Shown here: positions 1 through 38,159 of the stretch, in pieces
Layout of the letters: every line of letters starts with the position of its first letter
Position numbering within the stretch: position 1 is the first letter of the stretch
Source of the DNA: an uncultured Lachnospiraceae bacterium
GTDB lineage: Bacteria > Bacillota > Clostridia > Lachnospirales > Lachnospiraceae
DNA length: 38,159 bases
Assembly (NCBI GenBank): GCA_947175175.1
Contig: CAMWLV010000020.1
Span: 1-38,159 of the forward strand
Direction of reading: 5' to 3'
Notes under the pieces: model-generated
What the model saw: only the letters and a program-made list of their open reading frames with translations
Told to the model about the DNA's origin: nothing
The model's database searches: none
Translations under genes and position numbers: made by a program

Positions 1-3000
1 GACGAAGCAGAGGAGTACGAAGAACCACAGGAATACGATGAAGCTGAAGCATATGAGGAACCACAGGAGTATAATGCAATAGAGAAGTATGAGGAACCAC
101 AGGAATACGACGAAGCAGAGGAGTATGAAGCACTAGAGGAAGATGAGTCGCTGTACAGTACCAAGAAAATTGATATCGAAATCTATATTCCAACGGAAGA
201 TGAGTCATTATACAGTACCAGGGAAATTGATCTAGAGCTCTATGAGCCAGACGATTACGCAGAGGATACAGAGAGCTATTATGAGAATGCGGAAGAAGAC
301 ATTTATGAGGAAGGCGAGGCAGAGTATTATGCATCTGACGAATACTATGAAGATGAGTATGTGAATGAGGAGTTTGTCGAGGAAGCATATGTTGACGAGG
401 AGTATATTGAGGAAGAATATGTGAATGAAGAGTATGACGAGGACTCTTTTGATATTGCATATGGTGATTTTGAGGCGGATTATGAGCCTGATGATGTGCT
501 GTATGAGGATGATGGGGGGGAGGAACTGCTTGGTTTCTGGCAGAGAGTAAAAATGCGGCTCAGTCATTTGACTGCCTTTGACGCAGTCCTTGCGTCCACA
601 GGTGTCGTTGTTCTAGTGGTCGCTTTCGTGATTCTGAGTATGTTTTTGCAGTCGAGACAGATCAACAAGCAGATTGAAGCGCTTGCACCTCTGGGGAATG
701 AACTCAAGGAGATGGGAATTGTAGGCGGTGATGGTCTGTTTGCCATGACAGATGCTGCACTCTCAGGAAATTTTGCACAGACAGCAGACCAGGAAGAGCT
801 TAACGCAGAGGATACATCTTCGATTGAGGTGATCGACATACCAGAGTCAACAAAAGTGAATGTCAGCTTTGTGTCTGTAGAGAAAGATTTAAAGATACGT
901 TTTACAGATGTCAATACAGGGGAACTGATCACAGGAACGGTTTTTGAGGTGACATTGACGAACGCAGCAGGAAAGCAGCTTGTCCTCACGGACGATGATA
1001 TGGATGGAATTATCTATGCGCAGAATGTGAACGCAGGGGTGTTTGATGCAGTTGTGACCTCGACGGACAAATACAAGTTCCCAGCCATAGCACAGCAGGT
1101 TACAGTCAAGGATAAAGTTGAGTATGTGGTGATCAATGTGCAGGATGAGGTAAAGACAGAGAAGCAGATCAATGTGGCGGCCGAGGATACGGAGAAAAAT
1201 GTCGCGGCAGCGGAGGCGGAGATACTCAAAGACACTGTGGAGTGGGTGGAGTCGACCAAGACACCTGTGAGCGGTTCGGAGAGTTATCTATTGGTGGATA
1301 AAAATACGATTGCGGATCCATCACAGGTATCAAAGGCAGCGGCGAGAATGCTGTTTGACACATTAAGTGTGACGCTGGAACCATCGAATGTGACTTTGAG
1401 CGTAGGTTCAAGCATTGACCTAAAAGGGAAGGAATTTGCGAATGTAACAGAGGGGGATATAGAGTATCAATACACAGCCGAGTGGAAAAGTTCAAATGAC
1501 AGCGTTGCGTCAGTGAGCGGCGGAAAGGTGACTGCAAGGGCTGCGGGAGAAGCGGTTATCACCTATACCGTTACCAGAAAAACGATCACGACGACGTATG
1601 TATCCAAGGAACCTGTCGAGGAGATTTTGGAGATATCCGTTGATAAGTATAAGAATGAATTGTCTGAAACGGAGAGAGGGAAATGCACTGAGATTAAGGA
1701 TGATTCTGGACAGATAACAGGTTATACATTCAAGAAGACAACAGAGCAGGAGCCAGAGAAAAAGACAAGCGAGACGACGGAGAGTGCCAGCGCAGAGTGT
1801 AAGATCACTGTTGAGCCGGCAAAGATCACATCTGGCAGTCTGGAATTGTCCAAGAGTGCAGACAGCTGTGCAGTCGGCGCGACGCTGACTGTGAAGCCGT
1901 CAAAACTTGTGTATACAAAGCAGGATGGAAGTACGGAGACTCTCACCAGTAATTTCCCGTCTATTGCGTGGGAAAGCGCTGACAAAACAATCGCGACTGT
2001 TGGAACAGATGGTGTAGTGACAGGTGTGAAAGCGGGAAAAGTACATATTACAGGCAGGGTTACAGGCGTCAATGGAGCGGACGGTAAGGAGCTGGATATC
2101 CGATGCAGTGTGGAGATCAGTGTTACCGAGGCAGTAGACCTTGTACTAACACTTGACAGGACAAACGATGTGTATCTTGCAGTAGGGGGCTCTACAACGC
2201 TTGTGGCAACAGTAACGAATTATAAGTCTGATGCGGGAGTGACATGGGAGACTTCTGACAAAAACGTTGCAACGGTCAATGAAAAGGGTGTTGTGACCGG
2301 TGTAGCGGCAGGAAGCGTGAAGATCACAGCGACTACGAAGGAAAAGGATAAGAGTGGAAAGCAGAAACAGGCGACCTGCGTCGTGACAGTCAATTCCAAT
2401 GCAACATCTGACACGACGACAAAGCTGAAGGATAAGAACGGGAACCAGATCTATGTCAAAAATTCAGACGGCAGCTACAGGGAGGCAGTCTATGCAGACT
2501 ATTTCACCAGCTCTGAATTTTATATCGTGGCACAGTCAAATTATGTGTATACAGGGTGGCAGACGATCAATGGAAAGACTTATTACTATGACAAGAATGG
2601 CAATGTTGTGACCGGAACTCAGATCATTCAGGGTGTTACCTACAACTTTGGCACAGACGGGGCGATTGCGACAACGGTCAACGGATCGACGTTTGGGATC
2701 GATGTTTCAAGGCACAATGGAACAATTGACTGGAATGCAGTCAAGGCATCGGGTGTCGATTATGTCATTATCCGCTGCGGTTACAGGGGATCTTCCACAG
2801 GCGCACTGATCGAGGACCAAAACTTCAAGACGAACATCAAGGGTGCCACGGCGGCGGGGCTGAAAGTCGGTGTGTATGTGTTCTCTCAGGCAGTCAATGA
2901 AGTTGAGGCAGTCAAGGAGGCATCACTGGCAGTGAGTCTTGTAAAAGGTTATAACCTAACCTATCCGATTTTTATCGACACGGAGGCAAGCGGCGGCAGG

Positions 3001-3282
3001 GCTGATAAGATCGACAAGGCGACGCGTACCGCGGTGGTGAATGCGTTCTGCCAGACGGTTTCCAGCGCAGGATATCAACCTGGAATTTATGCATCAAAAA
3101 CGTGGTTTGAGGACAAACTGAATATGGGTGCGGTTGGCAGCTGCAGGATATGGCTCGCACAGTATTCCGCGGCACCTACATATACAGGAAGAAAGTATGA
3201 TATGTGGCAGTATTCCAGCAAGGGTAAGATCAGCGGGATCAGCACGGCTGTTGACCTGAACTACAGTTACTTAGGGTATTAG
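1..3282 (+). CDS. Membrane-anchored GH25 (lysozyme-like) muramidase with acidic repeat cytoplasmic tail, TM helix, Big2-like domains and cell-wall-binding-like repeat; 5' truncated by window edge
   Basis: Frame +1 is open from base 1 (DEAEEYEEPQEYDEAE...), so the ORF-track start at 361 is only an internal ATG. TM segment VVVLVVAFVILSMFL; Big2-like repeats (VTLSVGSSIDLKG, VATVGTDGVVTGVKAGKVHITG, VATVNEKGVVTGVAAGSVKITA); YTGWQTINGKTYYYDKNGNVVTG repeat; GH25 motifs GIDVSRHNGTIDWNAV, FIDTEA, YDMWQYSS. Confidence 0.93.
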   Translation, partial: DEAEEYEEPQEYDEAEAYEEPQEYNAIEKYEEPQEYDEAEEYEALEEDESLYSTKKIDIEIYIPTEDESLYSTREIDLELYEPDDYAEDTESYYENAEEDIYEEGEAEYYASDEYYEDEYVNEEFVEEAYVDEEYIEEEYVNEEYDEDSFDIAYGDFEADYEPDDVLYEDDGGEELLGFWQRVKMRLSHLTAFDAVLASTGVVVLVVAFVILSMFLQSRQINKQIEALAPLGNELKEMGIVGGDGLFAMTDAALSGNFAQTADQEELNAEDTSSIEVIDIPESTKVNVSFVSVEKDLKIRFTDVNTGELITGTVFEVTLTNAAGKQLVLTDDDMDGIIYAQNVNAGVFDAVVTSTDKYKFPAIAQQVTVKDKVEYVVINVQDEVKTEKQINVAAEDTEKNVAAAEAEILKDTVEWVESTKTPVSGSESYLLVDKNTIADPSQVSKAAARMLFDTLSVTLEPSNVTLSVGSSIDLKGKEFANVTEGDIEYQYTAEWKSSNDSVASVSGGKVTARAAGEAVITYTVTRKTITTTYVSKEPVEEILEISVDKYKNELSETERGKCTEIKDDSGQITGYTFKKTTEQEPEKKTSETTESASAECKITVEPAKITSGSLELSKSADSCAVGATLTVKPSKLVYTKQDGSTETLTSNFPSIAWESADKTIATVGTDGVVTGVKAGKVHITGRVTGVNGADGKELDIRCSVEISVTEAVDLVLTLDRTNDVYLAVGGSTTLVATVTNYKSDAGVTWETSDKNVATVNEKGVVTGVAAGSVKITATTKEKDKSGKQKQATCVVTVNSNATSDTTTKLKDKNGNQIYVKNSDGSYREAVYADYFTSSEFYIVAQSNYVYTGWQTINGKTYYYDKNGNVVTGTQIIQGVTYNFGTDGAIATTVNGSTFGIDVSRHNGTIDWNAVKASGVDYVIIRCGYRGSSTGALIEDQNFKTNIKGATAAGLKVGVYVFSQAVNEVEAVKEASLAVSLVKGYNLTYPIFIDTEASGGRADKIDKATRTAVVNAFCQTVSSAGYQPGIYASKTWFEDKLNMGAVGSCRIWLAQYSAAPTYTGRKYDMWQYSSKGKISGISTAVDLNYSYLGY
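4..147 (+). repeat. In-frame tandem 36-bp repeat (12 aa, consensus about EAEEYEEPQEYD), 3 units plus a degenerate fourth
   Basis: Units 4-39, 40-75, 76-111 and degenerate 112-147, each containing gA(a/g)GAACCACAGGA(a/g)TA or a relic of it. Confidence 0.85.
142..252 (+). repeat. Second in-frame tandem repeat (DESLYSTKKIDIEIYIPTE / DESLYSTREIDLELYEPDD)
   Basis: Direct reading: unit 142-198 followed immediately by 199-252, highly similar at protein level. Confidence 0.8.
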
Positions 3283-3284
3283 GG

Positions 3285-3313
3285 TTGCATTATTGCCAAA
3301 TTTAGGATAAAAT
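3285..3313 (+). promoter_or_regulatory. Candidate sigma-A promoter for rfbB
   Basis: TTGCAT - 17 bp - TAAAAT, in the 67-bp gap before rfbB; RBS GGAGG at 3338-3342. Confidence 0.45.
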
Positions 3314-3352
3314 GAGATGTACGATTAAATTTCATGTGGAGGTATATATTTG

Positions 3353-4429
3353 ATGAGAACTTATTTGGTGACTGGCGGTGCAGGCTTTATCGGATCAAAC
3401 TACATTCATTATATGTTTCGAAAATATGATAAAGAGATCAGGATCATCAATGTGGATGTACTGACTTATGCTGGAAATCTTGAGAACCTGAAGGATATAG
3501 AAGACAGGGATAACTATACATTTATCAAGGCGGACATTACGGACAAGGAAGCGATCGCAAAGATTTTTGCGGAGAATGACATTGACCGGGTAGTTCATTT
3601 TGCGGCGGAGAGTCATGTGGACAGGAGCATTAAGAATCCGGAAGTATTTGTGCAGACCAATGTACTTGGCACAGCCGTGATGCTCAACTGTGCAAAGGCG
3701 GCATGGGAGCTTCCTGACGGGAGCTTTCAGGCAGACAAGAAGTTTCTCCATGTGTCGACAGATGAAGTATACGGTTCTCTTGAGGAGGATGGCGGGTACT
3801 TTTATGAGACTACCCCATATGCGCCGCACAGCCCATATTCCGCGAGTAAGGCGTCTTCGGACATGCTTGTGAGGTCTTATATGGACACTTACAAATTTCC
3901 GGCAAATATTACAAACTGTTCGAATAACTATGGACCATATCAGTTTCCAGAGAAGTTTATTCCGCTGATCATCAACAATGCACTGCAGGGAAAAAATCTT
4001 CCAGTGTACGGGGATGGAAAAAATGTGCGTGACTGGCTTTATGTCGAGGATCACGCAAAGGCGATTGACATGGTGCAGGAAGAGGGGAGATTATTTGAGA
4101 CTTATAACATAGGCGGACACAACGAAAAGCAGAATATTGAGATTATCAATATTATTCTTGAAACGCTTCAGGAGCAGCTTGCCGATGATGATCCGAGAAA
4201 GAAACTTGTATCGAAGGATCTGATCACGTATGTTGAGGACAGAAAAGGACACGACAGACGTTATGCGATCGCGCCGGATAAAATCAAGGCAGAGATTGGG
4301 TGGGAGCCGGAGACGATGTTCAAAGACGGTATCAGACAGACGATTCAGTGGTATTTTGATCATGATGAATGGATGAAGAATGCGACAAGCGGCGATTACC
4401 AGAAGTACTATGCTGAAATGTATAAATAA
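3353..4429 (+). CDS. rfbB: dTDP-glucose 4,6-dehydratase
   Basis: Extended SDR: TGGAGFIGSNYIHY, HFAAESHVDRSI, SPYSASKASSDMLVRSY, NCSNNYGPYQFPEKFIPL. Start either TTG 3350 or ATG 3353. Confidence 0.96.
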   Translation: MRTYLVTGGAGFIGSNYIHYMFRKYDKEIRIINVDVLTYAGNLENLKDIEDRDNYTFIKADITDKEAIAKIFAENDIDRVVHFAAESHVDRSIKNPEVFVQTNVLGTAVMLNCAKAAWELPDGSFQADKKFLHVSTDEVYGSLEEDGGYFYETTPYAPHSPYSASKASSDMLVRSYMDTYKFPANITNCSNNYGPYQFPEKFIPLIINNALQGKNLPVYGDGKNVRDWLYVEDHAKAIDMVQEEGRLFETYNIGGHNEKQNIEIINIILETLQEQLADDDPRKKLVSKDLITYVEDRKGHDRRYAIAPDKIKAEIGWEPETMFKDGIRQTIQWYFDHDEWMKNATSGDYQKYYAEMYK

Positions 4430-4547
4430 TAAGGTTAAGTTACAGGGAACGTCAGTATCGAAAGGTAGGGCGTTCCCACTTTGGCATATGATGCACAGGG
4501 GCACATGTGGCACCTGTATGACGAAGAATGAATAAAAGGAGTAGACG

Positions 4548-5417
4548 ATGAAAGGTATTATATTAGCAGGAGGTTCCGGCACAAGGCTTTACCCACTGAC
4601 AAAGGCGATTTCAAAGCAGATCATGCCGGTATATGACAAGCCGATGATCTATTATCCGTTATCAACGCTGATGCTTGCGGGAATCAGGGATATTTTGATC
4701 ATCTCGACGCCGCGCGATCTTCCGACGTTTGAGGAATTGTTTGGCACGGGGGAACAGCTGGGGCTTCATATGGAGTACGCGGTTCAGGAGCAGCCAAGGG
4801 GACTTGCGGATGCCTTTATTATTGGTGCTGATTTTATCGGAAAGGATTCCGTGGCGCTGGTGCTCGGCGACAATATCTTTTACGGACAAAGCTTTTCAAA
4901 GCTTTTGCTGCGCGTCGCGGCAAAGGAGAGCGGTGCTACAATATTTGGATATTATGTGCGCGATCCAAGGGAGTATGGTGTTGTGGAATTTGACAAGGAC
5001 GGAAAGGCGATTTCGATTGAGGAAAAGCCGGAAAAACCAAAGAGCAACTATGCGGTGCCAGGACTTTACTTTTATGACAATGATGTGGTCGAGATTGCCA
5101 GAAATGTAAAACCATCTGCGCGGGGCGAGATCGAAATTACAAGCATCAACAATGAATATCTGCAGCGCGGAACACTGACGGTTGAGACAATGGGACGCGG
5201 TTTTGCATGGCTTGACACAGGAAATCATGATTCCCTTCTCGACGCTGCGGATTTTGTCTGTGCATTCCAGAAGAGGCAGGGGCTTTACATTTCCTGCATT
5301 GAGGAGATAGCATATAAGAGGGGCTTTATCACGAGGGAGCAGCTGTTGAAGCTCGCAGAACCGCTGATGAAGACTGATTACGGAAAGTATCTTGTAGAGG
5401 TTGCCAATGGACTCTAA
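4548..5417 (+). CDS. rfbA: Glucose-1-phosphate thymidylyltransferase
   Basis: [81 protein letters not shown]-like AGGAG upstream. Confidence 0.97.
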
Positions 5418-6717
5418 GGGGAAGAAAATCGGGATACTGTTTGTATTGTGTTCCCTGCTGGCAGTGATGACAGCGGTGGTGCTGGTGAATTACAATAAAC
5501 TTATGGGGAAAAATCCGCCCCCCGCTGCTGGAAGCAATACAGACAGTGTTTCTTATCAGGTCGTAGAAGCGGATGGAAGGGTACATGGCGCTGATTTATC
5601 GGCATTTATGAAGGACAGCGATTTTTTTGATGCCGAAGTGCCAAACGGTTCCAATCAGAGTACATATGATGAAGTGGATGAGAACGGTGAGTCCGTGCGC
5701 AGTCTCACTGTTCTGGCAAGTTCTGTGGAGCGTGATATCAGGGTGAAGATTGTCGATGACAAGGGCGATGTGGTATCAGGAGAGAAATTTGCCGTGGCGG
5801 TTGAAGACACTGGAGTGTATGTCGATGACGACAAGGACGGCGTCATACTGATTTCGGACATAAAACCCGGGGAATACAAAGTTTCCCTGAATGAGCAGCC
5901 GGGATTTAAGGTGCCGGCATCTCCTGTCAATGTCAGGGTGAAATCCATTGTGTCCTATACGGTTATCGATGATATTGACCTTTTTGTACATGAGGAGTCG
6001 GAGGTTGACATCCTCAAGGAGGATACGAAGGATAAGAAGATTGACAGCGAGGATGAGGACGATTCCCAGCACACGGCACTGCTGGACATGGAGAAGGACG
6101 AGCGTGAGAATGCTGTCAAACTCGGTATCGATGTATCAAAGTGGAATGGTGAGATTGACTGGGAGATTGTGAAAGCAGAAGGTGTTGATTTTGCGATTAT
6201 CCGCTGCGGTTACAGAGGTTCTTCTTCTGGATGGCTGATCGAGGATCCCTATTTTTATAAAAATCTGACTGGGGCAAAGAAAGCGGGAGTTAAGGTTGGC
6301 TTATATTTCTTCACACAGGCGATCAACCCTGTGGAGGCGGTCGAGGAGGCGAGTATGGTGGTCTCCCTGCTCGGTGACACTGAGATTGATTATCCGGTTT
6401 ATATTGACATAGAAGGTGCCGGAGGAAACGGAAGGGCGGACAATCTTAACGCGGCGGCAAGAACAGCAATTGCAAATGCGTTCTGCCGGACAATTCGAAA
6501 TGCCGGACTGGATGCGGGTGTGTATTCCAGCCGCTACTGGTATTACAATAACCTGCTTGTGGACGAGATGGATTCGCTAAAGATATGGCTTGCGGAGTAC
6601 CGAGATACGCCTCTGTACACTGGGCGGTATGATATGTGGCAGTACACTTCAAGCGGCAGTGTCGCTGGCATTGAGGGAAGGGTCGACTTAAATGTCAGCT
6701 ATTTGGGTATAGAATAA
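5407..6717 (+). CDS. Membrane-anchored GH25 muramidase (paralog of CDS 1-3282)
   Basis: N-terminal TM ([19 protein letters not shown]); GH25 domain [58 protein letters not shown] 5407 chosen over TTG 5401; overlaps the rfbA stop. Confidence 0.92.
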
Positions 6718-6737
6718 GGAAAGGAATATGTGAGAAC

Positions 6738-7304
6738 ATGGGAAAGATTACAGTAGAGGAATGCATATCTGACGGGGTGGTCATAGAGGGACTCAAAGTG
6801 GTCACGCCACAGGTATTGAAAGATAACAGAGGTTATTTTATGGAGACCTACAACTATAACGATTTCAAGGAAGCAGGTATTGATCAGGTATTTGTGCAGG
6901 ATAATCAGTCAGCTTCCAAAAAAGGTGTCTTGCGAGGGCTTCATTTTCAGAAACAGTATCCGCAGGATAAGCTTGTCCGTGCAGTGCGGGGGGAAGTGTT
7001 TGATGTGGCTGTAGATTTGCGGGAAGGGTCGAAAACCTTTGGAAAATGGTTTGGTGTTCTTCTGTCAGACGAGAACAAGAAACAGTTTTTTATTCCCAAG
7101 AATTTTGCCCATGGTTTTCTGGTTTTGTCGGAATATGCAGAGTTTTGTTATAAATGTACGGATTTCTATCACCCAAATGATGAGGGGGGACTGTTGTGGA
7201 GTGATCCTGATATCGGGGTAAAATGGCCGATACCAGAGGGAATGGAGCTGATCTTTTCTGACAAGGATCAGAAATGGGGCGGAATAAAGGATTTTAAGCG
7301 ATGA
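6738..7304 (+). CDS. rfbC: dTDP-4-dehydrorhamnose 3,5-epimerase
   Basis: GYFMETYNYNDFKEAGIDQVFVQDNQSASKKGVLRGLHFQ, VRAVRGEVFDVAVDLREGS, FIPKNFAHGFLVLSEYAEFCYKCTDFYHP. Confidence 0.95.
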   Translation: MGKITVEECISDGVVIEGLKVVTPQVLKDNRGYFMETYNYNDFKEAGIDQVFVQDNQSASKKGVLRGLHFQKQYPQDKLVRAVRGEVFDVAVDLREGSKTFGKWFGVLLSDENKKQFFIPKNFAHGFLVLSEYAEFCYKCTDFYHPNDEGGLLWSDPDIGVKWPIPEGMELIFSDKDQKWGGIKDFKR

Positions 7305-8116
7305 GAAATAGTTTGGTGGGACTGTGGCGGTCAAGGCAGCTGATCTGGAAGCTTGCGAAAAATGATTTCAAAAACCGTTTTGCAGGCTCATATCTGGGAC
7401 GTGTGTGGGCATTTGCGCAGCCTGTTGTGACCGTACTGCTGTATTGGTTTGTGTTTGGGCATATCATGATGGCGGACAAGAAGGAGCTGCTGACAGCGGG
7501 TGTGGAAGCGCCTTATGTGCTGTGGCTGACGGCGGGACTTGTGCCCTGGTTCTATTTCAGCGAGGCGGTCAGCAATGGGACAACATCTCTTCTCGAGTAC
7601 AGTTATCTGGTCAAAAAGGTTGTATTTCAGATTCGTATCATACCAGTCGTGAAGCTGATTGCAGCATCGTTTACCCATATGTTTTTTGTGGTATTTATGC
7701 TCCTGTTGTATTTTGTATATGGTTATAAACCAGATATTTACCTGCTGCAGCTGATTTATTTTAGTTTCTGCCTGTTTATATTTGTGCTGGCATTGAGCTA
7801 TACAACTTGCGCGATTGCTGTCTTTTTCCGGGATCTGATGCAGATTGTCAATATTTTCCTTCAGGTTGGCATGTGGGCAACACCGATTCTGTGGAATATC
7901 GCAATGCTGGATGGGGAACCAGTGCTTCAGGGAATCATTAAGTGCAATCCCGTCTTTTATATTGTAAATGGTTACAGGAACGCGATGTTTGCTGATACAT
8001 GGTTCTGGCAGGATGGTTATATGACAGTGTATTTCTGGGTTGTCACCGCTGCATTGTTTGGGGTGGGAACACTGATCTTTAGAAGGCTTAAAGTGCATTT
8101 TGCCGATGTGCTGTAA
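7301..8116 (+). CDS. Polysaccharide ABC exporter, permease (Wzm/TagG/RgpC type)
   Basis: ABC-2 permease: RSRQLIWKLAKNDFKNRFAGSYLGRVWAFAQPVVTVLLYWFVFG; about 6 hydrophobic segments; ATGA overlap with rfbC. Confidence 0.93.
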   Translation: MRNSLVGLWRSRQLIWKLAKNDFKNRFAGSYLGRVWAFAQPVVTVLLYWFVFGHIMMADKKELLTAGVEAPYVLWLTAGLVPWFYFSEAVSNGTTSLLEYSYLVKKVVFQIRIIPVVKLIAASFTHMFFVVFMLLLYFVYGYKPDIYLLQLIYFSFCLFIFVLALSYTTCAIAVFFRDLMQIVNIFLQVGMWATPILWNIAMLDGEPVLQGIIKCNPVFYIVNGYRNAMFADTWFWQDGYMTVYFWVVTAALFGVGTLIFRRLKVHFADVL

Positions 8117-8148
8117 TGTGGCGAATAGCATAAAATACGGGGGAAACT

Positions 8149-9498
8149 ATGGAAGACAAACAGCTGCAACGAGAAGAAAACGCTGAAAATGCGATAACAG
8201 TGGAGCATGTCAGCAAGGTCTATAAGCTCTATGACAAACCGATGGACAGGCTTAAGGAAGCCCTGAAGCTTACCAGAAAGCAGAAATATCGCGAGGCGCA
8301 TGCTCTGTCCGATATCAGTTTTAATGTCAGACAGGGGGAGTGTGTCGGAATCATTGGAACAAATGGTTCTGGCAAGTCTACGATTTTGAAAATAATAACA
8401 GGTGTCTTGAATCCTACGGGGGGCAGTGTCACAGTTAACGGGCGGATCTCTGCTTTGTTAGAGTTGGGCGCTGGATTTAACATGGAATATTCAGGTATTG
8501 AGAATATTTATCTCAATGGTACCATGAACGGTTTTTCCAATGAAGAGATTGACGCGAGAATGCAGGATATCCTCGACTTTGCGGACATCGGTGACTATGT
8601 CCATCAGCCGGTGAAGACATACTCAAGTGGTATGTTTGTGCGCCTTGCCTTCTCGGTGGCGATCAACATTGATCCAGAAATACTGATTGTCGACGAAGCA
8701 CTCTCTGTCGGTGATGTCTTTTTCCAGGCAAAGTGCTATCACAAGTTTGATGAATTTAAGAAAATGGGGAAGACCATCATGATTGTAAGCCATGATTTGA
8801 GCAGTATTGCGAAGTATTGTGACAGGGTTATTCTGCTCAATCAAGGAGTGAAGCTTGGGGAAGGTTCTCCCAAGGCGATGATTGATGACTATAAGCGTGT
8901 CTTAGTAGGACAGTATGAGTTTCCCCAATCGAAAGCAGAACAAAATCTGCTGAACGATGCCGAGGTTCAGGAGGCAGTTCAGACCCATGCCGCTGCCCAG
9001 AAGCGTGCAAGACAGCAGCCAGAGGATGGGAGCACACAGGAGTCAAAAACACTGGAGTATGGAACGAAGCAGGCAGAGATAGAGGAGATCTATCTGACAG
9101 ATGACCGTGGGATCAGAACAAATTCCATTTTAAAAGGGCTTATGTTCCAGATCAATATGCGGGTGCGGTTTTATCAGGATCTGCCAGCGCCTATTTTTGC
9201 ATTTTCTTTTAAGACAGCCAAGGGGACTGAGATCACAGGAACGAATACGATGTTTGAGAAGGCGTTTCTGGAGCCAGTGAAAGCTGGTGATGTAAAGGAG
9301 GTTTGCTTTACACAGAAGATGTCGCTGCAGGGTGGTGAGTATTTGCTATCCTTCGGTGTGACAGGCTATGAAGGGGACGATTTCAAGGTATATCACAGGC
9401 TTTATGATGCGCTCGATGTGACGGTTGTGTCCGATAAAAATACAGTGGGATATTATGACATGGATTCGATAGTTGTGGTTAAAAATGTGGCGTTATAG
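8149..9498 (+). CDS. Polysaccharide ABC exporter, ATPase with C-terminal Wzt-type carbohydrate-recognition-like domain
   Basis: Walker A GTNGSGKST, signature TYSSGM, Walker B ILIVDEALSVGD; about 150-aa extension after the NBD (EIEEIYLTDDRGIRTNSILKGLMFQINMRVRF...GGEYLLSFGVTGYEG) resembling Wzt_C. Confidence 0.93.
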   Translation: MEDKQLQREENAENAITVEHVSKVYKLYDKPMDRLKEALKLTRKQKYREAHALSDISFNVRQGECVGIIGTNGSGKSTILKIITGVLNPTGGSVTVNGRISALLELGAGFNMEYSGIENIYLNGTMNGFSNEEIDARMQDILDFADIGDYVHQPVKTYSSGMFVRLAFSVAINIDPEILIVDEALSVGDVFFQAKCYHKFDEFKKMGKTIMIVSHDLSSIAKYCDRVILLNQGVKLGEGSPKAMIDDYKRVLVGQYEFPQSKAEQNLLNDAEVQEAVQTHAAAQKRARQQPEDGSTQESKTLEYGTKQAEIEEIYLTDDRGIRTNSILKGLMFQINMRVRFYQDLPAPIFAFSFKTAKGTEITGTNTMFEKAFLEPVKAGDVKEVCFTQKMSLQGGEYLLSFGVTGYEGDDFKVYHRLYDALDVTVVSDKNTVGYYDMDSIVVVKNVAL

Positions 9499-9517
9499 AA
9501 TAGTGGGGTGAGGGAAC

Positions 9518-11617
9518 ATGGAAGAGGATGTGCAGGTAAAACAGGAAAAGATCGGCAGTGTAACCTTAGATTATACGTATTATTCAGGGCAGGATTTGTA
9601 TTCTGATGGCGATATTGAGGATAAGATGCTTGACATTGCCATGTACAATCCGCCGGAAGACTTTCCAAAGATTATCGAGAGAGAGAAGAGCTGGCCCATT
9701 TTTTATCATTTCTCGCCGCTTCGGACAAATATCATAGACTGGATTCCATTTAAGAAAACAGATAAGGTGCTTGAGATTGGTTCAGGTTGTGGGGCGATCA
9801 CGGGCTTGCTGGCAAAAAGGGCGGGCAGTGTCACCTGTGTCGACCTGTCCAAGAAGCGCAGTATGGTAAATGCCTACCGCAACCGCAATGCGGACAATAT
9901 CACGATCGTGGTTGGCAACTTCAAGGATATCGAGCCGCATCTTGACAAGGATTATGATTATGTATTGTTGATCGGTGTCTTTGAGTATGGACAGGCGTAT
10001 ATTGGCGGTGCGGCACCTTACGAGGATTTTCTGCAGATCTGCAACTGTCACAGGAAACTTGACGGGCGTCTGGTCATTGCCATTGAGAATAAGTTTGGAC
10101 TAAAATACTGGGCAGGCTGCCGCGAGGATCACCTGGGAACTTATTTTTCCGGACTAGAGGGATATCGTGAAGGCGGTTCGGCGAGGACATTTACGAGGCA
10201 TGGTCTGGAGAAGCTTCTTGACAAGGCTGGGATTCACGAGTATGCATTTTACTATCCATACCCTGATTATAAATTTGTGACTACCATCTATTCAGATCGG
10301 TATCTTCCCCAAAAGGGTGAGCTGAGCAATAATCTAAGAAATTTTGACAGGGAGCGTGTCCTGCTGTTTGACGAGAAACAAGTGTTTGATGAGATTATAG
10401 ACGAGAATGAGTTCCCGCTTTTCTCCAATTCTTATCTGCTTGTGGTCGGAGGCGCGCCAAATGTCATTTACACAAAGTTTTCCAATGACAGGGCTGCAAA
10501 GTGGGCAGTCCGCACATCCATTGTCAGAGAGGCTCCCGGGCAAATGCATGTGGAGAAGCTGCCGGACACAGAGGCTGCACACAGACATCTGTTGAACACT
10601 AGACAGGCATATGAACAGCTATCTGCGCGGTATGAAGGTACCAAAATAGATATTAACAAGTGTACTGTGATTGGCGATGATGTCAAAAACGGGCTGTCTT
10701 TTGAATTTTGCAGAGGAAAGACCTTAGAAACATTGCTTGACGAGTGTCTGATGCAGGCAGACGTGGCAGGCTTTAAGGCATTGATCCAGGAGTATATGCA
10801 CTGGCTGCATTACAATGAAGACACCTATGCAGTCAGCAATTTTGACTTTATATTTCCTAATATTCTTGTGGAGGGGAAACAGTGGCATGTCATTGACTAT
10901 GAGTGGACCTTTGACAAGCATATTGAGGCGAAGGACATTGCATTTCGTGCCTTTTATAATTATACATTGAGCGGAGAGATGAGAAAGGTCTGTGAAGACC
11001 TTTTGATGAAAGATATTCTGGGATTTACAGATGAAGAGATTGCAGCTGCCACTGAGGAGGAGAAAGAGTTTCAGCTTCGTATCACTGGAAGCCGTGCGTC
11101 GGCGGGGCGTATGCGGGAGCTGATCGGAAACAGGGCATATGCGCTTGAGGGGATGTTAAAGTATTGCAATCACGCGGACATTAAATATATTACGCAGATT
11201 TTTGTGGACTATGGAGAGGGATTCAGTGAGGAAAACTCTATAAAGCTTCTGGGCTGTTTTGCAATTGGGAGATATTTGAAACTGGAGTACGATATTCCTG
11301 GCAATGCTGTGAAAATAAGGATCGACCCATGTACGTATCCGTGTGTGGTGGACATCCGGGAGATTAAGGTTGGGGACAGGATCTACATGGCGGATGAAGT
11401 TGAGGTTAATGGAAGCCGACAGGAATGTGGTCTGATCGTTTTTGATAATGAGGATCCCAATTGTACCATTGATGTTGAAGGGGGGAAGCGTCTCACTGTT
11501 GATATGGATGTTCTGGAACTTCCACAGGCGCTTGCCAGCCAGCTGGTGCAGCATGCGGTAAAAGAGAATTTTGTTACGAAAACAAAGGGGTTTTTTAAGA
11601 CGAAGTTGAGGGGTTAG
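9518..11617 (+). CDS. Class I SAM methyltransferase fused to a putative APH/WbdD-like kinase domain and C-terminal beta-rich region
   Basis: MTase motif I VLEIGSGCGAITGLLAKRAGSVTCVDLS; kinase-like YAVSNFDFIFPNILVEGKQWHVIDYEWTF (Dx4N ... IDYEW). Confidence 0.8.
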   Translation: MEEDVQVKQEKIGSVTLDYTYYSGQDLYSDGDIEDKMLDIAMYNPPEDFPKIIEREKSWPIFYHFSPLRTNIIDWIPFKKTDKVLEIGSGCGAITGLLAKRAGSVTCVDLSKKRSMVNAYRNRNADNITIVVGNFKDIEPHLDKDYDYVLLIGVFEYGQAYIGGAAPYEDFLQICNCHRKLDGRLVIAIENKFGLKYWAGCREDHLGTYFSGLEGYREGGSARTFTRHGLEKLLDKAGIHEYAFYYPYPDYKFVTTIYSDRYLPQKGELSNNLRNFDRERVLLFDEKQVFDEIIDENEFPLFSNSYLLVVGGAPNVIYTKFSNDRAAKWAVRTSIVREAPGQMHVEKLPDTEAAHRHLLNTRQAYEQLSARYEGTKIDINKCTVIGDDVKNGLSFEFCRGKTLETLLDECLMQADVAGFKALIQEYMHWLHYNEDTYAVSNFDFIFPNILVEGKQWHVIDYEWTFDKHIEAKDIAFRAFYNYTLSGEMRKVCEDLLMKDILGFTDEEIAAATEEEKEFQLRITGSRASAGRMRELIGNRAYALEGMLKYCNHADIKYITQIFVDYGEGFSEENSIKLLGCFAIGRYLKLEYDIPGNAVKIRIDPCTYPCVVDIREIKVGDRIYMADEVEVNGSRQECGLIVFDNEDPNCTIDVEGGKRLTVDMDVLELPQALASQLVQHAVKENFVTKTKGFFKTKLRG

Positions 11618-11618
11618 C

Positions 11619-13733
11619 ATGCCCGGAGATGGGGGATTCATTGGTATGTTAGGTAAGATAAAGGAAGTTATACAGGGCAGATTATATAAAAAATGTATAA
11701 ACGAGTATGAGAGAGTGCTGCGCTGCCAGACGGATCCATATCTGCTGTGGATTAAGGAGAATGAGCAAACAGGCAGGCAGGATTCCAATGAAGAGCAGAA
11801 ACCTAGATTTGATATTGTGTATATGGAGGAGTGCGGCAGAGACTTTTCCCTGTCGGGTTTTGACAAAGAGTACATTCTGTTTGTGTCAGAGGAAGGCAGA
11901 ATTGCGGCGGATGTTTATCGTGAGATTCCGCAATATTTTGAGATGCATAAGGATGTGAATATTGTCTATGCAGATGAGGATACATGGATGCTGGAGACAC
12001 AAAAGGAAGTGGACCGGGATCTAGTGAATGATGAAAGCGCACACAGGATCTTTCCATGGACCAAACCGATGTGGTCACCGGATACACTGTTTTCTTTTCT
12101 GTATTTCGGCAATATCTTTGCAGTTCGCAGAGAGGCTTATCTGGGTTTAAAGTGGCTTGGCGACAACGACTATCGCAAAAATATCTATGATTTTGTGCTG
12201 AAAGCGACGGAACATGGCAGACGTCCTGGCCATATTGAGAAAATCCTGTTTCACGCGAATGAAAAAGGAAGCAGCAGGGAAGACATTGAGGACAGACTCA
12301 TGCACAAGACGGATTTCATCGGTGTGGGGAAAGCGTACGATTTTATCCGCGAGAGTGCATTTGCAAGACGGGGGATTACAGGGAAGATGGTAGTGGATTC
12401 ACAGACTGGGATTTCGTATCCAGTTTATGAACTGCCAGAGAAACCGCTGGTCAGTATTGTCATTCCTTCAAAAGATAATCCAGACGTGTTAAGGCAGTGT
12501 ATTCGTTCCGTTTATGCACATACAGATTATCCGAATTATGAGATTATCGTTGTAGATAATGGGAGCACAGCCAGGGTGCGTATCGGACTGGAAAATTTCA
12601 TGCAGGAGTGTCCATTTACGTATCTGTATCTGCCAATGGAATTTAATTTTTCTCATATGTGCAATATTGGTGTGAAAGAGGCAAAGGGCGAGTATATCCT
12701 GCTGCTCAATGATGATATGGAGGCAATCGAGGATAGCTGGCTTACAAGGATGGTCGGACAGGCTTCTTTAAAACATGTAGGTTCTGTTGGTGCTAAGCTT
12801 TTGTATCCAAACTCGACCAAGATACAGCACACAGGGATCAACAATACGATTTATGGTCCTGGGCATAAACTAAAGCAGATGGATGACAGTGTGTCCTATT
12901 ATTATGGAAGAAACCGTTTTGTGTATGATCTGATTGGCGTCACCGCGGCATGTCTCATGATGCGCAGGGATTATTTCCTGGCGATCGGGGGACTGTTTGA
13001 GGGACTCGCTGTGGCATATAATGATGTGGATCTATGCTTTCGGCTGTGCAGCAAGGGGCTGTACAATGTTCAGCGAAATGATGTTGTGCTGTATCATCAC
13101 GAGTCCCTCAGCCGTGGAGATGATCTTCAGGATGAAACGAAACTGAAACGTCTGTTGGCAGAGAAGGATGTGCTTTATCAGAGACATCCGAAGTTGTATA
13201 GAAAGGATCCATTTATCGGGACACTCCTAAACAGCGGGGAACCAGAGTACAGCTGTCGCTGGCTGGAGCGATATGAGCTTTTCAATATGTTTGATGCTGA
13301 CGATATGCTTGCCGAGTCCAAAAAGCTGCCTGCATTGGAGAACATGAATCAGGCAATCATGATTACCGTAGAGGACTGTGGCAGGGAGAATTTTGCGAAA
13401 GCAGTGACCAAGAACGGACAGAAGAAAAAGACATATTATCTCATCAAGGGATGGGCTTATGTGCCGGGGGTGGACAATGCGCGCTATCAGTTCAAGATTC
13501 TGCTGGTGAACAGTATCGGCAAGGTGTGGGAACTGCCAGTGCAGAGGCGGTATCGCAAAGATGTGGCTGCGATTTTACAAGATGAGATTAATGTGGAGCT
13601 GACAGGCTTCTGCAACTGGATTTTTGAGGGGGCGCTGCCGCCGGATACTTATGAGCTGTGGATGACTGCAAAGGATGGCTGTTCCAGACAGCGGCTTTAT
13701 CGCAGCATGGAGAAAACATTGACGATTGAATGA
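11619..13733 (+). CDS. GT2 glycosyltransferase with N-terminal degenerate GT2-like region and C-terminal beta-rich domain
   Basis: GT2: VSIVIPSKDNPDVLRQCIRSVYAHTDYPNYEIIVVDNGS, YILLLNDDMEAIEDSWL, GGLFEGLAVAYNDVDLCFRL. N-terminal part: VYADEDTW...WTKPMWSPDTLFSFLYFGNIFAVRR. Confidence 0.92.
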   Translation: MPGDGGFIGMLGKIKEVIQGRLYKKCINEYERVLRCQTDPYLLWIKENEQTGRQDSNEEQKPRFDIVYMEECGRDFSLSGFDKEYILFVSEEGRIAADVYREIPQYFEMHKDVNIVYADEDTWMLETQKEVDRDLVNDESAHRIFPWTKPMWSPDTLFSFLYFGNIFAVRREAYLGLKWLGDNDYRKNIYDFVLKATEHGRRPGHIEKILFHANEKGSSREDIEDRLMHKTDFIGVGKAYDFIRESAFARRGITGKMVVDSQTGISYPVYELPEKPLVSIVIPSKDNPDVLRQCIRSVYAHTDYPNYEIIVVDNGSTARVRIGLENFMQECPFTYLYLPMEFNFSHMCNIGVKEAKGEYILLLNDDMEAIEDSWLTRMVGQASLKHVGSVGAKLLYPNSTKIQHTGINNTIYGPGHKLKQMDDSVSYYYGRNRFVYDLIGVTAACLMMRRDYFLAIGGLFEGLAVAYNDVDLCFRLCSKGLYNVQRNDVVLYHHESLSRGDDLQDETKLKRLLAEKDVLYQRHPKLYRKDPFIGTLLNSGEPEYSCRWLERYELFNMFDADDMLAESKKLPALENMNQAIMITVEDCGRENFAKAVTKNGQKKKTYYLIKGWAYVPGVDNARYQFKILLVNSIGKVWELPVQRRYRKDVAAILQDEINVELTGFCNWIFEGALPPDTYELWMTAKDGCSRQRLYRSMEKTLTIE

Positions 13734-13739
13734 ATATGA

Positions 13740-15941
13740 ATGCGTATGAAAGAATATAAACAGGAATTTTTTGCACAAAAGACGCCATACCTGCAATGGC
13801 TGAAAGCGCAGGGAGCAGAGCTGGAGAGACGGTATGGGCAACAGCTGGATCAAGGTGCTTTAGGGAAGCAGATACACACGCTTCCCTTTTCTTCGTGTAT
13901 GGACAAAATGCAGGATTATGGGGAATTCCACACGGATGAGGTATATCTCTTCGTAAAAAGCGGCGGTACACTATCTGAATATGCCATGGCGGTGTTTACA
14001 GAAGCCTTAACAGAGGATACAGATGCTGTTCTGGTTTATGCGGATGAGGATTATAAGGGGAGTCTGAAGGAACTATATGCGATCGAGGAAGATATATTCG
14101 AGGATGAGATTACATCGTCCTATCGTTTTGGAGATGATCATTACAGGGGGGCTCCGTGGTTCAAACCCGATTTTTCACCGGATACAATTGCGTCTTTTTT
14201 CTATATTGGCAGTGTATTTGCGATCAGAGGCGGTCAAATATTGGCAGCGATGAGAGAATATGGGAGTGACAATAGCATTTATGAGATTGTCTACAGAATA
14301 TTCATGGCTGCGCTGGACCGGAAAAAGCGGGGAAAAGCAGAAGGAATCATTCATATACCGAAAGTGTTGTATACAAATGACAGTCTGGCTGACGCAGAAC
14401 GGATTGACAGCTCTGATCAGATCAGGACACTGTATAGGGGAGGGGACAGGACCTCAAGTATCAATTCAGATATGTGTCATGATAAAGTATCAATTGTTAT
14501 TCCAAGCAAGGATAATGCCAAGGTGTTGGAAAAGTGCCTGGAAACCATGATAAAATATACAAATTACAGCTGTTATGATATTATTATTGTAGATAACGGC
14601 AGTAATTCAGAGCAGAAGATGTGCATAACACACATGATTGATGCAAAAAAGAAAGAAAAGAGTGACCTGACAATCCGATATCTCTATCAAAAAAGAGAGT
14701 TTAATTTTTCCGCTATGTGCAATGCTGGGGCACGGGCAGCAAATGGAGCATATCTTCTTTTCCTAAATGACGATATTGAGGTGATGGATACAGACGAGGG
14801 CAGGGACTGGCTTGGGAAGATGATGGCGTATGCTGTAAAATCTCATGTGGGTGCTGTAGGAGCAAAGCTTTATTACCCATACTGTTCAGAAGAAAACGGC
14901 TGTTATAGGATTCAGCATGCAGGGATTACGAATATGGGAATCGGACCAGCGCACAAGCTTGGCGGTATGGTGGACAACGGCTGCCTGTATCATGGGCACA
15001 ACACACAGAACTACGATATGCTTGCAGTCACCGCAGCGTGTATGCTGATTCGGAAAAGTGTCTTTGATGCGGTGGGTGGTTTTGACGAAAACTTTCCCAT
15101 AGCATATAATGATGTGGAGTTTTGCTTTCGGCTGTACCAGAGCGGTTATTGGAATGTACAGGTCAATGAGGCAGTGCTGGTACACCATGAATCCCTCAGC
15201 AGAGGGCAGGATACCTCGCCGGAAAGGCAAAGACGTTTAACAGAGGAGAAGCGGAAATTATATCAAAAATATCCGTTATTGAATGCGCGCGATCCCTTTT
15301 ACAGCCCGAATCTGGTGCAGTGGAAAAGGGATGCAGAATATAACACTGCATATTTGTACGATTTTGACAGACAGAGCACACCAGTACTGCTTGAAGATGA
15401 CGGGGAAACTGGTAAAAGGAAACATACAATATTTAAAAAGTATGATGTCAGGAGTTTTTTGCATGTAAAGTCTGGACTGGCGGCAAAAATCTATGACAGA
15501 ATGACAGGGTTTGACAAGATCATGCTTCATATTGATAATATTGGTTATGGAGATGGCATAGCAGACGATAAAATAACAGATAATAACTTAATGATCGAAG
15601 GGTGGTGGGCTGTCAAGAATGCAGACAATGCAGACCTGCCTTGCAGACTATGGCTGATCTATGAGACGCGCAGCTTTGATTTTCGGAGTGTGTATGAGTT
15701 TGAGGTTGTACCAAAGCTCAGGGAGGATGTCGCGGCGCTTTTGGAAGGGAGCAACGGCCCGAAAGGAACAAGAAATACTGCGCTCTCGGGCATACAGATC
15801 AACATTGAGAGAAGCACCCTGAAACCAGGAACGTATAGGATTGGTGTGCTCTTTGACAACAAACTGGTCTGTGATCTGGAACAGTATGTTAAGATCCCCA
15901 AAAAAGATGATGGGGATACAAAAGAAAGGTGTGATGCATAA
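13740..15941 (+). CDS. GT2 glycosyltransferase, same architecture as the preceding CDS
   Basis: VSIVIPSKDNAKVLEKCLETMIKYTNYSCYDIIIVDNGS, YLLFLNDDIEVMD, GGFDENFPIAYNDVEFCFRL; N-terminal VYADEDYKG...WFKPDFSPDTIASFFYIGSVFAIR. Confidence 0.92.
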   Translation: MRMKEYKQEFFAQKTPYLQWLKAQGAELERRYGQQLDQGALGKQIHTLPFSSCMDKMQDYGEFHTDEVYLFVKSGGTLSEYAMAVFTEALTEDTDAVLVYADEDYKGSLKELYAIEEDIFEDEITSSYRFGDDHYRGAPWFKPDFSPDTIASFFYIGSVFAIRGGQILAAMREYGSDNSIYEIVYRIFMAALDRKKRGKAEGIIHIPKVLYTNDSLADAERIDSSDQIRTLYRGGDRTSSINSDMCHDKVSIVIPSKDNAKVLEKCLETMIKYTNYSCYDIIIVDNGSNSEQKMCITHMIDAKKKEKSDLTIRYLYQKREFNFSAMCNAGARAANGAYLLFLNDDIEVMDTDEGRDWLGKMMAYAVKSHVGAVGAKLYYPYCSEENGCYRIQHAGITNMGIGPAHKLGGMVDNGCLYHGHNTQNYDMLAVTAACMLIRKSVFDAVGGFDENFPIAYNDVEFCFRLYQSGYWNVQVNEAVLVHHESLSRGQDTSPERQRRLTEEKRKLYQKYPLLNARDPFYSPNLVQWKRDAEYNTAYLYDFDRQSTPVLLEDDGETGKRKHTIFKKYDVRSFLHVKSGLAAKIYDRMTGFDKIMLHIDNIGYGDGIADDKITDNNLMIEGWWAVKNADNADLPCRLWLIYETRSFDFRSVYEFEVVPKLREDVAALLEGSNGPKGTRNTALSGIQINIERSTLKPGTYRIGVLFDNKLVCDLEQYVKIPKKDDGDTKERCDA

Positions 15942-17947
15942 TGGCAAATGATATGATTGACAGTCATCAGAATAAAGAGGAGCGGGATGAGCAATTCTAT
16001 AAACAGGCATATGAGAAGGAAAAAGCGCGTGCTGCTTCCCTTGCAGGCAGGCTTGCGGACGCCAAAAACGAGGCGGACAGTCTGCAGTTCCAGCTCGACC
16101 GCATCAAGAACAATCCACTGTGGAAGGCGTCAAAACCCCTGCGTCAGACGATGCACTGGGGGCTTAGGAATTACAGGCGTGTGCGGAACTTAGGCGGTCC
16201 GAAAGGCATCGCCAGAAAGCTGCGGCAGAAGAAGATCGAGGCGGAGGCAAAAAAACTCCATGGCACGGCGAGCTTTCCGACGCCAGAGCAGGCTGAAAGC
16301 CAGCGAAATGCGAAATTTGACCGCATGGTAAAGATCAGTATCCTAGTGCCTTTGTGGAACAATCAGAGAGAGTTCCAGATACAAATGCTCGAATCCGTGA
16401 TGAACCAGACTTATCAGAACTGGGAGCTGTGTCTGGCGGACGGTTCCGACGAGGAGCACGGCTATATCGGAGAGATCTGCAAGGAATACGCTGCGCGCGC
16501 AGATGGCAGGATTGTCTATCGCAAACTCGACAAAAACGGGGGAATTTCGGGCAATACCAACGAATGCCTGAAACTTGCCACTGGTGAGTATATCGGTCTG
16601 TTTGACCAGGATGATATTCTGCACCCCTCTGCACTGTACGAGTATGTGAAAGTGATCAACGAGGAGGGGGCGGATTATATTTACTGTGATGAGACCACTT
16701 TCAAGGGTGACAGCATCAACAATATGATTACACTGCATTTTAAGCCTGATTTTGCGCCGGACAATCTCAGGGCAAACAATTACATCTGTCATTTTAGTGT
16801 GTTTTCAAGAGAACTGCTTGAAGGGACGGAGCTTTTTCGAAGCGGCTATGACGGCAGTCAGGACCATGATATGATACTGCGTCTGACGACAAATGCCAAG
16901 AAAGTCGTGCATGTGCCAAAGCTTATGTATTATTGGCGTTCCCATAAGGCGAGCACAGCGAGCGATATCAGTGCCAAACCTTATGCCATTGCGGCGGCGA
17001 AGGGGGCAGTGGCAGACCACCTTACCAGATGCGGGTTCAAGAATTTTGAGATCAAGAGTACCAGGGCATTTGATACAATCTTTGAGATTAAATATGAGAT
17101 CTTGAGTGAGGACAAGATTTCGATCTTGATTCCGAACAAGGATCATATAGATGATCTGAGACGCTGTATCGACTCCATCAAGGAGCGCAGTACTTACGAG
17201 AATTATGAGATCATTATCATAGAAAATAACAGTGTGGACAAAGCGGTTTTTGACTATTATGATACCCTGAAAAAACAGAAAAACATAACAGTAGTTACCT
17301 ATGATGGGGAGTTTAATTACGCAAAGATCAACAACTTCGGGGCGCGCTGTGCAACAGGAAAGTATCTGCTGTTATTGAATAACGATACGCAGGTGATCTC
17401 CATGAACTGGCTGGAAGCGATGCTGATGTACGCGCAGCGCCCTGATGTGGGGGCAGTCGGTGCAAAACTCTACTATGGGGACAGGACGATACAACATGCG
17501 GGTGTGGTCATCGGACTTGGCGCGCACAGAACAGCAGGGCATACCCATTATAAGATCAACTATGACAATCTCGGCTATATGGGGAAGCTGTGTTATGCGC
17601 AGAATGTGTCGGCGGTGACAGGCGCATGTCTGATGGTCAGAAAGAGTATCTATGACGCACTCGGCGGACTCGACGAGGTGTTTGCAGTGGCGTTAAATGA
17701 TGTGGATTTTTGTCTGCGGATCCGGGAGAAAGGATATCTGAATGTGTTTACGCCGTTCGCGGAGCTGTATCATTTTGAATCAGCGTCGCGCGGCAGTGAT
17801 GTTGCAGAAGAGAAGAAAGCAAAACGCTACGAGGAGGAATCAGCTCTGTTCCGTGAGCGCTGGAAGGAACTGCTGGCAAAAGGGGATCCGTATTACAACC
17901 CGAATTTCTCACTTGATCATAGTGATTACTCTTTGAGAACGAAATGA
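15941..17947 (+). CDS. Dual-domain GT2 glycosyltransferase with N-terminal coiled coil
   Basis: Two complete GT2 domains: KISILVPLWNNQREFQIQMLESVMNQTYQNWELCLADGS...GLFDQDD and KISILIPNKDHIDDLRRCIDSIKERSTYENYEIIIIENNS...LLLNNDTQ. TAATG 1-bp overlap with the upstream gene. Confidence 0.94.
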   Translation: MANDMIDSHQNKEERDEQFYKQAYEKEKARAASLAGRLADAKNEADSLQFQLDRIKNNPLWKASKPLRQTMHWGLRNYRRVRNLGGPKGIARKLRQKKIEAEAKKLHGTASFPTPEQAESQRNAKFDRMVKISILVPLWNNQREFQIQMLESVMNQTYQNWELCLADGSDEEHGYIGEICKEYAARADGRIVYRKLDKNGGISGNTNECLKLATGEYIGLFDQDDILHPSALYEYVKVINEEGADYIYCDETTFKGDSINNMITLHFKPDFAPDNLRANNYICHFSVFSRELLEGTELFRSGYDGSQDHDMILRLTTNAKKVVHVPKLMYYWRSHKASTASDISAKPYAIAAAKGAVADHLTRCGFKNFEIKSTRAFDTIFEIKYEILSEDKISILIPNKDHIDDLRRCIDSIKERSTYENYEIIIIENNSVDKAVFDYYDTLKKQKNITVVTYDGEFNYAKINNFGARCATGKYLLLLNNDTQVISMNWLEAMLMYAQRPDVGAVGAKLYYGDRTIQHAGVVIGLGAHRTAGHTHYKINYDNLGYMGKLCYAQNVSAVTGACLMVRKSIYDALGGLDEVFAVALNDVDFCLRIREKGYLNVFTPFAELYHFESASRGSDVAEEKKAKRYEEESALFRERWKELLAKGDPYYNPNFSLDHSDYSLRTK

Positions 17948-17977
17948 AATTAAATTTGGTTAAATATGCTCATAATC

Positions 17978-18006
17978 TTGAAATATTTCCAAATTTTTGA
18001 TTTAAT
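17978..18006 (+). promoter_or_regulatory. Candidate sigma-A promoter for the phosphoglucomutase gene
   Basis: TTGAAA - 17 bp - TTTAAT, each hexamer 5/6 to consensus, in an AT-rich intergenic region. Confidence 0.7.
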
Positions 18007-18071
18007 AGAATTGGAATATGGTGCAAATTGACAACGCACTGATTTTAATGAATTTATGTGGAGGTAGCAGT

Positions 18072-19799
18072 ATGGGTTTTATGGATGAATTTAACTTCTG
18101 GCTGGGTGATGATTACTTTGACCAGGCGACAAAGGATGAGCTCTTAAAGATCAAGGATAATGAGAGCGAGATTGAGGAACGTTTTTACAAGGAGCTTGAG
18201 TTTGGTACTGGCGGACTCAGAGGTGTGATCGGCGCAGGTACGAACCGCATGAACATCTACACCGTGAGAAAGGCATCACAGGGACTGGCAAACTACATTA
18301 TCAAGGCAAACGGACAGGAAAAGGGTATTGCTATCGCATACGATTCGCGTTTCATGTCACCGGAATTTGCAGATGAGGCAGCTCTGTGTATGGCGGCAAA
18401 TGGCATCAAGGCATATGTGTTTGAGTCACTCAGACCGACACCGGAGCTTTCCTTTGCACTGAGGACACTTGGCTGTATCTCCGGTATTGTGATCACGGCA
18501 AGTCATAATCCGCCGGAGTACAACGGTTACAAGGTATACTGGGAGGATGGCGCGCAGATCACGGCACCTAAGGACAAGGATATCATCAGTGAGGTAAAAG
18601 CTGTCACAGACTACCATACAGTGAAGACGATGGACAAGCAGGAGGCGATTAATGCCGGACTGTATCAGGTGATCGGCAAGGAGATTGACGATGCTTACAT
18701 GGTAGAGCTCAAAAAGCAGATCATCCATCCTGATGTCATCAAGGAAGTTGCAGATGATATCAAGATCGTGTACACACCGCTTTGCGGCACAGGAAACAAG
18801 CCAGTGAGAAGAATCCTCTCTGAGCTTGGTTTTAAGAATGTATATGTCGTACCGGAGCAGGAGAATCCGGATCCGAAGTTCACGACACTTGACTACCCGA
18901 ATCCCGAAGATCCAAAGGCATTTACATATGCCTTAAAGCTTGCAAAGGAAAAGAATGCAGATGTCGTGCTTGCAACAGATCCGGATGCGGACAGGCTTGG
19001 CATCTATGCATTGGATACGAAGAGCGGAGAGTACAAGGCGTTTACAGGTAATATGTCAGGTATGCTGATCGCTGAGTATATTTTAAGAGAGCGCAAGGCA
19101 ACAGGAACGATGCCGGAGAATCCTGCACTTGTCACTACGATTGTTACAACGAATATGACAGCCCCGATCACACAGGCTTATGGTGTAAAATTGATCGAGG
19201 TGCTTACAGGATTTAAGTTTATAGGTGAGCAGATCAAATTATTTGAGCAGACAGGCTCCAACAATTATGTATTTGGTCTTGAGGAGAGCTATGGCTGTCT
19301 TGCAGGAACACATGCAAGGGATAAGGATGCAGTCGTTGCGGTAATGTGTCTGTGTGAGGTTGCAGCATGGTGCAAGAAGAATGGCAAGACACTGTATGAC
19401 ATGATGCTTGAGATCTATGAGAAATATGGCTATTATAAAGAGACGCAGTATGCGATCACGATGAAGGGCATTGATGGTTCTAAGCAGATTGCAGCGCTCA
19501 TGGATAAGTTCAGGAACAATCCGCCTAAGAAGTTTGGTGAGCTTGATGTAGTGCGCGTAAGAGACTATGAGAACGATGTCATCACAGAGCTTGAGACCGG
19601 CAAGACTTATCCGACAGGACTGCCAAAGTCGAACGTACTCTATTTCGACCTGACGAACGATTCCTGGTGCTGTGCAAGACCTTCTGGTACAGAGCCAAAG
19701 ATCAAGTTCTACATGGGTGTCAAGGGAACAAGCCTTGAGGATGCACAGAAGAAGGTAGAAGATCTGACAAACGAGGTTAAGGCTGTTATAGAAGAATAA
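18072..19799 (+). CDS. Phosphoglucomutase / phosphomannomutase (alpha-D-phosphohexomutase family)
   Basis: GTGGLRGVIGAGTNRMN, phosphoserine loop GIVITASHNPPEYNGYKVYW, metal site ATDPDADRLGIY, CARPSGTEPKIKFY. ATG 18072 preferred over ATG 18018 because GGAGG precedes it. Confidence 0.95.
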   Translation: MGFMDEFNFWLGDDYFDQATKDELLKIKDNESEIEERFYKELEFGTGGLRGVIGAGTNRMNIYTVRKASQGLANYIIKANGQEKGIAIAYDSRFMSPEFADEAALCMAANGIKAYVFESLRPTPELSFALRTLGCISGIVITASHNPPEYNGYKVYWEDGAQITAPKDKDIISEVKAVTDYHTVKTMDKQEAINAGLYQVIGKEIDDAYMVELKKQIIHPDVIKEVADDIKIVYTPLCGTGNKPVRRILSELGFKNVYVVPEQENPDPKFTTLDYPNPEDPKAFTYALKLAKEKNADVVLATDPDADRLGIYALDTKSGEYKAFTGNMSGMLIAEYILRERKATGTMPENPALVTTIVTTNMTAPITQAYGVKLIEVLTGFKFIGEQIKLFEQTGSNNYVFGLEESYGCLAGTHARDKDAVVAVMCLCEVAAWCKKNGKTLYDMMLEIYEKYGYYKETQYAITMKGIDGSKQIAALMDKFRNNPPKKFGELDVVRVRDYENDVITELETGKTYPTGLPKSNVLYFDLTNDSWCCARPSGTEPKIKFYMGVKGTSLEDAQKKVEDLTNEVKAVIEE

Positions 19800-19813
19800 A
19801 GGTAGAAAGTGCC

Positions 19814-19853
19814 ATGAAACCGGACGGCTGAGGCAAAAGCCGTCTGGTTTCAT
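19814..19853 (+). terminator. Strong 16-bp hairpin after the phosphoglucomutase; possible terminator or processing hairpin
   Basis: ATGAAACCGGACGGCT - GAGGCAAA - AGCCGTCTGGTTTCAT (one G-U pair); T-tract weak (TTTC). Confidence 0.6.
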
Positions 19854-19880
19854 TTCGTGAGGGAAGAACGGGGATCATAT

Positions 19881-20336
19881 ATGAAAAATTTATTTGCGCA
19901 GATTATGAAGTTTGGCCTGGTAGGTGTGATCTGCTTTGGGATTGATTATGTTATTGGCATATCGGTTATGAAAATGATCGTGAGACTGGGCGGCGATCCG
20001 CTGTTTGAAATTGCTTCCATGGCAGGTTCAGCGCTGGGATTTACAGTTTCCGTGATTATAAATTATATCTTAAGTTTTAAATTTGTCTTTGAGCGGAAGG
20101 AAGATTTAGACCGCAGGAAAGAGTTTGTCGCATTTATTATACTGAGTGTGATCGGGCTGGGATTGAATCAGCTGATCATCTGGGTATGTGTGGGTCCGGT
20201 TTATGGCAATATACAATTTCTTCAGAATGTATTGAATTATGATCTTGCCTACACAGGTGCGAAGGTGATCGCGACGGCAATTGTGATGGTTTACAACTTT
20301 GTCACCAGAAAGATGTTTTTGGAAAAGAAATCATAA
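19881..20336 (+). CDS. GtrA-like membrane protein
   Basis: FGLVGVICFGIDYVIGI...GSALGFTVSVIINYILSFKFVFE...VYNFVTRKMFLEKK; four hydrophobic segments typical of the GtrA family. ORF-track GTG 19857 is less likely than ATG 19881. Confidence 0.88.
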   Translation: MKNLFAQIMKFGLVGVICFGIDYVIGISVMKMIVRLGGDPLFEIASMAGSALGFTVSVIINYILSFKFVFERKEDLDRRKEFVAFIILSVIGLGLNQLIIWVCVGPVYGNIQFLQNVLNYDLAYTGAKVIATAIVMVYNFVTRKMFLEKKS

Positions 20337-20365
20337 GGAATGCAGATGGAGGATAGAGAATTAAG

Positions 20366-21721
20366 ATGTCGCTGGCACAAAATATTAGGAAGACAATAAA
20401 TTATAGTAAGAAGAATGGCTATGGAGAGGCGGTTGTTGCAGCGTGGGAGCGGGTGACGGCAAAATATTATGCAGACTATAATTATCACGCACCCGACCAG
20501 AGCACACTGGAACAACAGAGGGCGGATCAAGGGATATCGGATTTGAAGTTCTCAATACTTGTACCGGCATACGAGACGCAGAGTGTCTATATGAGTGCGC
20601 TGATCGACAGCTGTATTGGACAGACATATGGGAACTGGGAACTGATCATTGCAGATGGAAGCGCGAGTGACATCGTGAAGGCTGTGATAGACCAATACCA
20701 GGATGCGCGTATCCGTTATGTCAGACTTGCGGGAAATGATGGCATCGCGGAGAACACAAACCGCGCGATTGAACTTGCTACGGGAGATTATTATGGTCTA
20801 TTGGATCATGATGACCTGCTGACGGCTGATGCCTTGTACGAGATGGCGCACGCTGTACAGGCGGACAGACCGATTCTGGCGTATTCCGACGAGGATAAAT
20901 GCGATGAATCTGGAAAGCATTTCTATGACCCGCATTTTAAGCTCGATTTTAATCTTGATCTGCTTCTGACGAACAACTATATCTGCCATTTTATGGCAGT
21001 GCGGTCTGATATTCTGAAAAAACTACAGATCAGAAAAGAGTTCGACGGGTCACAGGACTATGATATCATTCTTCGGGTGGTGGGAAGCCTGCTGTTAAAG
21101 GAAAAGGAAAATAAAGATGCAGAGCCGGCAGAGAAAGCCATTGTGCATGTTCCGAAAGTGCTCTATCACTGGCGCTGTCATGAAAATTCCACTGCGGACA
21201 ATCCACAGAGCAAGATGTATGCCTATGAGGCGGGAAAAAAGGCGCTGATTGACTTTGCATCACGCATGGGGTGGAAAGTTGATGTGCGCCACAACAAACA
21301 CCTTGGTTTTTACCGCATTGAGTATAAGAACGGTGTGCTGGCGCACCGGCCGGATTTGGCGGCAGTGGGCGGTTTTGTCGCAAGACATGGCAAGGTGGCA
21401 TCTGGTATCTATAAAGGACAGCCATTACTGTATGCCGGTTATATGAACCGAATGGATCTGTATCAGAATACCAAACAGCTTGATATTCGGAATATGGCAG
21501 TCAGCAAGGTGTGTCAGGGAGTGTATGAGGAGGTCACAGGGCAGCCTTATGTGAGCACGCTTTATACAGAGAACAAGGAGCTGCCACAGTGGATGCAGGA
21601 CCTGGAGAGAACAGCGGGCGGAGAAGAGAAACTGATGGAGCTTGGTGCAAGACTCTGCAAAGAACTGACAGCAGATGGGGCAAGACTGCTGTTAGATCCC
21701 GTGTGTATAAGGAAAATGTAG
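20366..21721 (+). CDS. GT2 family glycosyltransferase
   Basis: FSILVPAYETQSVYMSALIDSCIGQTYGNWELIIADGS, NRAIELATGDYYGLLDHDDLLTADALYEM, YSDEDKCDESG. Confidence 0.93.
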   Translation: MSLAQNIRKTINYSKKNGYGEAVVAAWERVTAKYYADYNYHAPDQSTLEQQRADQGISDLKFSILVPAYETQSVYMSALIDSCIGQTYGNWELIIADGSASDIVKAVIDQYQDARIRYVRLAGNDGIAENTNRAIELATGDYYGLLDHDDLLTADALYEMAHAVQADRPILAYSDEDKCDESGKHFYDPHFKLDFNLDLLLTNNYICHFMAVRSDILKKLQIRKEFDGSQDYDIILRVVGSLLLKEKENKDAEPAEKAIVHVPKVLYHWRCHENSTADNPQSKMYAYEAGKKALIDFASRMGWKVDVRHNKHLGFYRIEYKNGVLAHRPDLAAVGGFVARHGKVASGIYKGQPLLYAGYMNRMDLYQNTKQLDIRNMAVSKVCQGVYEEVTGQPYVSTLYTENKELPQWMQDLERTAGGEEKLMELGARLCKELTADGARLLLDPVCIRKM

Positions 21722-21724
21722 ATT

Positions 21725-22702
21725 ATGATAAAATCAACGGTTGTGATACCAAATTACAATGGTATCAAATATATTCAAGCGTGTCTGGAGAGCTTGTACG
21801 ACGGTACGACAAAGGATCTTGCGGTCATTGTGGTGGATAACGCTTCGACGGACGGCAGTATGGAGCTTGTGCGGGAGCATTTTCCGCAGGTTCAGTTGAT
21901 CGTAAACCAGCAGAACACAGGCTTCAGCCATGCAGTGAACCAAGGAATTAAGGCGAGTACAACACCATATGTTATTTTATTGAATAATGACACGCAGGCA
22001 GATTTTTCCTTTGTGCATGAGCTCGAAAAGGTTATGGACAGTGACCAGAATAAAAAAATATTTTCAGCTTCGGCAAAGCTGGTATGCCTGTACGATAAGG
22101 ATAGGACAGATGATGCGGGGGATTATTACTGCGCGCTGGGCTGGGCATACGCCAGAGGAAAAGGGAAAAATCCGAACAGATATACGAGAAATTGCGATAT
22201 TTTTGCTGCATGTGCAGGCGCGGCAATTTACCGCAGGGAATTGCTGGAAGAAAATCAGGTGGGACTGTTTGATGAGGAACACTTTGCTTATTTTGAGGAC
22301 ATTGATATTGGTTACAGGGCAAAAATTTATGGATATAGAAACAAATTTGCGGCAAACTCTATAGTATACCACGCCGGAAGCGCGACAAGCGGTTCGAGGT
22401 ACAATACCTTTAAAACCGGGCTGGCATCAAGGAATAGTATCTATCTTATTTACAAAAATATGCCGGTTCTGCAGATTGTTTTGAATCTGCCGTTTCTGAT
22501 TATGGGATTTTCGATAAAAACGTTGTTTTTTGTCAGAAAAGGAATGGGAAGGGATTATGTGTCAGGACTGTGGAGGGGAGTGAAACTTTCGATGAGTCCT
22601 GCCGGAAAAAGGCACAGACAAAAATTTGACAAGGGCAGATTTGTAAATTACGTGTCGATACAACTGGAACTTTGGAGGAATTTAGTCAGACTTTTTGTAT
22701 GA
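21725..22702 (+). CDS. GT2 family glycosyltransferase (rhamnosyltransferase-like)
   Basis: STVVIPNYNGIKYIQACLESLYDGTTKDLAVIVVDNASTDGS, NTGFSHAVNQGIKASTTPYVILLNNDTQ, FAYFEDIDIGYRAKIYGY. Confidence 0.94.
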   Translation: MIKSTVVIPNYNGIKYIQACLESLYDGTTKDLAVIVVDNASTDGSMELVREHFPQVQLIVNQQNTGFSHAVNQGIKASTTPYVILLNNDTQADFSFVHELEKVMDSDQNKKIFSASAKLVCLYDKDRTDDAGDYYCALGWAYARGKGKNPNRYTRNCDIFAACAGAAIYRRELLEENQVGLFDEEHFAYFEDIDIGYRAKIYGYRNKFAANSIVYHAGSATSGSRYNTFKTGLASRNSIYLIYKNMPVLQIVLNLPFLIMGFSIKTLFFVRKGMGRDYVSGLWRGVKLSMSPAGKRHRQKFDKGRFVNYVSIQLELWRNLVRLFV

Positions 22703-22714
22703 ATAAAAAATAAG

Positions 22715-22743
22715 TTGTACTTTTGGCTCAAATATTGTAGAAT
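22715..22743 (+). promoter_or_regulatory. Candidate sigma-A promoter upstream of the sugar transferase
   Basis: TTGTAC - 17 bp - TAGAAT in the 74-bp intergenic gap. Confidence 0.5.
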
Positions 22744-22776
22744 GAAATGTGTTGAATTCTTTCCATTGGAATAAGG

Positions 22777-24195
22777 GTGAGAAAATTGATAAGAGATAAT
22801 CAGAAGTATTTTAACAGACTGCTGGTTCTGCTCGATGCACTGGTGATCACAGCTACTTACTGGCTTTCCTGGTTTTTGTGGCTCAGCGGATTTGTGAAGG
22901 AGAATGAACCCGGCACAGGTATTTTGTCGGTGCAGGTTTATTTTATCGCGTTTCTGGCCATTGTACCAGAATATCTGATCTTATACAATGCAGTTGACTT
23001 GTATTCTTCAAAGCGTACCGCGAAGACCGTATATGAGATCTTTAATATAATAAAAGCGAATACAATAGGACTTTTGGCAGTTATGGTAGTGCTTTTTGCC
23101 ATCAATATACCGGATTTCTCACGAGGCATGGTTGGCGTGTTCTATGGAATCAACATTGTGGCGGAATCTTTGATGCGAAAAACTGTTCGATATTGGCTTC
23201 GCAGGATGCGCAGGAAAGGTTACAATATCAAGCACATTCTGTTAGTCGGATACTCGCGCGCAGGTGAGGAGTACATTAACAAGGTCAAGGCGAACCCTGA
23301 ATGGGGGTACGAAGTGTATGGAATACTAGATGATCATGTTCCAGTGGGAGCCGTATACAAAGGTGTGAAAGTGACAGGAGAAATTGATTCGCTGCACACG
23401 ATTCTGACGGAAAACCAGCTGGATGAGATTGGTATTACACTTTCTCTGGCAGACTATGACAGACTGGAGAACATTGTTAAAATCTGCGAGAAATCAGGTG
23501 TGCATACAAAATTTATTCCAGACTACAATAGTGTGATACCAAGCCGGCCTTATCTGGAGGATTTGGATGGACTGGCGGTGGTAAATATCAGAAGAGTGCC
23601 GCTCAACAATGTGGCGAATATGCTGCTGAAGCGTCTGGTGGATATTGCGGGGGCTTTGATTGCAATCGTGTTATCCTCCCCGTTTATGCTTGCAGCAGTG
23701 GTCGGGGTGAAGGTGACGAGCAGAGGACCATTGATCTTTAAACAGGAAAGAGTCGGGCTTCACAACAAGCCCTTTCAAATGTATAAATTTCGAAGCATGG
23801 AGGTTCAAAACGAAGCCGACGAGAAAAAAGGCTGGACGACCAAAAATGATCCGAGAGTCACGAAAGTGGGAAGGATACTGCGAAGTACAAGTATTGATGA
23901 ACTTCCTCAGCTTTTTAATGTGTTAAAGGGGGACATGAGTTTGATTGGCCCTCGTCCAGAGAGACCTCTTTTTGTTGAAAAGTTTAAAGAGGAAATACCA
24001 AGGTATATGATAAAGCACCAGGTTCGTCCCGGAATCACGGGATGGGCACAGGTAAACGGTTACAGAGGAGACACCTCGATCAAAAAGAGGATAGAGTATG
24101 ACCTCTACTACATTGAAAATTGGTCGATGGCATTTGATTTTAAGATTTTATTCCTTACATTTTTCAAGGGCTTTATCAATAAAAATGCCTATTAA
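22777..24195 (+). CDS. Undecaprenyl-phosphate sugar phosphotransferase (WbaP/CpsE-like polyprenyl glycosylphosphotransferase)
   Basis: N-terminal TM segments, nucleotide-binding-like middle domain, C-terminal transferase: GPLIFKQERVGLHNKPFQMYKFRSM, RSTSIDELPQLFNVLKGDMSLIGPRPERP, RPGITGWAQVNGYRGDT. GTG start as in the ORF track. Confidence 0.95.
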   Translation: MRKLIRDNQKYFNRLLVLLDALVITATYWLSWFLWLSGFVKENEPGTGILSVQVYFIAFLAIVPEYLILYNAVDLYSSKRTAKTVYEIFNIIKANTIGLLAVMVVLFAINIPDFSRGMVGVFYGINIVAESLMRKTVRYWLRRMRRKGYNIKHILLVGYSRAGEEYINKVKANPEWGYEVYGILDDHVPVGAVYKGVKVTGEIDSLHTILTENQLDEIGITLSLADYDRLENIVKICEKSGVHTKFIPDYNSVIPSRPYLEDLDGLAVVNIRRVPLNNVANMLLKRLVDIAGALIAIVLSSPFMLAAVVGVKVTSRGPLIFKQERVGLHNKPFQMYKFRSMEVQNEADEKKGWTTKNDPRVTKVGRILRSTSIDELPQLFNVLKGDMSLIGPRPERPLFVEKFKEEIPRYMIKHQVRPGITGWAQVNGYRGDTSIKKRIEYDLYYIENWSMAFDFKILFLTFFKGFINKNAY

Positions 24196-24229
24196 AAAAT
24201 TTGTGCTGACGACAGCATGGAGGTTAAAA

Positions 24230-25804
24230 ATGCAGGATCATGATAATAATAGCAAAAGCAATAATGTCAAGAGGAGGTCTGGCGGCGATGGGAGACCAGT
24301 GTCAAAGTCAGGCAGTCAGTCAAGACCGACAGGAGCCCCCCGATCAAGTGCTCAGCCCCGCAGACAGGCGCCAGATGGAGGTCAGCCTAAAGTGAGCAGG
24401 CAGGCACTGCCGGGCAGCCAGTCCAAAATGGGCGGTCAGCCCCGCAGACAGACGGTATCAGGTGCAGGCAGGCAGTCAAGACCGACAGAGCAGCCACGGT
24501 CCAATAACGAAGTGCGGTCAAATGGTCAGGCAAGAGCAGTTGAAACGTCAAACCAACAAAAGCCTCGCAGACAGGCATCTGGTGCACAGCCAAAGTCAGC
24601 AGGACAGTCACGGTCCAATAACGGAGCACATTCAAACAGCAAACCGCAGAGTACAGCAAAAACGAAAGTGCAAAAGAAGTCTAACAATACGACTCCGCAT
24701 CAGGCAGCGAAGAAAAAGCGCAAAAAGATTGTTTTGTTTATTGCAGAGATTTTCTTGCTGTTGATATTGCTGGCGGCGATGTGGGTAGTAAAGAAGACAC
24801 AGAATATTCAGCATGTTGAGCTCAACCCAGAAAAAGTTCATATCAATGAAGCTGTTAAGGTTGAAATTGAACAGGGAACGAGCATTATGAAAGGTTACAG
24901 GAATATTGCGTTGTTTGGTGTAGATTCACGCAATAAAGAGCTTGATAAGAATACACGTACAGACGTTATCATGGTCGCGTCGATCAATCTGGATACGAAG
25001 GAAGTGAGGCTTGTATCTGTGTACCGTGATACATGGCTCAATATGACAAATGATAAGTATAGTAAAGCGAATGCAGCTTACGCAAGGGGCGGCGCAGAAC
25101 AGGCGATCGGCATGCTCAATATGAATCTCGATCTTGATATCACAGATTTTGTCACTGTGGGATTTGATGCGGTGATTGATGTTGTCGATGCGATTGGCGG
25201 TGTCGAGATTGATGTGACGGATGAGGAGATTGCCCATCTAAACAGCTATCAGATATCAATGGTAGGAAAAGTGGTAGGCAAGAATGCTGCAGGTGAGGAC
25301 GAATATTATGCGGTCGAAGGTGTGGACTATATTCCTGTTAAGCACGCTGGACTTCAGACACTTAACGGACTGCAGGCGACAGCTTATTCCAGAATCCGAT
25401 ATACCAGCGGAGGAGATGGAGCGAGGACAGAGAGACAGAGAAGGGTTCTCACCCAGATTGCCAAGAAGTCGATGACCTTGAATCCGGCAACCCTCAATAA
25501 GATTGTAGATTCTGTATTTGGAGAGATTGCAACGTCCCTCACAATGCCAGAGATTCTAGAGCTGCTTTCTGATATCGCCAGCTATGAGATTGGTGAGACA
25601 GCCGGTTTTCCGTTTAATGATTATGTTAAGATGAACGGGCGTGTAGGGGACGCCAGTGTCGTAGTGCCGATAGATCTTACCAAGAATGTAACCTTGTTAC
25701 ATGAATTCCTGTTTGACGAGAGTGATTACACGCCGACAGATACTGTAAAACAGTGCAGCCAGCGTATTGCATCGGATACGGGAGTAAGTTATAATGGAGA
25801 ATAA
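24230..25804 (+). CDS. LytR-CpsA-Psr (LCP) family protein with basic disordered cytoplasmic tail
   Basis: TM IVLFIAEIFLLLILLAAMWVV; LCP motifs GVDSR...RTDVIMVASINLDTKEVRLVSVYRDTW, AYSRIRYTSGGDGARTERQRRVL. ATG 24230 with GGAGG at 24219-24223 preferred over ATG 24098 inside the upstream gene. Confidence 0.94.
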   Translation: MQDHDNNSKSNNVKRRSGGDGRPVSKSGSQSRPTGAPRSSAQPRRQAPDGGQPKVSRQALPGSQSKMGGQPRRQTVSGAGRQSRPTEQPRSNNEVRSNGQARAVETSNQQKPRRQASGAQPKSAGQSRSNNGAHSNSKPQSTAKTKVQKKSNNTTPHQAAKKKRKKIVLFIAEIFLLLILLAAMWVVKKTQNIQHVELNPEKVHINEAVKVEIEQGTSIMKGYRNIALFGVDSRNKELDKNTRTDVIMVASINLDTKEVRLVSVYRDTWLNMTNDKYSKANAAYARGGAEQAIGMLNMNLDLDITDFVTVGFDAVIDVVDAIGGVEIDVTDEEIAHLNSYQISMVGKVVGKNAAGEDEYYAVEGVDYIPVKHAGLQTLNGLQATAYSRIRYTSGGDGARTERQRRVLTQIAKKSMTLNPATLNKIVDSVFGEIATSLTMPEILELLSDIASYEIGETAGFPFNDYVKMNGRVGDASVVVPIDLTKNVTLLHEFLFDESDYTPTDTVKQCSQRIASDTGVSYNGE

Positions 25805-25815
25805 AGGAGCCGATC

Positions 25816-25839
25816 AGGAACCGAAAACGGTTCCTTTTT
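25816..25839 (+). terminator. Rho-independent terminator after the LCP gene
   Basis: AGGAACCG-AAAA-CGGTTCCT followed by a T-run. Confidence 0.85.
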
Positions 25840-25860
25840 GGCATACGGGGAGCGATAAAT

Positions 25861-26793
25861 ATGCAGTACAGTGTAGATGTCATATTGCTGACCTATAAGC
25901 CCGGAGAGCAGGTTTTGGAGCTGATCAGGGCATTGGAGGAGCAGACATATCCCATACGGAAGATCATTATCATGAATACGGAAGAGCGGTATTTTTACAA
26001 GCTTTTTTATGGAACGGGTTTTCTGGAAAAATATAAGAATATTGAGATACATCACCTCTCAGAAAAGGAATTTGATCATGGGAGGACGAGGGCGAAGGCA
26101 GTGCAGTACTCGAAATCCGATATTTTTGTATGTATGACACAGGATGCGATACCAGTGGATGACAGATTGGTACAGTATCTGGTGGAGGCATTGGATCGGC
26201 AGGAGAACATTGCTGCAGCATATGCAAGACAGCTTCCGCTTCCTGATTGTCGTGAGATTGAGAAATATACAAGGAGCTTTAATTATCCAGACCAGTCGTT
26301 GGTAAAGTCGGCGGCGGATATGGAAAGACTTGGGATCAAGACGTTTTTTTGCTCCAATGTATGTGCGGCATATAACAGGGAGATCTATGAGACAATCGGC
26401 GGCTTTGTCAAGAGGGCGATTTTTAATGAGGATATGGTGTATGCCGGACACGCGGTCACGGCGGGATACAGCATCGCCTATGCGGCGGACGCGAAGGTAC
26501 GCCATTCCCACAACTATACCTGCATGCAGCAGTTTCACAGAAATTTTGACTTGGGTGTATCGCAGGCAGAGCATCCGGAGGTGTTTGAGGCGGTATCCTC
26601 GGAAAACGAGGGTGTAAAGCTTGTCAAGAGTACAATTAAACATCTGAAAAGGACAAAAAACTGGCTGCAGATACCGTATTTGATCCTATCGAGTGGGTGT
26701 AAGCTGATCGGATACCAGTTGGGAAAGCATTATCAAAGTCTGCCGAAGGGCATCGTGAAGTGGTGCAGTGCGAGTAAGACATATTGGAATTAG
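25861..26793 (+). CDS. GT2 family glycosyltransferase (rhamnosyltransferase-like)
   Basis: YSVDVILLTYKPGEQVLELIRALEEQTYPIRKIIIMNTEE, FDHGRTRAKAVQYSKSDIFVCMTQDAIPVDDRLVQYLVEAL, FNEDMVYAGHAVTAGYSIAYAADAKVRHSHNYT. Confidence 0.92.
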   Translation: MQYSVDVILLTYKPGEQVLELIRALEEQTYPIRKIIIMNTEERYFYKLFYGTGFLEKYKNIEIHHLSEKEFDHGRTRAKAVQYSKSDIFVCMTQDAIPVDDRLVQYLVEALDRQENIAAAYARQLPLPDCREIEKYTRSFNYPDQSLVKSAADMERLGIKTFFCSNVCAAYNREIYETIGGFVKRAIFNEDMVYAGHAVTAGYSIAYAADAKVRHSHNYTCMQQFHRNFDLGVSQAEHPEVFEAVSSENEGVKLVKSTIKHLKRTKNWLQIPYLILSSGCKLIGYQLGKHYQSLPKGIVKWCSASKTYWN

Positions 26794-26819
26794 AAATATG
26801 AAGATGGAGGACAGTAATC

Positions 26820-28646
26820 ATGTGTGGAATTGTAGGATATATCGGAAAGCATGCGGCTGCGCCAGTGATACTTGAGGGGCTTTCTAAACTGGAGTACAGG
26901 GGATATGACTCCGCAGGGATGGCAGTGCTTGACGGGGAGCGGATTCAGATCAAGAAATCGGCAGGACGGCTCAAGGTACTTGAGGAACTGACACATGGCG
27001 GGGCAACGATGCCCGGCAATATCGGAATCGGACATACGAGGTGGGCGACACATGGGGCGCCAAGTGATGCCAATTCGCATCCGCACTACAATGCCGAGGA
27101 GACGATTGCGGTTGTCCACAATGGAATTATTGAGAACTATCTGCCATTGAAGGAGAAAATGATCTCAAAGGGATACAAGTTTGTCTCGGATACAGATACG
27201 GAAGTGCTCGCACATTTGATTGATTATTATTATAAGGGAAATCCGCTGGAAGCCATCACAAAGGTTATGCACCGTGTTCAGGGCTCTTATGCGCTTGGAA
27301 TTCTGTTTTCAGACCATCCGGATCAGATTTTTGCGGTCAGAAAGGACAGCCCCTTGATCGTGGGGCAGAATGAGGATGGATGTTTTATCGCGTCGGATGT
27401 ACCTGCGATCTTGAAATATACCAGGAAAGTTTATTTTATCGAAAATCAGGAAGTGGTTCGTCTCCGTGCCGACCATATGCATTTCTATACGGTTGACGAG
27501 GAGGAGATTACCAAAGAGCCCGTCACGATTGAGTGGGATGCCAACGCAGCCGAGAAGGGCGGCTATGAGCATTTTATGTTAAAGGAGATGTATGAGCAGC
27601 CTAAGACGGTGACAGATACGTTGGGACCAAGAATCAAGGACAATGATATTGTGATCGAGGAATTGGGCATGTCTGACGAGGAGATCAGGGCGGTCAGCAA
27701 GATCTTTATTGTGGCGTGTGGTTCTGCGTACCATGCGGGAGTTACAGGTAAGTATGTTATTGAGGGAATTGCGCGGATACCGGTGGAGGTCGATGTGGCG
27801 AGCGAGTTCCGCTATCGCAATCCGATAATGGAAGAGGGAACGATGGTGATCGTGATCAGCCAGTCGGGTGAGACGGCTGACACGCTTGCGGCGCTCAGGG
27901 AGTCGCAGGCGCTTGGATATAAAGTACTTGGAATCGTTAACGTAGTGGGAAGCTCGATTGCGCGGGAGGCGGATAATGTCATGTATACATGGGCAGGTCC
28001 GGAGATCGCAGTTGCCACCACAAAAGCCTACAGTGCACAGCTGATCGCGCTGTACCTGCTTGCGATGAAGTTTGGAAGGGTGCGCGGAAGGTTGGATAAT
28101 GCGGCATTTCTTGACATGATCGAGGATCTGAGGAGACTTCCGGCGCAGATTGAGATGCTTTTGTCCAACAAGCAAAGGATACAGCGCTTTGCCAACCGCT
28201 ATATCGGGGCAAAAGATGTATTTTTCATCGGCAGGGGCGTCGATTATGCAATTTCCATGGAGGGGTCGCTGAAATTAAAAGAGATATCTTATATTCACTC
28301 GGAGGCGTATGCCGCAGGGGAGTTAAAGCATGGAACGATATCCCTGATTGAAAAGGGAACTCTAGTTGCGGCAGTTGCTACACAGGACGTTCTGTTCAAA
28401 AAAGAACTCAGCAATATGGTTGAGGTGAAGGCAAGAGGCGCATTTGTCCTTGCAGTAACCAATGAGGGTAATACAGAGATTGAGAAAGCAGCGGACTATG
28501 TGATCTATATTCCAAGGACAAATCAGTATTTTACCAATTCGCTGGCGATCATACCGCTGCAGCTGTTTGGCTATTATGTGGCAGTTGGAAAGGGCTGTGA
28601 TGTCGACAAGCCCAGGAATCTTGCAAAGTCTGTTACGGTGGAGTGA
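26820..28646 (+). CDS. glmS: Glutamine-fructose-6-phosphate aminotransferase (isomerizing)
   Basis: MCGIVGYIGKHAAAPVILEGLSKLEYRGYDSAGMAV, GIGHTRWATHGAPSDANSHPH; SIS domains ACGSAYHAGVTGKYVIE, ISQSGETADTLAAL; C-terminal PRNLAKSVTVE. Confidence 0.98.
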   Translation: MCGIVGYIGKHAAAPVILEGLSKLEYRGYDSAGMAVLDGERIQIKKSAGRLKVLEELTHGGATMPGNIGIGHTRWATHGAPSDANSHPHYNAEETIAVVHNGIIENYLPLKEKMISKGYKFVSDTDTEVLAHLIDYYYKGNPLEAITKVMHRVQGSYALGILFSDHPDQIFAVRKDSPLIVGQNEDGCFIASDVPAILKYTRKVYFIENQEVVRLRADHMHFYTVDEEEITKEPVTIEWDANAAEKGGYEHFMLKEMYEQPKTVTDTLGPRIKDNDIVIEELGMSDEEIRAVSKIFIVACGSAYHAGVTGKYVIEGIARIPVEVDVASEFRYRNPIMEEGTMVIVISQSGETADTLAALRESQALGYKVLGIVNVVGSSIAREADNVMYTWAGPEIAVATTKAYSAQLIALYLLAMKFGRVRGRLDNAAFLDMIEDLRRLPAQIEMLLSNKQRIQRFANRYIGAKDVFFIGRGVDYAISMEGSLKLKEISYIHSEAYAAGELKHGTISLIEKGTLVAAVATQDVLFKKELSNMVEVKARGAFVLAVTNEGNTEIEKAADYVIYIPRTNQYFTNSLAIIPLQLFGYYVAVGKGCDVDKPRNLAKSVTVE

Positions 28647-28685
28647 AAAAAACGAGTGTGCCGTGCATAAGGAGGTATTTTAAGT

Positions 28686-30254
28686 ATGGGAAAGAAGAAA
28701 TCAACGTTTAAAAATATTATGGTTACGCTGGGGTGTACTGCGTTTGCCGGAGTGTATGTTCTCGGCGGGGGATATGTGATCAGCACATTCATGGACGGTG
28801 CAAATGGAACAAGACCGGCATGGTTGGAGAGAGTGGAAATCCATGTCGACGAAAATGCTTCGGAAAACATCGTAGCGGACAATTCTCTTTCAGGCAGTGT
28901 CATCGCAGGGGCAGCCGGTGTAGAAGGTGCTCGGAATGTAGACAATGCTCCCACAGGACAAAGTTCGGACAGTGGTGTGAATCATAATGGTAATAATGAT
29001 AAGTCCAGTTCCGGGGATACGCTTCAGAAGCCTAGATTTGAAGAGGAAGAGACAGAGACGGATGAGACAGATACAGAAACGGATGAGGCAGAATCAGAAT
29101 CAGAGACTGATTTAGAGTCGGAGACAGATGATGAGCAGTCTGAGGAATCAGAAGACGAGACAGACGACAAAAACGCTGATAAGAAAGAGGAAAAAGAAGG
29201 GAAAAAAGATTCCGTACAGGTAAGCCATGTAAAGGTTATCGATCAGGAGGACCAGGCACTTGCTGTTATGGCGGACGTGACTGCTGTGGTAAAGACAGCA
29301 ATGCCCTGTGTTGTGTCCATCACAAACGAGTATACGGCATATGATTATTGGTATGATGAGGAGTATGACGAGCAGGCAAATGGTTCAGGAATCGTTGTTG
29401 CGCAGAGTGACGAGGAGCTTTTGATCGTCACCAACTATCATGTAGTCGAGGATAACAATAATCTATATGTACAGTTCATTGATGAAGAGGAGGCGGTAGC
29501 TTATGTGAAGGGAACTTCGCCGGAGAATGACCTTGCTATTGTTTCTGTCTTTTTGGAAGATATGTCAGATAAGACGCTGGAAAGCATCGCAATCGCGGCA
29601 CTGGGGGATTCAGACAGCCTTCAGGTGGGAGAGCCGGCGATTGCGATCGGCAATTCGCTTGGATACGGACAATCCGTCACGACAGGAGTCATAAGCGCGC
29701 TGAACAGAAATGTGTTTGCCGACGATCCGGATATGATTCCAGGATACTTGATTCAGACGGATGCGGCGATTAATCCTGGCAATTCAGGTGGTGCGCTCCT
29801 GAACGTGAGGGGTGAAGTGATCGGGATCAATTCCAGCAAGATTGCCGACTATGTGATCGAAGGAATGGGATATGCCATTCCGATCTCGACTGCAAAACCG
29901 ATTATCGAAGATCTGATGCAGAAAGAGACAAGAAAAAAGGTGCCGGAGGAGGAGCGTGCTTTTCTTGGAATTGCTGGTACAGACGTCATCAAGGAGGCGA
30001 CTGCAAGGTATGATATGCCAGAAGGTGTGTATGTAAACAATGTACTGGAAGATACGGCTGCTGATGAGGCAGGGATCTTAAAGGGAGATATCATCATGTA
30101 CATAGACGGTGAGAAGATCACACGCATGGAGGAACTGCAGGGATTGCTGGAGTACTATGCGGCAGGTACTGAGGTTGAGGTCGTGCTGATGCGGCAGAGC
30201 GATGGTGAGTATAAGGAGCGGACTGTCGATGTGATGCTTGGATATAAAGAATAG
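28686..30254 (+). CDS. HtrA/DegP-like trypsin-type serine protease with PDZ domain and acidic extracytoplasmic linker
   Basis: Apparent catalytic triad in VTNYHVVED, PENDLAIVSV, INPGNSGGALLN; C-terminal PDZ; N-terminal TM; linker EEEETETDETDTETDEAESESETDLESETDDEQSEE. Confidence 0.94.
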   Translation: MGKKKSTFKNIMVTLGCTAFAGVYVLGGGYVISTFMDGANGTRPAWLERVEIHVDENASENIVADNSLSGSVIAGAAGVEGARNVDNAPTGQSSDSGVNHNGNNDKSSSGDTLQKPRFEEEETETDETDTETDEAESESETDLESETDDEQSEESEDETDDKNADKKEEKEGKKDSVQVSHVKVIDQEDQALAVMADVTAVVKTAMPCVVSITNEYTAYDYWYDEEYDEQANGSGIVVAQSDEELLIVTNYHVVEDNNNLYVQFIDEEEAVAYVKGTSPENDLAIVSVFLEDMSDKTLESIAIAALGDSDSLQVGEPAIAIGNSLGYGQSVTTGVISALNRNVFADDPDMIPGYLIQTDAAINPGNSGGALLNVRGEVIGINSSKIADYVIEGMGYAIPISTAKPIIEDLMQKETRKKVPEEERAFLGIAGTDVIKEATARYDMPEGVYVNNVLEDTAADEAGILKGDIIMYIDGEKITRMEELQGLLEYYAAGTEVEVVLMRQSDGEYKERTVDVMLGYKE

Positions 30255-30278
30255 TGGAATGAAAAAACGGAGGGCATA

Positions 30279-31892
30279 ATGTTAGATAACAACTTTGACA
30301 ACAACGAAGAGATTGTGGATATGACTGGGGATGAGTCAAACGCTGATGACGATAAAAAAGAGGACAAGAAGGGATCTGAGGACGAATACGAGGAGAAAGA
30401 AAGCGAGTACGAGGATGTATGTTTTATATGCAGACGGCCGGAGAGCAAGACAGGGAGGATGTTCAAGCTTCCAAACCACATCTCTGTATGTTCAGACTGT
30501 ATGCACAAGACGATGGATACCGTCAGCCAGTTTGACTATCAGGGAATGCTCAACAACACGAACCTGAATTTTGACAAGGATAACGGTAAGGATGGCAAGA
30601 GGCGTTTTCCAAATATCAGCTTCGTCAATATTGCAGATCTGCAGGGGGACGGAGGTATTCCGAACCGACAGAAGCTCAAGAAGAAAAAGCCAAAAGAAAA
30701 GAAAGAGAAGGCTGTATTTAACATCAATGATCTGCCAGCGCCGCACAAGATCAAGGCGCAGCTTGATGATTTCGTCGTAGGACAGGATTATGCCAAGAAA
30801 GTGATATCCGTGGCGGTATACAATCACTATAAGCGTGTGACTACTGGCACGATGGATGAAATTGAAATCGAGAAATCCAATATTCTATTGTTAGGACCGA
30901 CAGGATGTGGCAAGACTTATATGGTAAAGACGCTTGCGCGGCTGCTCGATGTGCCGCTCGCCATTGCGGATGCGACTTCGCTGACGGAGGCGGGGTATAT
31001 CGGAGATGATATCGAATCTGTGATTTCAAAACTTCTGACAGCGGCGGAAAATGATGTGGAGAAGGCGGAACAGGGCATCGTATTCATCGATGAGATTGAC
31101 AAGATTGCCAAGAAGAAGAACACGACATCGCGCGATGTGAGTGGTGAGTCTGTACAGCAGGGAATGTTAAAGCTCCTGGAGGGTTCTGATGTGGAGGTTC
31201 CTGTGGGGGCAAACAGCAAAAATGCCATGGTGCCGCTGACTACGATCAACACCAGAAATATCCTGTTTATCTGCGGAGGAGCGTTTCCTGATCTCGAGGA
31301 GATTATCAAGCAGAGACTCACGAAACAGTCTTCGATTGGATTTAATGCGGAGTTGAAAGATGCCTTTGACAAAGAGAAAAATATCTTAAAGAAGGTGACG
31401 GTTGAGGATATCAAAAAATTTGGCATGATCCCAGAGTTTATCGGGCGTCTTCCGATCATCTGTCCTATGGACAGTCTTACAGAGGAGAGCTATATTAAGA
31501 TATTAAAGGAGCCAAAAAATGCGATTTTAAAACAGTATCAGAAGCTTCTTGAGCTGGATGAAGTGAAACTCAACTTTGATGACAGTGCATTGGAAGCAAT
31601 TGCCAAGAAAGCGATGGAACGGGATACTGGTGCACGCGCTCTCCGGGCGATCATTGAAGATTTTATGCTTGATATCATGTACGAGATACCTAAAGATGAC
31701 AATATTGGAGAAGTGACGATCACTGGCGATTATATCAATGGCACAGGTGGTCCAGTGATTGACATACGCACAGACAATGTGCACACAAGGCAGGTCGCAG
31801 GTGCATCAGAGAAAGAACAAGTAGGATCGGAAGCGGCTTCGAAGGACGATGAAGCCAAAAAGGTGGAGGAGCATAATTTCTATGAGTTCTAA
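30279..31892 (+). CDS. ClpX-like AAA+ unfoldase with N-terminal acidic extension and zinc-binding domain
   Basis: ZBD CFICRRPESKTGRMFKLPNHISVCSDC; Walker A GPTGCGKT; Walker B IVFIDEID; ClpX-specific RDVSGESVQQGMLKLLEG; IGF loop SSIGFNAE; RDTGARALRAIIEDFMLDIMYEIP. Confidence 0.92.
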   Translation: MLDNNFDNNEEIVDMTGDESNADDDKKEDKKGSEDEYEEKESEYEDVCFICRRPESKTGRMFKLPNHISVCSDCMHKTMDTVSQFDYQGMLNNTNLNFDKDNGKDGKRRFPNISFVNIADLQGDGGIPNRQKLKKKKPKEKKEKAVFNINDLPAPHKIKAQLDDFVVGQDYAKKVISVAVYNHYKRVTTGTMDEIEIEKSNILLLGPTGCGKTYMVKTLARLLDVPLAIADATSLTEAGYIGDDIESVISKLLTAAENDVEKAEQGIVFIDEIDKIAKKKNTTSRDVSGESVQQGMLKLLEGSDVEVPVGANSKNAMVPLTTINTRNILFICGGAFPDLEEIIKQRLTKQSSIGFNAELKDAFDKEKNILKKVTVEDIKKFGMIPEFIGRLPIICPMDSLTEESYIKILKEPKNAILKQYQKLLELDEVKLNFDDSALEAIAKKAMERDTGARALRAIIEDFMLDIMYEIPKDDNIGEVTITGDYINGTGGPVIDIRTDNVHTRQVAGASEKEQVGSEAASKDDEAKKVEEHNFYEF

Positions 31893-32523
31893 AATGAAAT
31901 GCTTTGCGCGTCCGCCCAAGTTTCGAAACCGGATGATCATGATGCTGTGTGGCGTGCTGGCGCAGGGAATGGGCTTGTCGCTTTTGAGGGCGATCAATTT
32001 GGGCACGGATCCCTGTTCCTGCCTGACGCAGGGGGTTACAAATTTCGTGCCGTTAAGCTTTGGAACCTGCCAGCTGTTGTGTCATCTGGTGACATTTGTC
32101 TTTGTGATCAAGTATGACCCTGGCATGATTGGCTTTGGAACGATAGGCAATATGTGCTTTCTGGGATATATTTCCGACTTTTTCAGGTGGATCTGGTCGC
32201 TGCTGCTTCCAGTGGGATTTTTTGAGGTTACGGGAAACAAATACATACTGCTGATACCATCGCTTGCCATCTTTTTGCTGGGGGCAGCTGCCTACATGTG
32301 TGCAGGTCTGGGCTCCTCACCATACGATGCGCTGCCATTTATCATATCGGGTCATGTGAAAAAGGTTTCGTTTAAGGTGGTGCGCATGATATGGGATATC
32401 AGCTTTATGGCAGCAGGATTTCTGCTTGGTGGCGATGTTGGCATCGTCACGATTTTGGTTGCATTTTTCTTAGGACCGATTATCACGTGGGTACAGCGCA
32501 AGTTGGAGGTACTAATTGCGTAA
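31882..32523 (+). CDS. YczE/YitT-like multi-pass membrane protein
   Basis: MIMMLCGVLAQGMGLSLLRAINLGTDPCSCLTQGVTN..., CAGLGSSPYDALPFIISG; about 5 TM helices. ATG 31882 (GGAGGA upstream) preferred over 31849; 11-nt overlap with clpX-like CDS. Confidence 0.75.
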   Translation: MSSKMKCFARPPKFRNRMIMMLCGVLAQGMGLSLLRAINLGTDPCSCLTQGVTNFVPLSFGTCQLLCHLVTFVFVIKYDPGMIGFGTIGNMCFLGYISDFFRWIWSLLLPVGFFEVTGNKYILLIPSLAIFLLGAAAYMCAGLGSSPYDALPFIISGHVKKVSFKVVRMIWDISFMAAGFLLGGDVGIVTILVAFFLGPIITWVQRKLEVLIA

Positions 32524-33357
32524 ATGACAGAGCTTGAAGAATATTATAACAAATTCAATGAGGAAAAGCGTTTCAATTCACGTCATGGACAGGTGGAGTA
32601 CCGTGTTTCCATGAAATATATCCACAAGTATCTGGATGAAGCAGCTGTAAGACTCAAAGAGGCGGCAGGATCCGACTGTGAGATGGATGATGCTGTCAGA
32701 AGTCGGATCAAGCTTGTGGATATTGGTGCAGGAACTGGACGCTATAGTGTGGAGCTGGCAGAAGAAGGGTATGATGTCACGGCGGTGGAGCTTGTCAGGT
32801 ACAATCTGGGTATCCTGAAAAAGAAGGCAAGCAGTGTCAAGGCGATGCAGGGAAATGCCCTTAATCTGAAAAAGCTTGCAAATGACAGCTTTGATGTGAC
32901 GCTTTTGTTTGGTCCGATGTATCATTTATTTGGGTTTGAGGACAAGAGACAGGCGCTCCGCGAGGCAAAGCGCGTCACGAAGCCGGGTGGTGTAATCCTG
33001 GTGGCGTACTGTATGAATGAGTATAGTGTCATCACATATGGTTTTAAGGAGCGGCATGTGCTTGAATGTATGGAGCAGAAGCGCTTTACGGAGGATTTTC
33101 AGACGATATCGACACCAAGTGATCTCTATGATTATATGCGCATGGAAGAGATCAATGCTCTTAATGAGGCAGAAGGACTGGAACGGATTCAGATTATATC
33201 GCCTGACGGACCGGCAAATTATATCAGGCCTTTTTTGAACCAGCTCAGTGAAGAAGAATTTGAAGCGTTTGTCCGTTATCAGATGGCAGTCTGTGAGCGG
33301 GCTGACCTGATCGGGGCAGGGGCGCATACAACAGATATATTGAGAAAAATAAAGTGA
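32524..33357 (+). CDS. Class I SAM-dependent methyltransferase
   Basis: VDIGAGTGRYSVELAEEGYDVTAVELV, AMQGNALNLKKLANDSFDVTLLFGPMYHLF, AKRVTKPGGVILVAYC. Confidence 0.9.
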   Translation: MTELEEYYNKFNEEKRFNSRHGQVEYRVSMKYIHKYLDEAAVRLKEAAGSDCEMDDAVRSRIKLVDIGAGTGRYSVELAEEGYDVTAVELVRYNLGILKKKASSVKAMQGNALNLKKLANDSFDVTLLFGPMYHLFGFEDKRQALREAKRVTKPGGVILVAYCMNEYSVITYGFKERHVLECMEQKRFTEDFQTISTPSDLYDYMRMEEINALNEAEGLERIQIISPDGPANYIRPFLNQLSEEEFEAFVRYQMAVCERADLIGAGAHTTDILRKIK

Positions 33358-33367
33358 GGAGGACAAT

Positions 33368-36124
33368 ATGGACATAAATCAGGTAACAGAGGAGCTTGAC
33401 GCGCTCTTTGCACAGGAGAAAATAGACGAGATACCACAGTTTTTGGAGTCACATATTGTGCGGGCCATCGAGGAAGGGGCGGAGGATGTACTGCTGACTC
33501 TTTACAACGAGATTATTGGATTTTATAGGGAGACAGGTCAGTATGACCTTTCGATTGATAACTGTCATAAGGCGATTGCACTTATGGATGATATGGGGAT
33601 ACAGGATACAATTCCCTATGCGACTACACTGTTAAACGCTGCAAATGCCCACCGTGCAGCGGGTTTGCTGCAGGAGTCATTGGAGCTGTATAATCAGGTG
33701 AAACCAATCTATGTGGCACAGCTTGACGAGGATGACATGTATTTTGCAAATTTTTATAACAATCTGAGTCTGCTGTATCAGGAAATGAATGATTTTGCGT
33801 CTGCGAAAGATCAGCTCGTGAATGCGCTGTATATTGTGACGCATAAACCAGATAAGCAATTTGAGGTGGCGGTTACACAGGCAAATCTTGCAAATACTTG
33901 CATTGAGCTTGGACAGGACGAAGAGGCGAAGGCAAGGGCGGAGGAGGCAATCCGCATCTTTGAGGAGCTCGGTGTGGACGATGCCCATTATAGTGCGGCT
34001 TTATCAGCTTTGGGCAGTCTGTATTATATGGATAAGGACTATGCCAACGCATTGCAGGTTATGGAAAAGAGCAGGGATTGCGTGGCAAAATACCTTGGTA
34101 CAGACAATATCCAGTATCAAAGGCTGAGCGATAATATCGGAATTATAAGAAATAAAATAGAGGAGGTCACCTCGGCACCAGAAGAACCTACATCGGCAGA
34201 GAATGCAGTAAAAGAGACTGGAGAAGAGCTTGGAATAGAGGAGGCTGTGCCAGAAGAGCCTACAGGCACAGAAGTGCCGGAAATGAGTGTGGGAGAAGCA
34301 GAAGCGTCAGAGGCAGGCGAGGAAAGTGTGTCAGAGGAAGCAGTAACAGAAGAACCCCAGATAGAGAACACGATAATCGAAGAACCTGTGATTGAGGAAA
34401 TCGTAAACGAGGAAGCTATAGCGGCGGAAAGTGCACAGGTTCATGAGGAAAACGCGCCAGAAAAATCAGAGGAAGTCACGGAGCATTCCGTAGAAGATTT
34501 CAAGCCCGAAATCACAGGGCTGGAATTATGCCGTCTTTTCTATGAAGAGTATGGCAGACCAATGATCGCAGAGAAATTTCGCGCCTATGAATCTGTCATT
34601 GCGGTGGGACTTGTGGGAAAGGGGTCTGACTGTTTTGGATATGATGATGCTTTATCACAGGATCACGACTATGGTCCGCGTTTTGTGATGTGGGTTACGA
34701 AGAAGATATATGAACAGATCGGGGAGGAGCTTCAGGAGGCTTATGAACAGCTGCCCAGAAGCTTTATGGGGATTGACAGAATCGAGACATTTCATGGCAG
34801 GGATCGTTGTGGTGTCATGATCATCGAGGATTTTTATAAAAATATACTTGGCTTTAATCTCGTGGGAATGCTTGCACGCAATCAGGAAGCTACAGTGTCT
34901 GGCAAGGAGACCATGGATACCATTAAGAGCTGGCTTGCGGTGCACGATTATGCACTTGCGGCGGCAGTGAACGGGGAAGTATTCCGCGATGATGAGGGAA
35001 TTTTTACAATGTATCGGGATATGCTGATCGATTATTATCCCAAGGCTGTCTGGTATCGGAAGATTGCGCAGACCTGTGCACTTTTTTCACAGAGTGGACA
35101 GTATAATCTGCCCCGCATGCGCATGCGGGGACAGCTTGTGGCGGCAGAGCTGGCAAAGGCGGAGTGCGCTAAACAGGCAATGAAATTGTATTACCTGTTA
35201 AATAGAACATATGCACCACATGATAAGTGGCTCTTTAAGGGGATGCCAAATAATCCGCAGATGGTCATCAGCGGAGAAAACATGGAACAGCTGTGCGTGG
35301 CAGAGCTGGTGGAGAAAGTCAGTCTGCTTCCAGTAGACCAGGCACATGAGGCAGAGCTTACAACTGCGATTGAATCCCTTGCCGTAATCTTTGCAAACGA
35401 ACTTGAGAAAAAAGATATGGTCGGAAAATGTGATCTGTATCTGGATGCCTGCACAAAGGAACTCACGGCGAAAAGTGATGCGCTGCTGACTGCAATTGTC
35501 GCGAACACGCCAGTGATCACAGCACTCTCACTGTCCATAGCAAAGGCTGAGTTCGAGGCATTTGACAAGGTGCAGAATGAGGGCGGCAGGGCAAGCTGTC
35601 AGAACAACTGGCCCACCTTCAAGGTCATGCGCATGAGCCAGTATATGACATGGACGGAGGATATGCTGCTGCAGTATTTGTATGAATTTAAGACAAATTA
35701 TGCGAATGGCAGGAATATGATAGAAGAGAAATATGCCCGCATGATGGAGTCAACGGCACCGTTCGAGTATGCCGTATTTGCAGACCAGCTGCCGCCTGTC
35801 TCAGAGGAGAAGAAGGCAGTCATGGAGCAGGTGATTGGGCTTCAAGTCAAGTGGATGGAGGAGTTTGCGGCAGAGTACCCCAATTTGGCGGATGATGCCC
35901 GCAGGATACACACGTCAGAGGATCTTGCGTATGACACGTCCTATGAGACGTATCTGAGGGGGGAACTCGGTACCTATTCGGACAGAATGCTGGAGATGTA
36001 TGGGCGGTATATCGTGGCACATGCACAGGAAGGCAGAAATGTGGCGCGTGAGATCATGGAAAATACAGTCCGTTTTTATGGATATCAGGATTTGGAAGCG
36101 GCAAGCATTGCGAAAACAAAATGA
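33368..36124 (+). CDS. TPR protein fused to DUF4037-like nucleotidyltransferase-fold and DUF4125-like domains
   Basis: N-terminal tetratricopeptide-like helices; Glu-rich linker; GLELCRLFYEEYGRPMIAEKF...AVGLVGKGSDCFGYDDALSQDHDYGPRF (DUF4037-like); NEGGRASCQNNWPTFKVMRMSQYMTWTEDML (DUF4125-like). Confidence 0.82.
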   Translation: MDINQVTEELDALFAQEKIDEIPQFLESHIVRAIEEGAEDVLLTLYNEIIGFYRETGQYDLSIDNCHKAIALMDDMGIQDTIPYATTLLNAANAHRAAGLLQESLELYNQVKPIYVAQLDEDDMYFANFYNNLSLLYQEMNDFASAKDQLVNALYIVTHKPDKQFEVAVTQANLANTCIELGQDEEAKARAEEAIRIFEELGVDDAHYSAALSALGSLYYMDKDYANALQVMEKSRDCVAKYLGTDNIQYQRLSDNIGIIRNKIEEVTSAPEEPTSAENAVKETGEELGIEEAVPEEPTGTEVPEMSVGEAEASEAGEESVSEEAVTEEPQIENTIIEEPVIEEIVNEEAIAAESAQVHEENAPEKSEEVTEHSVEDFKPEITGLELCRLFYEEYGRPMIAEKFRAYESVIAVGLVGKGSDCFGYDDALSQDHDYGPRFVMWVTKKIYEQIGEELQEAYEQLPRSFMGIDRIETFHGRDRCGVMIIEDFYKNILGFNLVGMLARNQEATVSGKETMDTIKSWLAVHDYALAAAVNGEVFRDDEGIFTMYRDMLIDYYPKAVWYRKIAQTCALFSQSGQYNLPRMRMRGQLVAAELAKAECAKQAMKLYYLLNRTYAPHDKWLFKGMPNNPQMVISGENMEQLCVAELVEKVSLLPVDQAHEAELTTAIESLAVIFANELEKKDMVGKCDLYLDACTKELTAKSDALLTAIVANTPVITALSLSIAKAEFEAFDKVQNEGGRASCQNNWPTFKVMRMSQYMTWTEDMLLQYLYEFKTNYANGRNMIEEKYARMMESTAPFEYAVFADQLPPVSEEKKAVMEQVIGLQVKWMEEFAAEYPNLADDARRIHTSEDLAYDTSYETYLRGELGTYSDRMLEMYGRYIVAHAQEGRNVAREIMENTVRFYGYQDLEAASIAKTK

Positions 36125-36161
36125 TACTTGCAGGGTATGATAAAATGGAGGTTATGAAAAA

Positions 36162-37256
36162 ATGAGCAATATAATTTTAACAGGTGACAGACCTACAGGG
36201 AGACTTCACATTGGACATTATGTGGGCTCCCTTAGGCGAAGAGTGGAACTGCAGAATTCTGGGGAATACGACAAGATTTACATTATGATTGCAGATGCGC
36301 AGGCACTTACCGACAATATTGACAATCCAGAAAAGGTCAGACAGAATATCATTGAAGTAGCACTGGATTACCTGTCAGCAGGACTGGATCCGGCAAAATC
36401 TACGCTCTTTATACAATCACAGATATCAGAGCTCACAGAGCTTACATTTTACTATATGAACCTTGTAACAGTTTCCCGGCTTCAGAGGAATCCAACGGTA
36501 AAGAGCGAGATACAGCTTAGAAATTTCGAGGCAAGTATCCCAGTTGGATTTTTTACATATCCGATCAGTCAGGCAGCGGATATTACGTTCTGTAAAGCAA
36601 ATGTGGTTCCTGTTGGGGAAGACCAGCTTCCGATGATAGAGCAGACGAAGGAGATTGTGCATAAGTTTAATTCAGTGTATGCGCCAGAGAATCCAGTACT
36701 TGTGGATCCCAAGGCACTGATACCGGAGGCGGAGGCGTGCAAGCGGCTGCCTGGAACAGACGGAAAGGCAAAGATGAGCAAATCGCTTGGAAACTGCATC
36801 TACCTCGCGGACAGCGCAGATGAGGTGCGGACTAAGATTATGAGTATGTACACAGATCCCCTGCATCTGCAGGTCAGCGATCCCGGACATCTTGAGGGAA
36901 ACACCGTGTTTACCTATCTTGACGCATTTGCGCGCGATGAACATTTTGAGCGGTATTGCACTGATTATGCAAATCTCGATGAGATGAAAGCACATTACAC
37001 AAAGGGCGGTCTAGGCGATGTGAAGGTCAAGAAACTTTTGAACAATATCATACAGGAGGAACTCGAGCAAATCAGGAAAAGACGCGACGAGTATGAGAAG
37101 GACATTCCTGAGATATACAATATCCTCAAGAAGGGCTCTGATGCAGCACGGGAAGTGGCAGCACAGACACTCTCGGAAGTAAAGCATGCTATGAAAATTG
37201 ACTATTTTGAAGATATGGAGCTGATCAAGGCGCAGTGTGAGAAGTATAAGAGATAG
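36162..37256 (+). CDS. trpS: Tryptophan-tRNA ligase
   Basis: [24 protein letters not shown] (HIGH-type), [18 protein letters not shown] (KMSKS), [20 protein letters not shown]. Confidence 0.97.
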
Positions 37257-37486
37257 TGTTAGGTATCTATGAAAGCTCTGGTGTGGAGGAGTTATGGATT
37301 ATATCTCCCAAAGAGCGAGCTGTTGAGATTTACTATCTTGAAGATGGAGAATATAGTTTAAATCAGAACTATATATTACAAGATGATATCGAGGAAGAAT
37401 ATTACAATGCAGAAACGGAAATATCATTAAGGGCTTTTCCGCATATCAAAATGACATTGGCGGAAATATTTGAAGGAGTTGAATAA
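37256..37486 (+). pseudogene. Remnant of a Uma2-family (DUF820-like) protein, C-terminal part only
   Basis: 76 aa: YESSGVEELWIISPKERAVEIYYLEDGEYSLNQNYILQDD...ISLRAFPHIKMTLAEIFEGVE resembles the C-terminal part of Uma2 proteins. Only start is a GTG overlapping the trpS stop; no convincing RBS. Confidence 0.6.
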
Positions 37487-37493
37487 AGTTTTG

Positions 37494-37523
37494 AAAGACA
37501 TCTCATAAGAGGTGTCTTTTTTT
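37494..37523 (+). terminator. Rho-independent terminator
   Basis: AAAGACATCTC-ATAA-GAGGTGTCTTTTTTT (one G-U pair). Confidence 0.88.
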
Positions 37524-37530
37524 ATGCACA

Positions 37531-37596
37531 CGCCGATGCTAATGCGAAAGGCAGTTTTTCGCATGGGAAATATGCCACTGGAGTGGCGCATCGGCG
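37531..37596. repeat. 66-nt structured element with three-way-junction inverted-repeat architecture
   Basis: Outer stem CGCCGATGC (37531-37539)/GCATCGGCG (37588-37596); hairpin A ATGCGAAA (37542-37549)/TTTCGCAT (37557-37564); hairpin B GCCAC (37574-37578)/GTGGC (37583-37587). Confidence 0.75.
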
Positions 37597-37601
37597 GCGC
37601 G

Positions 37602-37631
37602 CGAGTAGGGGAAAAGCTTTTCCCCTACTCG
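37602..37631. repeat. Perfect 30-bp palindrome
   Basis: CGAGTAGGGGAAAAGCTTTTCCCCTACTCG equals its own reverse complement. Confidence 0.95.
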
Positions 37632-37705
37632 ATTAATACATAATTTTACGCTTTCCAAGAAAAACTATGTAATAGGAAAATGAGATAAAAACAGGAGGCG
37701 ATCAA

Positions 37706-38159
37706 GTGGAAAATAATACATCAAAAAACAAGGCACTTGGAACATCAAGCGTTGCATATGGCAGTCCGGTATTGATCATGGGAAGTGGTTCGATCGTAGG
37801 ACAGATGGAGGACGAGGGACTGCTTGCGGGAAGCTTTGACAAGGTGAGCGATGACAAGAATGATATGTTTGGCGAAGACTCGTGGGAGAAGGCGGAAAGT
37901 GCGCTTCAGAAGGAGGCAGTGGCACTCACACTGTCCAAAACATGTGCCGAGACAGGTGATATTCGGTTTCTGTACGCTGGGGATCTTCTGGGACAGAATA
38001 TAGCGAGCTCGTTTGGTCTGGTGGACTACAATATTCCATTGTTCGGGCTGTACGGCGCGTGTTCCACTTGCGGGGAATCGCTGTGTCTGGGAAGCATGAG
38101 TGTGGCAGCAGGTTATGCAGACCGTGTTATGAGTCTGACATCAAGTCATTTTGCAAGTG
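37706..38159 (+). CDS. spoVAD: Stage V sporulation protein AD (N-terminal part; runs off window)
   Basis: GTG 37706 after RBS AGGAGG; VENNTSKNKALGTSSVAYGSPVLIMGSGSIVGQMEDEGLLAGSFDKVSDDKNDMFGEDSWEKAESALQKEAV...FGLYGACSTCGESLCLGSMSVAAGYADRVMSLTSSHFAS. Frame open to the window end; absent from the ORF track. Confidence 0.93.
   Translation, partial: MENNTSKNKALGTSSVAYGSPVLIMGSGSIVGQMEDEGLLAGSFDKVSDDKNDMFGEDSWEKAESALQKEAVALTLSKTCAETGDIRFLYAGDLLGQNIASSFGLVDYNIPLFGLYGACSTCGESLCLGSMSVAAGYADRVMSLTSSHFAS

Follow-up and report, generated by a model that had tools for sequence, protein, structure and literature searches.

The window, by which we mean the whole stretch of 38,159 nucleotides analysed here from an uncultured Lachnospiraceae bacterium, contains near its 3' end a structured repeat lying between the trpS-side terminator and the leader of spoVAD (Pfam PF07451), with no evident host function at this locus. 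The terminator and the parts of the element are on the forward strand. The intrinsic terminator (37494–37523) comprises a hairpin, AAAGACATCTC-ATAA-GAGGTGTCTTT (37494–37519), and a T-tract extending to 37523, and the position recorded by the initial annotation, after this terminator and before spoVAD, was correct. Upstream, positions 37256–37486 encode a 76-aa C-terminal fragment of a Uma2 protein (PF05685) that starts at the trpS stop codon; similar sequence occurs in two relatives (L044 and L046) and was not seen in the others. Downstream, at 37634–37674, the sequences TAATACATAATTTT and AAAACTATGTAATA form an inverted repeat that is 14 nt long and imperfect; the same segment contains a TTCCAAGAAAAACTA box, which recurs upstream of spoVAD in many relatives.

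Structure and boundaries of the element

The initial annotation had described a 66-nt three-way junction at 37531–37596, and each of its parts was recovered: a 9-bp closing stem (37531–37539/37588–37596), an 8-bp hairpin with a 7-nt loop (37542–37549/37557–37564), a 5-bp hairpin with the loop TGGA (37574–37578/37583–37587) and the single-strand joins TA and GGGAAATAT. Folding of this 66-mer gave −32.4 kcal/mol (z = −5.0), whilst 37490–37634 folded as DNA, which adds the terminator hairpin and a 3' hairpin termed P4, reached z = −9.0. The limits originally drawn were nevertheless too narrow, as the junction sits inside a longer unit of approximately 37524–37634. A covariance model (R1) built from 14 copies found a single match on the + strand of the window, at exactly these positions (76 bits, E 3.8e-15). 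Beyond the earlier limits, the 5' part reads ATGCAC and pairs with GCGC at 37597–37600, and the 3' part consists of a 17+17-nt overlapping palindrome (37602–37631) and the end GATT.

Alignment of 26 copies revealed a common plan of AT, P0 (GCRC/GYGC), P1 (9 bp), an unpaired (A)GRGGAAATAT stretch, P3, the return strands, P4 and the end GATT, within a length of ~87–122 nt and with no gene of its own. In the window copy, the 5' strand of P0 (GCRC, 37526–37529) pairs with 37597–37600 (GCGC), its third position being frequently an A-C mismatch, with G-C in 20 other copies, and the 5' strand of P1 (37531–37539) pairs with 37588–37596 to form the closing stem of the initial annotation, with two-sided changes across copies in 9/9 pairs. 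The joining strand GGGAAATAT (37565–37573) corresponds to the unpaired sequence conserved across the family, and P3 (GCCAC-TGGA-GTGGC, 37574–37587), in which 6/6 pairs of the model helix covary, is followed by the 3' strands of P1 and P0 (37588–37600). P4 (CGAGTAGGGGAAAAGCTTTTCCCCTACTCG, 37602–37631) is a 30-nt perfect palindrome hairpin that resembles domain VI of resident group IIC-type introns, and the GATT tail after it closes with the 3' end AT^T (37632–37634). The remaining hairpin, P2 (37542–37564), is an extra hairpin within the unpaired (A)GRGGAAATAT stretch. It is optional and missing in the majority of copies, which have a short purine-rich join or, in others, a TTGCATAAGCAA hairpin instead. 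Two subfamilies contain this optional hairpin, in the window and in L009, L016 and L036 as a palindrome such as ATGCGAAAAACCATATATGGCAGTTTTTCGCAT, and P2 may represent an insertion nested in the element.

Dispersal and covariation of the family

The copy number proposed for checking by the initial annotation proved high, with 51 BLASTN matches in the element's own genome and approximately 40 covariance-model matches at E below 2e-5, and the element was present in relatives too. Within the genus, 21 of 23 genomes carried it, with up to at least 108 matches per genome. Across a Lachnospiraceae sample of 397 genomes, presence being called by a covariance-model match at E <= 1e-6, it was detected in 63 genomes and in 56 of 334 genera. 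The named near relatives were all Lachnospiraceae, and outside the family 1 of 16 genomes contained one copy.

Covariation was assessed on 91 aligned copies, with the alignment fitted to the model. Standard pairs made up 92.8% of pair cells, and 29 of 32 pairs showed changes on both sides, amounting to 461 cells versus 156 in shuffles and 29–70 in slid controls. The covariation score was 0.431, compared with 0.179 for shuffles and <=0.095 for slid partners, and a hand-set structure, applied to 14 copies aligned with MAFFT, agreed with this result. As the changes are compensatory, both structural halves, the P0-P1-P3 arm and the P4 hairpin, are maintained. This constitutes strong evidence that selection acts on a folded single strand, which may be RNA or ssDNA. 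The feature may thus be a structured RNA, as suggested, although the covariation, which shows selection on base pairing, does not distinguish RNA from single-stranded DNA. The initial annotation would have been abandoned had the element been single-copy, unconserved and without covarying pairs, and the opposite was found on all three points.

A related form in three genomes (G351, G454 and G395) keeps the P0-P1-P3 arm and differs in P4 and the 3' end; the conserved arm may therefore be able to function alongside more than one kind of 3' end. In G351 and G395 an additional hairpin, bearing a conserved AAACGCTCCGCGAGG, lies upstream in this form. Composite repeats made up of a variable upstream hairpin, the P0-P1-P3 arm and a different 3' hairpin were also observed (L296–L304, L327 and L117–L121), with AAACGCTCCGCGAGG conserved in several and many near-identical copies in G351 and G454.

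No Rfam family matched the window or four element loci above the gathering score, and no published description of the element family was found in the open-access literature. The family is real, multi-copy, mobile and under structural constraint, and as a family it appears not to have been described before: it occupies about one-sixth of sampled Lachnospiraceae genomes, with 100 or more copies in some and very strong covariation, yet matched no Rfam family.

Insertion behind intrinsic terminators

Comparison of the window locus with relatives, together with a search with the flanks of 28 own-genome copies and alignment, yielded six clean empty sites in close relatives, showing precise insertion with no target duplication (the window versus L044/L159, L011 versus L173, L030 versus L160, L019 versus L187, L036 versus L166 and L087 versus L180). 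In the last of these pairs, the new copy had been placed in front of an old decayed copy. At the window locus, TTTTTTT-ATGCACA...CTCGAT-TAATACATAATTT corresponds to TTTTTTTG-TAATACATAATTT in the closest relative, and the terminator is unchanged at the empty site in L044. This comparison delimits the inserted unit as 37525–37633 (TGCACA...CTCGAT) or, equivalently, GCACA...CTCGATT. The element is also missing at this locus in four other relatives (L047, L049, L053 and L054), so the window insertion is derived; a further relative (L062) carries a different subfamily at the same place.

The common rule is that TGCRCA...CTCGAT lies, without duplication, behind a terminator T-tract and one further base, A or G, and in front of a T, giving the target form T(n)(A/G)^T and a single orientation relative to the terminator. 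The window's own site has A in place of the relative's G, and L036 is off by one T. Because a new copy can insert before an existing one, as in L087/L180, head-to-tail copies with the junction CTCGAT-TGCACA occur elsewhere. A terminator-like hairpin immediately preceded 59 of the 90 non-tandem sites; the corresponding frequency was 1.1% for random positions and 8.6% (35 of 408) for control positions of the form TTTT^[AG]T. Several non-tandem sites lacking an upstream hairpin still keep the T-tract. The terminator noted as a neighbour by the initial annotation turns out to be the insertion target, and the family singles out terminators as insertion hot spots of mobile DNA. Exact dinucleotide-core (IS110-like) recombination was rejected, as it fits one empty site only. 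One copy (L012; G000:C32:9887–9974) lies within a 440-codon open frame, in which it occupies ~29 codons in frame (MHTPMQMKYATGVAHRRRASRGKAFPLLD) and the frame stays open.

From these genome comparisons we read the feature as one copy of a mobile element that targets terminators and is non-autonomous. A functional 3'-UTR or small RNA gene maintained by the host, such as a bidirectional terminator or mRNA-end stabiliser, and copied by recombination would also suit the strong covariation and the location at transcript ends. This we consider very improbable, given that some copies are missing at orthologous sites in near relatives and that copies lie behind unrelated genes, in tandem and, in one case, inside a reading frame.

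Candidate mobilising machinery and known systems

For the mobile element, a group IIC-like route is proposed as the most likely, at a probability of about 40%. Group II introns of the Rfam D1-D4-3 type (RF02001) were located by way of reverse transcriptase genes in element-bearing genomes. Where the 5' junction was visible, these introns lay behind terminator hairpins and T-tracts (L354, L379, L383 and L384), and where the 3' junction was visible they ended in CTACTCGAT, which is also the element's 3' end (introns in L360/L384, L366, L367 and L368), or in CTACTTGAT (L354). One intron end is the exact start of an element (L354) and another is within two bases of one (L367). The base of intron D6 reads GAG-AGG...CCT-A-CTC-GAT with a bulged A, and that of the element's P4 reads GAG-T-AGG...CCT-A-CTC-GAT. 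Among exact short matches between element copies and five introns, 94 of 167 end at both 3' termini, reaching up to 13 nt, and the element's own genome gave one RF02001 match. Like the element, group IIC introns insert behind intrinsic terminator stem-loops; their IBS1 is rich in T and the IBS3 at the insertion point is one base long (PMC4424553, PMC7161350, PMC10190682). In the E. rectale intron structure, which shows both features, that IBS3 base pairs with an A of the intron (PMC10190682). The T-tract and the T kept to the right of the element agree with this arrangement. Under the proposed mechanism, the element's single-stranded form, probably RNA and less likely ssDNA, would be recognised by terminator-targeting group IIC-like intron machinery through the D6-like P4 and the 3' end common to element and introns, and would be inserted in trans at targets of the kind that the introns use, in the way that a SINE relies on a LINE.

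Several observations fit this route less readily. Element and RF02001-intron co-occurrence was not above chance in the 397 genomes (20/63 vs 117/334, p = 0.67), and no RF02001 introns were seen in genomes such as G064 and G233, whose recent copies are nearly identical, although repeats are often missing from draft genomes. An RVT_1 search of the element's own genome, which has the RF02001 match, found none. Also against the route are the missing domain V, the paired instead of bulged branch adenosine, and the related form with another P4 and 3' end. Copies read (A/G)TGCRCA at the 5' end, where introns read GUGYG; most empty sites assign the first base to the target, leaving a mismatch to intron G1 under the simplest boundary.

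An autonomous partner outside the searched families, whether another transposase or a recombinase, could instead mobilise the element, with the likeness of P4 and CTACTCGAT to introns reflecting a shared adaptation to the terminator target. The lack of an element-intron association in the 397 genomes is consistent with this, as is the related form with a different P4, which suggests that the P0-P1-P3 arm is the conserved part. We regard such a partner as rather unlikely, since a 9–12-nt match exactly at the 3' terminus, together with the GAG(T)AGG/CCTACTC basal helix, would be hard to reach by convergence, and no gene-carrying version was found among left ends in Lachnospiraceae bacterium COE1. 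That left-end search returned 53 matches versus 10 in the control; of the 30 loci retrieved, those that the model did not match proved to be truncated copies or chance matches, and a gene-carrying version in COE1 was rejected.

Also doubtful, to a similar degree, is movement as an ssDNA element by an HUH enzyme (IS200/IS605 TnpA, RAYT or rolling-circle transposase) recognising a hairpin and short tail. The terminator hairpin and P4 both have this shape, Y1 transposases are present in some element-bearing genomes, and the absence of target duplication, fixed orientation, a hairpin by the cut at both ends, A^T insertion and tandem arrays are HUH-like traits. However, in the genus Y1 genes are part of IS200 elements whose ends differ, RAYT genes have GGGGACGGGG-type repeats of their own on either side, element copies stand next to Y1 genes at chance level, with one case (L144), and seven genomes (G000, G005, G006, G013, G394, G451 and G190) carry copies without a Y1 match. 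Y1 searches of the own genome, the genus and 18 family genomes, combined with element scans of those loci, led us to reject RAYT/REP as the cognate partner. In Lachnospiraceae, a separate REP system is apparently represented by RAYT-like Y1 genes (L334, L335, L351, L352 and L147) that lie between GGGGACGGGG-type inverted repeats or short repeats of a similar kind.

The element agrees with the suggested label 'REP/MITE-like' in being dispersed, mobile and non-coding, but is neither a strict REP, which implies RAYT linkage and a 20–40 bp palindrome, nor an IS200 MITE. No RAYT gene was flanked by the element, and its ends were not common with a resident Y1 element as in an IS200/IS605 MITE (PATE). 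The bcr1 repeats of the Bacillus cereus group are likewise structured, non-coding, dispersed chromosomal repeats of ~155 bp at T-rich sites; they duplicate TTTAT, whereas no duplication was seen for the element, and sequence and host differ. Rickettsia palindromic elements are small and palindromic and can sit in frame inside a gene, as does one copy here, whereas nearly all copies are extragenic and most lie behind terminators. REPs with RAYT are, like the element, dispersed extragenic palindromes in bacteria, and their hallmark is a palindrome of 20–40 bp that is tagged at one end by GTAG or CGTC (PMC3733652). The element is longer (87–122 nt), has GTAG inside the P4 stem, and differs in its two-domain fold, terminator target and lack of RAYT linkage.

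Resident group IIC introns resemble the element in their 3' end, basal D6 helix and, for two of them, direct adjacency, and the element follows the group IIC habit of lying behind an intrinsic terminator without target duplication. The introns here measure ~1.9 kb with a ribozyme core and RT, whereas the element, at ~0.1 kb, has no D5, encodes no reverse transcriptase and carries no bulged branch adenosine, its A pairing with T (UA 72, UG 5, CG 4 and other 2 across copies). Rfam group II models (domain V and the D1-D4 core) had no match in the window or four element loci, and we do not claim membership of group II or group III introns. A 2015 review considered that few RT-less group II-type introns had been missed in bacteria unless their domain V was unlike known ones (PMC4424553). 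If the intron link holds, the elements would be such a missed class, with trans-mobilisation testable in culturable gut bacteria such as COE1.

Euglena group III introns are ~90–120 nt, D5-less, sometimes with D1 and D6 motifs only, and are thought to depend on trans-acting machinery (PMC4424553). Their length is similar and the D6-like P4 fits, but the P0-P1-P3 arm cannot be equated with D1; group III introns are spliced and reside in Euglena chloroplast genes, whereas the elements here are almost all intergenic and known from DNA. On a more speculative reading, which we think improbable, the elements would be the bacterial equivalent of group III introns: extremely short satellites of group IIC introns that have no D5 and are spread in trans by a full intron's ribozyme or RT. 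If true, bacteria would have a pairing akin to that of SINEs and LINEs, and the elements might parallel the transition by which self-splicing introns became trans-acting, spliceosome-like ones.
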